A program made the translations under genes and the position numbers. Below, in pieces: positions 1 through 64,000 of a DNA stretch of 64,000 nucleotides. The stretch is taken from assembly GCF_025399835.1 (NCBI RefSeq), contig NZ_JAODVR010000002.1:124001-188000 (forward strand). Reading direction: 5' to 3'. Origin of the DNA: Haloarchaeobius sp. HME9146. Its GTDB lineage: Archaea; Halobacteriota; Halobacteria; Halobacteriales; Natrialbaceae. The notes under the pieces are model-generated. The model did not search any database. It saw nothing but the letters and a program-made list of their open reading frames with translations, and was not told the origin of the DNA. The stretch's first letter is position 1. Each line of letters starts with the position of its first letter.

Positions 1-1
1 C

Positions 2-1690
2 CCGACGATGAACCTCATCACGGGTACCGCACCACAGGACATGAACTTCTGGCCGTTCTTCGGCCGGAGCAACATGGACTCGATATACTTCCTGCCGCTC
101 CAGACCTGGTACGGGGCCGGGCAACTGGACCAGTACACCGGTGGCGAGTACGATGGGCTCCTGGTCGCGGAATCGCGACTCATCAACGACTTCAGCACCT
201 GGGAGATCAAGCTGGACACCGAGCACGACTGGACGTGGCACGACGGTGACTCGGTGACCATCGACGACATGTACGAGTACGACAAGTACTTCCACGAATA
301 CGACAAGCTCCTGGGCAACACCCCGGACTGGAAGAGCGTCACGAAGGTCGACGACACGACCATCCACCGTGAACTCCACGAGCGCACTGCACCGTTCGCG
401 TTCTTCCACACCAACCAGCGGCCCAACATCCACTTCCAGGGCAAACACGCCAAGAAGTTCCGCGAGATGATGGAGGACGCCTCGACGGAGAAAGAGGCAG
501 CCGACATCAACAAACAGGCCACCGAAGCCAACGAGATTGGCTTCGAGGACGCTGTCGGGAACGGGATGTTCGAGGTCTCCGAGGTCGCAGACGACCGGGT
601 GGTCTACTCGAAGTACGAGGACCACCCGTTCGCCGACCAGCAGAACATCGAGAACATCGAGATCCTGTTCCGTGGGGACGACTCCGGCTTCCAGCTGGCG
701 TTCCAGAACGACCAGATCGACCTCACCTTCGAGGAGCCGAACCCCCAGCAGACCCAGTATCCGGACGACGTGAGCTACGTCACGAAGCCACAGCCGCGTG
801 GTGAGGTGTACATGCTCAACCAGCACAACAAACACCTGGCCAAGGTCGAGGTGCGCCGCGCGATGGCGTACTACCTCGACTCGCAGGCTATCGTGAACAA
901 CACGAACGGCGCGGCTGTTACCACGCAGACCGGTGCGGCCCCGGTCGTGCTGGACCAGTGGCTTCCGGACCCGAGCGTCGCGGACGACTACATCCAGTAC
1001 GGCGCGACGCGCCAGCCCGAGAAAGCCGCGGCCGAGCTCCAGAAGGCGGGCTACTCGAAGAACAGCGACGGTATCTGGGAGGACGAAAGCGGCGACACGC
1101 TCTCGTTCATCATCAGGACCTACGACTGGCGGCCGACCGTGGGTCGTACCATCAACAGCCAGATGCGCCGCGCCGGCTTCGACGTCGACGCGAAGGTCAT
1201 CGGGGCCCAGGAGTACCTCAACGAAGTGTACAACCAGCCGCCGGAGTCCGGTGTCTGGGACATGATCTTCGACTTCCACGCGGGCAGCATCAACCACCCG
1301 ACCCACAGCTACGCTGACTCGATAAGCGAGCTGAAGCTGACGAACGACGACGGGAGCCCCGGCTGGGCGAACCGCGACGTCAACCCGACGGTCCCCTCGA
1401 CCGTCGGTGCCGAAGAGGTCAGCGGGTCTGGCAAGACGCTCGACCTGCGCGCGCTCCAGCGCACGCTCGCCTCGCCGGACTCCTCCGTCGAGGAGACCAA
1501 ACAGGCGACGCACGACCTGGCGTGGTACTGGAACTACTCGGTGCCCTCCCTCGTCTTCAAGACGAGCCAGGCAGCGTGGGCATTCGACGACACCAACTTC
1601 GTCATGGAGGACTACGACGGCGACGGCTACGCCGACCTCGGGATGTCCTACAACTTCAGCAAGCCGACGGTGTACGGCGTCGAAAAGTAA
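2..1690 (+). CDS. ABC transporter substrate-binding protein, family 5 (5' end cut off by the window)
   Basis: The frame is open from the first bases of the window, so the signal peptide and true start lie upstream. The remaining 560 or so residues look like the extracellular solute-binding protein family 5 (OppA/DppA type). An early stretch reads WEIKLDTEHDWTWHDGDSVT, the typical 'ligand-trajectory' segment of that family. It is followed by the RRAMAYYLDSQAIVNN segment and a C-terminal lobe rich in aromatic residues. In haloarchaea these lipoproteins capture peptides or oligosaccharides outside the cell and pass them to a two-permease ABC importer. The permease and ATPase genes are not in the window and may lie upstream. 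Given the glycan-degrading neighbours, an oligosaccharide ligand is plausible, but that is inference. The family call is firm; the ligand is unknown. Confidence 0.9.
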   Translation, partial: PTMNLITGTAPQDMNFWPFFGRSNMDSIYFLPLQTWYGAGQLDQYTGGEYDGLLVAESRLINDFSTWEIKLDTEHDWTWHDGDSVTIDDMYEYDKYFHEYDKLLGNTPDWKSVTKVDDTTIHRELHERTAPFAFFHTNQRPNIHFQGKHAKKFREMMEDASTEKEAADINKQATEANEIGFEDAVGNGMFEVSEVADDRVVYSKYEDHPFADQQNIENIEILFRGDDSGFQLAFQNDQIDLTFEEPNPQQTQYPDDVSYVTKPQPRGEVYMLNQHNKHLAKVEVRRAMAYYLDSQAIVNNTNGAAVTTQTGAAPVVLDQWLPDPSVADDYIQYGATRQPEKAAAELQKAGYSKNSDGIWEDESGDTLSFIIRTYDWRPTVGRTINSQMRRAGFDVDAKVIGAQEYLNEVYNQPPESGVWDMIFDFHAGSINHPTHSYADSISELKLTNDDGSPGWANRDVNPTVPSTVGAEEVSGSGKTLDLRALQRTLASPDSSVEETKQATHDLAWYWNYSVPSLVFKTSQAAWAFDDTNFVMEDYDGDGYADLGMSYNFSKPTVYGVEK

Positions 1691-2300
1691 GGGCTCGGCG
1701 TCTTTTCTTCTCTGCTGTCACCCCACGACCGCTTCTGCGTTTTTCGGTTCGATACCTCGCGCCTGCAGCGATGCGGATATCCTCCCTGCACGGTGGGAGA
1801 GACCATCGGGTAGCCTGCCCGTTCTAGCTTCCTGTGTCCTCCGGGTTGGGTGTCGAACGCTGGGACTCACCTTCGAAAACCGACTGTGCTGTTCAGCCTA
1901 GCCAAAATTTGCAGTCAGATAACCAACATGCGTTTGGTTCTGGTGAACAACGCCGCGTCGTTGCCCGGCCACACCAGCCGGATTCGGGGACGCCTGTCCG
2001 AGTCAGAACGGTGTTCGATGGCTCTCTAGAATCACCCACCACTGTCTCGAAGAGCCTCCAGTCTCCCGGTTTTCGCGCCCACAACCTCCTGTGTGTCGGT
2101 AGAACGTTACGTCTCTATTGCTGTAACGTCACGAGCTGTGTCGTCTGTCATGGACGACGTTCTACCTGAAATGCCCGAAAACCTCCTTCTAACGCCGTTT
2201 TGGGCCCCTCTTCAGTAGAGGTGAACGTATTTCGACCAGCACCGGGAAAACAGGCACTCTCGGTTCGAGAGCGGTGAACGAACGGCAAAACCAGCGTGGG
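1691..2300. other. gene-free tract between convergent genes
   Basis: About 610 bp separates the ends of two convergent genes. Open frames here are short or rich in Arg, Ser and Cys, unlike the acidic proteins nearby, and none has a convincing promoter and start. A T-rich run just after the binding-protein stop (about 1702-1712) may serve as its terminator. The tract contains one copy of the GTTACR-N10-TGTAAC motif at 2106-2127, which is surprising because no recognised gene starts here. A small RNA or an unrecognised element is possible. Confidence 0.6.
2106..2127. promoter_or_regulatory. GTTACR-N10-TGTAAC dyad motif, copy 1
   Basis: The half-sites GTTACG and TGTAAC are separated by exactly 10 bp, and TA sits at the centre of symmetry. 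The same arrangement occurs at 31468, 54754 and 54794. An extra C and G flank the arms here, extending the symmetry by one base. It lies between convergent genes, so an ordinary promoter operator is not the obvious explanation. The binding factor is unknown. Confidence 0.5.
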
Positions 2301-3347
2301 TTACTCGAGCACTCGAACCGTTCGTCCTGTCTCCGCCGACTCGTACGCCGCATCGAGTACCCGCAAGACACGCTGGGCGTCCTGGAGACTCACAGGAACG
2401 GGGCCGGATTCCTCACAGGCACTGAGGAACTGTTCGGCGAACGCGTACCCCCAGCCACCGCCGTACCCGGGGGTGTCTGCGTACTCGTATCGAACGGACC
2501 GCGCCGGGGTTTCCCACCGGCCCTGGAGGTCGGTCAACTCCAGCGTCGTCTCCCCCGAGAACCCGAACTTGTGACCGATGGGGTCCCATCGCGCGGTTCC
2601 CGCCGAGCCGCGGATGCGGATGTCCGTGTCGTAACAGCCCTCGTCGAGATAGTAGCCGGTGGTGAGGGTACAGAGGGTGCCACCGGCGAGTTCGAACTGG
2701 AGCGTCGCACTATCCTCGACGTCGACGGACGGTGTGTGCCTCGCGGTGCGGGCGGTCACCGTCTCGATTCGACTGTCGAGCACGGCCGGCAGCAGGTCGA
2801 GCCAGTGGATACCGAGCCACTGGAGGATGCCGCCGCGGCTCATCTCGGCGTCGAACAGGAAGTGTTCTGTGTCCCGATGTGCGAGTGCCGACGCGACGAA
2901 CCGTGCCTCGACGGACCTGAGGGCACCGAAGAACCCGTCCGCGCGCCGTCGCGTGAGCTCCGTCGCGAACGGATGGTTCCGCCACGGGTACGAGACACAG
3001 ACGATGGCCTCACTGGCACGCTCTGCCTCGATGACCGGGTCCAGTTCTGCAGCGGTTCGAGCGACCGGCTTCTCGGTGTAGACGTTCACGCCGTGGTCCA
3101 GTGCTTGCTGAATCGCCGCGGGCGTATCCCTGTTCGAGAGCGTGATCCAGACCGCATCGAGGGATTCGGCCTCTAGCAGTGCGTCGACCGACTCGTAGAC
3201 CGGTGTCTCTTCGAGCCTCTCGATGTCGGTCGTGTCGACCGCAGGGTTCGGTTCACAGGCCGCCGTCACGTCGACCGGGAGCTGGGCCAGCGTTTCGAGG
3301 TACGGGTCCCGGTGGTGGTGGTCGAGCCCGATGTATCCGACGTTCAT
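2301..3347 (-). CDS. Gfo/Idh/MocA-family oxidoreductase
   Basis: This 348-residue protein probably oxidises or reduces a sugar, inositol or related hydroxyl group with NAD(P). It has an N-terminal Rossmann fold, the EKPVA motif of the family near residue 90, and the usual C-terminal beta-sheet substrate domain. The start MNVGYIG was chosen over an in-frame ATG 36 bp upstream because it begins right at the first Rossmann strand and has a GAGG ribosome site 5-6 bases before it. The nucleotide loop reads GLDHHHRD instead of the usual GxGxxG, so cofactor binding may be unusual. It is last in an operon with a flavin-type oxidoreductase, 7 bp upstream, and a FAH-family enzyme. The substrate is unknown. 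Confidence 0.88.
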   Translation of the reverse strand: MNVGYIGLDHHHRDPYLETLAQLPVDVTAACEPNPAVDTTDIERLEETPVYESVDALLEAESLDAVWITLSNRDTPAAIQQALDHGVNVYTEKPVARTAAELDPVIEAERASEAIVCVSYPWRNHPFATELTRRRADGFFGALRSVEARFVASALAHRDTEHFLFDAEMSRGGILQWLGIHWLDLLPAVLDSRIETVTARTARHTPSVDVEDSATLQFELAGGTLCTLTTGYYLDEGCYDTDIRIRGSAGTARWDPIGHKFGFSGETTLELTDLQGRWETPARSVRYEYADTPGYGGGWGYAFAEQFLSACEESGPVPVSLQDAQRVLRVLDAAYESAETGRTVRVLE

Positions 3348-3354
3348 CGTCGCC

Positions 3355-4335
3355 TCACTGGAACGCCGGGATGACAGCGTCACCCAGGCGCTCGAGACAG
3401 CGGCACGTCGACTCCTGTGACTGGCCGGGGAACTGGACCCGCAACACGACGTGGTCGACGCCGAGTTCCTCGTACACCCGGAGCTGTTCGATGCAATCTT
3501 CCGGAGAGCCGAGGACGAACTTCTCGGCGAGTTCGTCGTAGTCGACCGTGACCTCGTGTTCGTCGAGGTAGGTCTGGCCCCAGCGCGCGTACCACTCGTA
3601 GAGCTGGAGCAGATGTGGCTCGATGGCCTCGCGGGCCTCCTCGACGGAGTCCGCCACGTAACAGTCGCGCATCAACACGACCTCGTTGTCGTCCCGGTCC
3701 ATCCCGAACTCGTCGAGAGCGTCCTCGTAGACGCCGATCTGGTCGGCGAGGTCGGCCGTGGTCGAGGAGGCACTGGCGATCCAGCCGTCGCTCCGGTACG
3801 CGGCCCGCTTGATGGCGATGTCGGCGTGGCCACCGATCCACATCGGCATCTCGTCCCGTGGTCGTGGACTGACGAAGGCGTCCTCGAACTGGTAGTGGCG
3901 ACCGTCGTGGGTCACGGAGGGTTCGCGCAGGAATCGCTTGAGGAGTTCGAGGGACTCGATGAAGTGCTTCCCACGGCCCTCCTGCTCGACTCCGAACGGT
4001 TCCAGTTCGCGCTCGCGGTACCCGAGTGCCGCGCCGAACACCACCCGGCCGTCGGAGAGCCTGTCGAGCATGCTCAGTTGCTCGGCGAGGTGTATCGGGT
4101 GGTACAGTATCGGCAGCATCGCGGTCGTCGTCAGCGTGAGCCGTGAGGTTCGAGCCGCGATGGCCGCGAGTGCCGTAATCGGTTCGACGAAGCCCTCCTC
4201 GTGGATGTGGCGCTCACCGACAGCGACCGAGTCGAACCCGACAGTCTCCATCAGCTCCGCCTGTTCGAGCAGGTCGTCCACCTCGAACGCCGACTCCGGG
4301 GTGTAGTACTGGTTGAGGAACACCCCGAACTTCAT
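3355..4335 (-). CDS. LLM-class (luciferase-like) flavin/F420-dependent oxidoreductase
   Basis: The 326-residue protein begins MKFGVFLNQYYTPESAF and keeps the bacterial-luciferase TIM-barrel pattern: a GFDSVAVGERH segment, an RLTLTTTAMLPILYHP strand and the conserved DGRVVFGAALGYRERE loop. Such enzymes use FMN or F420 to oxidise or monooxygenate small molecules; haloarchaea make F420. The start overlaps the stop of the upstream FAH gene by 4 bp, and the Gfo/Idh gene follows 7 bp downstream, so the three are very likely one transcript and one pathway. Substrate and cofactor cannot be read from the sequence. Confidence 0.87.
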   Translation of the reverse strand: MKFGVFLNQYYTPESAFEVDDLLEQAELMETVGFDSVAVGERHIHEEGFVEPITALAAIAARTSRLTLTTTAMLPILYHPIHLAEQLSMLDRLSDGRVVFGAALGYRERELEPFGVEQEGRGKHFIESLELLKRFLREPSVTHDGRHYQFEDAFVSPRPRDEMPMWIGGHADIAIKRAAYRSDGWIASASSTTADLADQIGVYEDALDEFGMDRDDNEVVLMRDCYVADSVEEAREAIEPHLLQLYEWYARWGQTYLDEHEVTVDYDELAEKFVLGSPEDCIEQLRVYEELGVDHVVLRVQFPGQSQESTCRCLERLGDAVIPAFQ

Positions 4336-5156
4336 GGCTCGGCCACCGTGTTCGAGAGGGTCCCGATGCCCTCGACGGAGACCGAGACCGTGTCACCGGG
4401 GTGCATCTCTCCGATACCGGCCGGCGTCCCGGTCAGCACCACGTCACCCGGGTACAGCGTGACGTGCCTGGAGATGTACGCGAGCGCCTCCGGGATGGGG
4501 AAGATGTGGTCGTCCGTGTTCGACGACTGCACGACCTCGTCGTTCAGGCGGGTCTCGATGGCGGCACCCATGGGGTCGACACCTTCGCCAACCGGCGTCA
4601 CCCACGGGCCGAGTGGCGTGAACGTGTCCATGCTCTTCGAGCGATACCAGGGGTTCGACCCGTCGAGGTCGCCCATCTGCATGTCGCGGGCGGTCACGTC
4701 GTTGCCGACGACGAACCCGAAGACGTGGTCGAGCGCGTCCGCCTCGTCCACGCGACTGGTCTCCTTGCCGATGACGAACCCGAACTCGCCCTCGTAGTGC
4801 AACTCGGTCACCTCGGGATGCTTCACGATGTCCGCACCCGGGCCGACGATGCTGGACGGAGATTTCGCGAAGAAGAGTGGTTCGTCCGGAATCGGGAACC
4901 CTCCCTCCTCAGCGTGGCCGGCGTAGTTGAGCCCGATACCGACGAGGTTCGTCGGGCGGGCGACCGGCGCGAGCAGTGTCAGGTCGTCCAGGAGGAGTTC
5001 GTCGTCCGTCGTCGCAGCCTGCAGGTCCGACCACGAGTGGTCCACGAGTGCGGCTTCGAGCGTCGTTGCGTCCGTGTCCAGCGGCGTCACTGTCTCGCCA
5101 TCGAGGAGCCCGAGCGATACCGACTGGTCAGTCTGTGTGTACCGACAGATGTCCAT
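4332..5156 (-). CDS. fumarylacetoacetate hydrolase (FAH) family protein
   Basis: This 274-residue protein has the FAH/MhpD-type hydrolase or isomerase domain. The metal-binding pattern is visible as HYEGEFGFVIG (two Glu) followed by GNDVTARDMQ (Asp), and the C-terminal GDVVLTGTPAGIG signature is present. Family members cleave or isomerise acylpyruvates, ketoacids and sugar-derived 2,4-diketo acids using Mg or Mn. The start MDICRYTQ was preferred over a longer reading frame because the extra 29 residues are basic and unlike the family; a TATA-like TTATTAT lies near 5187, about 30 bp upstream. It heads an operon with the luciferase-like and Gfo/Idh genes, suggesting the last step of a sugar-acid or ring-cleavage route. 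Confidence 0.88.
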   Translation of the reverse strand: MDICRYTQTDQSVSLGLLDGETVTPLDTDATTLEAALVDHSWSDLQAATTDDELLLDDLTLLAPVARPTNLVGIGLNYAGHAEEGGFPIPDEPLFFAKSPSSIVGPGADIVKHPEVTELHYEGEFGFVIGKETSRVDEADALDHVFGFVVGNDVTARDMQMGDLDGSNPWYRSKSMDTFTPLGPWVTPVGEGVDPMGAAIETRLNDEVVQSSNTDDHIFPIPEALAYISRHVTLYPGDVVLTGTPAGIGEMHPGDTVSVSVEGIGTLSNTVAEP

Positions 5157-5300
5157 GCGTATCACTGCACGGCGTGAGAGATAATAACAGTACAGGCCTC
5201 CGGCTGTCCGTCGAGTGCGAAGTCCGGGCAGAATTCGCTGCACCTGTCGGTCGAGGAGTGCGTTCCCGATGCCTGCTGTTCTGTCGCCGAGTGCTCCTCT

Positions 5301-6044
5301 CTACAGTGCGAGGCGCGGAAGCGAGAGGTTTCCGTGCTGGAGCGAGCCGACCGGGTCGGTCGTCTTGCCGTGTTCGTAGATGATCGCGTCGACGCCGGTG
5401 TCGCGCGCGGCCCGGACACAGGCCGCCAGGTCCACTTCGCCCGCAGCGAGTTCGACGTGGACGGTGCTATCCGAATCGGACCGGGTGTCGGTGAGGTGGA
5501 CGAGGTCGATTCGGTCGCTGTACCGGTTCAGCAGTTCGACGGGGTCCTGCCCTGCGTGCTGGGCAGACCCGGTATCGATTTCGAGACCGACCAGGTCGTC
5601 GAGGTGGTCGACGAAGACGTCGAACGCGGTGGCGTCGCCCAGGGGGACGAACTCGAAGCGGTGATTGTGATAGCTCAGTCGGAAGCCGTCACCAGCGAGT
5701 CGGCGGGCGAGTGCCGAGATTCGCTCGGCGGCTTCCTCGACACCGGCGACGGTCTCGAACGCGGCTGGGTCGTACCGTGGGATGACGAGATGTGTGCAAC
5801 CGATTGTCCGGTAGGTTTCGACGACCGCCTCGTAGTCAGCCTCTAACTCGTCGATGTCGACGTGCGCGCCCAGCGGTTCGAGGCCCGCCTCGGCCAGGTC
5901 CGCCGCCAGCCGGTCCGGATCACTGCCCTCGATTCCGGCGAATTCGACGCCGTCGAACTCCGTCTCGGCGACCCGTCTGGTCTTCTCCAGGAGGGATTCG
6001 TCGAGCCCGACGAGCGTGTACAACTGTATCCCTATACTAACCAT
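5301..6044 (-). CDS. sugar phosphate isomerase/epimerase family protein (AP-endonuclease-2-like TIM barrel)
   Basis: This 247-residue protein starts MVSIGIQLYTL, typical of xylose-isomerase-like TIM barrels (IolE/IolH/hydroxypyruvate isomerase group). Metal-ligand positions are suggested by the YHNHRFEF, GLEIDTGSAQHAG and IIYEHGKT segments. Members isomerise or epimerise sugars and keto-inositols, and some cleave 3-keto-glycosides. A TATA-like box around 6070 lies 26 bp before the ATG, so the mRNA is probably leaderless. It is a separate unit from the FAH operon downstream and shares its fold with the protein at 11908-12654. Confidence 0.85.
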   Translation of the reverse strand: MVSIGIQLYTLVGLDESLLEKTRRVAETEFDGVEFAGIEGSDPDRLAADLAEAGLEPLGAHVDIDELEADYEAVVETYRTIGCTHLVIPRYDPAAFETVAGVEEAAERISALARRLAGDGFRLSYHNHRFEFVPLGDATAFDVFVDHLDDLVGLEIDTGSAQHAGQDPVELLNRYSDRIDLVHLTDTRSDSDSTVHVELAAGEVDLAACVRAARDTGVDAIIYEHGKTTDPVGSLQHGNLSLPRLAL

Positions 6045-6160
6045 ATTGTCTGGACTTTCACGTGCTTATACAAAGCTATATCGTCTATTCGAACAGTACT
6101 CGGTGGCTCGCCGGCCGACGGACGTGACCGCAGAATGGATAGACCGGATGGACGGACCGG

Positions 6161-6928
6161 CTACAGCGACGTCGCGTTGATCTGGATGATGTTCACACTC
6201 CGTGTTATCATGTCCGGAATCTCGCCGTAGAACCGGTCCTCGTCCATCCTGCTCGACGGTCCGATGATGCTGATTGCGCCGATGACCGTCCCGTCCGGGT
6301 CGAAGATGGGTGCGCCCACGCCGATGAGACCCTTGATGGTCTCGCCGTGGTTGAACGCGAAGCCCTTCTCGCGCACCGTCTCGAGTTCCTCCAGCAGCTG
6401 GCTCTTGTCGGTGATCGTGTCGGCCGTCTGTGCGGTCAACCCACGGGTCTCGATTATCTCCTCGATTCGATGCGCCGGAAGATTGGCCATGATCGCCTTC
6501 CCGACCGCGGTGTGGTGGAGCTCGTCGCGCTGACCGACGTACAGCGAGGTCTTGACCGAGTCGGCCCCCATCGCCCGGTAGACACACACCCCGAGCCCGT
6601 GTTCCTCGACGGTGAACAGCGCCATCTCGCCGCTGGCCTCCGCGAGCTTGTCGACTTCGTTCTTCACGAGGTCGTAGATGGTGATGCGCCCTTTCGCCTC
6701 GTGTGCCAGGTCGAGGAAGCGCAGGCCGATCTCGTAGGTGTCGTGTTCGGTCTTCACGATGTACTCCTCGTGGAGCAACGTGGAGAGGTGATTGTGGACG
6801 GTCCCTTTGGAGATGCCGAGGTCTGTTGCGACTTCTGTCACACCTGCACCACCGCGTCGTTGCAGACAGTCGAGTATGTCGAAGGTCGTCCGCACCGAGT
6901 TGATGGTGTTGTCCGGGGGGGCTGCCAT
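6161..6928 (-). CDS. IclR-family transcriptional regulator
   Basis: The 255-residue protein has an N-terminal winged helix-turn-helix (residues about 10-70, with ISKGTVHNHLSTL as recognition helix) and a C-terminal effector-binding IclR domain ending in the usual GAISIIGPSSRM segment. IclR proteins sense metabolites and repress or activate nearby catabolic genes. A TATA-like TTTTTATCC near 6955 is 27 bp before the ATG. It lies between the sugar isomerase gene and a Gfo/Idh gene, and one of these is its likely target. No matching operator was recognised next to it. Confidence 0.93.
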   Translation of the reverse strand: MAAPPDNTINSVRTTFDILDCLQRRGGAGVTEVATDLGISKGTVHNHLSTLLHEEYIVKTEHDTYEIGLRFLDLAHEAKGRITIYDLVKNEVDKLAEASGEMALFTVEEHGLGVCVYRAMGADSVKTSLYVGQRDELHHTAVGKAIMANLPAHRIEEIIETRGLTAQTADTITDKSQLLEELETVREKGFAFNHGETIKGLIGVGAPIFDPDGTVIGAISIIGPSSRMDEDRFYGEIPDMITRSVNIIQINATSL

Positions 6929-7086
6929 AGCCGTCTTTCGGAGGGAGAGGATAAAAACTGTTCACCCTTGCTAAACGTGCTGGAACTGGTCTGATAAACA
7001 CAGCGACCGGCGAAAATTAGCAGACTGCGCTGCAGTGTGGCCCTTGGTCACCCACTCTTGCTGTTGTGCAAACGACAGGAACGCGG

Positions 7087-8253
7087 TCAGTGGAGGTCGT
7101 ATCGCTCGTCTATCTCGACGATTCGACCCTCCGCGATGGAGCGTTCCGCGCCGATGGCGACAGCGGCAGCCTTCTTCGCGTCCCGGGCGGTCGCAGCAGG
7201 GTCGCCGCCGTCTGCGAACGTCTGGAGCACGTCCTTCCACATCCGTATATCAGCGCCACCGTGCTCTCCTCCCGTGTTGGTGAACGAGTACGTGTCGTGT
7301 GCATCCCAGCCGAACACCTCCCAGGAACTCGAATCGCGACCGCTTCGGACGAGCCCGTCGGTGCCGCGGGCGGCGTACACCCTGTCGCCGGGCTGGGTGT
7401 AGGGCGCGTACATGCAGAGTTCGAGCGTCGCCTTCACGCCGGACTCGTACTCGACGATGACCGTCGCGTGGTCGTTCACGTCCGTTCCGTGGTCGAGGAC
7501 GTGCTGTCCGCCGAAAGCCACGACCCGGACGGGGTCGCTCCCGGTGTACCAGTTGAACAGGTCGAAATCGTGGCAGTCCTTCTCCAGCAGCGTGCCACCG
7601 CTCTCGTCCTGGGTGTAGTAGTGGCCCCAGGGGAACGGGACGCGCACCTCGTGAGCCGAGAGCATCCCGAGGCGTCCGATGGCACCTGCCTGGATGAGCG
7701 ACCGGAGCTTCCCGTACTGCTGGCTGTGGCGGAGGTTGAACCCGACGTAGAACGTCCCATCGGACTGGTCGGCCGCGTCGATGAGCCGGTCGTGGTCGGC
7801 GAGCGTCGCGGCCAGGGGCTTCTCACAGAAGACGTCGAGGTCACGTTCGAGCCCCGGCAGGGCTGCCTTGGTGTGGGTGTGGTTCGGCGAGGCGACGATG
7901 ACGGTGTCGAACTCGCCGTCGCGATAGAACGCCTCGATGGTCTCGAACGTGTCCGGGTCGTCACCGTGTTCTTCGCAGACGGCCACGGCCCGCGCCCGCG
8001 AGTCGGTCGAGGGGTCACAGACAGCGGTCACCGACGCACCGAGCCCCGAGATATCCGTCGCCCAGTCGGGTACCTCCGAGGCGTAGTCGTGGTAGACCCC
8101 GAACGGGAACCCGGGTTTCGCCGCCGGCCAGGGCTTGTCCCACACCTCGAAGTAGTCCCGCGAGACGATTTCGTAGAGCTGTTCGAGATGGAAGACACCG
8201 CGGGAGCCCGCGCCGATGAGCCCGATGGCTGGGCCTGGCTCGCGTTCTGACAT
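7087..8253 (-). CDS. Gfo/Idh/MocA-family oxidoreductase
   Basis: This 388-residue protein has a GLIGAGSRG nucleotide loop, an EKPLA catalytic-lysine motif and a C-terminal domain with a HDFDLFNW segment that could supply the usual active-site His and Asp. It should oxidise a sugar or cyclitol with NAD(P). The start MSEREPGPAIG was chosen over an ATG 24 bp upstream because a TATA-like TATTAAG at about 8279-8285 is 28 bp from it, the usual leaderless distance. The longer form would begin almost on the TATA box. Its neighbours are an IclR regulator and a hydroxyacid dehydrogenase on the same strand. Confidence 0.88.
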   Translation of the reverse strand: MSEREPGPAIGLIGAGSRGVFHLEQLYEIVSRDYFEVWDKPWPAAKPGFPFGVYHDYASEVPDWATDISGLGASVTAVCDPSTDSRARAVAVCEEHGDDPDTFETIEAFYRDGEFDTVIVASPNHTHTKAALPGLERDLDVFCEKPLAATLADHDRLIDAADQSDGTFYVGFNLRHSQQYGKLRSLIQAGAIGRLGMLSAHEVRVPFPWGHYYTQDESGGTLLEKDCHDFDLFNWYTGSDPVRVVAFGGQHVLDHGTDVNDHATVIVEYESGVKATLELCMYAPYTQPGDRVYAARGTDGLVRSGRDSSSWEVFGWDAHDTYSFTNTGGEHGGADIRMWKDVLQTFADGGDPAATARDAKKAAAVAIGAERSIAEGRIVEIDERYDLH

Positions 8254-8316
8254 GCAATCGAAGACCACTGGGGCCATCTTAATACTTGGCGTGCCCCGGT
8301 CGCTCCGAGGTGGTGG

Positions 8317-9330
8317 TCACTCGTCGTCGGCCGACAGCCAGTTCTTCGTCATCGTCTGGAACTTCGCGCGAGAGATACTGTGCTGGAGTGGTTCACCCCG
8401 GCTGAACCGCTCGACCTCCGCAACCATCGCCTCGGCCATGCGGTGCCGCGTCGGTGACCCGGCGATGTGTGGGGTCCTGACGGCACCCGCCACCTGTCGC
8501 AATGGACTCTCCTCGGCCAGCGGCTCGCGCTCGAAGACGTCCAGTGCAGCCGAGAGCCGACCGGATTCGAGTTCCGCGAGCAGCGCCCCTTCGTCGACGA
8601 GCGCGCCACGCGCGGCGTTCACCAGGAGGGAACCGTCGGGCATCCTGGCAAGCTGCTCCGCGTCGAGCATGTGGATGGTCTCCTCGGTCTTGGCGGCGTG
8701 GACAGAAACGACATCGCTCGTCGCCAGCACCTCCTCGAGCGTGGCTTCCTCGGCGAAGTCGTACTCCGCGAGCGCGCCGTCGGGAAGGTAGGGGTCGTAC
8801 CAGCGAACCGTGACGCCGAACGGTTCGAGGAGGTCGAGCAGGGCGTGGCCGACCGAGCCGACGCCGACGAAGCCGACCTGTTTCCCGAACAGTGTGTCGA
8901 CCCGGTCGGTCTGGCGGTCCCAGCCGCCGTCGCGGATGCTCTGGTCGTGCTCACGGATGGCTCGCAGACTGTCCAGTGTGAGCGTGAGGATGTGTTCGGC
9001 GACGAAGGGGGCCATCACCCTGACCGCGCTCGTGACACGCACGCCGTGGTCGTAGAGGGCGTCGGTCGCGATGCCTGCGACGCTCCCGCCGACGTGGGCG
9101 ACCAGCTGGAGGTCGTCCGCCGCTTCGAGGGCCGACTCGGTGAACGAGGGCGACCCCCAGTGTGTGAGACAGACGTCGATGCCCGGGAGGCGCTCGGCCA
9201 GGTCGGACTCGGTGAACTGTTCGCCGGTCTCGTTGTACGTGACCGTCCCGACGGCCGCGAGTCGTTCGTGGACCCGTTCGGGGAACATGTGATAGCCGCG
9301 CGTGTTCGGTGGTATGACCAGTATCTCCAT
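8317..9330 (-). CDS. D-isomer-specific 2-hydroxyacid dehydrogenase
   Basis: The 337-residue protein has the NAD-binding GFVGVGSVG loop and the catalytic trio of the family: Arg in LVNAARGALVDE, Glu in VFEREPL and His in TPHIAGSP. It interconverts a 2-hydroxyacid and a 2-ketoacid in the cytoplasm. The start MEILVIPPN was chosen because the 28 extra residues of the longer frame do not fit the fold. The gene lies 63 bp upstream of the Gfo/Idh gene on the same strand and may be cotranscribed with it. The substrate is unknown; a sugar acid is plausible from context. Confidence 0.88.
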   Translation of the reverse strand: MEILVIPPNTRGYHMFPERVHERLAAVGTVTYNETGEQFTESDLAERLPGIDVCLTHWGSPSFTESALEAADDLQLVAHVGGSVAGIATDALYDHGVRVTSAVRVMAPFVAEHILTLTLDSLRAIREHDQSIRDGGWDRQTDRVDTLFGKQVGFVGVGSVGHALLDLLEPFGVTVRWYDPYLPDGALAEYDFAEEATLEEVLATSDVVSVHAAKTEETIHMLDAEQLARMPDGSLLVNAARGALVDEGALLAELESGRLSAALDVFEREPLAEESPLRQVAGAVRTPHIAGSPTRHRMAEAMVAEVERFSRGEPLQHSISRAKFQTMTKNWLSADDE

Positions 9331-9415
9331 CGCTCGAGGTTCTCCGACGAAACCTCCGCGGAGCAGGATGATAAGTGATTCGTGCGCCGAAGCCACCGGC
9401 CCGCCACCACTCACC

Positions 9416-11170
9416 TCAGACCTTGTCCGGCGGCTGGGTCAGCCCGCGGCTGTCGCGCTCGACGACCTCGATGAGCCACTCCAGTGCATCGACGTACTCG
9501 TCGACCACGGCGGGGAACCTGGCGTCGGCCCCGACCGATTCGAGCGTTTCGATGGTCTCCTCGTAGTTCGCGATTGCCTCGGGGGCCGGTCGTCCCAGGG
9601 CCGACCCGGGGAAGTGCGCCTTCTTCGCGTAGTCGTTCGAGATGGTCGGCAAGACAACGCCGCCGAGAGCCGCGAACACGTCGAATTTCGCGGGGATATC
9701 GGGGCCCAGGAGGTGTCTCGTGACCGCGCGCGAGAACGCGTCCCGGTCGTCGATGGGAGTCGCGTTCCAGACGCGGTCCGCGAACACGGCGACGCCGGAC
9801 GGCATCACCCGGTCGTGGTACGCCTGCATCTCGTCGTTGTCGTCGATGGCGTCGCCCCAGATACACAGTTCGCCACCGGGGACGCCGGAGACGTTCTCCT
9901 CGCTGACCTCCGGGCTGGTCGTCGGTGTCCAGGCCAGCAGGCGCTCCGGGTCGAGCGTGTTGAGGTACGTCGCCGGCGGATACGAGTTCAGCAACTCGTA
10001 GCCCTCTTCCGCGAACAGGTCGAAACTGTTCCCCTCGAAATCGGGTCCCCACGGCGGGTACGAGACGATCCAGAAGTGCATCATGATGTCCGAGGGGAGG
10101 GTCGGCCGTTCCGAGATATCGATCTGTTCGGACCACATCGACATCCGCTTGCCGCGGTCGGTGACCATCCCGTGGGCGCGGTGGATGAAGTCGTAGAACA
10201 GTTCCTGGACGTCGTCGAGTCCCTCCGATTCCATGTAGGCTCGACAGTCGATGCAGTCCTCCCACTCGATACCGTGGTGACTCCACTCGTCGGCCCCCAC
10301 GTGGACGATATCGGCGTCGAACACCGAGACGACCTCGTCGAGCAGGTCTCCCCACACCTCGTACGACCGGTCCTTGCCCAGACAGAACGCGGGCTTCAGG
10401 TTGAACACCGTCGTCTCGCCGGGCGTGTCACACCGGATGTCTGGAATCTGTGTGAGCAGGTGGAGGCCGTGGCCGGGCGCGTCGAGTTCGGGGATGACGG
10501 TGATGTCCCACTCGGCGGCGTGCTCGACGAACTCGGCCATCTCATCCTGTCCGTAACTCGGTCGCTCAGTCCCATCGGGGGACCGGTTCAGTTCGGGATA
10601 CGCACTCGATTCCATCGCGTAGCCCTCGTTGTCGATGAGGTGCAGGTGGAGGACGTTCAGCTTCGCGCGCGCCATCGATTCGACCAGGTCGTACAGGTCG
10701 GAGAGCGGGATGAACTTGCGGGCAGGGTCGACCATCACGCCGCGCCATTCGAACGCCGGCCAGTCGACGACCTCACAGGTTGGAACCGTGTACGCCTCCC
10801 CGGAGTCTGCAGCCTCGATGAGCCCAGCCAGTGTCTGTGCGGCGTAGTGGAAACCGGCTGCCGTGGTCGCGACCAGCTCGATGCCATCGCCGGTCACCGA
10901 GAGCCGGTAGGCCTCGTCCTCGTGGTCGATAGTCCGTCCGGCTGGCGGCTCGAGGGTATCGACCGTTCGCAGAGCGATGCTCGGGCCTGTTGCCTCGTCG
11001 CTGTCGACCGTCGGGAGGGTTTGGTCGATTTCACGGTCGATGATGGTCTGGACACGGTCCACGCTGGCAGTGGCTGGCGTGGTGCCGTTCGTGGTGATGC
11101 CATCGAGTGCGTCGAGGTCGATTCGGTCGTCTGAGTACTGTTCGTGTTGTGGTCGCGGGACGAGGTGCAT
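9416..11170 (-). CDS. beta-N-acetylhexosaminidase, glycoside hydrolase family 20
   Basis: This 584-residue protein has the GH20b-like N-terminal domain (residues 1-135) and a catalytic TIM barrel beginning WPAFEWRGVMVDPARKF. The GH20 signature is H290-V-G-A-D294-E295-W, where Asp and Glu drive substrate-assisted hydrolysis of terminal GlcNAc or GalNAc. A HLHLIDNEGY segment forms another conserved part of the site. There is no signal peptide, so it should act in the cytoplasm on imported oligosaccharides. Several Cys residues (CRAYMESEG region and RCDT) are unusual for a haloarchaeal enzyme. It marks this locus as glycan catabolism. Confidence 0.92.
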   Translation of the reverse strand: MHLVPRPQHEQYSDDRIDLDALDGITTNGTTPATASVDRVQTIIDREIDQTLPTVDSDEATGPSIALRTVDTLEPPAGRTIDHEDEAYRLSVTGDGIELVATTAAGFHYAAQTLAGLIEAADSGEAYTVPTCEVVDWPAFEWRGVMVDPARKFIPLSDLYDLVESMARAKLNVLHLHLIDNEGYAMESSAYPELNRSPDGTERPSYGQDEMAEFVEHAAEWDITVIPELDAPGHGLHLLTQIPDIRCDTPGETTVFNLKPAFCLGKDRSYEVWGDLLDEVVSVFDADIVHVGADEWSHHGIEWEDCIDCRAYMESEGLDDVQELFYDFIHRAHGMVTDRGKRMSMWSEQIDISERPTLPSDIMMHFWIVSYPPWGPDFEGNSFDLFAEEGYELLNSYPPATYLNTLDPERLLAWTPTTSPEVSEENVSGVPGGELCIWGDAIDDNDEMQAYHDRVMPSGVAVFADRVWNATPIDDRDAFSRAVTRHLLGPDIPAKFDVFAALGGVVLPTISNDYAKKAHFPGSALGRPAPEAIANYEETIETLESVGADARFPAVVDEYVDALEWLIEVVERDSRGLTQPPDKV

Positions 11171-11221
11171 GTGAGTGGAGTCTCCGGTGTGTGGTCTCGT
11201 GTGGTCTCGGGCGCTTCTGGT

Positions 11222-11389
11222 TCAGGTGCGGCGTTCGTCGGGCCGGAAGGCGACGCTCGGGAGCGTGATGCGCTCCTCGCAGTGTGAGCATTCGATTCGG
11301 AGCGTCTCGGTTTCGCGTGCCGTCTCGACCAGGAACGGCTGTCCGCAGTCCGGACAGGTGACCTGGCACGACTTGGTTGGGACTGCCAT
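11222..11389 (-). CDS. small CPxCG-type zinc-ribbon protein (55 aa)
   Basis: A 55-residue protein beginning MAVPTKSCQV holds two Cys pairs, CPDCG at residues 12-16 and CSHC at 34-37, separated by 17 residues, as in a zinc ribbon. Its composition is coding-like and acidic. A TATA-like TTTAATATT at 11419-11427 lies 30-38 bp before the ATG, with a GGTGG ribosome-site-like element between. Small one-domain zinc-finger proteins of this kind are common in haloarchaea, and several affect stress or growth regulation; the target of this one is unknown. It sits between the hexosaminidase and RidA genes. Confidence 0.75.
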   Translation of the reverse strand: MAVPTKSCQVTCPDCGQPFLVETARETETLRIECSHCEERITLPSVAFRPDERRT

Positions 11390-11519
11390 CGGTTACCACC
11401 CCTTGACCGACTGGGCTCTTTAATATTGGCGTCGGCTCTGCTGGTTCGCACCCGTGACCGCACGCAAGCCGAGGGGGGGAAGGATTATGCGGCCCCCCGT
11501 CAAGGTCTGAACCGGTAGC

Positions 11520-11900
11520 ATGCAACCGATAAGTACCGACGAGGCACCGGGAGCCATCGGGCCGTACTCACAGGGAATCATCGACGGGGAGACCGTCTAC
11601 GTCTCCGGGCAGGGACCGGTCGACCCCGAGACGGGCGAGATAGTCAGCGACGACATCCGCGAACAGACCCGGCGAACGCTGGAGAACGTGGCCGCGATTC
11701 TCGAAGCTGGCGGGAGTTCGCTCGACGACGTCGTCAAGGCGACCGTCTTCGTCAGGGATATGGCCGACTACGAGGCAGTCAACGAGGTGTACGGCGAGTA
11801 CATGAGCGACCCGTATCCGGCGCGGAGCGCGGTCCAGATCGTCGACCTCCCGATAGACATCGACGTGGAGATAGAAGCGATCGCGACGCTCGCCGAGTGA
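11520..11900 (+). CDS. ridA: RidA/YjgF-family enamine/imine deaminase
   Basis: The 126-residue protein has full family length and the hallmarks GPYSQG, VSGQGPVDPETGE and the catalytic Arg in YPARSAVQ near residue 105. RidA hydrolyses reactive enamine/imine intermediates made by PLP-dependent enzymes and so protects against 2-aminoacrylate damage. It works as a cytoplasmic trimer in known cases. A TATA-like GATTATGC lies about 33 bp before the ATG. The gene is alone on its strand here, and 7 bp separates its stop from the end of the convergent TIM-barrel gene. Confidence 0.93.
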   Translation: MQPISTDEAPGAIGPYSQGIIDGETVYVSGQGPVDPETGEIVSDDIREQTRRTLENVAAILEAGGSSLDDVVKATVFVRDMADYEAVNEVYGEYMSDPYPARSAVQIVDLPIDIDVEIEAIATLAE

Positions 11901-11907
11901 GCGTCGA

Positions 11908-12654
11908 CTAGAGGTTTCTCAGGAAGTCGACGCCGTGGGCCAGCGACGCGAGCGGGTCCTCCGGCACGTCGTGTTCGTAGACGAGCCACTCGGCCCCGAT
12001 GTCGGCGGCCGCGTCGGCACAGGCCTGCATGTCGACCGCGCCGGTTCCGATTTCGACCGGCCGACCGGGGTGTGGGAGCTCTCCCCACTCCTCCAGTCGG
12101 ACGTCCTTCATGTGGACCTGCGTGCACCGGTCACCGAGCCGCTGGAGCCACTCGACGGGGTCCTCACCGCCCGCGAGGACCCAGCCCACGTCGAGTTCGA
12201 AGTCCACGTCGGTCCGTTCGGCGAATATCTCCAGCCCGAGCGCGCCGTCCTCGACCGCCCGGAACTCCTGGTGGTGGTTGTGGAACTGGAGGCCGAGGCC
12301 GTGCTCGCCGAGGGCGTCGTCGACCGCAGCCAGCCTGTCGGCGAACGTCTCGACCCGCTCACGAGAGTCGAACAGCTCCGGGCCAGCCCACGGGACGACG
12401 ACGCTGTCGACACCGAAGCGTTCGCACAGCTCGACCACGGGGTCGAGGTCCGATTCCAGCAGGTCCAGGCTGAGGTGGGGCGGGACCGCCTCGACTCCCG
12501 CCGCGGACAGTCGCTCGGCAAGCTCGACGCCCAGGTCGTCGGGGGCTCCCGAGTACTGGATACCGTCGTAGCCGGCGTCGATGACGCGCTCGGTCGTCTC
12601 CGCGACGGGGTCGTCGAGTTCACGAAGCGTGTATTGGTTGATTGCGATGTTCAT
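11908..12654 (-). CDS. sugar phosphate isomerase/epimerase family protein (AP-endonuclease-2-like TIM barrel)
   Basis: This 248-residue protein starts MNIAINQYTLREL and carries the metal-site segments FHNHHQEF, FELDVGWVLAGGEDP, QVHMKDVRLEEWG and VYEHDVP expected in the xylose-isomerase-like family. Its start overlaps the stop of the upstream Gfo/Idh gene by 4 bp, so the two are almost certainly translated together. Family members act as isomerases and epimerases or as 3-keto-glycoside-cleaving lyases paired with a Gfo/Idh dehydrogenase. The overlap with just such a dehydrogenase makes the second role worth testing. The exact reaction is unknown. Confidence 0.87.
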   Translation of the reverse strand: MNIAINQYTLRELDDPVAETTERVIDAGYDGIQYSGAPDDLGVELAERLSAAGVEAVPPHLSLDLLESDLDPVVELCERFGVDSVVVPWAGPELFDSRERVETFADRLAAVDDALGEHGLGLQFHNHHQEFRAVEDGALGLEIFAERTDVDFELDVGWVLAGGEDPVEWLQRLGDRCTQVHMKDVRLEEWGELPHPGRPVEIGTGAVDMQACADAAADIGAEWLVYEHDVPEDPLASLAHGVDFLRNL

Positions 12655-13736
12655 TCTACCTCCACGTTCTCGGGGGCGGGATTTAGTACCCCGTCCTCCA
12701 CCATCGCCTCCAGTGGGTTATCGTCGATGTCGAGCGGGAACTCGACGCGGCCGCGCTGCCGGGCGGACTCCCACGCGCCGAAGATTATCTCAGTCGCGCG
12801 AAGCGCGTGCTCGCCTGAGAGGGCCGGTTGCCGCCCGTCGTCGTACGCCTCGACGATGTGCTCGATAGCCCGCGGAATCAGCGGCCCGAGCCCCATGTAG
12901 TGCTCTTCCCACTCGGTTCCATCCTTGTGGCGAACGCGAAGCGTCGGGCCGTCGTCACCCCAGCCCTCGGGGAGGACCTCGATACGGCCCTCGGTGCCGA
13001 ACAACTGGTTGTGGACCGCCGGCATCTCCTCACCGACACCCGTGCTCGCGACGCCGTAGACACCGTTCTCGTAGCGCCACTGGACGAACGCGTGGTTCTC
13101 GTTGTGCGCGCCGTACTTGATGTTCTCCTCGCGGTAGTCGATGGCTCCGAGGATCCACTCGGGGTCGGTCTCGTCGACGTAGTAGTGACAGAGGTCGATG
13201 AGGTGGCTCCCGTAGTCGAACAGCTCCGAACAGCCCATCTCGACCCGGGTCAGGTCGCCGATGACACCGTCGTCCAGCAGGCGCTTGGCTTCCATCCACG
13301 GGTCGCCGAACCGGCGCTGGTGGTTGAACGTGAGCTGGACGCCTTCTCGGTCGCAGACCTCGGTCATCCGGCGGGCGTCGCCCCACGTGTTGGCCATCGG
13401 CTTCTCGCAGTGGATGGCTCCGACGTGCCCGCTTTCGGCGAGGTCGGTGACGATTGCGGCGTGTGTGGGAATCGGCGTACAGACGCTGACGAAGTCGGGC
13501 TCGTGTTCCGCGACCATCGCCCCGTAGTCCTCGTAGACGGCTGCGTCGGGGAGGTCGAACTCGCCGGCGAACTCCTGGCCTCGTTCGGTCACGAGGTCTG
13601 CACAGGCGACGAGTTCGCACTGTTCGAGTTCCTCGTACCCTCGCGCGTGGTGATACGCCATCCCGGAGTGAGTCCCCCAGTCTGGGTTCTCTGGGTCGGG
13701 GCCGGTCCCGACGAAGGCGACGCTAAAGTTTGGCAT
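12651..13736 (-). CDS. Gfo/Idh/MocA-family oxidoreductase coupled to TIM-barrel gene
   Basis: The 361-residue protein begins MPNFSVAFVGTGPDPE, with a long insertion after the nucleotide loop (WGTHSGMAYHHARGYEEL) seen in some glycoside or cyclitol dehydrogenases. It has the EKPMA lysine motif and a DYGSHLIDLCHYYVDE segment with candidate active-site Asp and His. A TATA-like TTATTACT near 13764 is 28 bp before the ATG, giving a leaderless start. It overlaps the TIM-barrel gene by 4 bp. It probably oxidises a sugar hydroxyl (C3 in related pairs) that the partner then acts on; that pathway is inference. Confidence 0.88.
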   Translation of the reverse strand: MPNFSVAFVGTGPDPENPDWGTHSGMAYHHARGYEELEQCELVACADLVTERGQEFAGEFDLPDAAVYEDYGAMVAEHEPDFVSVCTPIPTHAAIVTDLAESGHVGAIHCEKPMANTWGDARRMTEVCDREGVQLTFNHQRRFGDPWMEAKRLLDDGVIGDLTRVEMGCSELFDYGSHLIDLCHYYVDETDPEWILGAIDYREENIKYGAHNENHAFVQWRYENGVYGVASTGVGEEMPAVHNQLFGTEGRIEVLPEGWGDDGPTLRVRHKDGTEWEEHYMGLGPLIPRAIEHIVEAYDDGRQPALSGEHALRATEIIFGAWESARQRGRVEFPLDIDDNPLEAMVEDGVLNPAPENVEVE

Positions 13737-13796
13737 ACGTGGTTGTGGACACGTACCACAGTAATAACGGTTGGGGGTGGGTGTGCGACCCCGGTC

Positions 13797-14648
13797 TCAC
13801 TCGTCGCCAGTCCCGTCGATATCGTCTATCTCGTACACGTCCCGAAGCAGCGACTGGTCCAGTCCGGAGAGCAGGCCACCGTCGACGACCAGTTCCGTGC
13901 CGGTGACGAATCCGGCGGCATCGGACGCGAGGAACAGGGCCGCGGTCGCGACCTCGTCGGGGCGACCGAACCGGCGCAGTGCGTACTGGTCGAGCCACTT
14001 CTGTCGTGCCGAGCCTTCCTCAGCCCGCTCCTCAGACTCCTCCATCTCCCGGCGTCGTTGCTCGGTCTCGATGGTCCCCGGGGCCAGCACGTTGGACCGG
14101 ATGCCGCGATGGCCGTATTGGGTCGCGATGTTGCGGGAAAGCTGGAGCAGACCGCTCTTCGCCGCCGAGTAGGCACTGAGGCCGATACCGGTCATGCCGT
14201 TGACCGACCCGACGTGGACGATTGAGCCGCCGCCCCCGGTTATCATCTCGGGAAGGGCGGCTTTCGCGACGCGGTAGTGCCCGGTGAGGTTCACGTCGAG
14301 GTTCTGCTCCCACGTCTCCTCGTCGAGTCTGAGAATCGTTTCGTCGGCAATCGCGCCGCCGGCGTTGTTCACCAGCACGTCGATACCCCCGAAGGTATCG
14401 ACCGTCGTCGCGACGAGCGCCTCGACCTCCTCGGGCTCGGTCACGTCGCACGCGACACCGACGGCACGGGTGTCGTATGTCGTTTCGATGTCGGCTGCCA
14501 CCGACTCCACCGTCTCGCTGGAGCGAGCGCAGAGCACGACGTTCGCGCCCGCGTCGGCGAAAGTCTCCGCGATAGCTTTCCCGATGCCACGGGAGGCACC
14601 GGTGACGATAGCAGTCCGGTCGGTGAGGGTGAATGGGTTCGAATTCAT
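13797..14648 (-). CDS. short-chain dehydrogenase/reductase (classical SDR)
   Basis: The 283-residue protein has the TGASRGIG cofactor loop, the NNAGG motif, a catalytic Ser in VGSVNG and the YSAAKSG Tyr-Lys pair. A charged 20-residue insertion rich in Glu and Arg (around residues 200-225, REMEESEERAEEG) lies in the substrate loop. SDRs oxidise or reduce alcohols and ketones with NAD(P). It follows the FG-GAP gene by 28 bp on the same strand, so the two are likely one operon. The substrate is unknown; a sugar or sugar-acid alcohol fits the context. Confidence 0.9.
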   Translation of the reverse strand: MNSNPFTLTDRTAIVTGASRGIGKAIAETFADAGANVVLCARSSETVESVAADIETTYDTRAVGVACDVTEPEEVEALVATTVDTFGGIDVLVNNAGGAIADETILRLDEETWEQNLDVNLTGHYRVAKAALPEMITGGGGSIVHVGSVNGMTGIGLSAYSAAKSGLLQLSRNIATQYGHRGIRSNVLAPGTIETEQRRREMEESEERAEEGSARQKWLDQYALRRFGRPDEVATAALFLASDAAGFVTGTELVVDGGLLSGLDQSLLRDVYEIDDIDGTGDE

Positions 14649-14676
14649 GACTCGATGGATGCGGGGGTCTCCCGCA

Positions 14677-15858
14677 TCAGCGACCTCCCACGTTGGTCAG
14701 GAGGTCGATGTGGTTCTGGCCGTCGACGCCGTTGACCTCGTTCGCGCGCCAGGTCTTCCCGATGATGTCGGGCCGGCCGTCGCCGTTCGCATCGATGACG
14801 GTCGCACAGTGGGTGCCGAGGTTCTCGTCGAGCAGGACGTCACGCTCCCACTCGCCGTCCTCGTAGGAGAGGAGGTACCAGCGCGGTTGTGTCTCGACGC
14901 CGTCGGTCTTCCTGTTCTCCATCTCGGCGGTGAATATCTCGAGGATTCCGTCGCCGTCGAAGTCGGCGAGCGCGAGGGAGTGCATCGCGCGGTAGTCGGC
15001 TTCGGCCGGGAAGAGCACCTCCACGTCCCAGTAGTCGTCGTCGCTCTCGGGGCGTGAGCAGACGGCGAGCCGTGCGCCCGTGTCCTCCTCGCTCTCGGTG
15101 ACGACGAGTTCGGCTTCACCGTCGCCGTCCACGTCGCCCATCGTGATCCGAGTCTCCGGGTGCCAGTCCAGGTCCGGCGGAAGGACGGGATGTCGCTCCC
15201 ACTCCGTTCCGTCGCCAGCTACGTTCTCGTACCAGGCCACGGCTGTCACCACGTCGAGCCCGGGTGAGTCCGAGAGGTGGGCTACGAGGGTACCGTCGCC
15301 CGGCACCTCGTCGTCGATGACCGTCACTGGCCACTGGCCGGTCGGGTCCTCCTCGGGGATGTGGTGGTACAGCAGTCGCAGTCCTTTCTCTCGCCCGATT
15401 ATCTCCTCCCGCCCATCGCCATCAAGGTCGGCTGCCAGTATGTCGTGATACCCGAGCGGGCCGGGTTCGGTTACTTTGTGACTCGTCCCGTAGTCGTCGC
15501 GGTCCGGAGCCAGAACCACCCAGCGAAGGATACCGTGTTCGTTGTCGCTGCAGACGAGTTCCGGGTTCCCGTCGCCATCGACGTCGAGCGCTACTGCACC
15601 GACGTCCGGCCAGAAGTCCGGGAATAGCTCCCGGCGAGACCACTCGCCTGTCCCTGGGTCCCGGTCGTACTGGAACAGGAACCCCTGTTCGTCTTCACGG
15701 TGGACCCCACCGATAGTGTACTCCGGATACCCATCGCCGTCGTAGTCAGCGACCGTGACACAGCCCCTGGAGACGTAGCCCGGTTCCGTCGGGGGCCAGC
15801 CCCAGAAACAGTCCGTCGTATCGATGAGCGTATGCTCGAATAGCGGGTGCGAACCCAT
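14677..15858 (-). CDS. FG-GAP/VCBS-repeat beta-propeller protein without signal peptide
   Basis: The 393-residue protein is built from repeats with calcium-loop motifs: DYDGDGYPE, DVDGDGNPE, DLDGDGREE, DVDGDGEAE, DFDGDGILE and DANGDGRPD, consistent with a 6-7-bladed propeller. The open frame runs on upstream across the enolase gene, but the start at 15858 is supported by a TATTTAT box centred near 15885, 27 bp away. No signal peptide is present, although most FG-GAP proteins are exported. It may be a cytoplasmic sugar-binding or lyase-like propeller. It is cotranscribed with the SDR gene. Function is unknown. Confidence 0.8.
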   Translation of the reverse strand: MGSHPLFEHTLIDTTDCFWGWPPTEPGYVSRGCVTVADYDGDGYPEYTIGGVHREDEQGFLFQYDRDPGTGEWSRRELFPDFWPDVGAVALDVDGDGNPELVCSDNEHGILRWVVLAPDRDDYGTSHKVTEPGPLGYHDILAADLDGDGREEIIGREKGLRLLYHHIPEEDPTGQWPVTVIDDEVPGDGTLVAHLSDSPGLDVVTAVAWYENVAGDGTEWERHPVLPPDLDWHPETRITMGDVDGDGEAELVVTESEEDTGARLAVCSRPESDDDYWDVEVLFPAEADYRAMHSLALADFDGDGILEIFTAEMENRKTDGVETQPRWYLLSYEDGEWERDVLLDENLGTHCATVIDANGDGRPDIIGKTWRANEVNGVDGQNHIDLLTNVGGR

Positions 15859-15908
15859 ACCAAACTCTTCACTACCACCGATAAATAGCTTCCTCCCGGG
15901 GGTCAGAT

Positions 15909-17081
15909 TCAGCCGTCGAGGGCGTACTGCGCCACGGCGTCCATGTCGACCTCGACGCCCAGCCCGGGCCCATCGGGGAGTTCGATACATCCGTCGGCGA
16001 CGGTGAGTGGCTCGGTAATCACGTCGCCTTCCCAGCCGTAGTAGACCGTGTCCGGCGGGAGCGTGAATCCCGGAACCCCGAGCACGGCGTGCATGACTGC
16101 GGCGGTCCGGATGCCGAGGTCGAAGGCACAGTGATGGGTCACCGACAGCCCGGCGTCCTCGGCAATCGCGGCCTGCTGGCGGAGGCCGGCGATACCACCG
16201 GCGGGCGTCATGTCCAGAATCGCCACGTCGACCGCGTCCTCGCGGGCGAGCGCGCCGATGTTCCGCGGGATGTAGGTGTCCTCGTTCGCGCCGATGGGCT
16301 GGCGCGTGCGGTTCCGAAGGCTCGCGAGCGACCCGTGGCCGTCGACCCGAATCGGCTGCTCCACGTACTGGAGGTAGACGCCAGCGTCTTCGAGCATCGC
16401 ACACACACGAACCGCCTGGTCCAAAGTCCAGCCCTGGTTGGGGTCGAGCCGGAACTCGAGCTCGCCGTCGACCGCCTCGTGCATGGCGACGATGCGGTCC
16501 ACGTCGGTCCGCCAGTCCCTGCCTGCCTTGGTCTTCAACACGGAATAGCCCGCGTCGCGGACCTCGACGGCGCGCTCGGCGGAGGTTTCGGGGTCGAGGA
16601 TGCCGAGACAGTAGGCGCACTCGACGCTGTTCGTCTCGTCGTACTCGTCCTGGTGTTGGCGGTGCCGACGCGAGGCGGACTCGGGCGCGGTCCAGCCCCC
16701 GAGCAACTCGTACACGGGCCGGCCGGTGGCTTTGCCGACGATGTCCCAGCAGGCGATCTCGATAGGGGCGAAGAACAGCTCGACGTTCGTGTACTCGATG
16801 AACAGTCGTCGACGGAACGCCTCTATCTCGAACGGCGACATGCCGAGGACCATCGGCGCGATGCCCTCCTTGATGAGCGAGACGGTCGCCTCGGGGGAGA
16901 GGAACACCCGGACCTCACCCCAGCCGCTGATTCCCTCGTCCGTGTCAACCCTGACGAGGACGCGTTCCATCGAGTAGAGGTTGCCGTGGTTGGTCGTGTA
17001 GGGAGCGATACCGTCGACGCCCTCATCGAGGTCGACGAGCGGCACGTCGACTACGTAGGTCTCGATACCCGTGATTTCCAT
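15909..17081 (-). CDS. mandelate racemase/muconate lactonizing enzyme-type sugar-acid dehydratase (enolase superfamily)
   Basis: This 390-residue protein has the superfamily's N-terminal capping domain and C-terminal barrel. Visible active-site parts are KTKAG (a KxK general base), DPNQGW, EQPI and ANED (three acidic metal ligands), and HHCAFDLG (His general acid/base). Such enzymes often dehydrate aldonic or uronic acids. The start MEITGIETY was chosen because AATATAAATA at 17103-17112 lies 26 bp upstream. It is divergent from the C45 acyltransferase gene, sharing an 83-bp promoter region. The exact acid cannot be read from sequence. Confidence 0.88.
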   Translation of the reverse strand: MEITGIETYVVDVPLVDLDEGVDGIAPYTTNHGNLYSMERVLVRVDTDEGISGWGEVRVFLSPEATVSLIKEGIAPMVLGMSPFEIEAFRRRLFIEYTNVELFFAPIEIACWDIVGKATGRPVYELLGGWTAPESASRRHRQHQDEYDETNSVECAYCLGILDPETSAERAVEVRDAGYSVLKTKAGRDWRTDVDRIVAMHEAVDGELEFRLDPNQGWTLDQAVRVCAMLEDAGVYLQYVEQPIRVDGHGSLASLRNRTRQPIGANEDTYIPRNIGALAREDAVDVAILDMTPAGGIAGLRQQAAIAEDAGLSVTHHCAFDLGIRTAAVMHAVLGVPGFTLPPDTVYYGWEGDVITEPLTVADGCIELPDGPGLGVEVDMDAVAQYALDG

Positions 17082-17102
17082 GCCTGAACGTGGATAACAC
17101 CC

Positions 17103-17141
17103 AATATAAATACCGGGGTCGACCGGATGCAGGTTTAAATA
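17103..17141. promoter_or_regulatory. divergent pair of TATA boxes
   Basis: Two TATA-like boxes face away from each other. AATATAAATA (17103-17112) serves the enolase-family gene starting at 17081, and TTTAAATA (17134-17141) serves the C45 gene starting at 17165. Each lies 26-28 bp from its ATG, so both mRNAs are probably leaderless. Confidence 0.7.
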
Positions 17142-17164
17142 CTCTATGCGAGAAGAGGGTCGTA

Positions 17165-18265
17165 ATGACCGGGAGTTCGAACGAAGCGACACTGCGGTGT
17201 CTCACGCTCACCGGGACGCCCTACGAGCGTGGGGTCACGCACGGCGAGGCGTTCAGTGACGAGATCAGCCACAACCTCGATACCTACCTCGAGACGTTCA
17301 CCTACTGCGGTGTGGAGGAATCCGCTGTGTACGAGATGGCCGAGCAGTTCGTCGACGTCATCGCCACGGCAAACGAGAGCTATTACGAGGAGATGCAGGG
17401 AATCGCCGATGCGAGCGACTGCTCGCTGGTCGATATCACCGTGCTCAACGCACGGTACGAGGTTCTCTACGGGGCCTGGCACACGGAGGCAGCGGATCTC
17501 GCGGATGGCTGTACGGCTTTCGGTGCCCGTCCGGAGATTACGGCGAATGGGCACACCATCATCGGGCAGAACTGGGACTGGCTCGTTCCACTGTCGACGT
17601 TCGTGATGGAGCTTCGCCGAGACACGGCACCAGACATGCTCGTGATGACGGAAGCAGGTATCGTCGGTGGGAAAGTCGGCTTCAATGAGCACGGTATCGG
17701 GATGCTGCTGAACGGGCTGGTGACGGCCGACGACGGCGAGGAGCCGTTCAGGACACCCTACCACGTGCGGTTCCGTGAGGTCCTCGACTCGGCACGGTTC
17801 GACCACGCCATCGGGGCGCTGTTGACCGAGAACAGGGCCTGTTCGGCGAACGTCATCCTCGGGCACGCACAGGGAGAACTCATCGATCTGGAACTCGGAC
17901 CGACGACCGCGAACCACATCTTCCCGGACGACAGGACCCACCTGCTGACACACGCCAATCACCTCGAAGGGCCCGAGATGGAGAGTCGACTCGAGATCCG
18001 GAGTCCGGATACGCTCTGTCGCTCGAACCGGCTGCGACGGCTGCTTCTGCAGGAAGGGACGGAGCTCTCCGTCGAGGCGGCACAGGCGGTCCTGCAGGAC
18101 CACTTCGGGCGTCCGAAGAGCATCTGCCGCCACCCGGACGAGACCGAAGACGAACTGGACCGAACACAGACGAAGGGGAGTTTCGTCATCGACCTCACCG
18201 AACGGCGGTTCGTCGTGACCGATGGGCCGCCCTGTGAGCGGGAGTACGCCGAACTTCAGCTGTAG
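17165..18265 (+). CDS. C45-family autoproteolytic acyltransferase/amidohydrolase
   Basis: This 366-residue protein matches the acyl-CoA:6-aminopenicillanic-acid acyltransferase-like (peptidase C45) Ntn-hydrolase group. The predicted nucleophile is Cys116 in DGCTAFGARP, exposed by self-cleavage after Gly115, and the NGHTIIGQNWDW segment downstream is characteristic. The GTPYERGVTHGEAF start is typical of the family. Members cleave or transfer amide-linked acyl groups; physiological substrates in archaea are unknown. There is no signal peptide. TTTAAATA at 17134-17141 gives a leaderless start at this ATG rather than an upstream one. It sits among sugar enzymes, where N-deacylation of amino sugars is conceivable but unproven. 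Confidence 0.82.
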   Translation: MTGSSNEATLRCLTLTGTPYERGVTHGEAFSDEISHNLDTYLETFTYCGVEESAVYEMAEQFVDVIATANESYYEEMQGIADASDCSLVDITVLNARYEVLYGAWHTEAADLADGCTAFGARPEITANGHTIIGQNWDWLVPLSTFVMELRRDTAPDMLVMTEAGIVGGKVGFNEHGIGMLLNGLVTADDGEEPFRTPYHVRFREVLDSARFDHAIGALLTENRACSANVILGHAQGELIDLELGPTTANHIFPDDRTHLLTHANHLEGPEMESRLEIRSPDTLCRSNRLRRLLLQEGTELSVEAAQAVLQDHFGRPKSICRHPDETEDELDRTQTKGSFVIDLTERRFVVTDGPPCEREYAELQL

Positions 18266-18314
18266 ACGCGGTCGCGACCCGTACAGCTAAGGTCCCCCTT
18301 GCCACTCTGTATCC

Positions 18315-19274
18315 ATGGAGTATACGACACTCGGCTCCAGCGGACTGCACGTCTCGAAGCTCTGCTTTGGAACCTGGCGGTTCAATCAGGAGGCAGCCGA
18401 CGGGACGGTAGAGACGACCCGGGAACAGGCACACGAGCTGCTCGACACCTTCGAGGAGGCGGGCGGGAACTTCATCGACACCGCCAACGACTACGGCGAT
18501 GGCGAGTCCGAGCGCTGGATCGGCGAGTGGCTTGCCGAGCGCGACCGCGAGGACTACGTCGTCGCCTCGAAGGTGTTCTGGGCGCAGAACTCACGATTCT
18601 CGGAGAACCTCTCGCGGAAGAACATCCGTGCCGAGATAGAGGGCACGCTGGACCGCCTGGACACCGACTACATCGACGTGTACTATCTCCACCGGTTCGA
18701 CGACGACACGCCGGTCCGCGAGACGCTCCGGACGCTCGACCAGCTCGTCAAAGAGGGGAAGATACACTACATCGGCGCATCCGCGATGGCTGCATGGAAG
18801 CTCACCAAGGGGCTCTGGACCGCGGACGTCGAAGGACTGGAGGAGTTCGTCGTCACCCAGCCGCGGTTCAACGCGGCCGACCACCCCCGCGACTACCTAG
18901 ACGTCTGTGCCGACCAAGACCTCGCGGTGTGTTCCTATTCGCCGCTGCAGGCGGGTATCCTGACCGGGAAGTACTCCGGGAGCGAGAACCCGGACGGCTC
19001 GCGTGCCGACCTGAACGGCTGGGAGATGGAACTCTCGGACCGACAGGTTCGGGTCGTCTCTGCCATCGAGTCTGTCGCCGAGGAGACCGAGTCGTCGATG
19101 GCCCAGGTCGCCCTCCGGTGGCTCATCGACCAACGAGAGTTCACATGCGTCCCCATCTTCGGGGCCAGGACCGTCGAGCAGATGGAGGAGAACCTCGGTG
19201 CGGTCGAGGTCTCGCTCTCGGACGAGCAGTTCGACCGCATCACCGACGCCTACGGCGAGCCAGACGACGAGTAA
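18315..19274 (+). CDS. aldo/keto reductase
   Basis: The 319-residue protein has the AKR catalytic tetrad: Asp and Tyr in DTANDYGDGESE, Lys in VVASKVFW and His in VYYLHRFD. The C-terminal cofactor segment FGARTVEQMEENLGA is the usual NAD(P)-binding loop. It reduces or oxidises sugar or other aldehydes in the cytoplasm. It follows the C45 gene by 49 bp on the same strand and converges on the medium-chain dehydrogenase gene, with 18 bp between their ends. Confidence 0.92.
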   Translation: MEYTTLGSSGLHVSKLCFGTWRFNQEAADGTVETTREQAHELLDTFEEAGGNFIDTANDYGDGESERWIGEWLAERDREDYVVASKVFWAQNSRFSENLSRKNIRAEIEGTLDRLDTDYIDVYYLHRFDDDTPVRETLRTLDQLVKEGKIHYIGASAMAAWKLTKGLWTADVEGLEEFVVTQPRFNAADHPRDYLDVCADQDLAVCSYSPLQAGILTGKYSGSENPDGSRADLNGWEMELSDRQVRVVSAIESVAEETESSMAQVALRWLIDQREFTCVPIFGARTVEQMEENLGAVEVSLSDEQFDRITDAYGEPDDE

Positions 19275-19292
19275 GTCAGTCGGGGACCCGGC

Positions 19293-20258
19293 TCACCGGG
19301 ACGGGTCCAGCAGCAGTTTGATGTCCCGTTTCTCTCGCAGTCGCTCGAACGCCGTCTCCCACTCCGTCAGCGGGAGCGTATCAGTGATGATGTCGGAGAC
19401 GTGCAGGTCTCCCGCCTGAATCGCCTCGACGGCTGCCGGGAGCGTGTCGCTGTCACCGCCCCAGCGGCCGCGAATCTGGATGCTGTGGTAGGCGACCCGT
19501 CGCATGTCGATATTCCATGGGCCATCTCCGAGTGCGTTGCAGACGACTCGACCGCCCGGCGCGACGTGGTCGACGGCGGCCTCGATGGCTGGCGGCGCAC
19601 CGGACGTGTCGAACCACACGGTCGGCGGTTCAGCCTCGATGGCTGCCAGTGCTTCCTCGCCGAAGACGAAGGTCTCGTCGGCACCCATCGTTTCGGCGGT
19701 TGCTAACCGAACGTCGACGTCTGCGTCGGTTCCCAGGACGACCACCGACGACGCGCCGTCCATCTTGGCGATGTTCGCGACGAGGAGGCCGATGGGTCCC
19801 GGGCCGGATACGACGACCCGTTCACCTGTCTCCAGGCCCGCGGTCTCTCTGACCCACGTCATCGGGCCGATGACGGTCTCGTACTGGGTCGCCTCCGCGA
19901 AGCTGATGTCGTCCGGGAGTCGCCAGACGTTCGCCGCCGGGGCACGCACGTATCGTGCGAAGCCACCATCGGCCCCGACGCCCGGGAACGGGTTCCAGGG
20001 TCGGCGGTACCCTACCCGGTCCCCCACGTCGAACGTGTCCACGTTCTCACCGACCGCATCGACGATACCGCTGAACTCGTGGCCGAGGACGACAGGTGGG
20101 TCACAGGGGTGTGTTCCCGCTTCGATGTGTAGGTCGCTTCCACAGATACCACAGACCGCGACCTCGATTCTGATGTCGTCCGGGCCGATATCCGGAATCG
20201 GTACGTCACGGAGTTCGAGCGCGCCTTCGCCTGCTTCGGTCTTGACGAGTGCTTTCAT
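19293..20258 (-). CDS. medium-chain alcohol dehydrogenase lacking the structural zinc site
   Basis: The 321-residue protein starts MKALVKTEAGEG and has the catalytic-zinc ligands in CGICGSD (Cys37) and GHEFSG (His, Glu), plus the GPGPIGLLVA nucleotide loop. Threonine- or sorbitol-dehydrogenase-like members normally carry four Cys after GDRV for a structural zinc. Here that loop is shortened to GYRRPWNPFPGVGADGG with no Cys, which accounts for the short length. It should oxidise a polyol or sugar alcohol with NAD(P). A GAGG ribosome-site-like element is 8 bp from the ATG. Confidence 0.88.
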   Translation of the reverse strand: MKALVKTEAGEGALELRDVPIPDIGPDDIRIEVAVCGICGSDLHIEAGTHPCDPPVVLGHEFSGIVDAVGENVDTFDVGDRVGYRRPWNPFPGVGADGGFARYVRAPAANVWRLPDDISFAEATQYETVIGPMTWVRETAGLETGERVVVSGPGPIGLLVANIAKMDGASSVVVLGTDADVDVRLATAETMGADETFVFGEEALAAIEAEPPTVWFDTSGAPPAIEAAVDHVAPGGRVVCNALGDGPWNIDMRRVAYHSIQIRGRWGGDSDTLPAAVEAIQAGDLHVSDIITDTLPLTEWETAFERLREKRDIKLLLDPSR

Positions 20259-20474
20259 TAGTTGTCCTCTGGATACCGGTTACTCGCCCGGTTACGTGCT
20301 CCGAGAGTCGCAGACCGGTGACTTCTAGCTTCCGGCGGGCGCGGCGGAGGTACTTGCGAACCGCGTGGCGAGCCCCGGTCGGTGGGGCAGCGGTACGATT
20401 ATACCCTGGCTCGCTGTACTCTGCTCGATGCGGCATCCAGACCACTCCCCACCTATTCGGAGGTATCCGTCCAG

Positions 20475-21509
20475 ATGACGGACGAACCGACCCAACTCCA
20501 GGAATCGGCGTTCAGTACGCGACTCGAGCCACTCGGACGGATTCTGGAAGACCGGTACCACTACATCTGGGGCTGTTCACCGATCTATGGCCCTGACGGC
20601 ACGGTACACGTCTTCTACTCTCGCTGGCGACGCAAGCACGGGATGATCGGCTGGCTCATCGACTGCGAGATAGTGCATGCGGTCGCAGACCACCCCGCAG
20701 GCCCGTACCAGCTCGTCGACGACCCTGTCGTCCTCGCGGGGGCGGGCGGGGACAACTGGGACGGCGTCACCGTCCACAATCCGGAGGTCCACGAGGTGGA
20801 CGGCGGCTACGTGATGCTCTACGTCGGGAACAGCCTCGCGTACAGCCAGAACCTGGTCGAGCGGACGAAGATCGGGATGGCGTTCGCGGATTCGCTGGAC
20901 GGCCCGTGGACGCGACACCCCGACAATCCCATCATCGACCGGGGCGAGCGTGGCGAGTGGGACAGTGTCTCGGTGGACACGCCCTCGCTGCTCGCCCATC
21001 CCGATGGTCGGTACTTCATCTACTACCGGTCCTGGACGGGCCGCGACAGCGACGTCAGGAACGACACCATCGGCGTGGCAATCGCCGAGGACCTCCTTGG
21101 GCCATACGAGAAGCACCCCGAGAACCCCATCATCGACCCGCGGACTCTCACCGACCAGCGACCCGTCGGCGTCGAGGACCCGTGTGCCTTCGTGGAAGAC
21201 GGGACCATCCACCTGCTCACCCGAGACTTCGGCGTGCAGTCGGGGCGCTCCGGATTCAGCCCGTGTTCGGGGCTCCTGTTCAGCTCCGAGGATGGCATCG
21301 ACTTCGCGATGCCGCCCGAAATCGGCTACCACGAAGCCGAACGGTACTACGGGGAGGCCGAGAACGACCACGACCTGATTCGGTACGGACGGTTCGAGCG
21401 GCCGAAGGTCCTGATGGAGGACGGCCACCCGCGATACCTGTTCAATGCCATGCGGGGTGGCCCATTCGGGACCGCCACTGGCCACGTGTTCGAGGTCGAT
21501 TCGCCATGA
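20475..21509 (+). CDS. GH43/GH130-like five-bladed propeller glycosidase-family protein
   Basis: The 344-residue protein looks like a five-bladed beta-propeller of the GH43/GH68/GH130 type: repeated blade edges such as VHVFYSRW, GYVMLYVGNS, RYFIYYRSW and TIHLLTRDF alternate with D-P-N/P-E segments. Acidic candidates for catalysis include the Asp/Glu in HNPEVHEVDGG and VGVEDPCAFVEDG. The second ATG was chosen because a GGAGG at about 20459-20463 lies 10 bp before it; the first would add 31 non-family residues. No signal peptide is seen. Hydrolase and phosphorylase activity cannot be told apart here. Confidence 0.7.
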   Translation: MTDEPTQLQESAFSTRLEPLGRILEDRYHYIWGCSPIYGPDGTVHVFYSRWRRKHGMIGWLIDCEIVHAVADHPAGPYQLVDDPVVLAGAGGDNWDGVTVHNPEVHEVDGGYVMLYVGNSLAYSQNLVERTKIGMAFADSLDGPWTRHPDNPIIDRGERGEWDSVSVDTPSLLAHPDGRYFIYYRSWTGRDSDVRNDTIGVAIAEDLLGPYEKHPENPIIDPRTLTDQRPVGVEDPCAFVEDGTIHLLTRDFGVQSGRSGFSPCSGLLFSSEDGIDFAMPPEIGYHEAERYYGEAENDHDLIRYGRFERPKVLMEDGHPRYLFNAMRGGPFGTATGHVFEVDSP

Positions 21510-21533
21510 TTGGTGGAGAGTGATACATCGGCC

Positions 21534-22379
21534 ATGAAGATTCGAACGCTTCGCCCAGAGGACGTTCCAGCTGCGTTGGCGCTGTCGACACAGGCAGGCT
21601 GGAACCAGCTCGAAGCGGACTGGACCCGCCTGCTCGACCTGGCACCCGAACTCTGTTTCGCGGGTGTCGTCGACGGGGAACTGGTCGCGACGTCGACGCT
21701 TGTCTCGTACGACGAGGTGGGGTGGGTCGGGATGGTGCTCGTCGATGAGAGCCATCGCAGACAGGGATACGGGATGGAGATATTCCGTCAGGCTCTGGAC
21801 GCCGCAATCGAGGTGGGCCTCGAGGTGGTCGGCCTCGATGCGACAGACGCGGGCCGGGCGGTGTACCAGAACGTCCAGTTCGTCGACGTGGCCCCCATCA
21901 CACGGTGGCAGGGTGAACTCACCGTGCCACCGGCCACCGCGTCATCCGCGTTCGATGGAACCCCCCCTGTCGTGCGGGATCCACCAGTCGCTCGGCTTCG
22001 TGAACTCGACGAGCAGGCGTGCGGTGTCGACAGGGGCGACCTGTTGTCTCGGCTGCTGTCCGAGGAGGGAACGGTGGCGTTCCAGGCCGCGGACGACCGG
22101 GGGTACGCGATAGTTCGACCGGGTCGAACACACTGGCAGGTGGGACCGGTCATCGCGAGGGACGGGCAGACATTGGAGGCGTTGCTGGAAGCGGTGGCCG
22201 ACTCCCTCCCGGATCGACGCGTCATCGTCGACGTGCTCGGCGAGTCGGGATACGCGACGGAACTGGGTCGGTTCGGGCTGACCGAGCACCGGCACCTGAC
22301 GCGCATGACGCATCAGGCCTCGAACCCGGCGCTCATGGGTGATGCCGTCGTCGCGGCGGCCGGGTTCGAACTCGGGTGA
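21534..22379 (+). CDS. GNAT-family N-acetyltransferase with second GNAT-like domain
   Basis: The 281-residue protein has a full N-terminal GNAT domain (residues about 1-140; the acetyl-CoA loop is DESHRRQGYGMEIF). A C-terminal domain resembles the YitH/HolE-type acetyltransferase domain. It probably acetylates an amine on a small molecule or amino sugar. The ATG at 21534 was chosen over a TTG 24 bp upstream because the fold begins at MKIRTLRPED. It lies 24 bp after the propeller gene on the same strand, so the two may be cotranscribed. The substrate is unknown. Confidence 0.82.
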   Translation: MKIRTLRPEDVPAALALSTQAGWNQLEADWTRLLDLAPELCFAGVVDGELVATSTLVSYDEVGWVGMVLVDESHRRQGYGMEIFRQALDAAIEVGLEVVGLDATDAGRAVYQNVQFVDVAPITRWQGELTVPPATASSAFDGTPPVVRDPPVARLRELDEQACGVDRGDLLSRLLSEEGTVAFQAADDRGYAIVRPGRTHWQVGPVIARDGQTLEALLEAVADSLPDRRVIVDVLGESGYATELGRFGLTEHRHLTRMTHQASNPALMGDAVVAAAGFELG

Positions 22380-22455
22380 CGGCTCCAGACTGCCTCTTGA
22401 TTCCGCGGTTTCGGCCGCGCCAAACGCTAAGTAGCCACCCGACCTCCTCCGGGGT

Positions 22456-23838
22456 ATGACTGCAGCGACAGCCGATTCGCCGAACGTCATCGTCATCCAT
22501 CCCCACAACCTCGGGCGGTACCTCGGGTGTTACGGGAAACAGGTGGCGACCCCGAACATCGACGCGCTCGCGACCGAGAGCATCACGTTCGAGAACTACT
22601 TCTGCACCGCTGCGCACTGTTCGCCAGCACGCGGAAGCATGTGGACCGGCCGCTACCCGCACCGGAACGGCCTCATCGGGCTCGCCCATCTCGGCTGGAG
22701 CCTGCACGACGACGAGCGGACACTGGTCGACTTCCTCAACGACGAGAGCTACCGGACCTACCTCTTCGGCCTCCAGCACATCTGCGGGGACGCCGAGGAC
22801 GTTGGCTTCCAGCACGTCCAGGGGTCGACCCACGAGTTCAACGTCGACGAACCGGCCGAGACGGTCGCCGAGCGCGTCGAGGCGTTCCTCGAGAGCGACG
22901 AGGCGGACGACGACGACCCGTTCTTCGCCTCTGTCGGCTTCTCCGAGGTGCACCGCCAACCACTCGTCGAGCGCTGCCTGGACTGCGGCTGGACGTTCGA
23001 CCTGCCAGGGTATGGAGCCGACGACCCCGACGAGGTCGAGCCGCTCCCGTACCTTCCGGACCGACCGGGAATCCGCGAAGACCTCGCGCACTTCCACGGG
23101 ATGATACACGCGGTCGACGACGGGGTCGGTCGCATCGTGGATGCGCTCGACGAATCAGGGCTCGACGACGACACCATCCTGGTGTTCACGACCGACCACG
23201 GCATCGGCTTCCCGCGGGCGATGGGAACCTGCTACGACCCGGGCGTCGAGACGTTCCTCATCGTCCGGTGGCCCGGCACCACCACGCAGGGGGCCCGCGA
23301 TGACCACCTCCTCTCGCACGTCGACTTCCTGCCCACGATGCTGGACCTCGTGGGAGGGCAGGAACCGACCGACATCGACGGTCGGAGCTTCGCCCCGCTC
23401 GTCACTGATGAGGGCTCGTACGAGCCACGAGAACGGCTCTTCGTCGAGTTCACCTGGCACAGCAAGTACAATCCGATGCGGGCGGTGCGAACGAACCGCT
23501 ACAAGTACATCCGGAACTTCGGCGACGTACCGCTGGTGTATATTCCCGCCCCGCTGTTCTCTGCCGCCGCCGGCAAGGAGGTTCGCGAGGAGTTCTACGG
23601 CGAACAACGCCCGGAGGAGGAACTGTACGACCTGCAGGCGGACCCGAACGAGATGACGAACCTCGCCGACGACCCGGCCCACCAGGAGACGCTACAGGAA
23701 CTGCGTGGCGTGGTCGACGAGTGGATGGTCGAGACCGACGACCGGTTGCTGGAGGGCGACTGGCCGCCCTCGGCGAAGCAACTCGAACGCATCCAGAAGT
23801 CTCCCTGGGTACCCCGCGACGTCGACGAGTTCTGTTGA
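22456..23838 (+). CDS. sulfatase (formylglycine type, SGSH-like)
   Basis: The 460-residue protein has the sulfatase activation motif C55-S-P-A-R59, whose Cys must be converted to formylglycine, followed by GSMWTGRYPHRNGL. The metal-binding TDHG segment (FTTDHGIGFPR) is present. The first metal motif, normally two Asp, reads HPHNLGRYLGCYG, as in N-sulfoglucosamine sulfohydrolase-like sulfatases (which usually have H-x-H-D); here the Asp is Asn. No signal peptide is seen, so it acts on imported substrate. A TATA-like CTAAGTA near 22430 is 26 bp before the ATG. No formylglycine-generating enzyme gene is in the window. Confidence 0.88.
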   Translation: MTAATADSPNVIVIHPHNLGRYLGCYGKQVATPNIDALATESITFENYFCTAAHCSPARGSMWTGRYPHRNGLIGLAHLGWSLHDDERTLVDFLNDESYRTYLFGLQHICGDAEDVGFQHVQGSTHEFNVDEPAETVAERVEAFLESDEADDDDPFFASVGFSEVHRQPLVERCLDCGWTFDLPGYGADDPDEVEPLPYLPDRPGIREDLAHFHGMIHAVDDGVGRIVDALDESGLDDDTILVFTTDHGIGFPRAMGTCYDPGVETFLIVRWPGTTTQGARDDHLLSHVDFLPTMLDLVGGQEPTDIDGRSFAPLVTDEGSYEPRERLFVEFTWHSKYNPMRAVRTNRYKYIRNFGDVPLVYIPAPLFSAAAGKEVREEFYGEQRPEEELYDLQADPNEMTNLADDPAHQETLQELRGVVDEWMVETDDRLLEGDWPPSAKQLERIQKSPWVPRDVDEFC

Positions 23839-23856
23839 GTCGGCGCTGCCGACCCG

Positions 23857-24663
23857 TCACTCCCCGCGGGTGTACTCGTGGACCGCCCGGAGAATCGTTT
23901 CGAGTTCGTCACCGAGGAGCTCCGCGATGACCTCACCTTTCTCGGCGGACGCGAGTTCCGGCGCGCCGATGGCACCGCACTCGGAGTACTCATCGAACCC
24001 GCGGTAGGACGCGAGTGGGCCACCGGCGAACATGTCCGAGGGGCCGTGGTCGTACTCGGTCTCCCACGAGGTCGCCTCGAAGCGGTCCTCGTGGACGAGG
24101 TCGGGGTAGAGGTACTGCATGAGCGAGGTCTCGAACTCGCCACCGTGGGCCATGCCCCCGAGGTCGCTCTCCCTGATGTCGTCGATGAACGACCCGGCGA
24201 GCTGGAAGTAGGTGAGGCCCAGGACCTCGGTCTCCGGGTGGGCGACGCCGATGGTCGAGACGGCACCGTTGACCAGCGCGATGTTTCCGCCGTGGCCGTT
24301 CAACAGGAGTATCGCGTCGAAGCCGTTCTCGAGCGCCGAATCGGCGACCGATTCGAGCAGGCCCAGCAAGCCCTCGAATGTCGTCGTGATGGTCCCACCG
24401 AACGAGAGATGATGTGGGGAGTAGCCCGACCAGACTGGGGGCGTCACGAGAATCGGGACGTCTCCCTCGACACGGTCAGCACCGAGGTTCGCGACCGCGT
24501 CGACGAGCAGCGTATCGGTCGCGACCGGCAGATGATGGCCGTGCTGTTCGATGCTGCCGACGGGGACGATGAGGATCGAACCCGCGGATTCGGCCGTTTC
24601 GAGGACTTCCGGGTAGGTGCGGGCTGCCCAGCTGTGACTGGACTCGAGTGAGTCGAACGCCAT
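23857..24663 (-). CDS. creatininase-family amidohydrolase
   Basis: The 268-residue protein carries the creatininase metal motifs: VGSIEQHGHHLPVATD (Glu, His and Asp ligands), NGHGGN and HGGEFETS. The family includes creatinine and formamide hydrolases, and enzymes that open cyclic keto-inositols or cofactor precursors. The cytoplasmic metal enzyme probably opens a cyclic amide or ketone ring. GTTAAG (24687-24692 on this strand) is 26 bp before the ATG. It converges with the sulfatase gene and diverges from the TIM-barrel gene. Confidence 0.9.
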   Translation of the reverse strand: MAFDSLESSHSWAARTYPEVLETAESAGSILIVPVGSIEQHGHHLPVATDTLLVDAVANLGADRVEGDVPILVTPPVWSGYSPHHLSFGGTITTTFEGLLGLLESVADSALENGFDAILLLNGHGGNIALVNGAVSTIGVAHPETEVLGLTYFQLAGSFIDDIRESDLGGMAHGGEFETSLMQYLYPDLVHEDRFEATSWETEYDHGPSDMFAGGPLASYRGFDEYSECGAIGAPELASAEKGEVIAELLGDELETILRAVHEYTRGE

Positions 24664-24686
24664 GCGGCAAGAGGGGTGCGGGTCGA

Positions 24687-24715
24687 CTTAACCGTTGGCC
24701 CCCGTACGTTTATGC
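24687..24715. promoter_or_regulatory. divergent TATA boxes
   Basis: GTTAAG (24687-24692, minus strand) lies 26 bp before the creatininase-family ATG. GTTTATGC (24708-24715, plus strand) lies 27 bp before the ATG at 24739. This second box decides that gene's start, because the two upstream in-frame ATGs fall on or before the box. Confidence 0.65.
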
Positions 24716-24738
24716 GCTACCGAATCAATCTCTGGACA

Positions 24739-25896
24739 ATGCCAGCCGTCTGGACGTATCCATGGAACCTCTACGCCGAGGGTCCTGACGACGCATTCGC
24801 CACGCTCCGAGAGCACGGTATCGACACGGTCAACCTCGCCACCAGCTATCACTCCGTTCGGTCGCTGAACCCGCGGACACCCGACCACCTGTTCGTCGAA
24901 CGGCCCGGTGGGCTGTACTTCGACCCCGGTGATGCGTTCGCCGAGGTTCCAATCACCCCGCGCGTGGACGATGGAGCCGGCGTCGCCGACCAGCTCGCCG
25001 ACCTCTGTACTCGCGCCAAGGCCGAGAACATCACCGTGAACGCCTGGACCGTCTGCCTGCACAACTCGCGCCTCGGTGCGGAGAACCCCGATTTCCGGAT
25101 AGAGAGTGCCTTCGGCGATGCGCACGACCACTCGCTCTGTCCATCGCACCCGGCGGTTCGAGCTTACTTCGCGGCTCTCACGGGCGCGATCGCCACCTAT
25201 GATATCGGCGAGATACAGCTCGAATCCGTCGGCTTTCCGGGCGTCTTCCACGGCCACAGTGACACCTTCGGCCACGACAAGCGGTCCGTCCTGACGAGCA
25301 CGACGGAGGAGGTCCTCCTCTCGCAATGTTTCTGTGCGGGCTGTCGCGAGACTGCGACGGACCTCGATATGGGCGCGGCACAGACGCTCGTCAGAGAGCT
25401 GGTGACCGAGGCGATGGCGAGCCCGCACGACGGGCTGCCATCACTGGAGGCCCTGACTGTCGAGTACCCGCTCCTCGACGACCTCTTCTCCTTCCGTGCG
25501 TCTGTCGTCACGGAGTTGGTCGAAGCCATCGCCGACGCCGCGGGCGACGTGCCGGTGAACTACTACGTCGGTGAAGCGTTCGGGTTCGACGTGGCGGACC
25601 TCTGGCCGACCGGCGTCCGACTCACCGAGCTCGCAGGGCACGTCGACCGCTTCACCGCCCTCTGTTACGTCTCTGACCCCACGGTAGCCAGGCGCCGACT
25701 CGCCAGCGTTCAGGCAGTCGTCGACGAACCGGTCGACGTCGGGCTGACGCTGGACCCCGAGGCCGTCCCCGACGCTGACACACTGGCAACTCTGGTCGAG
25801 GCTGTCCGAGCCGAGACAGACGGTGACGTGTTCGTCTACCATCACGGGCTCGCGAGCGACGCACAGCTGGAGTGGATTGCCGACGCGTTCAGGTGA
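24739..25896 (+). CDS. uncharacterised TIM-barrel, glycosidase-like protein
   Basis: I do not recognise a close family for this 385-residue acidic protein. It begins MPAVWTYPWNLYAEGPDDAF and alternates helices and strands like a TIM barrel. Segments such as DTVNLATSYHSVRSL, ITVNAWTVCLHNSR and IGEIQLESVGFPG resemble the putative glycosyl-hydrolase-like (family 10-like) barrels. A CFCAGCRE cluster at about residue 220 could bind zinc. There is no signal peptide. It is flanked by sulfatase, creatininase-family and CBM-like genes, so a carbohydrate substrate is likely but unproven. Confidence 0.6.
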   Translation: MPAVWTYPWNLYAEGPDDAFATLREHGIDTVNLATSYHSVRSLNPRTPDHLFVERPGGLYFDPGDAFAEVPITPRVDDGAGVADQLADLCTRAKAENITVNAWTVCLHNSRLGAENPDFRIESAFGDAHDHSLCPSHPAVRAYFAALTGAIATYDIGEIQLESVGFPGVFHGHSDTFGHDKRSVLTSTTEEVLLSQCFCAGCRETATDLDMGAAQTLVRELVTEAMASPHDGLPSLEALTVEYPLLDDLFSFRASVVTELVEAIADAAGDVPVNYYVGEAFGFDVADLWPTGVRLTELAGHVDRFTALCYVSDPTVARRRLASVQAVVDEPVDVGLTLDPEAVPDADTLATLVEAVRAETDGDVFVYHHGLASDAQLEWIADAFR

Positions 25897-25920
25897 TGAA
25901 CCGACCGGGAGAGCGGGTTT

Positions 25921-26766
25921 CTACTCGGTGAATTCGGCCGTGCCGAGGCTCGCTGGCTCCTTGACACCGAGCATCCCGCCGCCGTAGGTACGCCAGTGTT
26001 CGCCTCGCTCGGCCTGACGGTCGTGCTGCGCGATGGTCAGGGAGAGCCGGGTACCGGGGGCTGGGTCGAACTCGTGGCCGAGTTCCGACCACGGTATCGC
26101 ATAGGCGAACTCGGTCCGTCCCTCGCCGTCGTCCGGGAAGTGTTCGACGCGCATGTCGATATCGGTAACCGAGCGAGAGGCCTCGTCCGAGGGTTGCATC
26201 ACGTGCCAGAGGATGGGTCCCTCGAACGTATCACCGAAGTTCAGCTCTACGAAGTTCGACGCGCCGGTCGGCGCGCCGGGGGCCATCCCGACCTGAAATG
26301 CGTCGTTGTCCCAGACGATCTTCTCGGTCCCGATGAACTTCTCGAAGTGGGAGTTCTGGACGGCAGCCGCGAAGTAGAACTGCTCCTCGTCCCACCGGAG
26401 CCAGATATCGCCCTCGCCGGTATCCCCCAGCCAGGCGTCGAAGTCTTCCAGTGGGACGGTCGGCGCGCCCAGTGACGAGAGGTCCGTGACATCGATGGAC
26501 CCACGCTGAATCGCGAGCGTGTCGAACTCCGGGGTCGTGGTGGTCGCGGTTTCGGTAGCTGTCGGGGTCGCTGTCGCCGTCTCGGTGGGGGTCGCTGACG
26601 CAGTTCGTGTGTCGGTCGCCGTCTCGGTACCGCCGTCATCGGCGGCTCCCGAACACCCGGCCAGTCCCGCAGCACCCATCGTCAGTAGCCCCATCTGAAT
26701 CGCCCGTCGCCGTGAGATCGTCCGCTGTCGCTCACGGGGTCGGTCCGCTGGAACGTCGTCTCCCAT
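25921..26766 (-). CDS. Tat-exported lipoprotein with CBM9/DOMON-like domain
   Basis: The 281-residue protein has a twin-arginine signal (ISRRRAIQMGLL) with the lipobox LAGC, then a Thr-rich spacer of about 50 residues. A beta-sandwich domain follows, with WLRWDEEQFYFAAAVQNSHFE and AYAIPWSELG typical of CBM9/DOMON-like carbohydrate- or heme-binding modules. It should be anchored outside the membrane and bind a sugar. The start was chosen because CTTTATG at 26791-26797 is 28 bp upstream; a longer frame adds a basic leader that would hide the Tat motif. No enzyme domain is seen. Confidence 0.78.
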   Translation of the reverse strand: MGDDVPADRPRERQRTISRRRAIQMGLLTMGAAGLAGCSGAADDGGTETATDTRTASATPTETATATPTATETATTTTPEFDTLAIQRGSIDVTDLSSLGAPTVPLEDFDAWLGDTGEGDIWLRWDEEQFYFAAAVQNSHFEKFIGTEKIVWDNDAFQVGMAPGAPTGASNFVELNFGDTFEGPILWHVMQPSDEASRSVTDIDMRVEHFPDDGEGRTEFAYAIPWSELGHEFDPAPGTRLSLTIAQHDRQAERGEHWRTYGGGMLGVKEPASLGTAEFTE

Positions 26767-26790
26767 TGCTACACGATGCCAATACGCAGG

Positions 26791-26877
26791 CATAAAGATT
26801 CGTGTCACCCGAACTATTTTTCTCGAAACGCGCACTCGCTGTCCGGCGGCTGGTGCTCCCCGGCGATAGCGTTTTGC
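26791..26877. promoter_or_regulatory. divergent promoter region, lipoprotein and sulfatase
   Basis: On the minus strand CTTTATG (26791-26797) is 28 bp from the lipoprotein ATG. On the plus strand GTTTTGC (26871-26877), a weaker box, is 26 bp from the sulfatase ATG. The intergenic DNA between the two starts is 133 bp. Confidence 0.55.
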
Positions 26878-26899
26878 TGCCGGTAGGCGAAGTAGCGGC

Positions 26900-28444
26900 A
26901 TGCGATTCCTGCTGGTGGACATCGACTCGTTGCGCCCGGACCGACTGGGCTGCTATGGCTACACTCGCGACACCGCACCGACCATCGACGCCATCGCCGA
27001 GGAGGGGGTACGGTTCGACCGGTGTCACGTCTCCGATTCGCCGTGCTTGCCCAGTCGAACCGCCCTCGCGACGTGCCGGGTCGGGGCGAAGACGGGCGTG
27101 GTCACCCACTACGGCTCCGGCCAGTGGTACGACGAACCCGGCGAAGGACACCAGCAGGACCCCGAGCGGCCGCTCTCGTTCCGGCACCTGATGGAACACG
27201 GCATCCGGACCGTGACCGTCACCGGGTTCGCCCAGCGCCACCTCGCCCATCACTTCACCGCGGGCTTCCAGGAGCACATCCAGCCGACGCCGCTTGCCGG
27301 ACTCGTGGCCCAGGAGGACGGTGCAGACGTGACGGCTGCAGCGACCCGCTGGCTCGACGCGAACGCGAGCGACGACGACTGGTTGTTGCACGTCAACTAC
27401 TGGGACGTCCACCACCCGTACCTGGGAATCACGCCCTACGTCGACGACGTTCGAGACTCCGGCCCGCCAGCAGCCTGGCCCGACCAGGACGCCATCGACG
27501 CCCAGCAGGGCGGGACCGGTATCCGGACCGCAGACCTCTGGCCTGTGCCGGGGAACATCGACGACGAGGGGATATCGGCGCTTCGCGAGGAGTGGCCGTT
27601 CCCCGAGCGAATCGCCGACAGGACTGACGCGACCCACCTCATCGACGGGTACGATGCGGCGATTCGACGGGTCGACGATGAGGTCGCGACACTGCTGGCG
27701 ACGCTCGACGCCCACGGCGTCCGCGATGAGACGTGTATCATCGTCACCGGTGACCACGGGGAGGCGTTCGGTGAACACGGTATCTACGCGGAACACGCGT
27801 TCCCGGACCCCGCCTGCCAGCGCGTGCCCTTGGTCGTCTCGTGGCCGGGCCTCACCGATGCTGCGGCCGGAACCGGAGTCGACGACCTGTGCTACCAGTT
27901 CGACCTGCTGGCGACCATCTGTGACGCCAGTGACGTCCCGATTCCGGCAGGCTGGGACGCCGAGCCATTCACGGCCGCACTTCGGGGAGAACCTGATGGC
28001 GGCCGCGACTCACTCGTCTGTGGGCACGGCATCTACACCTTCGGACGCGCAGTGTACCGCGACCAGTGGGTGTACATCCGGCTGCTCCATCCCGGCGTGT
28101 TCTCCATGCCCGGACAGTACAACGACCCCGCCCTGCCTGAGGGGGGATTGGAACTCCTCCACGACCTCGACGCGGACCCGCACATGACCGAGAACCTCGT
28201 CACCGCCCAGCCCGAGGTCACGGCCGAGTTGCGGACTGAACTCGACCGCTGGACGGCCGAGGTCCTCTCTTCTGTCGACGCTGCGGGCGAGGACCCGCTC
28301 GCCAGAATGGCCGTCGAATCGGGCCCGTTCCTGTACGTCGACCCCGAGGAACTCGCCGAGTACTACGCGGCGAACGGGCGAACCGAGCAGCAACGGGCTA
28401 TCGTCGACCGTGCGAGGCGGTATCCGCCCGGTGCAGGCGACTGA
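26900..28444 (+). CDS. sulfatase (formylglycine type)
   Basis: The 514-residue protein has metal ligands in LLVDIDSLRPDRLGCYG, the activation motif C49-L-P-S-R53 and the TGDHGEAFGEHG metal site. Unlike the sulfatase at 22456, its first metal motif keeps canonical-looking Asp residues. It has no signal peptide. Sulfatases remove sulfate esters or N-sulfates after the active-site Cys becomes formylglycine. Its presence near a second sulfatase and a hexosaminidase points to a sulfated glycan. It converges with the enolase-family gene, with 12 bp between their ends. Confidence 0.9.
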   Translation: MRFLLVDIDSLRPDRLGCYGYTRDTAPTIDAIAEEGVRFDRCHVSDSPCLPSRTALATCRVGAKTGVVTHYGSGQWYDEPGEGHQQDPERPLSFRHLMEHGIRTVTVTGFAQRHLAHHFTAGFQEHIQPTPLAGLVAQEDGADVTAAATRWLDANASDDDWLLHVNYWDVHHPYLGITPYVDDVRDSGPPAAWPDQDAIDAQQGGTGIRTADLWPVPGNIDDEGISALREEWPFPERIADRTDATHLIDGYDAAIRRVDDEVATLLATLDAHGVRDETCIIVTGDHGEAFGEHGIYAEHAFPDPACQRVPLVVSWPGLTDAAAGTGVDDLCYQFDLLATICDASDVPIPAGWDAEPFTAALRGEPDGGRDSLVCGHGIYTFGRAVYRDQWVYIRLLHPGVFSMPGQYNDPALPEGGLELLHDLDADPHMTENLVTAQPEVTAELRTELDRWTAEVLSSVDAAGEDPLARMAVESGPFLYVDPEELAEYYAANGRTEQQRAIVDRARRYPPGAGD

Positions 28445-28456
28445 CGGCGAGGGCCA

Positions 28457-29890
28457 TCACGCCAGCTCCAGCTCGCGAACCTGCTCGAACGGAGTCGCAG
28501 TGATATCGAGGTCGAAGTCGTACCCGAACGGAGCCTCGACCACGGAACCGATGTCGATTCGGCCATCGGTCACGTCGACCGTCGGGACACCCACCCCTTG
28601 CGGCCGGTAGAGGTCACCGTGTGTCGCTAGGATTTCCCTCTGCTGTTTGTCCGGGAAGTCCGCCAGCCCGTGGATGTAGTGGTGACCGTTCCGTTCGACG
28701 TGACCGAACCCGAGCGCCGAGACGACGGCGAGGTCTTGCAGGAGCCCGACCGGTCCGACGGTCGTCAGGTCCTCGGCACTCATGACGTATCGTCCCTCGC
28801 CAGACCGACGCCGGTGTTCGAGAAGGCATGCGTTCACGACTCCGCGGAACACGCCCTTGCAGTTCTTGTGACTGGTGCCGGCGTAGCCAACGTCGAGCGC
28901 GTCGCCGAGACGGTCGTCCCTGTCGTCTGATTCGTCGATGATGACCGGCGGCCGGTCAGTCCACCCGTCGAAGACACGGGCGGTCGCACCGGTGAGGGCC
29001 TCGTCCCGATGGAGTGGCTGTTCGACGTACGCGGTTCGGCCGACCATCTCGGAGAGGGCGTCGACGTCAGCGATGGTTCGCCAGGCATCGCGGAACGATT
29101 CGGCGTCCTCGTACGACTCGTTCGCATCGAGGGTAACGGTCGGCGACGTGACCGCGGAGATGACCTCCCAGACGTCGGTGAGGCGGTCGACGTCGGCGGT
29201 CACGTCCCCGCTGAGTTTCACCTTGAAGTGGTCGAGGCCCTGGGACTCGATGTACGATTCGAGCGAGTGTGGGAGTCCGTCGTCGACGCGGTCTCCGGCT
29301 GGTACGTCAGTTCGCCGCAGGGGGTCGGTGAACCCGACGGTGTGTCGCAGTGCGACCGAGTGAAGCGGTGGTTCGGAGAGCGCGACCGTCGGGCGAACCC
29401 CGGTCAACTCGTCGTAGATCTCCCCCGGTCGGATACCGAACTCACCCGCCTGGAGGCCGTCGGAGAACGAGTGACCGTTCTGCCGACAGACCGCATCGAT
29501 AACTGCTCGTTCGACCATACTCACGCCGAATCCGTACTCGAGTGCCGGGGTGTGGGTTCCCGCGTAGTGGTCCGCCTGCGCGGCCGAAACTGCCTGCTGG
29601 AGCGCGAACGCGGACCCGACGGGATTCAGGTCGAGGGCGGACCGACACGCCGTCGCGACCGTCTCGACCATCTCCGCAGCTCCTGTTTCGTAGGACCGGT
29701 CCCGGTCCTTGACGAACCACGGGGCGATGAGGTTCTCTGCGGCGAGTCCCTGTGTTCGCCGACCATCGACATCGATGTCGAGGGCCAACAGCAGGTGTGG
29801 GACGCGCCGAACCGTCGCGTTCCCGAAGTGGAAGGGGATGCGTAGGGCGAGGTCGATGGTGGCTCCACGGGTCGCGACAACGTCGAGCAT
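28457..29890 (-). CDS. enolase-superfamily enzyme with extended N-terminal part
   Basis: The 477-residue protein has a C-terminal enolase-superfamily barrel with HFKVKLSGD (KxK), TLDANES, YVEQPLHRDE and IIDESDD, followed by TSHKNCKGV. It is about 100 residues longer than typical members because of N-terminal and loop extensions. It may dehydrate or racemise a sugar acid. The second ATG was chosen because CTATTTATG (29915-29923, minus strand) overlaps the first ATG and lies 29 bp before the second. A third acidic metal position, DESDD, is present, so it is probably active. The substrate is unknown. Confidence 0.82.
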   Translation of the reverse strand: MLDVVATRGATIDLALRIPFHFGNATVRRVPHLLLALDIDVDGRRTQGLAAENLIAPWFVKDRDRSYETGAAEMVETVATACRSALDLNPVGSAFALQQAVSAAQADHYAGTHTPALEYGFGVSMVERAVIDAVCRQNGHSFSDGLQAGEFGIRPGEIYDELTGVRPTVALSEPPLHSVALRHTVGFTDPLRRTDVPAGDRVDDGLPHSLESYIESQGLDHFKVKLSGDVTADVDRLTDVWEVISAVTSPTVTLDANESYEDAESFRDAWRTIADVDALSEMVGRTAYVEQPLHRDEALTGATARVFDGWTDRPPVIIDESDDRDDRLGDALDVGYAGTSHKNCKGVFRGVVNACLLEHRRRSGEGRYVMSAEDLTTVGPVGLLQDLAVVSALGFGHVERNGHHYIHGLADFPDKQQREILATHGDLYRPQGVGVPTVDVTDGRIDIGSVVEAPFGYDFDLDITATPFEQVRELELA

Positions 29891-29990
29891 TGCACCTCGT
29901 ACCGTCGAGAACGACATAAATAGACAGGGTAGAGGAAGGGACGATCCACCGCACCCATATCTTTAAGCCCCGATTTTCCAAAGCAGGAGT

Positions 29991-30989
29991 ATGCCCCTGG
30001 AGATACACTACAACGTGTTCGGGAGCTTCCGCCCTCCCGGCGAGGATATCGACCTCGCGCGGGACGCCGTCGACGCGGGCTTCGACGGCATCTGGATCGG
30101 TGACCATTTCCTGCCGTGGCTGGATTCCCGTCCCTACGCACATCACACGCTCGCGTGGCTCGGCTCGTTGATGGAGGCCGTCCCGAAAGTGCCGGTCGGA
30201 ACCTCGGTGACCTGTCCGACGATGCGGTATCATCCGCCAGTGCTGGCACAGGCACTCGCGACGCTGGACAACGCGTATCCGGGGCGACTGGAGTTCGGTG
30301 TTGGGGTCGGCGAGGCGGTCAACGACGCGCCGTTCTACGATGGTGACTGGCCGGAGTGGGGCCAGCGCGCTGGAATGCTCATCGAGACGATTCAGCTGAT
30401 GCGGGCGCTCTGGAAGTCCGAGGAGTACCAGTCTCACGACGGGAAGTACTACCAGTACGAGGACATCCGGCTCGCGACGCGCCCTCGCTCAGACCTCCGG
30501 TTTCACTGGGCGGGCTGGGGCCCGCAATCGTGTCGGTGTGCGGGGAAGTACGCGGGGAACATCCTCACCGTCGCCCCGCCGGCGTTCATCAGGGACGAAC
30601 TCATGCCGCCGTTCGAGGAGGGCTTGCGCGAGGCCGGGCGTGACCCGACAGCTGCCGATGTGACGACCGAGTTCACCGTCAACGTCGGAGACCCCGCCGA
30701 CCTCGTGGCCGAAGTGCGAGACCGCGGTGAGTACGTCCCCGACGAGACGGAACTCGACACGCCGGACCCGCGCGTCATCCAGGAGGTGGCCGACAGACGT
30801 CTGGCGGAGAAGAGCGACGACGAACTCGTCGAGGACTACCGGATGACCCGAGATGCTGGTCGCGTCATCGACGACCTCGAAGCTCTAGAGGCTGCTGGCG
30901 TCACGCGTGTCCTCGTCGGGTCGGTCTGTGGGGACCCGCGGGATACCATCGACCTCTTCGAGGACGAGGTCTTCCCACACTTCGCCTGA
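29991..30989 (+). CDS. LLM-class (luciferase-like) F420/flavin-dependent oxidoreductase
   Basis: The 332-residue protein starts MPLEIHYNVFGSF and resembles F420-dependent glucose-6-phosphate dehydrogenase-type enzymes: GFDGIWIGDHFLPW, GTSVTCPTMRYHP and a GRLEFGVGVGEAVND loop. These enzymes oxidise sugar hydroxyls or similar groups using F420. TCTTTAAG near 29960 (about 30 bp upstream) and GGAG about 5 bp before the ATG support the start. It is a single gene after the divergent enolase-family promoter. It and the protein at 3355 are the two members of the family here. Confidence 0.87.
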   Translation: MPLEIHYNVFGSFRPPGEDIDLARDAVDAGFDGIWIGDHFLPWLDSRPYAHHTLAWLGSLMEAVPKVPVGTSVTCPTMRYHPPVLAQALATLDNAYPGRLEFGVGVGEAVNDAPFYDGDWPEWGQRAGMLIETIQLMRALWKSEEYQSHDGKYYQYEDIRLATRPRSDLRFHWAGWGPQSCRCAGKYAGNILTVAPPAFIRDELMPPFEEGLREAGRDPTAADVTTEFTVNVGDPADLVAEVRDRGEYVPDETELDTPDPRVIQEVADRRLAEKSDDELVEDYRMTRDAGRVIDDLEALEAAGVTRVLVGSVCGDPRDTIDLFEDEVFPHFA

Positions 30990-31370
30990 GACGGCCCAGT
31001 GGTGGGCCATCGGGACTAGCCGTCCTGGGCGTTCAGCTCTGTGGAACAGAGTTCACTATTGTGTCCCAACTGGTTCTCGTCTTCACGTGCGGACGAGCCG
31101 GAGATGGCTCGAAAGCGACACTCCCGGAATGCGGGTCCGGTGTGGCCCGTGAGTCGATATCGTAGTTCGGCCTCTGTCAGGAGGACGGGGTGCGACTTAG
31201 CCCGGACCGGGCGACCGGCTCCGCTCTGCAGTGAGAGCCTGTCCACCCTGTCTGAACGGTGGCTTGTGCCGAGTGGGACAGGTAGGTGCGCGAAACACCC
31301 CGAGCGTAACCCCTCTCTGTGAGGCCACGTGAGGCGGACATCCAGATTCTGCGGTCTCACTGGGGGTGCG

Positions 31371-31388
31371 CCACAGAACGAATCTGTC
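31371..31388. repeat. 18-bp shared motif CCACAGAACGARTCTGTC, copy 1
   Basis: The sequence CCACAGAACGAATCTGTC recurs at 35447-35464 with one base changed. It has imperfect dyad symmetry (CAGA..TCTG), and a CACAG follows at a similar distance in both copies. Both copies lie in gene-free DNA near IclR genes. Its role is unknown. Confidence 0.4.
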
Positions 31389-31467
31389 GTTTCCCACAGG
31401 CGGTCGAGGACCGCTGCGTCGGCTCGGCTGTTCAGCAGGGAAGAACGACGAGCTCGCGTAGAGGGTG

Positions 31468-31489
31468 TTACGAGTATAGGTGTGTAACT
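31468..31489. promoter_or_regulatory. GTTACR-N10-TGTAAC dyad motif, copy 2
   Basis: GTTACG and TGTAAC are separated by 10 bp with TA at the centre, the same layout as at 2106. It lies about 255 bp upstream of the IclR gene at 31743, too far for a simple repressor site on its TATA box. Confidence 0.5.
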
Positions 31490-31579
31490 CGGCCTGTCTT
31501 GGAACATGGTCGCTACGAGTGGTGGGCCGACGGCAGCGTCTGTGTGTTCCGTCGTGTCGACGCGTTCTGTTGGTGGTGC

Positions 31580-31596
31580 ATTCGACATCATCGAAC
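31580..31596. promoter_or_regulatory. RTTCGNNRTYRTCGAAY dyad motif, copy 1
   Basis: ATTCGACATCATCGAAC has arms TTCG and CGAA around a 7-bp middle. It lies about 115 bp upstream of the TATA box of the IclR gene at 31743. The same pattern occurs on the far side of that gene and twice near the next IclR gene, so it is a candidate IclR-type operator. Confidence 0.5.
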
Positions 31597-31742
31597 AGAC
31601 CTGTGGGCACGACCACTGTCGGCTACCAGGTTCATCCCTCCGAGGCCGGTGTGTACTGTCCCACGGTCATATTCGGTCAGGTCGAACACTCGCGAACAAA
31701 AGCCAACCACATATTACGGTTCACCACGTCGTCCGAACCAGC

Positions 31743-32507
31743 ATGACCGACCCCATGCCCGGCTCGATTCGAAGCGACGAAACGCTGTTGAGTATCGTCG
31801 AGGCAGTCGAAGCCCTCGGAGAGGCAGGGGTCACGGAGATCGCCGACCAGGTAGACGTTTCCAAGAGCACGGTGCATGGGCACCTCACGACGCTCAAACA
31901 GCAGGGCTACGTCGTGGCCGAGGAGGGTCGCTACCGCCTGAGTCTGCGGTTCCTCCAGCTCGGCGAACACACACGGACGCAGACGGGCATCTACAACCTT
32001 GCGCGGCCGCACGTGGACGAACTCGCGCGGGAGACGAACGAACTCGCGAACCTCGCGGTCGAGGAGAACGGTCGTGGCGTGTACCTCTACCGGACCCAGG
32101 GTGACCAGACCATCCAGTTCTCGACCGATGCGGGGGACGTCCATCAGTTGCACTGCAGTGCGACCGGGAAGTCCATGCTCGCGCACATGCCTCGCGAGCA
32201 CGTGGACGAGATACTGGACGAGCACGGCCTCCCGGCGCACACCGAGCAGACCATCACCGACGAGGCGACGCTCCACGAGACGCTGGTCGATGTCCGCGAG
32301 CGCGGTGTCGCGTTCGACGACGAGGAATACGGTGAAGGATTGCGGTGTGTGGGTGCGCCGATTCGAGGCCCCGAGGGGGACGTACTCGGGGCCATCAGCG
32401 TCTCAGGGCCCGCGACGAGGCTGCCGGAGGAGCGGTACCGCGAGGAACTGCCCGACATGCTTCGCCGGGCCGCGAACCTCATCGAGATAAATCTGAAGCA
32501 GTATTGA
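31743..32507 (+). CDS. IclR-family transcriptional regulator
   Basis: The 254-residue protein has an N-terminal winged helix-turn-helix (VSKSTVHGHLTTLKQQGYV as recognition region) and a C-terminal effector domain with GAISVSGPATRLPEE. The start MTDPMPGSIRSDE was chosen because ATATTA near 31713 is 30 bp upstream; the longer frame adds a 79-residue non-acidic leader. It converges with the aldehyde dehydrogenase gene, which is one possible target. Candidate operator motifs lie on both sides (31580 and 32514). Confidence 0.92.
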   Translation: MTDPMPGSIRSDETLLSIVEAVEALGEAGVTEIADQVDVSKSTVHGHLTTLKQQGYVVAEEGRYRLSLRFLQLGEHTRTQTGIYNLARPHVDELARETNELANLAVEENGRGVYLYRTQGDQTIQFSTDAGDVHQLHCSATGKSMLAHMPREHVDEILDEHGLPAHTEQTITDEATLHETLVDVRERGVAFDDEEYGEGLRCVGAPIRGPEGDVLGAISVSGPATRLPEERYREELPDMLRRAANLIEINLKQY

Positions 32508-32513
32508 GATGCT

Positions 32514-32530
32514 GTTCGATGTTATCGAAC
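32514..32530. promoter_or_regulatory. RTTCGNNRTYRTCGAAY dyad motif, copy 2
   Basis: GTTCGATGTTATCGAAC is a perfect 7-3-7 palindrome in the 39 bp between the convergent ends of the IclR and aldehyde dehydrogenase genes. Read as RNA it could form a hairpin, so a two-way terminator is an alternative. Its match to three other sites favours a protein-binding role. Confidence 0.45.
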
Positions 32531-32546
32531 AGGGTTCGGTCGGTCG

Positions 32547-33998
32547 TCAGTAGTTGCAGTAGACGGTCTTCGTCGTGGTGAAGAAGTCGAGGCCGGCGTC
32601 ACCCTGCTCGCGGTAGGTCTCGCTGGAGGAGGCCTTCATCCCGCCGAATGGGACGTGGAGTTCGAGGCCGGTCGTCTTCTCGTTCACCTTGACGACGCCC
32701 GCCTCGACCTCGTCGACGAAGCGGTTCGCCTCGGTCAGGTCGTCGGTGACGACGCTGGCCGCGAGCCCGTACTGGGTATCGTTCGCGACCGCCACGCCCT
32801 CTTCGAAGTCCGACACCGGAATGACGCCGACGACCGGGCCGAAAATCTCCTCCTGGGCGATGCGCATGTCCGGCGAAACGTCCGAGAAGACGGTCGGTTC
32901 GACGAAGTGCCCGGACTCGTACTCTCCCTCGTCGAGCGCTTCACCGCCCGTCTCCAGGGTCGCACCTTCCTCCGTCCCCACGTCGATGTAGCTGAGGGTC
33001 CCGTCGAGTTCGCTCGCGCTGACCTGCGGGCCCATCTCGTAGCCGTCGAGGCCGGGACCGATGGAGAGCGATTCCGCATACTCGACGAGTTCCTCGACGA
33101 ACTCGTCGTACACCGACTCGTGGATGATGGCTCGCGAGGTCGCGGTGCAGGCCTGCCCGGTGACGCCGAACGCGCCGCTGCCGACGATCTCGGCGGCCTC
33201 CTCGACGTCTGCGCTCTCGGTGACGAGGGTCGGGTTCTTCCCGCCCATCTCCAGCTGGACGCGCTTCTGGTCTTCTGCGGCCTGCTGGTAGACCACGTCG
33301 CCGACGTTCCCGCTCCCGGTGAACGAGACGGCGTCGACCGCGTCGTTCGTCGTGAGCTCCGTGCCGACCTCGCTCCCGGGACCCGTCACGAAGTTCACGA
33401 CACCGTTGGGAAGCCCGGCCGCGTCGAGACATTCGACCAGCTTGCGGGCGACGTTCGGGGCCCGCGAGGCGGGCTTGATGACGACGCTGTTGCCGGTGAC
33501 GAGAGCGGGTGCGAGCTTCCAGGCAGGGATGGCGACGGGGTAGTTCCACGGGGTGATGAGCCCGGCCACGCCGAGGGGTTCACCGACCGTGTAGAGGTTG
33601 GTGTCGCGGCCACTCGGTGCCTTCACGTCCCCACCGAGGTCACGGGCCTTCTCCGCGTAGTAGTAGAAGATGTCGACGGCGCGCTGGACCTCACCTGCCG
33701 CCTCGGGCCGAGCCTTCCCCTCCTCACGCACGAGGGTCTCGGTCAGTTCCTCTTGCCGGTCCTCTATCTGCTGGGCGGTCCGGGTGAGAATCCGGCCACG
33801 CTCGGGGGCGGGGGTGTTCGCCCACTCGTCCTGGGCTGCGGCGGCCGCCTCGATGGCTTCCGCGGTGTCCGCCGCGTTCGACTGCTGGAAGTGCGCGACC
33901 ACGTCGTCCGGGTCGGCCGGGTTCTCGACCGTGAAGGTCTCGTTCGTTTCAGATACTGTCCACTCACCGCTGACGAAGTTGCCGACTGTCTCTGGCAT
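32547..33998 (-). CDS. NAD(P)-dependent aldehyde dehydrogenase (ketoglutarate-semialdehyde-dehydrogenase-like)
   Basis: The 483-residue protein has full ALDH length, the TPWNYPVAIPAWKLAPAL cofactor segment, the FTGSGNVG loop, catalytic Glu in LEMGGKNP and catalytic Cys in GVTGQACTATSR. Closest in feel are the 2,5-dioxopentanoate (alpha-ketoglutarate semialdehyde) dehydrogenases that end oxidative pentose or uronic acid routes in haloarchaea. CATTTATG near 34026 is 28 bp before the ATG, so it is leaderless. It diverges from the saccharopine-dehydrogenase-like gene. The substrate needs testing. Confidence 0.9.
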   Translation of the reverse strand: MPETVGNFVSGEWTVSETNETFTVENPADPDDVVAHFQQSNAADTAEAIEAAAAAQDEWANTPAPERGRILTRTAQQIEDRQEELTETLVREEGKARPEAAGEVQRAVDIFYYYAEKARDLGGDVKAPSGRDTNLYTVGEPLGVAGLITPWNYPVAIPAWKLAPALVTGNSVVIKPASRAPNVARKLVECLDAAGLPNGVVNFVTGPGSEVGTELTTNDAVDAVSFTGSGNVGDVVYQQAAEDQKRVQLEMGGKNPTLVTESADVEEAAEIVGSGAFGVTGQACTATSRAIIHESVYDEFVEELVEYAESLSIGPGLDGYEMGPQVSASELDGTLSYIDVGTEEGATLETGGEALDEGEYESGHFVEPTVFSDVSPDMRIAQEEIFGPVVGVIPVSDFEEGVAVANDTQYGLAASVVTDDLTEANRFVDEVEAGVVKVNEKTTGLELHVPFGGMKASSSETYREQGDAGLDFFTTTKTVYCNY

Positions 33999-34186
33999 GC
34001 AGCCAACACTGCTCGTTTCTCACATAAATGACTACCTCTTGTGGAAAGATTGTGGGGCATCCTTGCCCGCCCTCGCGTGTGTGCGAGAACGGGCGCGTAA
34101 AACGCTCTCTGTCCAAAATTCTGGTAATAATGGTTTCAATTTGCCCAAGGTTTTTGTGTCAGGGGTCGAAACTGCTCTGGTGAGAC

Positions 34187-35410
34187 ATGAGCGGAACAGT
34201 AGTGGTACTTGGCGGTTCTGGCGCAATGACCTCGTCCTGTGTCTACGACCTGCACAAGACGAGCGGATTCGACGAGATCGTCGTCGCGGACGTCGACGAG
34301 GAGAACGCACGGAAGCTGCTCGACGTGGTCGACGACGAGCGGGTCAGCTTCACCGACGTCGACGCGACCGACACGGCGGACCTGGTGCGGGTGCTGGAGG
34401 GAGCGGACTACGTGGTCAACGGGCTCCCCTACCAGTTCGAGGACAACGTGCTCGACGCCATCGTCGAGGTGGGTGACATCACCGGCGTGGACCTGAACGC
34501 GTTCGACTTCGACCGCATCCTCGCTCGCTCGGACGAGTTCGAGGAGGCGGGCTGTGCGCTCTGGTTCTGTAACGGTGGCGTCGTCAGCACCATCATGCTC
34601 GGGATGCTCGCGTGCCAGGACATGGATGACGTGAGCGAGGTGAACTTCTACTGGGGCATGTGGCGGCTGCTCACGCAGACGACCGCGGGCCTCACCGACA
34701 CGGTCACCTACGAACACGACCCGAACGTCGACGAGCGCGTCGTCTGGCAGGACGGCGAGGTCACCAAGGACCTCCCGCCGTTCGGCCTGCGCAAGGAGTT
34801 CGACTTCCCGGACCCGGTCGGCCAGCAGGAGACCTACGTCATCACGCACCCCGAGTCCATCACGTTCCCGTGGTCGGACATCGCTCAGGAGACGGGGGTC
34901 GAGCGAATCGTCACCCGCGGTGTCTGGCACCCTGAGTGGCAGGATTACGAGGAGACGCTCCTGAACGCGGGCCTCTTCGATGCGGACCCGGTCGAGGTCG
35001 ACGGGGCAGAGGTCGACGCGCTGGAGGCGATGCAGCAGGCCATCATCCAGCAGGGTGCCGAGGACGAGTGGCGCGACCCGAGCGAACTCTCGCCGGAGAC
35101 CGAGTGGACGCCCCAGACCATCCTCTCGACCGAGGTCGTCGGGACCGAAGGCGACCGCGGCGCTCGGTCGGTGTACCACATGACCCAGCCCTTCCCGTTC
35201 TTCGACGGCAACGACATCACGCTGATGCGTGAATACGGCTGCTACGTCGGCGTCCCGCTGTCCGTGACGCTCCAGCTCATGGCGGCGGGCGAGTCGACCG
35301 GGTCGGGCATCTTCACCACGGAGACCAGCGGTGTCTCCCCGGAGCGGTACTTCGAGGCCATGGAGGAACGCGGCTTCGAACTCGTTCCGGAGACGACGCC
35401 GGCGAAGTAA
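34187..35410 (+). CDS. saccharopine dehydrogenase family protein
   Basis: The 407-residue protein begins MSGTVVVLGGSGAMTSSCV, an N-terminal Rossmann loop of the saccharopine dehydrogenase/lysine-ketoglutarate reductase family. The alternating VADVDEENARKL and YVVNGLPYQFEDNVLDAI segments fit the family. The C-terminal half is rich in aromatic residues and includes IMLGMLACQDM and ITLMREYGCYVGVPLS. It should carry out an NAD(P)-linked C-N bond oxidation or reduction, but family members have diverse roles. TTTTTGTG at about 34151-34158 is roughly 30 bp before the ATG. The substrate is unknown. Confidence 0.85.
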   Translation: MSGTVVVLGGSGAMTSSCVYDLHKTSGFDEIVVADVDEENARKLLDVVDDERVSFTDVDATDTADLVRVLEGADYVVNGLPYQFEDNVLDAIVEVGDITGVDLNAFDFDRILARSDEFEEAGCALWFCNGGVVSTIMLGMLACQDMDDVSEVNFYWGMWRLLTQTTAGLTDTVTYEHDPNVDERVVWQDGEVTKDLPPFGLRKEFDFPDPVGQQETYVITHPESITFPWSDIAQETGVERIVTRGVWHPEWQDYEETLLNAGLFDADPVEVDGAEVDALEAMQQAIIQQGAEDEWRDPSELSPETEWTPQTILSTEVVGTEGDRGARSVYHMTQPFPFFDGNDITLMREYGCYVGVPLSVTLQLMAAGESTGSGIFTTETSGVSPERYFEAMEERGFELVPETTPAK

Positions 35411-35446
35411 CGAGAATCGCGGTCGAAGCGGACGCGGTCGAATCGT

Positions 35447-35464
35447 CCACAGAACGAGTCTGTC
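35447..35464. repeat. 18-bp shared motif CCACAGAACGARTCTGTC, copy 2
   Basis: CCACAGAACGAGTCTGTC matches the copy at 31371 in 17 of 18 bases. It lies in the 97 bp between the convergent ends of the saccharopine-dehydrogenase-like gene and the IclR gene at 35508. Confidence 0.4.
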
Positions 35465-35507
35465 CCCTTTTCACAGCGCGCAGTCCGCAGGGCGGGTCAT
35501 CGAGGCT

Positions 35508-36275
35508 TCAGCGTGCGCCGTAGTTCAGCTCGACGATGTTGATAGCCGAGAGGAGCTTGTTCGTCAGTTCGTCTTCGACCTCGTCTTCACGCATCCGGTG
35601 GGCTGGCCCGGAGACGCTGATCGCACCGAGGACCTGGCCGTCGTCGGCGGTAACGGGCGCTGCGTAGGACATCATACCGAGTTTGTACTCTTCGCGCTCG
35701 TAGCTGAGGCCGCGCTCGCGGATTAGCTCGAACTGGTCGAACAGCTCGTCCCGGTCCGTGACCGTGTTCGGCGTCCGTTCGGGCATCCCGTGTCGGTCCA
35801 GTATCTCGTGGACGCGTTCTTCGGGGAGGTGCGCGAGCATCGCCTTGCCGGTGGCCGAGGAGTGGAGGTGGAAGTGCATCCCGGGGAACGTGTTGTACTG
35901 GATGCTCTGGCTGCTCCAGGCCGCGGCGAGACAGACGGCCTTGCCGTCCTCCTCGACCACGAGCGAGACGAGTTCACTGCTCGATTCGTCCGCGAGCCGG
36001 TCGATTTCTGGCTTGGCGATGTCGTAGAGCGGCTTCCGCGAGCGTTCCTTCGACCCCAGTTCGAGGAAGCGAAGACTGAGCCGGTACCGGGGCCCGTTCT
36101 TGACGACGTAGCCGAGTTGTCGCAGCGTGCTGAGGTAGTCGTGGACGACGCTCTGTGGTCTGTCGAGTTCGTCGGCGACCTCGGTCACGCGCGCACCACC
36201 CGTCTCGTCCAGTACCGCGACCATCTCGTCCATGGTCAGCAGCGATTTTATCGGCCGGTTTGCCTCGTCACCCAT
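35508..36275 (-). CDS. IclR-family transcriptional regulator
   Basis: The 255-residue protein has an N-terminal winged helix (RPQSVVHDYLSTLRQLGYV) and the C-terminal effector domain ending GAISVSGPAHRMREDE. CTATTTGTG (about 36297-36305, minus strand) is 27 bp before the ATG. A RTTCGNNRTYRTCGAAY site lies immediately upstream of that TATA box at 36308-36324, suggesting self-regulation. The gene is divergent from the amidohydrolase-Rieske-BCCT operon, its most likely target. Confidence 0.93.
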   Translation of the reverse strand: MGDEANRPIKSLLTMDEMVAVLDETGGARVTEVADELDRPQSVVHDYLSTLRQLGYVVKNGPRYRLSLRFLELGSKERSRKPLYDIAKPEIDRLADESSSELVSLVVEEDGKAVCLAAAWSSQSIQYNTFPGMHFHLHSSATGKAMLAHLPEERVHEILDRHGMPERTPNTVTDRDELFDQFELIRERGLSYEREEYKLGMMSYAAPVTADDGQVLGAISVSGPAHRMREDEVEDELTNKLLSAINIVELNYGAR

Positions 36276-36307
36276 GAGAGAGACAATGCGTCACCAGTCA
36301 CAAATAG

Positions 36308-36324
36308 ATTCGGGATTATCGAAT
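36308..36324. promoter_or_regulatory. RTTCGNNRTYRTCGAAY dyad motif, copy 3
   Basis: ATTCGGGATTATCGAAT lies just upstream of the TATA box of the IclR gene starting at 36275. This is the expected place for a repressor or activator of that gene, and GATTCG..CGAATC extends the symmetry by one base. Confidence 0.55.
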
Positions 36325-36481
36325 CGGCGGCGGCGTCTCTGGGCCGCACCGTATCGCAGTATCGGCGTAGCGATGCTCGACTTCTGGATACTCGTCATCG
36401 TCCATGACAGAAACGGCCGATGGCCACGTGGGTTTCCGGTCGATTCTGCGACGACTGTTCAGCGTCTCTTCGCAGAACCAG

Positions 36482-36498
36482 ATTCGCGATTGTCGAAT
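36482..36498. promoter_or_regulatory. RTTCGNNRTYRTCGAAY dyad motif, copy 4
   Basis: ATTCGCGATTGTCGAAT lies 174 bp from copy 3 (start to start) and about 115 bp upstream of the amidohydrolase operon TATA box. The pair could let one IclR dimer pair loop the divergent promoter, but this is inference. Confidence 0.5.
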
Positions 36499-36647
36499 AT
36501 CAGTTTTCTTTTGATAAATCGGTGTCTGTGCCGGAGAAGGCCCCAGACACACACATTCGGCAAAATAAGATATATAAAATATCGGTAAATAACTTGCAGA
36601 TTGGATAACGTTTTTGTATAACAACCATGTACGTTCGGGTGGACACT

Positions 36648-37757
36648 ATGACAACGCCTCACCAACGAGTGGGCGAACAGTCGGCACCCGAGAGCGAGCT
36701 CTCGCTGATCGACTGTGACATCCATCAACGGTGGAAAGACGACGCGGAGTTCGTCAAGTACCTGCCCGAGCAGTACCAGCGAGACGGTATCGTCACGCCG
36801 ACCCTGCTGTACCGCAACCCCGGCGGGTTCCTTCGGCAGGACGAGAAGCCCGAGGATGGGGGCAAGCCCGGCTCTGACCTCGAGAAGATCGCCGAGGACC
36901 ACCTCGACAAGAACGACATCGACTACGCCATCCTCACGGGGAACTCCTGGCTCAACCTCGGGGCAGTCCCGAACAGGGATTACGCGGCGGCCCTGGCTGA
37001 CGCGTACAACCAGTGGCTCATCGAGGAGTGCCTCTCGGTCGACGACCGGTTCATCGGGTCGCTCTACGCGGCCCCGAAGAATCCCGGAGCGTCTGCCGAG
37101 CAGATCCGCGAATACGGTGACCATCCACAGGTCAAGCAGGTCCTCATGCCGGGTGGGTCCGAGGACCCCTACGGTCGCCCGCGCTACTGGCCGATATACG
37201 AGGCAGCCGTCGAGAAGGACCTCGCGGTAGGGGTCCATCCGTTCTCCGAGGGCCACGGGGTCGCCAACCCGCCGACCGGTGCCGGGCACCCGAACACCTA
37301 CATCGAGTGGCACACCCTACTCGGCGCATACTACATGGGCCAGCTGGCCAGCCTCGTCACCGAAGGCGTGTTCGTCGAGTATCCTGACCTGCGCTTCGCG
37401 TTCATCGAGGGCGGCTACGGGTGGCTCCCGCACTTCATGTGGCGCCTCGACAAGAACTGGAAGGGCCTGCGCTCGCAGGTCCCGTGGCTGGAGAAGAAGC
37501 CGAGCGAGTACATCCGCGAGAACGTCTGGTTCGCCAGCCAACCCATCGAGGAGCCGGAGCAACCCGAGCATCACAACCAGATACTCGAGATGATGCACGC
37601 CGACGAGATCCTCATCTTCGCGAGTGACTACCCCCACTGGGACGGCGACGACCCGACCTGGGGGTTCCCGCCGATGGACGAGGAGATGGAGCGTGCCATC
37701 CGGTACGAGAACGCCGCGGAACTGTACGACCTGCCGGTCCAATCGGGTGAGCGCTGA
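36648..37757 (+). CDS. amidohydrolase family 2 protein (ACMSD/resorcylate decarboxylase-like)
   Basis: The 369-residue protein has the amidohydrolase-related metal motif DCDIH (residues 22-26), a distal VHPFSEGHG His and a terminal FASDYPHWDGDD Asp, as in the ACMSD/gamma-resorcylate decarboxylase group. These enzymes decarboxylate or hydrolyse ring-derived acids using zinc or manganese. The second ATG (MTTPHQRV) was chosen because TTGTATAA is 29 bp upstream and the first ATG is only about 9 bp from it. The stop is directly followed by the Rieske gene ATG. The substrate is unknown. Confidence 0.85.
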   Translation: MTTPHQRVGEQSAPESELSLIDCDIHQRWKDDAEFVKYLPEQYQRDGIVTPTLLYRNPGGFLRQDEKPEDGGKPGSDLEKIAEDHLDKNDIDYAILTGNSWLNLGAVPNRDYAAALADAYNQWLIEECLSVDDRFIGSLYAAPKNPGASAEQIREYGDHPQVKQVLMPGGSEDPYGRPRYWPIYEAAVEKDLAVGVHPFSEGHGVANPPTGAGHPNTYIEWHTLLGAYYMGQLASLVTEGVFVEYPDLRFAFIEGGYGWLPHFMWRLDKNWKGLRSQVPWLEKKPSEYIRENVWFASQPIEEPEQPEHHNQILEMMHADEILIFASDYPHWDGDDPTWGFPPMDEEMERAIRYENAAELYDLPVQSGER

Positions 37758-38216
37758 ATGGAGAAGCGCTTCGAAGTCTGTCCGGCGGACGAGATCCAGC
37801 CCGGCGAGCGCCACATCACCGAACTCGAGGGGTTCTCCATCGGCATCTTCAACGTCGACGGCGAGTACTTCGCGCTGAAGAACGACTGCCCCCACCAGCG
37901 CGCACCGCTGTGTAAGGGGCCGGTCACCGGGACGACGAAATCCGATACCCCGGGCGAGTTCAACTACGAACGCCCTGGCGAGATCGTCCGCTGTCCGTGG
38001 CACGGGTGGGAGTTCGACATCAAGACGGGTGAGTCGATCTTCAACCCGCACAAGGTGAAGGCCAAGTCGTTCGAGGCGACGGTCGAACCGGCAGAAGACG
38101 TAGCGACCGACGGAGGCGGGTGTGACAACTGCTCCGTCGAGATAGAAGGTGAGGAACCTCCCGTCGAGACGTACGACGTGGAGGTCGAACAAGACACCGT
38201 CGTGGTGTATCTCTAG
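37758..38216 (+). CDS. stand-alone Rieske [2Fe-2S] protein
   Basis: The 152-residue protein has the Rieske cluster ligands C44-P-H46 and C79-P-W-H82, and the KNDCPHQRAPLC and CPWHGWEF boxes. It is longer than ordinary Rieske ferredoxins (about 105 residues) because of an acidic C-terminal extension with an extra CDNC pair. Its ATG touches the amidohydrolase stop (TGAATG), so the two are translationally coupled. It probably carries one electron in the cytoplasm. No oxygenase alpha subunit or reductase gene is in the window, so its partner is unknown. Confidence 0.9.
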   Translation: MEKRFEVCPADEIQPGERHITELEGFSIGIFNVDGEYFALKNDCPHQRAPLCKGPVTGTTKSDTPGEFNYERPGEIVRCPWHGWEFDIKTGESIFNPHKVKAKSFEATVEPAEDVATDGGGCDNCSVEIEGEEPPVETYDVEVEQDTVVVYL

Positions 38217-38229
38217 GAGGGTTCACGAT

Positions 38230-39867
38230 ATGAGCACCGAATCAGACAGTATGTTCGGGGAGTTCAGGGACGAGATTCAACCATCGGTCTTCTGGGGTGG
38301 GGCGATACTGACCGTCATCGCGATCGCGGTCCTCGGCACCTGGCCGAGCGCCTCGGCAGAGGTACTGACCAACGTCAACACGTGGCTGTGGAAGAACCTC
38401 AGCTGGGTGTATCTCGGCATCATGTTCATCTGCGTCGGCTTCTGCCTGTGGCTGCTGCTGGGCCCGTGGGGACGCATCAAGCTCGGGGGCGAGGACGAGG
38501 AACCGGAGTACTCGTTCTTCGCGTTCTTCGCGATGCTGTTCTCTGCAGGGCTCTCGACGGGCCTCGTCTTCTTCGGGCCCGCAGAGGCGCTGTTCCACTA
38601 CTCGTCGGGACCGCCGTTCCTCAGCGCAGGCTCGAGCTCCGCCGCGGTGATGCCCGGCGCGATTCAGTACACCCTGCTGCACTGGGGTATCTCGCCGTGG
38701 TCGGCGTACCTCATCGTCGGCGTCACCATCGCGTACTTCGTGCACCGGCACGGTGCGCCCATCAAGCCATCGACCATCTTCGCGCCGTTCATCGGCGTCG
38801 AGAACCTCGACAAGGACTGGGTGAAGCCCCTCGACATGGGCATCGTCGTGCTCTCGGTCGGTGGCGTCGCCGTCTCGCTCGGCTTCGTCGTCACCCAGTT
38901 CCTGACCGGACTCAACTACAACTGGGGTGTCCAGGTCGGTGACCTCGGCATCCTGCTGGTCACGACCGGACTCACCATCGGATTCACCATCTCTGCCGCA
39001 CTCGGCGTCGACAAGGGTATCCGCCGCATCTCCCACTTCAACATGGGGCTGTTCGTCACCCTGCTCGTCGTCGCCTTCCTCGCCGGCCCGACCGGGTTCC
39101 TGATGAACCTCGGCACGGAGGCGGTCGGCGGGTACGTCAACGACTTCGTCGAGATGAGCCTCTACGCGAACGTCGCCAACGGCGCGTCCTGGGTCGGCGG
39201 CTGGACGGTCTTCTACTGGGCCTGGTGGTTCTCGTTCGCGCCGATGATCGGCATCTTCATGGCCCGCATCAGTCGCGGCCGGACCATCCGCCAGGTCGTC
39301 TTCGCCGGCCTCGCTGGAACCTCCGCGGCCTCCTTCCCGTGGTTCATCGTGATGGGCGGCTCCTCGCTGTGGGTCCAGCACAACGGCCAGGCCGACATCC
39401 TCGGCGCGGTCGGCGAGTACGGGACCGAGGTCGCCGGGTTCCCGCTGTTCGAGCAGATCGTCCCCTTCGGACTCGGCGGCGTCTTCTCGGGGCTGTACCT
39501 GCTGCTGGTGCTGACGTTCCTCATCACCACGGTCGACTCGACGACGCTCAGCCTGGCGATGTTCACCACCGGCGGCGACGAGGACCCCTCGACCATCAAC
39601 CGGGTCACCTGGGGAACCCTCGTCGGCGTGCTCACGTCCATCCTGCTCATCGTGGGCGGCCTGCCGGCGCTCAAGGACATGATCGTCCTCGTCGGCCTGC
39701 CCGTGGCACTCGTCTGCCTGCTGTGTTTCGTCGGGCTGACCAAGGAACTCGAATCCCGCCATCCCGTCCTGCTCACCGACCGCGACCGGTCGCCCGACGA
39801 GAGTGGGACCGGCACCTCGCGGCCCAACCGGAGCCCACAGGACTCGGCGATGGTCACCGAGGACTGA
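38230..39867 (+). CDS. BCCT-family transporter
   Basis: The 545-residue membrane protein has about 12 hydrophobic segments and the betaine/carnitine/choline transporter landmarks, including GWTVFYWAWWFSFAPMIGIF and ARISRGRTIRQV. It imports quaternary ammonium or related compounds with Na+ or H+. The start MSTESDSMFGEF was chosen because an AGGAGGG ribosome site lies about 9 bp before it, right after the Rieske stop. It ends an operon with the amidohydrolase and Rieske genes, so its cargo may be the pathway substrate. The C-terminal tail is polar and may be regulatory. Confidence 0.92.
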   Translation: MSTESDSMFGEFRDEIQPSVFWGGAILTVIAIAVLGTWPSASAEVLTNVNTWLWKNLSWVYLGIMFICVGFCLWLLLGPWGRIKLGGEDEEPEYSFFAFFAMLFSAGLSTGLVFFGPAEALFHYSSGPPFLSAGSSSAAVMPGAIQYTLLHWGISPWSAYLIVGVTIAYFVHRHGAPIKPSTIFAPFIGVENLDKDWVKPLDMGIVVLSVGGVAVSLGFVVTQFLTGLNYNWGVQVGDLGILLVTTGLTIGFTISAALGVDKGIRRISHFNMGLFVTLLVVAFLAGPTGFLMNLGTEAVGGYVNDFVEMSLYANVANGASWVGGWTVFYWAWWFSFAPMIGIFMARISRGRTIRQVVFAGLAGTSAASFPWFIVMGGSSLWVQHNGQADILGAVGEYGTEVAGFPLFEQIVPFGLGGVFSGLYLLLVLTFLITTVDSTTLSLAMFTTGGDEDPSTINRVTWGTLVGVLTSILLIVGGLPALKDMIVLVGLPVALVCLLCFVGLTKELESRHPVLLTDRDRSPDESGTGTSRPNRSPQDSAMVTED

Positions 39868-39925
39868 ACGACTTCGACGTACCGCTCGATTCGACCGAAC
39901 CGGGAGAAGACGACTGCGCTTCGCG

Positions 39926-40354
39926 TTAGCTGCTACCTGCGGCGTTGACGACCGGCCGGTCGGCGTTCAACATCACCTTCTGGGTCACACTGCCGAACAG
40001 TGCCTTCCCGGCAGGCGTCCGTTTTCGCCCGCCGATGACGATGTAGCGAGCATCGACCCCATCCGCGTATTCGACGATGTTCTTGACGGGGTCACCGACA
40101 CGTACGACGGTCGTTACGGGGTACTCAACAGCATCGGTCGCCGAGCCCACGATCCGGTCCGCAGCCTGTTGGACCTCGTAGTTCTCGGTCACGTCCTCCT
40201 CGTCCAGCGTGACCTCGAGGACGTCGACGAGCTTCGAGCGCTCGAACACGTGGAGGACGTGGAGTTCGTCGTCGAACGCCGCCGCGAGTTTCGCAGCTTC
40301 GTCCGCGACGCGCGATGCTCTCTCTGATTCATCGATGGCTGCCACGACTACCAT
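39926..40354 (-). CDS. universal stress protein UspA family
   Basis: The 142-residue protein has one UspA domain: MVVVAAIDESERASRV at the start and the ATP-binding loop GGRKRTPAGKALFGSVTQ near the end. UspA proteins bind ATP or AMP and help cells cope with stress. TTCTTACT near 40382 is 28 bp before the ATG, so it is leaderless; the longer frame adds a Ser-rich leader of 34 residues unlike the family. It converges with the BCCT gene. Confidence 0.9.
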   Translation of the reverse strand: MVVVAAIDESERASRVADEAAKLAAAFDDELHVLHVFERSKLVDVLEVTLDEEDVTENYEVQQAADRIVGSATDAVEYPVTTVVRVGDPVKNIVEYADGVDARYIVIGGRKRTPAGKALFGSVTQKVMLNADRPVVNAAGSS

Positions 40355-40409
40355 ACGTGACGCTTCGTGCGCACTGAGTAAGAACTTCGGGTGCGTTCTC
40401 ACCGACTGA

Positions 40410-40826
40410 TTACTGCGCGAGGAGGATGACGGCGGCGACGGCGAAGCCGATACCAAGGACGTTCATCTTCCCGAGGGATTCGTTGAGGAAGACGACGCCG
40501 AGGACGGTCACTACCAGCAGGTACATCCCGCTGATGCTGGTCGCGATGCCGACCGAGCCATCGGTCAGGGCGATGTAGTACGCGAGTGTTCCGAGGCCGA
40601 GGCAGAGCCCACTGAGCACGGCGAACCAGAGGCCGTCGGTCGCGACGGCGATGGAACTGCCGGAGTTGACCCCGATGTAGGCCCCCACCGCGAGGAGCGC
40701 GGCGATGTAGGTGTAGACTACCGCCTGTTCGGCCGGGATGTTCCTCGTGGCGAGCTTCGCGAAGAAGGCCCACCCCGCGTAGAGTATCATGGCTGTACCG
40801 GCGAAGAGAACTGTGGCTTTCGACAT
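40410..40826 (-). CDS. single-domain EamA/DMT-type membrane protein
   Basis: The 138-residue protein has about five hydrophobic segments and the EamA pattern ATSISGMYLLVVTVLGVVFLNE followed by a Gly-rich last helix. Full EamA transporters have two such domains; this single-domain form probably dimerises. The start MSKATVLFAG was chosen because an upstream ATG adds a polar leader before the first helix. The substrate is unknown. It is divergent from the MFS gene. Confidence 0.82.
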   Translation of the reverse strand: MSKATVLFAGTAMILYAGWAFFAKLATRNIPAEQAVVYTYIAALLAVGAYIGVNSGSSIAVATDGLWFAVLSGLCLGLGTLAYYIALTDGSVGIATSISGMYLLVVTVLGVVFLNESLGKMNVLGIGFAVAAVILLAQ

Positions 40827-41019
40827 TGCGTACGTCAAGCCGACACGAGGAGGGGACAAAGCCGTTTCGACGCGGTCAGAGCTCGCCGCGACCATGCAAC
40901 CCGTTCGAGTGGTGGCCGCTCCACCGCGCCAGCAACAGGCCGCCAGACCACGCCAGCAACACTTGCCCGCAATCGCTACCTATTCAACCCGTCCCTGTGA
41001 CGTTTTCACAACGACCGAT

Positions 41020-42183
41020 ATGAGAGACGTCATCTCGGGGTACGCCGGCCGACAGCTATCGCTCCACGCACTGGGACTCGTGGTCATCCTCTCCGGCGTC
41101 CTCGTCGTCGCGCCGCTGCTTCCCTCCATCATCGAGACGTTCGACATCTCGCCCGCCACTGCGGGGTTCTCCATCTCGGTCCTCTGGGCGACCAACGCCC
41201 TGGTCCAGTACCCCGGCGGCCGGTACGCGGACCGCCTCCCCTCGACCGTCGTCCTGCTCCTGAGCCAGACGCTGCTGGTCGTCGGCTTCCTCTCGCTGGC
41301 CTTCTCGACCACCTTCCCGCAGTTCGTCCTCGGTCTCGCGCTCGTGGGGGCCGGCTATGGGATGTTCGAACCGGCGGGGATGGTCCTGCTCGGTGACCTC
41401 TTCGACGAAAAGCGTGGCCGGGCGTTCGGAATCCGGGACGCCGCTGTCAACTTCGGCAGCACGCTCTCGGCCGCCCTCGCGGCCGCCGCCCTCACCTACA
41501 CCACGTGGCGGGCCGCCTTCGTGCCGGTCGCACTCTTGCTCTGTGTCGTGCTCTTCTCCTTGCATCGCGTCACCAGGGACAGCTATACCGTCTCCACCGT
41601 CGACCTCGAACTGCGCAACACGGCGGTCAGATTGTTCGAGACCCCACAGTCCGGGGCGCTCGTCGCGGTGACTGCGATGACGCTGTTCGCCTGGCAGGGG
41701 ACTGCGAGCTTCCTGCCGACGTTCCTCCAGCTGGAGAAGGGGTTCTCCGAACTCGCCGCGACGCTTGGCTTCGCTGGTCTCTTCCTGGTGGGAACCGTGA
41801 CGACGCCGGTCGCTGGCGCACTCGGAGACCGCTGGTCCCATCTCCGTGTCGCGGCTGTGACGACGGGGTTCAGCGTGCTCGGCCTCGCAACCCTCGTGGT
41901 CGCTGACCGCCGCCTGCTGGTCATCCTCGGGTTGGTCGTCTTCGCCGTCGGGCTGACGACGTTCTGGCCGGTCATCTACGTCCATCTCGTCGGCCAGCTC
42001 TCGGGGGATACTGTCGGGGGCGACCTCGGCGCGCTTCGGACAGCGTACTTCGCCATCGGGAGTCTCGGGCCGTCATACGTGGGACTGGTCGCCGCGAAGT
42101 TCGACTACTCGCTCGCCTTCGCGAGCCTGCTCGTCTGCTTCCTCGGTGCCGGTGTGACCGTGCTGTGGCTGGCAGACGGCTGA
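41020..42183 (+). CDS. major facilitator superfamily transporter
   Basis: The 387-residue protein has 12 predicted membrane helices and the MFS loop motif GGRYADRLPS between helices 2 and 3, with GDRWSHLR in the second half. It carries a small solute with a proton or by exchange. The start MRDVISGYAG was chosen because an upstream ATG would add a 77-residue polar leader. CTATTCA near 40982 is a weak TATA-like box. Its cargo is unknown. Confidence 0.88.
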   Translation: MRDVISGYAGRQLSLHALGLVVILSGVLVVAPLLPSIIETFDISPATAGFSISVLWATNALVQYPGGRYADRLPSTVVLLLSQTLLVVGFLSLAFSTTFPQFVLGLALVGAGYGMFEPAGMVLLGDLFDEKRGRAFGIRDAAVNFGSTLSAALAAAALTYTTWRAAFVPVALLLCVVLFSLHRVTRDSYTVSTVDLELRNTAVRLFETPQSGALVAVTAMTLFAWQGTASFLPTFLQLEKGFSELAATLGFAGLFLVGTVTTPVAGALGDRWSHLRVAAVTTGFSVLGLATLVVADRRLLVILGLVVFAVGLTTFWPVIYVHLVGQLSGDTVGGDLGALRTAYFAIGSLGPSYVGLVAAKFDYSLAFASLLVCFLGAGVTVLWLADG

Positions 42184-42335
42184 GGAACGAACGGCGGCGT
42201 CGGTTCGCCAGCTCGACGACAGGGTTTCGGGGTGAACCTTGGCCACGTCCCTGTTGCTGTCACCGAAACCTCTCCCCGCGAAAGCTGGGAACATCCGCGT
42301 CTCGTTTTATACGGCTGACTGGCGATAGTATACGT

Positions 42336-44675
42336 ATGGTAGAGCACACCCGGACCCTCGATTTCAAGATCGCCTTTGCCATCGGGCTGGGGACCATGAT
42401 CGCAGCGGGTATCTTCTCGCTCTCGGGGACGGCGGTCTTCCGAATCGGGTCGAGTGCGGTCCTGGCGTTCGTGCTTGCCGCAGTCGTCGCCAGCATCACC
42501 GCGGCTGCCTACTCGGAGTTCGCGTCGGTCTACTCCGAGAACGGGGGTGGCTACCTCTTCGTCTCGGAGACGTTCGAGGGGCGAGACCGGTTGAAATACG
42601 CGGTCGGGATGTCGCTCTTCCTGGGGTACACCGGGACGACGGCGTTCTACCTGGCGACGATGGACGAGTGGTTCTTCCGGTTCATCCTTCCGGAGTCACT
42701 GTCCGTCCTGCCGCATGGAAGCATCGGAATTCTCGCTGCGATTCTGCTGGGTGTGCTCAACGCTCGAGGGACGGAAGAGTCGGGCGTCTTCCAGCTCCTC
42801 GTCACGGCCGCGAAGGTCGTCGTCCTCCTCGTGTTCATCGCGGGCGCGATAGCCTTCGCCGGGCCGGGTCCCGCAACGGCCACGTTCGTCGACAACGTGC
42901 AGGTCGCGCCAGTCGGTATCGCCTCGGTCGCTGCGCTCGCGTTCATCACGTTCTTCGGGTTCTCCGCCATCGCGGCCAGCGCGGGTGAGATCATCGAGCC
43001 ACGGAAGACCGTCCCGCGGGCCATCGCGGCGAGCATGATCACCGTGACCATCCTGTATGCGCTCGTCATCGTCGCGATGGTGAACGCGCCCGTTCCGCCC
43101 GAAGTACTTGCACAGGGAGAGACCGCGATGGGCACCGTTGCCGCGTCCTTCCTCGGGCCGTGGGGACAGATCCTCATCGTCCTCGGGGCGGTGTTCTCGA
43201 TGGTGAGTGCGTCGAACGCCTCCATCCTCGCAGCCAGCGGTATCGGGTCATTGATGGGGCGCCAGGGCCACGCGCCACGTCGGTTCGCCCGCATCCACAG
43301 GGAGTACCGGACCCCGTCCTGGAGCGTGCTGACCGCCACGGCGACCATCACCGTGCTCATCTTCGTCTTCATCACGCTCTTCTCGGAGCACGGGCTGTTC
43401 GGCACGCACTTCCTCGGCCTCGAACCCCTCACCGGGTTCGCCACGTTCAACCTGCTCGTTCCACTCGCGGTGGTGAACGCCACGTTGATCTACTCGCGGC
43501 GGAACTTCCCGAGCCTCGAACGCGGGTTCCGGATGCCCCTCGTCCCGATTCTCCCGGTCGTCGGTATCCTCGCGAACCTCGCGCTCATCTGGAACCTCCC
43601 TGCCGTCGGCGTCATCGTAGGCATCGGCTTCACCCTCGCACTGGTCGCCGCATACCTCGTCTGGGGTGGCGCGCCGCACGTCGAGGAACTCGTCGAGGAG
43701 GTCGTCCCGTCCCGCGAGCCGACCCGGGAACGGACGGCGGCAGTGCCGGCGGAAGAAGCCGCGGCACCGGAGGGAGACCGCTACCGGATTCTCGTCCCGG
43801 TCGCGCGGCCCGACCGTGCCGTCTCGTACGTCCGACTCGCGGGAGCCCTGGCCCAGGCGCGGGACGCCAACCCGCTGGTCCAGGTCCTGCACGTCACGCA
43901 TATCCCCGACCAGACTCCCAACGAGATGGTCCGCGAGGCGGCTCGCGATTCGACCGACCAGATCACCGACCTCCTCGAATCGGCCGCCCTCGATGTCGAG
44001 TACACGGTCGAGGGGCACATCTGTCGGGATGTGGCGTTCGACATCCTCCAGACGGCCCGGGACGACGGGGTAGACGAGATACTGATGGGCTACCCGGAAG
44101 ACCATCCGAACATCACCGAGACGGTCGAATACCAGGCCCCCTGTGGCGTGTTCTTCACGAACAACGTCGAGGCGATGGACGACCTCTCGGTCGTCAACAT
44201 CGGTGCCGGCGGCGGCCCGCACCACCTCGCGCTGTTGCCGTTCGTGAACCGGCTCGGGATGGCCGGGTCCGAGATCCACGTCATCAGTGTCATCCCGCAG
44301 TCGGGCGGAACGCCGGAGCCTGTCGAGGAGACGCTCGCCGCGCTCTCTGGTATCGAATCCGTCCAGGTCCACAACGTCTCTGCGGACACCGTCGCGGACG
44401 GGCTGGTGGCCGCAGCGGTCGGAAACGGGGGCGTCCTCTTCATCGGTGCGACCCGCGACCGTCGGCTCCGCCGCTGGGTGTTCGGTAGCACCCCTGACCA
44501 GACCATCGAGTACGCCAGGGACGCGAACGTGCCCGTGGTCATTCACGCGAGTACCAGCGGTCTCTCGGGACGCCTCGAGGAGTACGTGTTCCCGGTCTAC
44601 CGCTATCTTCGCCGTCACGTCGGCGGGCGACGAGACGTCCGTCGGGTTGCTGAGCGGCCGAAGAAGGCCAAGTAG
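42336..44675 (+). CDS. APC-superfamily amino acid permease with C-terminal UspA-like region
   Basis: The 779-residue protein has an N-terminal APC permease of about 12 helices (residues 1-450, with GLGTMIAAGIFSLSG and GFSAIAASAGEIIEP). A long cytoplasmic tail follows that looks like two UspA-like nucleotide-binding domains, including YRILVPVARPDRAVSYVRLAGALAQ and DGVDEILMGYPED. CGTTTTATACGG (42303-42311) is 28 bp before the ATG. This fusion is known in haloarchaea; the tail probably senses ATP or stress. Its cargo is likely an amino acid but unidentified. Confidence 0.88.
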   Translation: MVEHTRTLDFKIAFAIGLGTMIAAGIFSLSGTAVFRIGSSAVLAFVLAAVVASITAAAYSEFASVYSENGGGYLFVSETFEGRDRLKYAVGMSLFLGYTGTTAFYLATMDEWFFRFILPESLSVLPHGSIGILAAILLGVLNARGTEESGVFQLLVTAAKVVVLLVFIAGAIAFAGPGPATATFVDNVQVAPVGIASVAALAFITFFGFSAIAASAGEIIEPRKTVPRAIAASMITVTILYALVIVAMVNAPVPPEVLAQGETAMGTVAASFLGPWGQILIVLGAVFSMVSASNASILAASGIGSLMGRQGHAPRRFARIHREYRTPSWSVLTATATITVLIFVFITLFSEHGLFGTHFLGLEPLTGFATFNLLVPLAVVNATLIYSRRNFPSLERGFRMPLVPILPVVGILANLALIWNLPAVGVIVGIGFTLALVAAYLVWGGAPHVEELVEEVVPSREPTRERTAAVPAEEAAAPEGDRYRILVPVARPDRAVSYVRLAGALAQARDANPLVQVLHVTHIPDQTPNEMVREAARDSTDQITDLLESAALDVEYTVEGHICRDVAFDILQTARDDGVDEILMGYPEDHPNITETVEYQAPCGVFFTNNVEAMDDLSVVNIGAGGGPHHLALLPFVNRLGMAGSEIHVISVIPQSGGTPEPVEETLAALSGIESVQVHNVSADTVADGLVAAAVGNGGVLFIGATRDRRLRRWVFGSTPDQTIEYARDANVPVVIHASTSGLSGRLEEYVFPVYRYLRRHVGGRRDVRRVAERPKKAK

Positions 44676-45356
44676 GGTCGCGTTTCCAGGGCCACGTGAG
44701 GTCAAACGTTGGCGGCCCCAATTTTGTTCGAACCGAAGGTAGTACGGGAGGGGTTCGTGGGGGCGAAGCAGATTTCCCCCGCCATCAGCAGCGGCTCGAT
44801 GCGTACATCGTTGGGGAATCTATGGCGCATAAATATCTGATTTCGATTCTATTCGCTGAAGCGATATGAGGTGGTTTGTGGTCTCCGTATTGAACCATCG
44901 ATCCGGAGGTTGAATTGGCCATCGTCGGGAACTCTGTGGCTCGAGATGAGGTCTGCCCAACGAAACAAATATTTCTTCAGTTTCTAGATAATATCAAAAT
45001 TAGTTTTCAGGCCTTCAACACTGCGTGTAGGGTGCTTCATCGGAGTAACGTAATTCACAAATCAGTACTTTCGTTTCGGCATGGCTGTGGTGTCGTGTCA
45101 AGACCGTCTCGACCTGATAGTTGCACCCCAACCAGCACCGTTCCTTCGTTCATTATGTTTGCTGAACTTGAGTTCTGGGTATATGAAATTCAAATGGTGA
45201 ATGATGTGGCTCTCGGAATTGTTGCCTCAGTGCGCCAACTACTCCCTCCACGCCTCCATCTGGTGGCCACGACATCGACCGTGCTGGCCACCGAATCTCT
45301 AGACCCTCGTTGCTTGTTTCCGTATGTTGAAGGGAAGCCCACTGGACGGTACACGC
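44676..45356. other. gene-free, lower-GC tract
   Basis: About 680 bp is visibly less GC-rich than its surroundings, and AT runs such as AATATTTCTTC occur. Open frames through it carry no recognised motif and lack the acidic bias. It may be intergenic DNA with a decayed insertion or foreign piece, but no repeats or ends of an element were found. Confidence 0.5.
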
Positions 45357-46277
45357 ATGAGCGAACACCCAACGCGAATCGCGGTGACGGGCGGGCTGGG
45401 CGGCGTCGGCAGCTGGGTCGTCGACCGACTGGCAGACGATGGATACGACGTCCTCGCTATCGACACGCACACACCGGAGCAACACGTCGAGAACGTCCGG
45501 TTCTTCTCGGCAGACCTCACCGACGCGGGAGAGACGTTCGACATCCTCCACGCGTTCGACCCGGAGGCCGTCATCCACCTCGCAGCGATTCCGGACCCGA
45601 CCGCACACGCCGGGACGCGCGTGTTCTCGAACAACATCCTCTCGGCGTACAACGTCCTCTTCGCCGCCGGTCGACTCGGGAGCGATATCGTCTGGGCCTC
45701 CAGCGAGTCCGCTTACGGGTTCCCCTTCTCGGAGTCGCTCCTTCTCCCGGAGTACCTCCCCATCGACGAATCACACCCCATGCGACCCGAAGACCCGTAC
45801 GGTGTCTCGAAGGTCGCCGGTGAGTCGGTCGCCGAGATGGTCACCCGCCGGTTCGGTGTCCAGGTGGCGTCCATCCGCCCGTCGTGGGTGCAGTATCCAG
45901 GCGAGTACGAGGTGAGCAACATCCGTCGGGAAGTCGCCGTCGACGAGATAGAAGCCGGGACCAAACCGCCCGGGAGTGGGAACTTCTGGTCGTACATCGA
46001 CGTCCGGGACCTCGTCGAACTGTGCGTGAGAGCTGTCGAGGCTGACTTCGACGGGCACGAACCGTACCTCTGTCACGCCGCAGAGAATTACATGGGCGTC
46101 GAAACCGCCCGACTGATCGCGGCTCTCAGTGACGGGACGGCGCCCGACCTGTCCGGGCTCTCCGGAGAATCCTGTGCGTTCACCACGCAGAAGGCGTTCG
46201 ACGAACTCGGCTGGGAACCCGAGCACACCTGGCGAGAAGCCGAGTCCGAGACGGTGGACGGTCCATCCTTCATCTGA
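45357..46277 (+). CDS. NAD-dependent epimerase/dehydratase (extended SDR)
   Basis: The 306-residue protein has the TGGLGGVGSWV cofactor loop, Ser in SSESAYG and the catalytic YGVSK pair in RPEDPYGVSKVAGE, all typical of extended SDRs acting on nucleotide sugars or sugar acids (for example uronate dehydrogenases). The start MSEHPTRIAVTGG was chosen because the upstream ATG adds 11 residues before the first strand. The TATA box is weak. Uronate dehydrogenase is one candidate role, but this is inference. Confidence 0.82.
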   Translation: MSEHPTRIAVTGGLGGVGSWVVDRLADDGYDVLAIDTHTPEQHVENVRFFSADLTDAGETFDILHAFDPEAVIHLAAIPDPTAHAGTRVFSNNILSAYNVLFAAGRLGSDIVWASSESAYGFPFSESLLLPEYLPIDESHPMRPEDPYGVSKVAGESVAEMVTRRFGVQVASIRPSWVQYPGEYEVSNIRREVAVDEIEAGTKPPGSGNFWSYIDVRDLVELCVRAVEADFDGHEPYLCHAAENYMGVETARLIAALSDGTAPDLSGLSGESCAFTTQKAFDELGWEPEHTWREAESETVDGPSFI

Positions 46278-46316
46278 CCGGGCAACGAGAGGCTCGCGTC
46301 GGCCGCTCCGGTCCGG

Positions 46317-47735
46317 TCACCGGTTGAGGGTATGGACGGCTGCACCGTGGGCGTTTGCAGCCGCTTCCATCACGGCCTCGGTGAGGGTCGGATGGGTGTG
46401 GACCGTCGACGCGACCTCTGTGAGGGTCGCCTCGGTTTCGACGGCCAGCGCGAACTCTGCGACCAGTTCCGAGGCGTCCGGACAGACCAGCTGCGCGCCG
46501 AGTATCGTTCCGGTTGTCCCGTTCGCGACGACCCGAACGAAGCCATCGGTCTCACCGAGCGTGAGTGCCCGGCCAGACGCGCGCATCGGCATCTCCCCGA
46601 CGATGGGCTCGAGGCCAGCTTCCTCGGCCTCGGCCTCGGTCATCCCGACCGTCGCAATCTCTGGGTCGGTGAAGACAGCAGCCGGAATCGCCCGGGGATC
46701 GATGGTCTCGGAAGTCCCAGCGACCACCTCTGCTGCAATCTCACCTTCTTTACTCGCCTTGTGTGCGAGCATCGGTTCGCCGGCGACGTCCCCGACAGCG
46801 AAGATGTTGGCTGTACTGGTTCGGGTCTGTTCGTCGGTCCAGACGAAGCCGCTGTCGTCGGTCTCGATGGCTGCAGCCGAGAGGTTCAGCGTGTCCGTGA
46901 CCGGCTCACGGCCGACAGCCACGACGACGTGGTCGCCGTCGTATTCGAACCGTTCGTCGTCCTCGTTCCGGGTACTGACACGCACACCAGTCGTGGTCGG
47001 CTTCCAACTCGCGGCCTGCTCCCCGAAGCGGAAGTCGATACCCAGTTTCTCTCCACGACGCCGGACGACGCGGGCGACGTCCCGTTCGTAGCCGGGGAGC
47101 ACCTGGTCCAGCATCTCGACCACCGTCACGTCGACTCCCAGTTTGGCGAACACCGTCGAGAGTTCCATCCCGATGTAGCCAGCGCCGATGACGACGAGCT
47201 GGTCGGGCAGGGAGTCGAGTGCCAGCGCATGTGTCGACGAGAGTATCCGCTGGCCGTCGAAGGAGAACCCGGGAAGTTGGATGGGGCGCGAGCCCGTTGC
47301 TACGATAGCGTGCTCGAACGCGAGTACGCCCTGTCTGGTTCCGTCGCTGGTGATCTCGACCTCGTTCTCGCCCGTGAACGAGGCGACACCATCGAGGAGG
47401 GTGACGCCGTTGCCCTTGCATAGCTTCTCGACACCGCCGGTGAGTCGGTCCACGACACCGTCTTTCCACTCGGTCATGCGACCGAAGTCCACGTCGATGT
47501 CGGCGCTGATTCCCATGGTCTCCGCTTCGCTGGCCTCGTGGGCGATGTCGGTCGCCGTGATGAGCGCTTTCGAGGGGATGCAACCGACGTTGAGACAGGT
47601 CCCACCGTATGCATCCTTCTCGACGAGCGTCACGTCGAGACCTGATTGCGCCGCCCGGATCGCGGCGACGTACCCACCAGGGCCAGCACCGATAACCAGT
47701 ACCTCCGTCTCTGTTGGGAGTGAATCTGCAGCCAT
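46317..47735 (-). CDS. lpdA: dihydrolipoyl dehydrogenase (E3)
   Basis: The 472-residue flavoprotein has the FAD loop GAGPGGYVAAIRAAQ, the redox disulfide Cys47/Cys52 in GGTCLNVGCIPSK and the C-terminal HTHPTLTE with the His-Glu pair. It reoxidises dihydrolipoamide on an E2 with NAD+. GGTATATTAGG near 47780 is a TATA box roughly 45 bp before the ATG, so a short leader may exist. It is the likely E3 of the complex whose E2 lies 1.2 kb downstream. Confidence 0.95.
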   Translation of the reverse strand: MAADSLPTETEVLVIGAGPGGYVAAIRAAQSGLDVTLVEKDAYGGTCLNVGCIPSKALITATDIAHEASEAETMGISADIDVDFGRMTEWKDGVVDRLTGGVEKLCKGNGVTLLDGVASFTGENEVEITSDGTRQGVLAFEHAIVATGSRPIQLPGFSFDGQRILSSTHALALDSLPDQLVVIGAGYIGMELSTVFAKLGVDVTVVEMLDQVLPGYERDVARVVRRRGEKLGIDFRFGEQAASWKPTTTGVRVSTRNEDDERFEYDGDHVVVAVGREPVTDTLNLSAAAIETDDSGFVWTDEQTRTSTANIFAVGDVAGEPMLAHKASKEGEIAAEVVAGTSETIDPRAIPAAVFTDPEIATVGMTEAEAEEAGLEPIVGEMPMRASGRALTLGETDGFVRVVANGTTGTILGAQLVCPDASELVAEFALAVETEATLTEVASTVHTHPTLTEAVMEAAANAHGAAVHTLNR

Positions 47736-47838
47736 CTATTGCTACCTGATACCGGATGCTACAGTGTCCTGCCTAATATACCCCCCTGCCTGAGGGGGTA
47801 CAGTTATACTGCTTGATTCGCATATCCCAAAAGGAGGA

Positions 47839-48801
47839 ATGTCATCAACACTTCACTCGCAGGTCGAGGAGTATCTACACGGGCTGTCCAAACAGGGTCT
47901 CCCACCGCTGTATCGGCTCTCCCTCGACGACGCTCGCCAGACGTACCGTGACCTCAGCGTGCCAAGTGAGCCCCCGGACGACGTCGCGTCGGTCACGGAC
48001 CGGACGATTCCGGGTCCGGCAGGCGACGTCCCGATTCGACTGTATCGACCCATCGAGGACCGAGCGCTCCCGGCGCTCGTATTCTTCCACGGGGGCGGAT
48101 GGATGCTCGGTGACCTCGACACGCACGACGCGCTGTGTCGGGCGGTCGCGAACGCGACGGAGTGCCTCGTCGTCGCCGTCGACTACCGACTCGCACCAGA
48201 ACACCGGTTCCCGGCTGGACTCGAGGACTGCTACGCTGCGACCTGCTGGGTCGCTAACAACGCCGAATCGATCGGTGCTGTGCCCGGCTCGCTGGCGACC
48301 ATGGGAGACAGTGCAGGTGGGAACCTGGCGGTCGGCGTCGGGCTTCTCTCTCGCGACAGGGATGGTCCGGAGATATCGTACCAGGTGCTCGCCTATCCGG
48401 CCACGAACCATGCGTTCGATACGGACTCCTACGAGGAGAACGCACAGGGATACTTCCTCACGCGAAAGGACATGGAGCGGTTCTGGAACGGCTACCTCCG
48501 GAGCGAACTGGACGCCGAGCACGCGTACGTCTCCCCCCTCCAGACGGAGTCGCTCGCCGGCCTCCCCCCGTCGCTCGTGCTGACCTGTGGGTTCGACCCG
48601 CTTCGCGACGACGGGCAGGCACTCGCGACTCGTCTGTCCGAAGACGGCGTGGACACGCATCACATTCACTATGGCGACATGATACACGGGTTCCTGACGA
48701 TGCTCTCCGACCCCGAACTCGACCGCGCACGCGAGGGTATCGAAGAGATCGGCGAGATGGTTCGCAGCGAACTCCAGGAAGCTCCCCCGGTCACGTCGTG
48801 A
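47839..48801 (+). CDS. alpha/beta hydrolase of the hormone-sensitive lipase family
   Basis: The 320-residue protein has the HGGGW oxyanion-hole motif (residues 84-88), the nucleophile Ser158 in GDSAGGN and a C-terminal DMIHGFLTM likely holding the catalytic His. It hydrolyses esters in the cytoplasm. An AGGAGGA ribosome site sits 1-3 bp before the ATG, and the promoter region lies between it and the divergent lpdA gene. It may free an ester-linked alcohol or ketone for the dehydrogenase complex next door, but that is inference. Confidence 0.9.
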   Translation: MSSTLHSQVEEYLHGLSKQGLPPLYRLSLDDARQTYRDLSVPSEPPDDVASVTDRTIPGPAGDVPIRLYRPIEDRALPALVFFHGGGWMLGDLDTHDALCRAVANATECLVVAVDYRLAPEHRFPAGLEDCYAATCWVANNAESIGAVPGSLATMGDSAGGNLAVGVGLLSRDRDGPEISYQVLAYPATNHAFDTDSYEENAQGYFLTRKDMERFWNGYLRSELDAEHAYVSPLQTESLAGLPPSLVLTCGFDPLRDDGQALATRLSEDGVDTHHIHYGDMIHGFLTMLSDPELDRAREGIEEIGEMVRSELQEAPPVTS

Positions 48802-48925
48802 CCACACCGCCCCTGTGGCGGTCTGACCGCGACGGACAGCCCCACTGTCTCCCGAATCGAAGTCCGAGTGAACGGTTGCCACAGTAAACACGCTTTTGTA
48901 GGATGCCGTTGATGAGGTATATATA

Positions 48926-50269
48926 ATGGCAATTATCGTTAAAATGCCAAAGCTTGGGCTCGAGATGGAGCAGGGCATCATCCTGGAGTGGTTCTTCGAG
49001 CCCGGTGAGGCGGTGTCCGAAGGCGACGTGATCGCAGAGGTCGAGTCAGAGAAGAGCATCGGGGAGGTCGAAGCCCGCGAAGACGGAGAACTTCGACGGA
49101 TCTACCTCGAGGAGGGGGAGTCCATCCCCCCGGGTAAGCCGATCGGTATCCTCGCGGCTTCCGATGCCGAGATATCCGACCTCGAGGCCGAGGTCGAAGC
49201 CGAACTCGGCGACGCGGGTGCGGCCGTCGACGACAGTCAGGACGACGACGCGGCAGCAGAGACGACAGACACCGACTCGGCTGCCGACACCGAATCCACG
49301 GCGTCCGATTCTGGCGCAGCAGGGGACGACGTGAAGGCGTCGCCGCGGGCGAAGAAGCAGGCAGAGGAACTCGGCGTGGACCTCACGACGGTCGAGGGGA
49401 CCGGGCCGATGGGTTCGATCACGGCCGACGACGTCGAGGCAGCAGCCAGCGAGTCCGACGGGCAGGATTCGAGCTCCGAGCCGGTCAAGGCATCGCCACG
49501 GGCGAAGAAGCAGGCGGAAGAACTCGGTGTGGACCTCACGACGGTCGAGGGGACCGGGCCGATGGGCTCGATTACTGCCGACGACGTCGAGGCGGCAGCT
49601 GACGCCGCACAGTCGGGTTCGAGCGGTGGGGTTCACCGAACCACCGGCGGACAGTCCGAAGTGTACCGCTACGAGAGACTCTCTGCTGTGGCAAACCCCG
49701 AGGCCGGGGAAGCCCTCCTCGAGACCACGGAAGCGGTTCGGTCAGCGTTCGAGGAGCGCGTCACGACCACCGACGTGTTGCTCCTCGTCGCCTCGGCCGC
49801 ACTCGAGGAGACGCCCGTGTTGAACGGTACCTACGCGGAGTCGACGCATCAGCTGCAAACGCAGCAGGATATCGAGCTCGTGTCCGACGCCGATGACGAC
49901 CTGGCGTCGGGCGTGATCGCTGGCGTCGACGAGAAATCACTGACCGAGATCGTCGAGGCACGGGAGTCACTCGGCGACGACGAGGACGACGAGACGGCCT
50001 CGTTCACGCTCTCGAACACGGCAGGAGAAGACCCGGATGGACCACTCATCAACAGCCCGGGTGTGGCCGCACTGGAGATCGACCCGTCCGGGCAGCGGGC
50101 CGTTCCGAACGGTGACGGCGTCGAACTGCAACCGCTGGTCACCGTCGATCTGACGTACGACACGTGCGCCATCGGCGACGCCGAAGCTGAAGCGTTCGTG
50201 GACAGCTTCTTCGAACAGGCGGAGCAGGCATCCGAACTGGTGCTCGGGTCGTATCGCGGCAAGGAATAA
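48926..50269 (+). CDS. atypical E2-like lipoyl protein with two E3-binding domains
   Basis: The 447-residue protein has a lipoyl domain (residues 1-78; lipoylated Lys43 in VESEKSIGEV), an acidic Ala-rich linker, two identical peripheral subunit-binding domains (136-174 and 187-225), and a C-terminal region faintly like the E2 acyltransferase core. The catalytic HxxxDG motif is missing: D412-T-C-A-I-G-D418 stands where it should be. The core is also shorter than normal. CTTTTGTA near 48897 is 29 bp before the ATG. It may be a scaffold or lipoyl carrier rather than an acyltransferase, with E3 from 46317 and E1 from 51412-53459. Confidence 0.8.
   Translation: MAIIVKMPKLGLEMEQGIILEWFFEPGEAVSEGDVIAEVESEKSIGEVEAREDGELRRIYLEEGESIPPGKPIGILAASDAEISDLEAEVEAELGDAGAAVDDSQDDDAAAETTDTDSAADTESTASDSGAAGDDVKASPRAKKQAEELGVDLTTVEGTGPMGSITADDVEAAASESDGQDSSSEPVKASPRAKKQAEELGVDLTTVEGTGPMGSITADDVEAAADAAQSGSSGGVHRTTGGQSEVYRYERLSAVANPEAGEALLETTEAVRSAFEERVTTTDVLLLVASAALEETPVLNGTYAESTHQLQTQQDIELVSDADDDLASGVIAGVDEKSLTEIVEARESLGDDEDDETASFTLSNTAGEDPDGPLINSPGVAALEIDPSGQRAVPNGDGVELQPLVTVDLTYDTCAIGDAEAEAFVDSFFEQAEQASELVLGSYRGKE
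49331..49600 (+). repeat. tandem duplication of the E3-binding domain in the E2-like gene
   Basis: Two 117-bp units (49331-49447 and 49484-49600, period 153 bp) code for the same 39 residues starting VKASPRAKKQAEELG. They differ at 11 bases, and every difference is at a third codon position and silent. The duplication is therefore not brand new, yet the protein has stayed unchanged. Confidence 0.9.
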
Positions 50270-50394
50270 CCGAACTGGCGGTCACGCTTTTCTGGCAGCT
50301 GCGCTTCCAGCCTCTCGCTTCTCGAGCGATGCTCGTCTTTGACGAGGAAGGCGACAGTGAATTCGAGAGAAACGGATGACAGTCGGGTAACCGA

Positions 50395-51405
50395 TTACCG
50401 CGAGAGACTGCCCCGGAGCAATGCACCGCCCTCGGGGGCGGCCTTGAGCGCGGCATCGACGTCCACGAGACGCGGCCCGTCGGCAGTGGGTGTCATCGTG
50501 ACGGTCGCATCGGTGAGTTCGAGCTCGCGCTCGCCATCGGCACCGATGACGCAGTCGGTCCCTTCGACGGTCTTTGATTCGCCCCATCCGAGCGGTTCGT
50601 GCGCTTCGAGCCCGACGGTCGTCGTCATTCCCGGCGCGAGGACGGCACGGACCGACCGTTCCGCCTGGGCGGGGTCACAGAGGCTGAGTGAGACGCCGCC
50701 CGGTGCATCGGGGGCCAGGGGCTCGACACAGCCCGCGACGCTCGTGAGCCCGATCTCGGCGGGGTGTGCCCGAGTCACGACACCACCGAGCAGGTCGGAC
50801 GGGTCGATGACGGCCCTCGTTCCGATGAAGGATCGGTCGGTGATGCCGACCGTCGCCAGCCCGGCCATCGATTTCTGGCCGGAGACGTCATCCACCTCGA
50901 CGTCGATTCGTCCGTGACGGTAGGTGACGGCATCGGCGTCGACCACGCCGTTCGCGATGACGGTCGCTGCTGCACCGGCGACGGTCCCATCCACGGGCGT
51001 CGGAACGACGTTGTTGGTCCCCGTCGAGACGGAGAGGAGTGGAACGTCGCCGAGTTCCAGCGCTGCGTCCCGGGTCGTCCCGTCACCGCCCAGGACGACG
51101 ACGACGTCGGCGGTCTCCCGGAAGTGGGCCGCAGCTCGTCGCGTGTCCGCGGCCGTCTCCTGGATGGTCATATCCACCAGCTCGACGTCCATCTCCGGTG
51201 GTGCCTCGTCGATGGCGTAGGAGGCGATGCCGACCTTCTCGGGCATTATCTCCACGCTGGGTGTCTCGTCGATGAGGGTCGCTCCGTTCAGCACGCACTC
51301 GGCGACCCGGCGCTTCGCGTAGTTGTCGACGACGCTCGCGCCGCCGGTGAGGCGACGGATGTCGCGGCCTGCGGACGGGTTGACGATAAGTCCAACGTGA
51401 GCCAC
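50395..51405 (-). CDS. ATP-NAD kinase-like protein, AcoX type
   Basis: The 336-residue protein has the NAD kinase/diacylglycerol kinase-like GGDGT motif (VVVLGGDGTTRDAAL) and an N-terminal GLIVNPSAGRDIRRL segment. AcoX-like proteins are found in acetoin dehydrogenase operons; their exact role is unsettled. It is the last gene of the E1 operon, 6 bp after the E1 beta stop. Its presence is the best hint that the complex is acetoin-dehydrogenase-like. Confidence 0.85.
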   Translation of the reverse strand: MAHVGLIVNPSAGRDIRRLTGGASVVDNYAKRRVAECVLNGATLIDETPSVEIMPEKVGIASYAIDEAPPEMDVELVDMTIQETAADTRRAAAHFRETADVVVVLGGDGTTRDAALELGDVPLLSVSTGTNNVVPTPVDGTVAGAAATVIANGVVDADAVTYRHGRIDVEVDDVSGQKSMAGLATVGITDRSFIGTRAVIDPSDLLGGVVTRAHPAEIGLTSVAGCVEPLAPDAPGGVSLSLCDPAQAERSVRAVLAPGMTTTVGLEAHEPLGWGESKTVEGTDCVIGADGERELELTDATVTMTPTADGPRLVDVDAALKAAPEGGALLRGSLSR

Positions 51406-51411
51406 GTCAGC

Positions 51412-52416
51412 TCACGTTATCCGATTGATGGCGTTCTCGACCTGGTCACCGTCCGGCAGGACCTCCTGTTCGAGCGGCGTGCTGAACGGCATGTGCGTGT
51501 CGGGGGTCCCGACGCGCTGGATCGGTGCGTCGAGGCTGAAGAACGCCTCTTCCTGTGCTCGGGCGACGACCTCGGCGTGGATACCGTACGAGAGCGGGCT
51601 CTCGTCGGCGACGACCATCCGGCCGGTCTTCTGGAGGCTCTCGACGATGGTGTCGGTGTCGAGCGGGTACAGCGAGCGTGGGTCGATGACCTCGACGCTC
51701 ACGTCACCTTCTAGGCGCTCGGCGACCTGCAGCGACTCGCCGACGAGTCGTTGCGTCGCCACGACGGTGACGTCCTCGCCTTCACGTTCGACGGCTGCTT
51801 CACCGATCGGGACGACGTAGTCGTCGTCGACCGGGACCTCGCCCTTCTGCTCGTAGATCATCTTGTTCTCGAAGACGAAGACGGGGTCGTCAGACCTGAT
51901 CGCGGCCTTGGTCAGCCCCTTGGCGGAGGCGGGCGTACCGGGTGCGACCGCCTTCAGACCGGGGAAGTGGGCGATCCAGGCGTGGACCGTCCCGGAGTGC
52001 TGGCTTGCGGCACCCATCCCACCACCCTCGGTGGTGCGTACGGTGACGGGCATCTCGGTCTTCCCGCCGAACATGTAGCGCATCTTCGCCATCTGGTTCA
52101 TGATCTGTTCCATCGAGACGCCCATGAAGTCCGAGAACATGAGCTCGACGACGGGTCGGGTCCCGGTCGCCGCGGCACCGGTCGCCGCCCCGGTGAACCC
52201 GGCTTCGGCGATGGGTGTGTCTCGAAGTCGCTCCTCACCGAACTCCTCGATGAGGTCGCCGGTGACCTCCAGGACGCCGCCGAAGTCACCGACGTCTTCG
52301 CCCATGACGTAGACGTCCTCGTCGCGACGCATCTCCTCCCGGAGCGCCAGACGGATGGATTCGCGGACCGTCATCCGTTCCGTCTCCATCCCGTCGAGTT
52401 CCGACTGGACGCTCAT
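51412..52416 (-). CDS. 2-oxoacid/acetoin dehydrogenase E1 component, beta subunit
   Basis: The 334-residue protein has the TPP-dependent E1 beta pattern, with FSDFMGVSMEQIMNQMAK, a GGMGAASQHSGTVHAWIAHFPGLK segment and a C-terminal transketolase domain. It binds TPP with E1 alpha. Its ATG overlaps the E1 alpha stop by 4 bp, and the AcoX-like gene starts 6 bp after its stop. Acetoin dehydrogenase is the best guess for specificity. Confidence 0.92.
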   Translation of the reverse strand: MSVQSELDGMETERMTVRESIRLALREEMRRDEDVYVMGEDVGDFGGVLEVTGDLIEEFGEERLRDTPIAEAGFTGAATGAAATGTRPVVELMFSDFMGVSMEQIMNQMAKMRYMFGGKTEMPVTVRTTEGGGMGAASQHSGTVHAWIAHFPGLKAVAPGTPASAKGLTKAAIRSDDPVFVFENKMIYEQKGEVPVDDDYVVPIGEAAVEREGEDVTVVATQRLVGESLQVAERLEGDVSVEVIDPRSLYPLDTDTIVESLQKTGRMVVADESPLSYGIHAEVVARAQEEAFFSLDAPIQRVGTPDTHMPFSTPLEQEVLPDGDQVENAINRIT

Positions 52417-53459
52417 CGCGACTCACCTCCGTTAGCCCCGCCATCGGTGCGGAGTCGCTCTGCGAACTTCTCTATCTCGGGTACTGGCTCTTTGAACATG
52501 TCGTCGTACGCGTCTTCGGGCTCGGGCAGGTCGGACTCCTGTGCGAACTCGATGGCATCGGCGATTGTCGCTTCGACGTTCGCCTCGAGGTCTTCGAACT
52601 CGCCTTCGCTGAGTTCGTCGCGGTCGATGAGTCGCTGCTTGAACGAGTCTATCGCGTCTCGCTCCTTCCACTGCTGGAGCTCTTCGTCCGTCCGGTAGTT
52701 CTGTTCGTCGCCCTCGTAGTGACCGTGGTATCGGTACGTCTCTGCTTCGATGAGTGTCGGTCCGTCACCCGCTCGGGCTCGTTTTCGTGCCTCGGTGACG
52801 GCCTCGTACACGGCCGTCACGTCCATCCCGTCGACGGTGATTCCGGGGATGTCGTATGCCTGTGCGGTGTCGCTGAGGTTGTTCACGTTGTGCTGCTTCT
52901 CGACCGGAGTCGCCTCACCGTACTGGTTGTTCTCGATGAGGAAGATAGCGGGCAGGTCCCAGGTCGCGGCCATGTTCATGGCCTCGTGAACCTGTCCCTG
53001 CGCGGTCGCACCGTCACCGAAGAAGGCCAGCGCGACCTGGTCGCGGTCCTGGTAGTCGATTGAGAGCGCGGCACCCGTTGCCAGCGGCGGTCCGGCACCG
53101 ACGATACCGTTCGCGCCGAGCATCCCCGCATCGACGTCGGCGATGTGCATCGAGCCACCCTTGCCCTTGCAGTAGCCGCTCTCCTTGCCGAACAGTTCGG
53201 CCATCATCAGCTTGGGGTCCAGCCCCTTCGCGATACAATGTCCGTGGCCTCGGTGTGTGCTGGTGATGTAGTCGTCCGGTTCGAGCGCGCCACAGGTCCC
53301 GACCCCCACCGCCTCCTCACCGATATAGAGGTGGACGAAGCCTGGAATCTCACCGTCGGCGAAGTACTGTCCCGCCTTGGTGTCGAACTCTCTGATGGTC
53401 AGCATCCGGCGCAGGGCCTCTACTCTTCCCTCGGGTGTATCTAAATTATAATTTGCCAT
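52413..53459 (-). CDS. 2-oxoacid/acetoin dehydrogenase E1 component, alpha subunit
   Basis: The 348-residue protein has the TPP motif starting GDGATAQGQVHE and ending in the ENN of FLIENNQ, and the active-site loop GKGGSMHIAD. It decarboxylates or cleaves the substrate and passes the acyl group to lipoate. The start MANYNLDTPEG was chosen over an ATG 27 bp upstream because TATA-like TTTACTG and TTTTAAG boxes lie 23-35 bp before it. It heads a three-gene operon. Confidence 0.93.
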   Translation of the reverse strand: MANYNLDTPEGRVEALRRMLTIREFDTKAGQYFADGEIPGFVHLYIGEEAVGVGTCGALEPDDYITSTHRGHGHCIAKGLDPKLMMAELFGKESGYCKGKGGSMHIADVDAGMLGANGIVGAGPPLATGAALSIDYQDRDQVALAFFGDGATAQGQVHEAMNMAATWDLPAIFLIENNQYGEATPVEKQHNVNNLSDTAQAYDIPGITVDGMDVTAVYEAVTEARKRARAGDGPTLIEAETYRYHGHYEGDEQNYRTDEELQQWKERDAIDSFKQRLIDRDELSEGEFEDLEANVEATIADAIEFAQESDLPEPEDAYDDMFKEPVPEIEKFAERLRTDGGANGGESR

Positions 53460-53651
53460 GCTACGTCTTATCATGACAGTAAACACCGGCTTAAAACTAG
53501 TGATTACACCATATTATCACTAAGTGGTATCTCTTCCTCAGGTCACAGGCGTGGACAAAACGAACACGGAGATCGCTGTAAGCCCGATTTCCAGCCCACT
53601 ACGGTCGTTTCCCCTGGGGAAAACCGCCTGGCAGGCCGTGTCGTCGATGTA

Positions 53652-54419
53652 TCACGAATACTCCCGGTTCCCGCGGATGATGTTCGCGTACTCCTGGACG
53701 ACGCTGGGGTACTCCTCGAAGAACACCTCGTCGTCGAGGCGGTTCGGCGGGCCATACACCGCGATTCCAGCGTGCATATCGTCCGACTGACTCGTTATCG
53801 GGACACCGATTCCGCGCATCCCGTCGAAGCATTCCTCGTCGTCGAACGCGTACCCGCGCTGGCGAACCAGCTCCATCTCGTCGAGCAGGGACTCGACGTC
53901 CGTGATGGTGTTCTCCGTCTTCGGGTAGAGTCCGTACTGTTCGATGATGGCCCGGATCTCCTCGTCCGGTAACTGCGAGAGGATCGCCTTCCCGTAGGCG
54001 GTGGTGTGTAGGCGGGACTTGACCCCGGGATAGGTCCGGCTGACCTGGAGCCGCTTCACCTTCTCTCCCTTCTTCATCGACAGCAACACACCGAGGTTGT
54101 TCTCTTCGATCATCAGCCCCGCGAACTCGCCCGTCTCCTCTGCCAGCCGTCGAAGCTCGGGTTCCGCAGTCCGGTATATCTCGTTGTCTCGGCGCACGCG
54201 ATTGCCCACCTCGAGGAAGGAGGTCGCCACACGGTAGCGACCGTCAGCCTGTTTCGTGATGTGGTTGAGCGTCTCGAGGGTGTTGATGTACTCGTACATC
54301 GTACTGAGTGGCATGTCGAACTCATCGGCCAGCTCCCGGACGGATGCCGTCTTCATCTCTACGAGTCTCTCCAGTATCCGATTCGCACGAACGAGCGACT
54401 TGAGAGGCTTCGAAGGCAT
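53652..54419 (-). CDS. IclR-family transcriptional regulator
   Basis: The 255-residue protein has an N-terminal winged helix (FDMPLSTMYEYINTLETL) and a C-terminal effector domain ending GIAVYGPPNRLDDE. The start at 54419 was chosen because CGATATAAC (54457-54466, minus strand) predicts a start of transcription near 54435. The gene is 192 bp upstream of the E1 operon on the same strand and is the likely regulator of the dehydrogenase genes. The two ATGs at 54446-54449 remain possible alternatives. Confidence 0.9.
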   Translation of the reverse strand: MPSKPLKSLVRANRILERLVEMKTASVRELADEFDMPLSTMYEYINTLETLNHITKQADGRYRVATSFLEVGNRVRRDNEIYRTAEPELRRLAEETGEFAGLMIEENNLGVLLSMKKGEKVKRLQVSRTYPGVKSRLHTTAYGKAILSQLPDEEIRAIIEQYGLYPKTENTITDVESLLDEMELVRQRGYAFDDEECFDGMRGIGVPITSQSDDMHAGIAVYGPPNRLDDEVFFEEYPSVVQEYANIIRGNREYS

Positions 54420-54753
54420 ATCAGGTACATCCGCAGCAATCAACATCATTGTTCCGGTTATATCGAAATTGGCAGGTCGAGTCTGAACTTCTGACCTCGA
54501 TGGTACTCGCCTGGGGACGCGGGTGGCTGTCGGTTCCAGTCGAGTTTTCGAGATAGTCGGAATGACCCCACTGTGGGTATTATTATCATGGACAATTGTG
54601 CCATAGTGTTTGGTGGTGATTCCGATTATCTCGAATTACATGTTCCACTCCACTGCAACCGTGTGTTGACCACCGATTCGTCGAGTCCCAGCCGTTTGTC
54701 GGTGGACTGCGACGTGTCATTTCCTCCCCTGTGCAAAGGAACGCGACAGTGTG

Positions 54754-54775
54754 TTACAAAAATATATGTGTAACA
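54754..54775. promoter_or_regulatory. GTTACR-N10-TGTAAC dyad motif, copy 3
   Basis: GTTACA and TGTAAC flank an AT-rich 10-bp middle with TA at the centre; TGTTACA..TGTAACA extends the perfect symmetry to 7 bp per arm (54753-54776). It is the best of the four copies. Confidence 0.6.
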
Positions 54776-54793
54776 TGGTGCCCTGGTGGTGGT

Positions 54794-54815
54794 GTTACAC
54801 AGATATCTCTGTAAC
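54794..54815. promoter_or_regulatory. GTTACR-N10-TGTAAC dyad motif, copy 4
   Basis: GTTACA and TGTAAC flank CAGATATCTC, again with TA at the centre. Its start is 40 bp from copy 3, so a pair of dimers could bind nearly the same face of the helix. Confidence 0.6.
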
Positions 54816-55141
54816 GACCGCTGGTAGGAGTGGTGCGCGGACAGGAGCTGGCTGACGTGACTGTCTCTCTCGGTAGGAAGGCTATCTGGGAATTGACCCT
54901 CGAGTACCCATTATGGAACTGATACTACTATTTCCAGAGTACTTCCTCTAGTATCTGCCCCATAGAGGCCGCACTGAATCACGATGATTTTCTCTTTGGG
55001 CTCATACAAGACAAATCGCCATCACAGTTGAGTGGGGGATATCTGGAACCGGGAACCGGTCGTGACAGACGGGTACAGTTCAGGTGACCAGTCTCATGCC
55101 AGCAAAAACATTTTTATAACTTGATTGTAAATTATAGTAGT

Positions 55142-56449
55142 ATGCCTGCCAATAGTTCTCGCGGACTCTCACGGCGGTCGCTCGTTCGAGCTGCCCTCGC
55201 CATCGGTGGCGCGAACGCACTCGCGGCCTGCCAGGAGTTCGAGCGACCACCCGACGACGGGAAGACGACGACGTCTCCGGACTATCCCCGTGGGACCGAA
55301 GATCGCTCGAAGCTCCCCGAGCGGCAGCACGCCTGGGACGAGTATCTGGTGAACAGCGTCCACGGAACGACGACCCAGAGTCAGCATCAGTTGCTCCTCG
55401 GGCTCAGCTACGAAGGCTCCATCCCACCGACCGAGTCCGAGCGACGACAGGTCGAGAATGCGCTCCGGGGACTCGAACGTGCCTTCCAGTGGGGGAGCGG
55501 CCTCAACACGAGTGGCAGTGTCAACAACGGGCTGCTGTTCATGCTCGGCTATGCACCCCGCTACCTGACGCAGGTCGACATCGACGTCGACGGACTGCAG
55601 CCGCCCGAGGAGATACTGGATGAACTCGGTGAGGACCCCGGTCTGGCAGCAGAGTTCGACGCGATGTTGCTGCTAGATAGCGATTTCGCCTCTATCCTCC
55701 TCGCGGCCGAGCAGGCGCTGTTCGGTGAGAAGGAGACGCTCAACGGGCTCGAAGTCGAGAATCGACTGACCGGTGTGTTCGAGGTGACGACGCGCCGATC
55801 AGGTGTCATCGGGAAAGGCCGACCGGCCCAGGAACTCGACAACGAGAACATCCCCGAGGATGCACCGCTCTCGATGGGCTTTCGCGCAGGGTTCGACAAC
55901 AGCCTGCCCCCGGAGGAAATGGCGACGCTGACCTCGGGTCCGTTCGCCGGTGGGACCACACTCGTCGTCTCCCGCATCAAGACCGAACTCGATGACTGGT
56001 ACGAGCAGTCTCACCGGGACCGATTGAAGGAGATGTACTGTCCGGCTCACGACTACGAGGAGGTGGGCGACATCGGTGACCGGATGGGTGACCACAGCGG
56101 TATCAGGGAATCGGACGTCGAGAACATGGACGAACTGGCAGCCGAGCATGGAATCGTCGGGCACGCCCAGAAGGTGGCCGCTGCCAGGGACGACGATTTC
56201 CAGACGAAGATTCTCCGCCGCTCAGAGGGGGTCGCGACCGACGACGTCGATGGCTCCTCGTTCAACTTTTCGTCCATCCAGACGGACACCCAGAAGTTCG
56301 TGGACGTGCGAAGGGCGATGAACATCGACGAGTACGACCACGATGTACCGGACGACCGGCACGGCATCGTCGACTACCTCGGCACCCGGTCGCGGAGCAC
56401 CTACCTCGTCCCACCGCGCGCAGACAGAGCCCTTCCGAGCAACCGATGA
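55142..56449 (+). CDS. Tat-exported lipoprotein, divergent DyP-peroxidase-like (DUF7405-like)
   Basis: The 435-residue protein has a twin-arginine signal (SRRSLVRAALAIGG) and lipobox LAAC. The later part resembles dye-decolorising peroxidases: GGTTLVVSRIKTELDDWY, like the heme-pocket strand of DyPs, and GHAQKVAAARDDDFQTKILRRSEG, like their proximal-His segment. The GxxDG motif is not clear (GFRAGFDNSLP stands there). It may bind heme outside the cell. TTTTTATAAC is about 26 bp before the ATG. It overlaps the next gene by 4 bp, so the two act together. Confidence 0.65.
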   Translation: MPANSSRGLSRRSLVRAALAIGGANALAACQEFERPPDDGKTTTSPDYPRGTEDRSKLPERQHAWDEYLVNSVHGTTTQSQHQLLLGLSYEGSIPPTESERRQVENALRGLERAFQWGSGLNTSGSVNNGLLFMLGYAPRYLTQVDIDVDGLQPPEEILDELGEDPGLAAEFDAMLLLDSDFASILLAAEQALFGEKETLNGLEVENRLTGVFEVTTRRSGVIGKGRPAQELDNENIPEDAPLSMGFRAGFDNSLPPEEMATLTSGPFAGGTTLVVSRIKTELDDWYEQSHRDRLKEMYCPAHDYEEVGDIGDRMGDHSGIRESDVENMDELAAEHGIVGHAQKVAAARDDDFQTKILRRSEGVATDDVDGSSFNFSSIQTDTQKFVDVRRAMNIDEYDHDVPDDRHGIVDYLGTRSRSTYLVPPRADRALPSNR

Positions 56450-58173
56450 CGGGACTCACGACACGACTTCCGTGGTCTCGGAAGCAATGGGCTGTGGTGT
56501 CGGTGGTGTTCCTGCTGGTCGCGAGTGCCGGCTGTACTGGTCTGACGAGTTCCGGTGCGGACCTCGACACGACGATAGAATTCCGGGACCGGACCGACGA
56601 GGTCGGCCTCGAGTACCGGACGGACGGGGGCGGTGCAGGCAACGGAGACGACGGTGTGTACGTCGCGGACTACGACCGTGACGGCTGGCAAGACATCCTG
56701 GCCGTCGGCGGGGAGAATCCAGTACTGTTCCGGAACACCGGGGGTGAGTTCAGTCGCGTCAGGAACTTCTCCGTCGGTGACTCGGTCAAGAGTGCACTCT
56801 TCTTCGACTACGACGGCGACGGGTGGGAGGACCTGCTGTTGCTCCGGTCCCACGACGAGCCCGTGCTGTTCCACAACGATGGCGGAGAGTTCGAGCGGGC
56901 ATCGATGGACTTCGGCTCGCTCGCGTACCCGATGGGTGCGACCGCGGACGACTACGACGGTGACGGCGACCTCGATCTGCTGGTCTATCAGTCGGGTGAC
57001 TGGGCGACCACCAAGCCGGAGGGCTACTTCAGCCTGCACAAGGTCGTCCGGGAGGACAACGGTCACCCGAACGTCCTCTACGAGAACACCGGCGATGGCT
57101 TCGAACGCGTCGAGAACTCGGGCCTGAGTGAGTCACACCGCTGGAGCCTCGCGGCGAGTTTCGTCGACCTGAACGGTGATGGACTGCCCGACGTCCACGT
57201 CGCGAACGACTTCAACACCGACACCGTGTACGTCAACAATGGAGACGGGACGTTCGAGGAGCGACCACTGCGTGGGAACACGTCTCGGAACGGGATGTCG
57301 TCAGAGATCGCCGACGTGAACGGCGACGGGGCACAGGACGTGTTCACGACGAACATCTACCTCCCCCTCGACGAGGTGGGTGACGAAGAACGCCAGGAAC
57401 GGTTCCGGTTCCTGTTCAGCTACGTGATACAGTCTGGCCGCACGAAAGGGAACACGCTCATGCTCAACGATGGGTCTGGCGAGCTTCACGACCGGGCAGT
57501 CTCCTTCGGCGTCCGCCAGGGCGGGTGGGGATGGGCTGCGAGTCTGAGCGACCTCGACAACGACGGCGACCGGGACCTGATTCACGCGACGCAGTACGTG
57601 GTCCGCCTCGACCGTGAGAACCCACACTACACCTATCCGATGCTGTTCGAGCGCGAGGGCGACGCGTTCGAGAACCTCGACGCCAGCGAGCGGAACCTGG
57701 GCGAGCAAGACGGACGCGGGCTCGTGACGCTCGACTACGACCGGGATGGCGACCGCGACGTGGTCGTCGCCCCGTACGATGGTGACGTGAAACTCTACGA
57801 GAACGTGGGTGCTGATGCGAACAGTATCGAGTTCCGGGTAGCCGATGCGCAGGGGTCGACCGTGTACGGTGCAGAAGTCACAGTCTCGACGTCCGCTCGA
57901 ACAACCGTGGTCCAGCAGACCGTCCAGTCGGACTTCCTCTCACAGGAGAGTCGTGTCTCCCACGTCGGACTGGGTGGACACGACCAGGTCGACCTGACGG
58001 TGACCTTCCCGGATGGCACGACGCGGACGTTCGAGAACGTCGATGCGAACCAGCACGTGAGAATCACGAAAGACGGACTATCGGTCGTTGCGGACTGGCA
58101 GAGAGACGAGGAAGACTCCGAAGAGGCAGCTCGCCTCGACAGCCCATCGACTTCGGGACAACACCTGCACTGA
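56446..58173 (+). CDS. CRTAC1-type lipoprotein: FG-GAP propeller plus UnbV/ASPIC domain
   Basis: The 575-residue protein has a lipoprotein signal ending ASAGC, then repeats with DYDRDGWQD, DYDGDGWED, DYDGDGDLD, DLNGDGLPD, DVNGDGAQD, DLDNDGDRD and DYDRDGDRD, making a propeller of about seven blades. A C-terminal UnbV/ASPIC domain follows (SRVSHVGLGGHDQVDLTVTFPDGT). Such proteins are exported and may bind ligands or partners; their role in archaea is unknown. The 4-bp overlap with the DyP-like gene implies a joint function at the cell surface. Confidence 0.85.
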   Translation: MTGLTTRLPWSRKQWAVVSVVFLLVASAGCTGLTSSGADLDTTIEFRDRTDEVGLEYRTDGGGAGNGDDGVYVADYDRDGWQDILAVGGENPVLFRNTGGEFSRVRNFSVGDSVKSALFFDYDGDGWEDLLLLRSHDEPVLFHNDGGEFERASMDFGSLAYPMGATADDYDGDGDLDLLVYQSGDWATTKPEGYFSLHKVVREDNGHPNVLYENTGDGFERVENSGLSESHRWSLAASFVDLNGDGLPDVHVANDFNTDTVYVNNGDGTFEERPLRGNTSRNGMSSEIADVNGDGAQDVFTTNIYLPLDEVGDEERQERFRFLFSYVIQSGRTKGNTLMLNDGSGELHDRAVSFGVRQGGWGWAASLSDLDNDGDRDLIHATQYVVRLDRENPHYTYPMLFEREGDAFENLDASERNLGEQDGRGLVTLDYDRDGDRDVVVAPYDGDVKLYENVGADANSIEFRVADAQGSTVYGAEVTVSTSARTTVVQQTVQSDFLSQESRVSHVGLGGHDQVDLTVTFPDGTTRTFENVDANQHVRITKDGLSVVADWQRDEEDSEEAARLDSPSTSGQHLH

Positions 58174-58217
58174 CTGAGCCGGGGGAATTAACACCCAGTC
58201 CCCCGAACACGCAGACC

Positions 58218-58571
58218 ATGAGACGGTACGAACCTGACTGCGTGGATGGGACGCTCTTCCTGGTCTCCGAGGGTGACAGGGTCGAAATCGGTGCAGTCGA
58301 CGACATCGTCGACATCGTCGGTGGGGAGACGTACACCATCGAGTACGACGACACACAGAGCACACAACCCTGGCTCGAGACGGACGATGGGGCACTCACC
58401 GTCGAGGTCCGTGAGACGGTGACGACGATGTCACACCCCGAGGAACTGGTCGCTGGGCTCCGTGACCTCGACATGGAGACGGACCGCTACGGTCTCCCGA
58501 CGCGGACGGTCGAGTTCGCGAACCGGTTCGTCGACATCCTCGACTCCCAGGGTGTGGAAGCGGGAGAATAG
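58218..58571 (+). CDS. hypothetical acidic protein (117 aa)
   Basis: I do not recognise this small, strongly acidic protein. It has no signal peptide or membrane helix. GAATTAAC near 58190 is 28 bp before the ATG, so it is likely a real leaderless gene. It follows the exported pair by 44 bp. Function cannot be assigned. Confidence 0.7.
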   Translation: MRRYEPDCVDGTLFLVSEGDRVEIGAVDDIVDIVGGETYTIEYDDTQSTQPWLETDDGALTVEVRETVTTMSHPEELVAGLRDLDMETDRYGLPTRTVEFANRFVDILDSQGVEAGE

Positions 58572-58654
58572 GACAGTCCGGTCAGTAGCTGATGAAGGGA
58601 CCCCGCACGGTTCCTCGATGGATTTATGTAGCATGAGTGGCCACTTGGATAAAG

Positions 58655-59104
58655 ATGGACCGAGGATTAGTACTCATCGAGGAGAGCGACGACCATCGTC
58701 GTCTACTGTCGGAAGCGGTCGAACACGCCGTCGGTGCAGGGGCGGATCTCGTCCTGTTGACGACGATGACGGAGAAACAGTTCGAAGACGATGCGGAGAC
58801 ACTGGAGTCTATCGGGCGAAGTGAGAACACGAACTACGACAGCAACACCGTGCTCGACGGCGCAGTTGCGGACATCGAGGCGTTCGCCGGGGACCAGATT
58901 CCGGACGACATAGAGACTACTGTGGTCGCTCGGGTGACTGACAGGCCGGCGAAGGCGCTACTCGACGTCGCGGACAAGCGAGACTGTGACCACGTCTTCG
59001 TCCTGGGGGAGCGGCGTTCTCCGACCGGGAAGGCGCTCTTCGGGGACGTCGCACAGCAGGTCGCCCTGAACTTCGACGGGTACGTGACGCTTTCGACCCG
59101 CTGA
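58655..59104 (+). CDS. UspA-like stress protein
   Basis: The 149-residue protein has one UspA-like domain with MDRGLVLIEES at the start and the loop LGERRSPTGKALFGDVAQQ near the end. GATTTATG near 58626 is 29 bp before this ATG, so the upstream ATG (18 bp earlier) was not chosen. It probably binds a nucleotide and responds to stress. It is a single gene. Confidence 0.87.
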   Translation: MDRGLVLIEESDDHRRLLSEAVEHAVGAGADLVLLTTMTEKQFEDDAETLESIGRSENTNYDSNTVLDGAVADIEAFAGDQIPDDIETTVVARVTDRPAKALLDVADKRDCDHVFVLGERRSPTGKALFGDVAQQVALNFDGYVTLSTR

Positions 59105-59208
59105 GCGACAGAATCGACGGAGCCGGTGGGTCGCAGGCTCAGAGCACCGGCAACGGTCCTGCTACCACCGGCGGCCAGGGATCCGATGGCGGCCGACAGC
59201 GACTACAG

Positions 59209-60489
59209 TCACGTGTCCCTGTCGATTGCTTCGAGTGCTTCAGTCGCAACATCGCCCAGTTCTCCGGCCTCGATGTGCGAGTACCGCTCACGCACCATCT
59301 CTTCGGAATTGTCGAGATAGCGGGCGGCGACGGTGTATCCAAACGCGCGCACGAGGACCTCCCCCATGCCACGCCGCCCACCGTGGGGAGCGAGATAGTC
59401 GTGTTTCTGGTCGGTGATCTCGATGTTCGCTTCGTCGGTCAATCGCTTGAGGAGCGACCGAGCGCCATCGGTGGTCAACGATGGGGGCCGAATATCCGCA
59501 TCGAGCGCCAGCAGGAGGTCACGGGCGTACCCATCGCGTCGTTCGTCGATAGCAGCTGGACGGTGCCCTCGGTCGGCGAGTTCGTCACGAACCAGCTCGG
59601 CGAGCGTTCGCTGGTCGAAGGTCGGGAACACCGGCCACCGGTCCGATGGCGGGTCCATGAGTCTCCGGTAGGACTCAAGTGGCGCGATGACCGGGTCTGG
59701 GAGACTCGCTGCGTCCCACTGCTGTTTCTTCCGGTAGACCTCCATGCTTCCGTCCTCGAGGTCGAGCTCCTCCCACCGAACGCCGCGTCGACGTGGGTCG
59801 TTCGGGTCCCGGAGGAGCTCCCCGACGCGGACGGCCGTGTACGCGAGGATGAAGACGAGGGCGCGGTCTCGGGCGGCTCGCAATGCGACGTACCGTTCTC
59901 GTTGTCGGTCGGACTCGGTATCGAGGCCGGTGAACGACTCGATTGCGGTTCGGGCCTGTTCGTCGACGTAGCGGGTGAAGGCGTGTCGCTGGTCCGGTGT
60001 CCAGGACTGCTGGTCGCCGGGTTTCCTGCCGTCGTCCTCGGGGAGGGGTGCGGTCGCACTCGCTCGCTGGGCGTAGTGCGACCCGAGGTAGCCCTCGTTG
60101 ACACACCAGCCACACCAGGCCGAGACGTAGGCGTAGTACGTCTTGACGGTGTTCTGCTTGAGACCGCGGTCTCCCGTGAGATGTCGTGCGTACTCGCGGA
60201 ACACCCGTTCGTCGATGTCGTCGAACGTCGGCTCACGGTCTGCATCCCGGGGGACGATGCCGGCCCAGGAATCGCTCCCGTGGTCGCCGGCCGCCCACGC
60301 CGCGAAGCGCTCGAGTTCGCGGGCTGCGTTTCGTCGGTAGTTCCCACCAGAGCCGCCGCGCCCTTTGCCCTTGTCCTGGAGGTAGCGCTCGAACGTCTCG
60401 GCGAGCGGTGTCGACGGGCCTCGCCCTCTCATCGGCCGCCCCTCCGTGAATCCGCGATAGCGCTGCTGCTGGCTCTCTTCCGGGGGCAC
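59209..60489 (-). CDS. tyrosine recombinase/integrase
   Basis: The 426-residue protein has an N-terminal SAM-like DNA-binding domain (residues about 25-130) and a complete catalytic domain: Arg221 in TAVRVGELL, Lys near 254, the box H369-G-G-R372 and nucleophile Tyr403 in RERYSHIEAGEL. It probably cuts and joins DNA at specific sites. The upstream frame closes just before a GTG at 60489, so that GTG or an ATG at 60432 is the start. No tRNA or attachment repeats were found nearby, so no integrated element could be outlined. Confidence 0.9.
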   Translation of the reverse strand: MPPEESQQQRYRGFTEGRPMRGRGPSTPLAETFERYLQDKGKGRGGSGGNYRRNAARELERFAAWAAGDHGSDSWAGIVPRDADREPTFDDIDERVFREYARHLTGDRGLKQNTVKTYYAYVSAWCGWCVNEGYLGSHYAQRASATAPLPEDDGRKPGDQQSWTPDQRHAFTRYVDEQARTAIESFTGLDTESDRQRERYVALRAARDRALVFILAYTAVRVGELLRDPNDPRRRGVRWEELDLEDGSMEVYRKKQQWDAASLPDPVIAPLESYRRLMDPPSDRWPVFPTFDQRTLAELVRDELADRGHRPAAIDERRDGYARDLLLALDADIRPPSLTTDGARSLLKRLTDEANIEITDQKHDYLAPHGGRRGMGEVLVRAFGYTVAARYLDNSEEMVRERYSHIEAGELGDVATEALEAIDRDT

Positions 60490-60804
60490 GCCGTCGATTG
60501 TGGCGGATGTGGCATTCGTGCTTCACCGACAGCGCGGAGGTACTTCAATCTGGTCGTGATTATCAGAGTAATCATGACCACGATGTGTTTTCCCCGATTC
60601 GCCCGAATTCGAGAGTCTGAGCCCACGAACAGCCCACACAGCCCCTATATAAACCTTATGACGCTATAGCAAATCGGCTGAACCGCTCTGAGACGACACT
60701 GCGTCAGCACTGCTGGAGAAGCCAGGTTCGTACGGTCGATAGCCGGAATTTCTCCGGAGTCGAGCGAGAAGCAGTATTCCGAACGTCGAAGTGATGTGGC
60801 TGGA
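60490..60804. other. gene-free tract upstream of integrase
   Basis: This 315-bp tract holds a near-perfect inverted repeat (60552-60579) and a strong TATA-like CTATATAAAC at about 60644-60653 that could read either way. If it serves the integrase, the mRNA would have a leader of over 100 bases. No supported gene was seen. Confidence 0.55.
60552..60579. repeat. inverted repeat upstream of integrase gene
   Basis: GGTCGTGATTA and TAATCATGACC form arms of 11 bp that match at 10 positions around a 6-bp spacer. It lies 63-90 bp upstream of the integrase GTG, where a regulator or the recombinase itself might bind. Confidence 0.5.
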
Positions 60805-61518
60805 TTACTCGACGATGGTGTTCCGAAGGGTGCCGACCCCCTCGTAGTGGATCTCGACCGTCTCACCCGGGTCGACCAGCCCCGGGTTCGCAGGACTTCC
60901 GAACGCGATGACGTCTCCCGGCTGGAACGTGAATCGCTTCGAGAGATACGAGAGGATCTCGTGCGGCCCGAACAGCATCAGTTCGGTGTTCGCCTCCTGT
61001 CGTCGCTCCCCGCCGACGTCGGTCCACATGTCCATGTCGGTCGGGTCGACGTCCGTCTCGAGCCACGGGCCGAGTGGGCCAGACCGGTCGAACGCCTTCC
61101 GAGCGGTCCGCCCCTGCTGGTCGAGCGCGTCGAGGTCGTTCATGATGGTGTAGCCGCGAACGACTTCGGGAACTTCATCGACAGAGAGGTCCCGGCAGCG
61201 CTCGTCGATGACCGCTGCGAGTTCTCCAGCGTAGGTCAGCTCGTCGGTGAACTCGGGATAGGGAATCGGTTGCTCGTGTGCCGCGAGCGAGGTCCGGGGT
61301 TTGATGAAGAAGTCGGGTTCGTCCGGTCGTTCGTACTCCATCTGGTCCAGCGTCTCGGCGTAGTTCCGACCGACACAGTACAGCGTCGACGGGTCACAGG
61401 GTGGGAGCAACTCACCGTCGACGCCGACCTCGTAGTCGCCATCCGCGGCGTGAATCACTCCGTCCTCGTAGTGCCCCTCGACGGGGCCGTCCGGTGTGGA
61501 AAGTCGTGCGATTCGCAT
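60805..61518 (-). CDS. fumarylacetoacetate hydrolase (FAH) family protein
   Basis: The 237-residue protein keeps the FAH metal pattern in LTYAGELAAVID and the conserved end GDVIAFGSPANPGLVDPGE. It is shorter than the FAH protein at 4332. GATTACTAATC near 61545 is 27 bp before the ATG, so it is leaderless. It probably cleaves or isomerises a ketoacid. It ends 315 bp from the integrase gene and shares no operon with it. Confidence 0.88.
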   Translation of the reverse strand: MRIARLSTPDGPVEGHYEDGVIHAADGDYEVGVDGELLPPCDPSTLYCVGRNYAETLDQMEYERPDEPDFFIKPRTSLAAHEQPIPYPEFTDELTYAGELAAVIDERCRDLSVDEVPEVVRGYTIMNDLDALDQQGRTARKAFDRSGPLGPWLETDVDPTDMDMWTDVGGERRQEANTELMLFGPHEILSYLSKRFTFQPGDVIAFGSPANPGLVDPGETVEIHYEGVGTLRNTIVE

Positions 61519-61593
61519 ACTTGGAGTATCGAACCGACGTGATTAGTAATCGTTGGACCGAAATCGCTCCGGAATCGCGCAGCCCAGTCCAGT

Positions 61594-62571
61594 TCAGTCC
61601 CAGAGGTCGTACATGTCGTCACGGACGCCGCCGGTGAAGCGCTCGCCGTCGGCGTAGACGCCGATCTCGTCCTCGGCTGCCGGTTCGTCGACCGTGGCGA
61701 CGATGCTCGCCTCGATTCCTTCCGCCCGCAGCGCCGAGAGCGTTTGCTCGGCCTTCGCTTCGGGGACGCTCGCGAGCATCCCACCCGAGCCGAGCACCCG
61801 GAGCGGGTCGACAGCCATCGCATCACACAGCGTCTGCGTCTCCGGCCGGACCGGGACGTCCCCTCGCGACACGTCGAGCCGGACCGCCGACGCGCAGGCG
61901 AGTTCGACCAGTCCGTTCAGCACACCGCCTTCGGTCGGGTCGTGCATCGCCGTCGCGACCGACCCGAGGACCGCGGCTTCGGGGAGGACGCTGATGTCGT
62001 CGAAGAACCCTGTCGCGCGGTCGATGGTTTCGGATTCGACGCCGCGCTCGGTGAGGTCGGCGCGGAAGTCCGTCGCGAGGACGGCAGTCGCTTCGATACC
62101 GGCACCCTTGGTGAGTATCACGACGTCCCCTGGCTCCGCCCCGGAGGTCGGGACGTACCGGTCGGTCGGGCCCATGCAGGTCAACGAGAGCAACGGGCGG
62201 GCGAGCCCGGCAACCGTCTCCGTGTGTCCACCGACGATGGAGATTCCCAGCCGGCTGGCCTCGTCGTCGAGTTGGGCGGTGATGTCGTCGATGAGGTCGA
62301 CGTCCGGGTCCGGGAGGAGGATGGTGCTCACGAGCCATTCCGGAACGCCACCGCAGGCGGCGACGTCGTTACTCGCGATGGCGACACCGAGCGTCCCGAT
62401 GCGTTCCGCCGCGAGCGAGATGGGGTCGGTGCTGACGACCATGGTTCCCTCGTCGGTGGCGATGGCCGCTGCGTCCTCCCCGTAGCCGGGGCCGACGAGC
62501 AGGTCCTCGTTGGCCGCGCCCGTCCGCGAGAAGATGTAGCGGTCGAGGTCCGCAGGCGAGAGTTTGCTCAT
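61594..62571 (-). CDS. AIR synthase-related protein (HypE-like)
   Basis: The 325-residue protein has the ATP-binding pattern of AIR synthase/HypE/ThiL proteins: GYGEDAAAI, STDPIS, IGTLGVAIASNDVAACGG, GHTET, ILTKGAGIE and the MHDPTEGGV loop. The C-terminal Cys of true HypE is absent, and no hydrogenase genes are here, so the call stays general. The start MSKLSPADLDRY has a GAGGAGG ribosome site just before it. It is divergent from the aminotransferase gene. Confidence 0.86.
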   Translation of the reverse strand: MSKLSPADLDRYIFSRTGAANEDLLVGPGYGEDAAAIATDEGTMVVSTDPISLAAERIGTLGVAIASNDVAACGGVPEWLVSTILLPDPDVDLIDDITAQLDDEASRLGISIVGGHTETVAGLARPLLSLTCMGPTDRYVPTSGAEPGDVVILTKGAGIEATAVLATDFRADLTERGVESETIDRATGFFDDISVLPEAAVLGSVATAMHDPTEGGVLNGLVELACASAVRLDVSRGDVPVRPETQTLCDAMAVDPLRVLGSGGMLASVPEAKAEQTLSALRAEGIEASIVATVDEPAAEDEIGVYADGERFTGGVRDDMYDLWD

Positions 62572-62650
62572 GTCCTCCTCTGTGTGTGGTGTGCTTTTGT
62601 GCCTTCCGTCGAGCGCTGGGTTGAAGCGACCGTACCGACAACGGCTCTCT

Positions 62651-63706
62651 ATGCAGATGACACCCGGTCCGACGGCCGTTCCCCCGCGGGTTCGAGACCG
62701 CATGAGCGACCCGATGCCGAACCCCGACGTGGAGCAGGCCTTCTTCGACATGTACGACGACGTCTGCGAGAACCTCCAGACCGTCTACGGAACCGACGAC
62801 GACGACGTGATCGTCATGGGTGGCGAGGGTATCCTCGGACTCGAAGCGGCCATCGCCTCGACGGTCGCCCTGGGCGACGAGGTGCTGTGCATCTCGAACG
62901 GGCTCTACGGCGACGGCTTCGCCGACTTCGTCGAGAACTACGGCGGGGACCCCACGCTCGTCGGGGCCGACTACACCGACCCCCTGGACGTCGAAGCCGT
63001 CGAGGCGGCCCTCGACGACGGTGATTACAAGGTCGCGACCATGGTCCACTGTGAGACCCCGACGGGCACGCTAAACGACATCGAGCCCGTCCTCGAACTG
63101 TGCCACGAACACGACGTGCTGACCGTGGTCGACGCCGTCTCCTCGCTCGGTGGGACGCCCGTCCCGAGCGAGCACATCGACATCAATCTCGGCGCGTCCC
63201 AGAAAGCGTTCAGTTCGCCACCGGGACTGACGACGGTCGCCGTCAGCGACCGCGCCTGGGCGGTCACAGAGGAGCGCGACCCGAACTCGCTCTACACCAA
63301 CCTGCTCCCGTGGCGCGACACCAGCGACATGTTCCCCTACACCCACCTCGTCGCCAACGTCGCCGCGCTCGACGAATCGCTGTCGATGCTGCTGGACGAA
63401 GGTATCGATTCGGTGTACGAGCGCCACGAGACCGCGGCTGCCCGCTGCCGCGAACGCGGGGCAGAGCTCGGGCTCGACCTGTACCCCGATGCCGAGCGCA
63501 GCGCACCGACGGTGACGGCGTTCCACCTCCCCGGAGAGGCAGCGACCGTCCAGCACGAACTCGAGGAGGAGCACGACATCGTCCTCTCGACCGGACTCGG
63601 TGACCTTGCGGACGACATCCTCCGCGTCGGGCACATGGGCTACAACGCGAAGGTCGAGAAGGTCGAGCAGGTGATGGACGCGCTGGAGCAGGTTCTGACG
63701 GAGTAG
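62651..63706 (+). CDS. class V (alanine-glyoxylate-type) aminotransferase
   Basis: The 351-residue protein has the class V PLP-enzyme pattern: MGGEGILGLEAAIAS, VVDAVSSLGGTP and the PLP Lys in LGASQKAFSSPPGL. It transfers amino groups between alanine or a similar donor and glyoxylate or another ketoacid. The start MQMTPGPTAVPPRV was chosen because the longer frame runs across the divergent promoter. Its stop is 35 bp before the GatC-like gene start. Confidence 0.88.
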   Translation: MQMTPGPTAVPPRVRDRMSDPMPNPDVEQAFFDMYDDVCENLQTVYGTDDDDVIVMGGEGILGLEAAIASTVALGDEVLCISNGLYGDGFADFVENYGGDPTLVGADYTDPLDVEAVEAALDDGDYKVATMVHCETPTGTLNDIEPVLELCHEHDVLTVVDAVSSLGGTPVPSEHIDINLGASQKAFSSPPGLTTVAVSDRAWAVTEERDPNSLYTNLLPWRDTSDMFPYTHLVANVAALDESLSMLLDEGIDSVYERHETAAARCRERGAELGLDLYPDAERSAPTVTAFHLPGEAATVQHELEEEHDIVLSTGLGDLADDILRVGHMGYNAKVEKVEQVMDALEQVLTE

Positions 63707-63710
63707 GTAG

Positions 63711-63717
63711 CTTTTTA
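63711..63717 (+). promoter_or_regulatory. TATA box for GatC-like gene
   Basis: CTTTTTA lies 27 bp before the GTG at 63741 and directly after the aminotransferase stop, giving the PTS gene its own leaderless promoter. Confidence 0.55.
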
Positions 63718-63740
63718 CTCGGCTCCTTGTGAGTTAGCCC

Positions 63741-64000
63741 GTGTACGATTTGTCGGGCAGGCTGGTTCGCGAAGCGTTCTCGACGCTGTCGCTCGCCCCC
63801 GAGCTATTGCTGCAGGCAGACGGTGGCGTCCAGCTTCTGGAGCAGGTGCAGTCGCTGTTCTCGGCGATGGGTCCGGCGTTGCTCATGCCGGTCATCGTGT
63901 TCCTCCTCGGCGTCGTCGTGGGCTTGCCAGTTCTCAGCGCGGTTCGCTCCGGCCTGCTCGTCGGCGTCGCCTTCGTCGGTATCTTCGCGCTCCTGGACTT
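63741..64000 (+). CDS. GatC-like PTS permease IIC component (3' end cut off by the window)
   Basis: The 86 visible residues begin with GTG (VYDLSGRLVREAFS) and continue with MGPALLMPVIVFLLGVVVG and SGLLVGVAFVGIFALLD, which resembles the N-terminal region of galactitol-type PTS IIC proteins. These import and phosphorylate sugars or polyols with PEP. The rest lies beyond the window. PTS systems are rare in archaea but are known in some haloarchaea. Confidence in the family is moderate because only part is seen. Confidence 0.7.
   Translation, partial: MYDLSGRLVREAFSTLSLAPELLLQADGGVQLLEQVQSLFSAMGPALLMPVIVFLLGVVVGLPVLSAVRSGLLVGVAFVGIFALLD

Follow-up and report, generated by a model that had tools for sequence, protein, structure and literature searches.

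Complexes of the 2-oxoacid dehydrogenase type are regarded as having an invariable centre, namely the acyltransferase step of their E2 component. In a stretch of 64,000 nucleotides from Haloarchaeobius sp. HME9146 (hereafter, the window), one gene encodes a protein built like an E2 in which the HxxxDG motif of this step is missing. How, then, would an acyl group leave the lipoyl arm of the complex to which such a protein belongs?

Domain anatomy and loss of the acyltransferase residues

The features of the gene, here called pseudo-E2, and of its neighbours are collected in Table 1. A preliminary description of the locus, made from the DNA letters, had reported a lipoyl domain, E3-binding domains and a short core. 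The lipoyl domain is indeed recognised by Pfam with its lysine in place, and this lysine is kept in all the 22 pseudo-E2s readable at that position. E3 binding also stands, as the domain is found by Pfam, with the precision that there are two tandem copies (E3_binding matches the protein twice, 8e-29 over 2 stretches). Two copies (49331-49591 in the window) are usual in this E2 family, whether intact or His-less.

Table 1. Features of the pseudo-E2 gene and its cluster, in window positions
Feature	Position	Strand	Remarks
E3, dihydrolipoyl dehydrogenase	46317..47735	-	
HSL/LipP1-type alpha/beta-hydrolase, proposed acyl-release enzyme	47839..48801	+	Abhydrolase_3, 8e-74
Pseudo-E2 ORF, 447 aa	48926..50269	+	Lipoyl domain, two E3-binding domains, degenerate E2 core
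Lipoyl domain, aa 5-75	48938..49150	+	Pfam Biotin_lipoyl, 3e-16
Lipoyl Lys K43 in ESEKS	49052-49054	+	
E3-binding (peripheral subunit-binding) domain, copy 1, aa 136-171	49331..49438	+	Pfam E3_binding and sequence
E3-binding domain, copy 2, aa 187-222	49484..49591	+	Near-identical repeat of copy 1
Degenerate 2-oxoacid_dh core, aa 263-439	49712..50242	+	PF00198 profile positions 40-231 of 232
DTCAIGD in place of DHRxxDG	50159..50179	+	Catalytic His lost
AcoX-like protein (NAD-kinase/DAGK-like)	50395..51405	-	35% identity to AcoX beside acoAB/acoC, Mycetohabitans
E1 beta (AcoB-like)	51412..52416	-	
E1 alpha (AcoA-like)	52413..53486	-	
IclR-family regulator	53652..54449	-	Beside the cluster in several relatives

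The core is truly short, as had been proposed. Specifically, the match to 2-oxoacid_dh (PF00198; 6e-15, above the gathering score) starts only at profile position 40, so that the N-terminal 39 or so positions, corresponding to the helix H1 region, are missing, which makes the normal trimer assembly of the pseudo-core uncertain. Its homology to the E2 catalytic domain comes from sequence comparison, that is, from PF00198, from hhalign (E 1e-39) and from the E2 cores in the PDB; an AlphaFold2 model of the pseudo-core, calculated from a two-sequence alignment (the window and one related locus), reached a pLDDT of 32, too low for interpretation.

The alignment of the C-terminal region to E2 cores was carried out in two ways. 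In a profile-profile comparison, 17 pseudo-cores were matched to 15 haloarchaeal cores of active E2s (prob. 100%, E 1e-39), and YDTCAIGD fell on FDHRVVDG; in a profile search of the PDB, the same residues align to YDHRLIDG of a solved E2 core. The motif positions match and the His is lost; thus, the reading of DTCAIGD as a site devoid of the catalytic His and of the Asp-Gly is upheld by both active and solved cores. HxxxDG is absent from the window protein (TCAIGD), and the His is missing in all 23 aligned relatives. At the His column, the 23 aligned pseudo-E2s carry Thr (16), Ala (3), Ser (2) or Pro (2), compared to His in 56 of 56 intact E2s, while the Asp of DG is replaced by Gly in 16 and Ser in one and kept in six, compared to Asp in all 56. 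The active-site Ser/Thr of FT(V/I)(S/T)N, usually lost in pseudo-E2s, is Ala in 18 of the 23, the window protein being among the two that keep a Ser. With respect to a canonical E2 (PF00198; for example, the E2-OsmC proteins of sister clusters), the window protein shares the lipoyl domain, the tandem E3-binding domains and a homologous core, but it is without the catalytic His, the DG, the H1 region and the OsmC domain.

A His-Asp pair conserved at another place in the pseudo-core, which would have counted against the preliminary reading, was looked for in the alignments and was not found. The His at core residue 73 (in 'STHQL') was considered as a substitute catalyst and rejected: it is invariant in the pseudo-cores, but it aligns with a His that is also invariant in the active cores, and it is thus no replacement for the lost one. 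From these residues we infer that the pseudo-core is catalytically inactive. In E. coli E2o, however, replacement of the His leaves 2% (His375Ala), 13% (His375Gly) or 60% (His375Trp) of the activity, and the neighbouring Asp is as important as the His itself (PMC5986005). The equivalent of this Asp (E2o Asp374), directly before the lost His, is retained in 22 of 23 pseudo-E2s, so the pseudo-core might retain some activity.

The hydrolase partner across haloarchaeal clusters

A first search of genome contigs for relatives returned one true orthologue (L009) and an unrelated Brevibacterium E2. The survey was then based on 392 genomes of the order together with plasmid records, from which 20-kb neighbourhoods were fetched. 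The result was a set of 80 haloarchaeal loci in which E1 alpha and E1 beta are accompanied by an AcoX-like gene, three outgroup loci being exempt from the last condition. One further locus, L135, had looked like a His-less cluster devoid of a hydrolase; it was left out, as its E2 frame is broken and an ORF overlapping it encodes the motif FDHRIVDG. An E2-like protein without the active-site His is encoded in 24 of the 80 clusters, the window included, and the motif is intact in the other 56. The 24 clusters represent 23 distinct genomes (Haladaptatus halobius is counted twice, as L043 and as plasmid record L149), and carriers include, besides Haladaptatus halobius, Halocatena marina and Natrinema gelatinilyticum.

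Selection on the pseudo-core is relaxed yet still purifying. In seven close pairs, dN/dS was 0.17-0.44 for the pseudo-core, 0-0.23 for the lipoyl domain (L057/L058 being unusable here) and 0-0.11 for E1 beta. A His-less state common to 24 clusters, together with such values for the core, is not due to chance. Moreover, since the degenerate core is still selected, it must still do something that lies outside the explanation proposed below, for which assembly or docking of the hydrolase may be considered.

The hydrolase gene of the window lies 124 bp upstream of the pseudo-E2 gene on the same strand, and its product conserves HGGG, GDSAG and the other two triad residues, Asp and His. A HSL-type hydrolase of one clade is present in all the 24 His-less clusters; in the 56 clusters with an intact HxxxDG, it was found in none, over about 8-10 kb on each side (less at contig ends). 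If the loci were independent, which they are not, the probability of this partition by chance would be 6e-21. The placement of the gene varies, either adjoining pseudo-E2 or beyond E1 alpha (genus g38, L049), with linkage kept. In 20 of 20 aligned hydrolases the HGGG oxyanion hole and the triad Asp and His are conserved, the nucleophile Ser lying in G(D/E)S(A/S)G, and a tree that also includes 15 other haloarchaeal HSLs separates from these a single clade (99*) made up of the hydrolases of the clusters and the fusion proteins.

In the window, lipoyl domain and hydrolase are encoded by separate genes, the one-chain form being confined to three loci. A lipoyl domain, an E3-binding domain and the hydrolase are fused in L051 (G050) and L087 (G133); in L086 (G111) the fusion comprises the lipoyl domain and the hydrolase, with masked linker letters that could hide an E3-binding domain. 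Pseudo-E2 is also kept beside the fusion in L051 and L086, and no further pseudo-E2 was found in G133, a genome that is 77% complete and whose contig ends at the locus. The preliminary description had proposed that the protein may serve only as a lipoyl carrier and scaffold and that the acyl product is released differently; the strict co-occurrence with the hydrolase and the three fusions support a lipoyl carrier with a separate route of release.

On a tree of E1 alpha and beta, the His-less/hydrolase state needs four changes, and the starred branches force at least three. The hydrolase changes with the His-less state each time, in 3 of 3 independent pairs. A sign test on these pairs (p 0.25) is unable to reach significance because the independent events are few (three to four). 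The pseudo-cores have a single origin (100*; the tree carried long-branch warnings), which, together with a hydrolase that tracks each change, points to a co-inherited module. The simplest reading is that pseudo-E2 and hydrolase form a module swapped against an intact E2 several times. On the same E1 tree, L100, L103 and L106 (genus g30), with an intact E2 and no hydrolase, are nested among His-less/hydrolase clusters as sisters to L051; here the module has apparently been replaced by an intact E2.

Further arrangements were observed during the survey. In many intact E2s of sister clusters, the C terminus is formed by an OsmC/Ohr-like domain with two Cys (L073-L078, L088-L099, L101, L102, L104, L105 and others), and a separate OsmC gene stands beside E1 alpha in four His-less clusters, at about 5.5 kb in L048, L056 and L057 and at about 13.8 kb in L058. 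Ohr peroxidases are reduced by dihydrolipoyl groups, so the OsmC/Ohr-like domain may be a peroxidase that draws its electrons straight from the lipoyl arm. L142:9770-10612 and L143:9579-10493 encode a partly degenerate lipoyl domain, its Lys motif altered, and OsmC, with no E2 core. Stand-alone E2 cores of about 250-340 aa (frame length) are found in roughly ten His-less genomes (for example, G332:C1:1635456-1636115, G240:C1:1665820-1666479 and G279:C32:50816-51478) and are absent from the genome of the window.

Likely substrate and comparison with bacterial AcoC

The genome of the window also contains a further E2, at G000:C1:727061, within a separate E1/E2/E3/LipA cluster, as revealed by the search for another E2 gene that the preliminary description had suggested. 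The E1 alpha of the window is 50% identical to Mycetohabitans AcoA, compared to 31% with the E1 alpha of that other cluster, while E1 beta is not discriminating (44% to AcoB and 43% to the other cluster). The AcoX-like protein is 29-35% identical to the products of bacterial genes standing directly before acoA-acoB-acoC; acoX has been described as a gene without known function that typically accompanies acetoin dehydrogenase genes (PMC3543383). In addition, the L009 cluster encodes LipA, an SDR and a Zn-dehydrogenase, the latter with (R,R)-butanediol dehydrogenase as its top solved match (4e-99, the next being 5e-48). The identity to AcoA, the AcoX synteny and the butanediol dehydrogenase of L009 indicate that the cluster is likely a haloarchaeal acetoin dehydrogenase enzyme system, with acetoin as its likely substrate. 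The Haloferax E1 genes HVO_0669/0668 also resemble acetoin E1 and have no known substrate (PMC8305020). Four E1 alpha paralogues lie elsewhere in the genome of the window (L082-L085; G000:C1 at about 1747947, 1189304, 3209430 and 3419787), and in about 8 kb around them neither an E1 beta nor a lipoyl domain was detected.

Bacterial acetoin systems offer a parallel. The AcoC of three bacterial operons (acoX-A-B-C) consists of Biotin_lipoyl and Abhydrolase_1, keeps GHSMG, Asp and His, and shows neither a 2-oxoacid_dh nor an E3-binding domain at the threshold applied; 'acetyltransferase' is, for this protein, an annotation name. AcoC (NF011457/PRK14875) and the system of the window thus share a lipoyl domain, a triad-intact alpha/beta-hydrolase and an acoX/acoA/acoB neighbourhood. 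They differ in that AcoC is one chain of the Abhydrolase_1 family with no E2 core, whereas the window has a separate Abhydrolase_3/HSL protein and a lipoyl protein that retains a degenerate E2 core and carries two E3-binding domains. NF011457 scores 74.8 bits in the window, against a cut-off of 307. As the hydrolase families are different, the two lipoyl/hydrolase pairings look independent.

Proposed acyl release and alternative explanations

We consider it probable that pseudo-E2 serves as the lipoyl carrier of an acetoin dehydrogenase system, and that the HSL-type hydrolase of the cluster discharges its acetyl-lipoyl group. E1 would cleave acetoin with TPP, releasing acetaldehyde, and would reductively acetylate the lipoyl domain of pseudo-E2. 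The latter, presumably lipoylated and assembled with its partners, would no longer transfer the acetyl group through its core; it would carry the lipoyl arm and dock E3 via the two E3-binding domains. The hydrolase would take the acetyl group from the S-lipoyl thioester onto its Ser, giving an acetyl-serine intermediate, and pass it either to water, yielding acetate and requiring an acetyl-CoA synthetase, or to CoA, after which E3 would reoxidise the lipoyl group. The precedent is human ABHD11, an alpha/beta-hydrolase that cleaves glutaryl-lipoyl thioesters on the E2 of OGDHc (PMC7426941, PMC12643935). We lean slightly towards water as the acceptor, since HSL-family hydrolases and ABHD11 use water.

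The most serious alternative, which we nevertheless regard as unlikely, is that pseudo-E2 is an inactive scaffold co-assembling with the housekeeping E2 (G000:C1:727061), which would act in trans. The precedent is the E3BP, or protein X, of the eukaryotic PDC, which combines an E2 topology and an E3-binding domain with an inactive core (PMC10156792), as the window protein does if its inactivity is read from the residues. Another intact E2 is, moreover, present in 22 of 22 His-less or fusion genomes tested. However, none of the clusters contains an active E2, the other E2 belongs to a cluster of its own, and the pseudo-core is without the H1 region. E3BP, moreover, is of separate origin, and the window cluster encodes a hydrolase and no active E2 as partner. 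A scaffold role also leaves unexplained the hydrolase co-occurrence, the fusions and the absence of the hydrolase from intact-E2 clusters.

Alternatively, the hydrolase could repair or proofread the lipoyl arm by clearing dead-end acyl groups or adducts from it, with transfer carried out by the pseudo-core or by spontaneous CoA thiol exchange, an explanation to which we give rather little credence. ABHD11, which shares with the proposed enzyme of the window a serine alpha/beta-hydrolase nature and an acyl-lipoyl thioester as its target, acts in this manner on the E2 of OGDHc (PMC7426941, PMC12643935), and the Asp kept next to the lost His would fit a core that still transfers. Yet, a repair enzyme should serve intact-E2 clusters too, and this one is found precisely in the clusters that have lost the transferase residues. 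ABHD11, in addition, has its repair role in a complex with an active E2, belongs to another hydrolase family and is not gene-linked.

It is improbable that the hydrolase is a mere metabolic neighbour, freeing the substrate from acetoin or butanediol esters beside a weakly active pseudo-E2. HSL/Abhydrolase_3 enzymes are mostly carboxylesterases of a generalist kind, so that the one of the cluster may act outside the complex, but this hydrolase is fused to a lipoyl domain, with or without an E3-binding domain, in three genomes and is anticorrelated with intact E2 cores. Finally, a pseudogene or a sequencing artefact, suggested by the motif loss when one gene is viewed alone and by nothing further, is refuted by the relatives, namely 24 clusters with frames intact in nearly all and core dN/dS below 0.45.

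In conclusion, these data favour, with moderate confidence, the view that in haloarchaea the E2 acyltransferase has been convergently replaced by an unrelated serine alpha/beta-hydrolase, separately from AcoC, with the retired core kept in another capacity. If this is true, the cluster would encode a thioesterase-terminated (acetate-forming) or a serine-transacylase acetoin dehydrogenase. The E2 step would appear to have given way to a serine hydrolase on at least one occasion in haloarchaea, and to another hydrolase family in bacterial AcoC, and the annotation 'dihydrolipoyllysine acetyltransferase' or 'E2' on such proteins may mislead about the product. The locus thereby lends itself to a clear test of whether acetoin cleavage by these complexes yields acetyl-CoA or acetate, and of whether acyl release from a lipoyl complex can be the task of an alpha/beta-hydrolase subunit.
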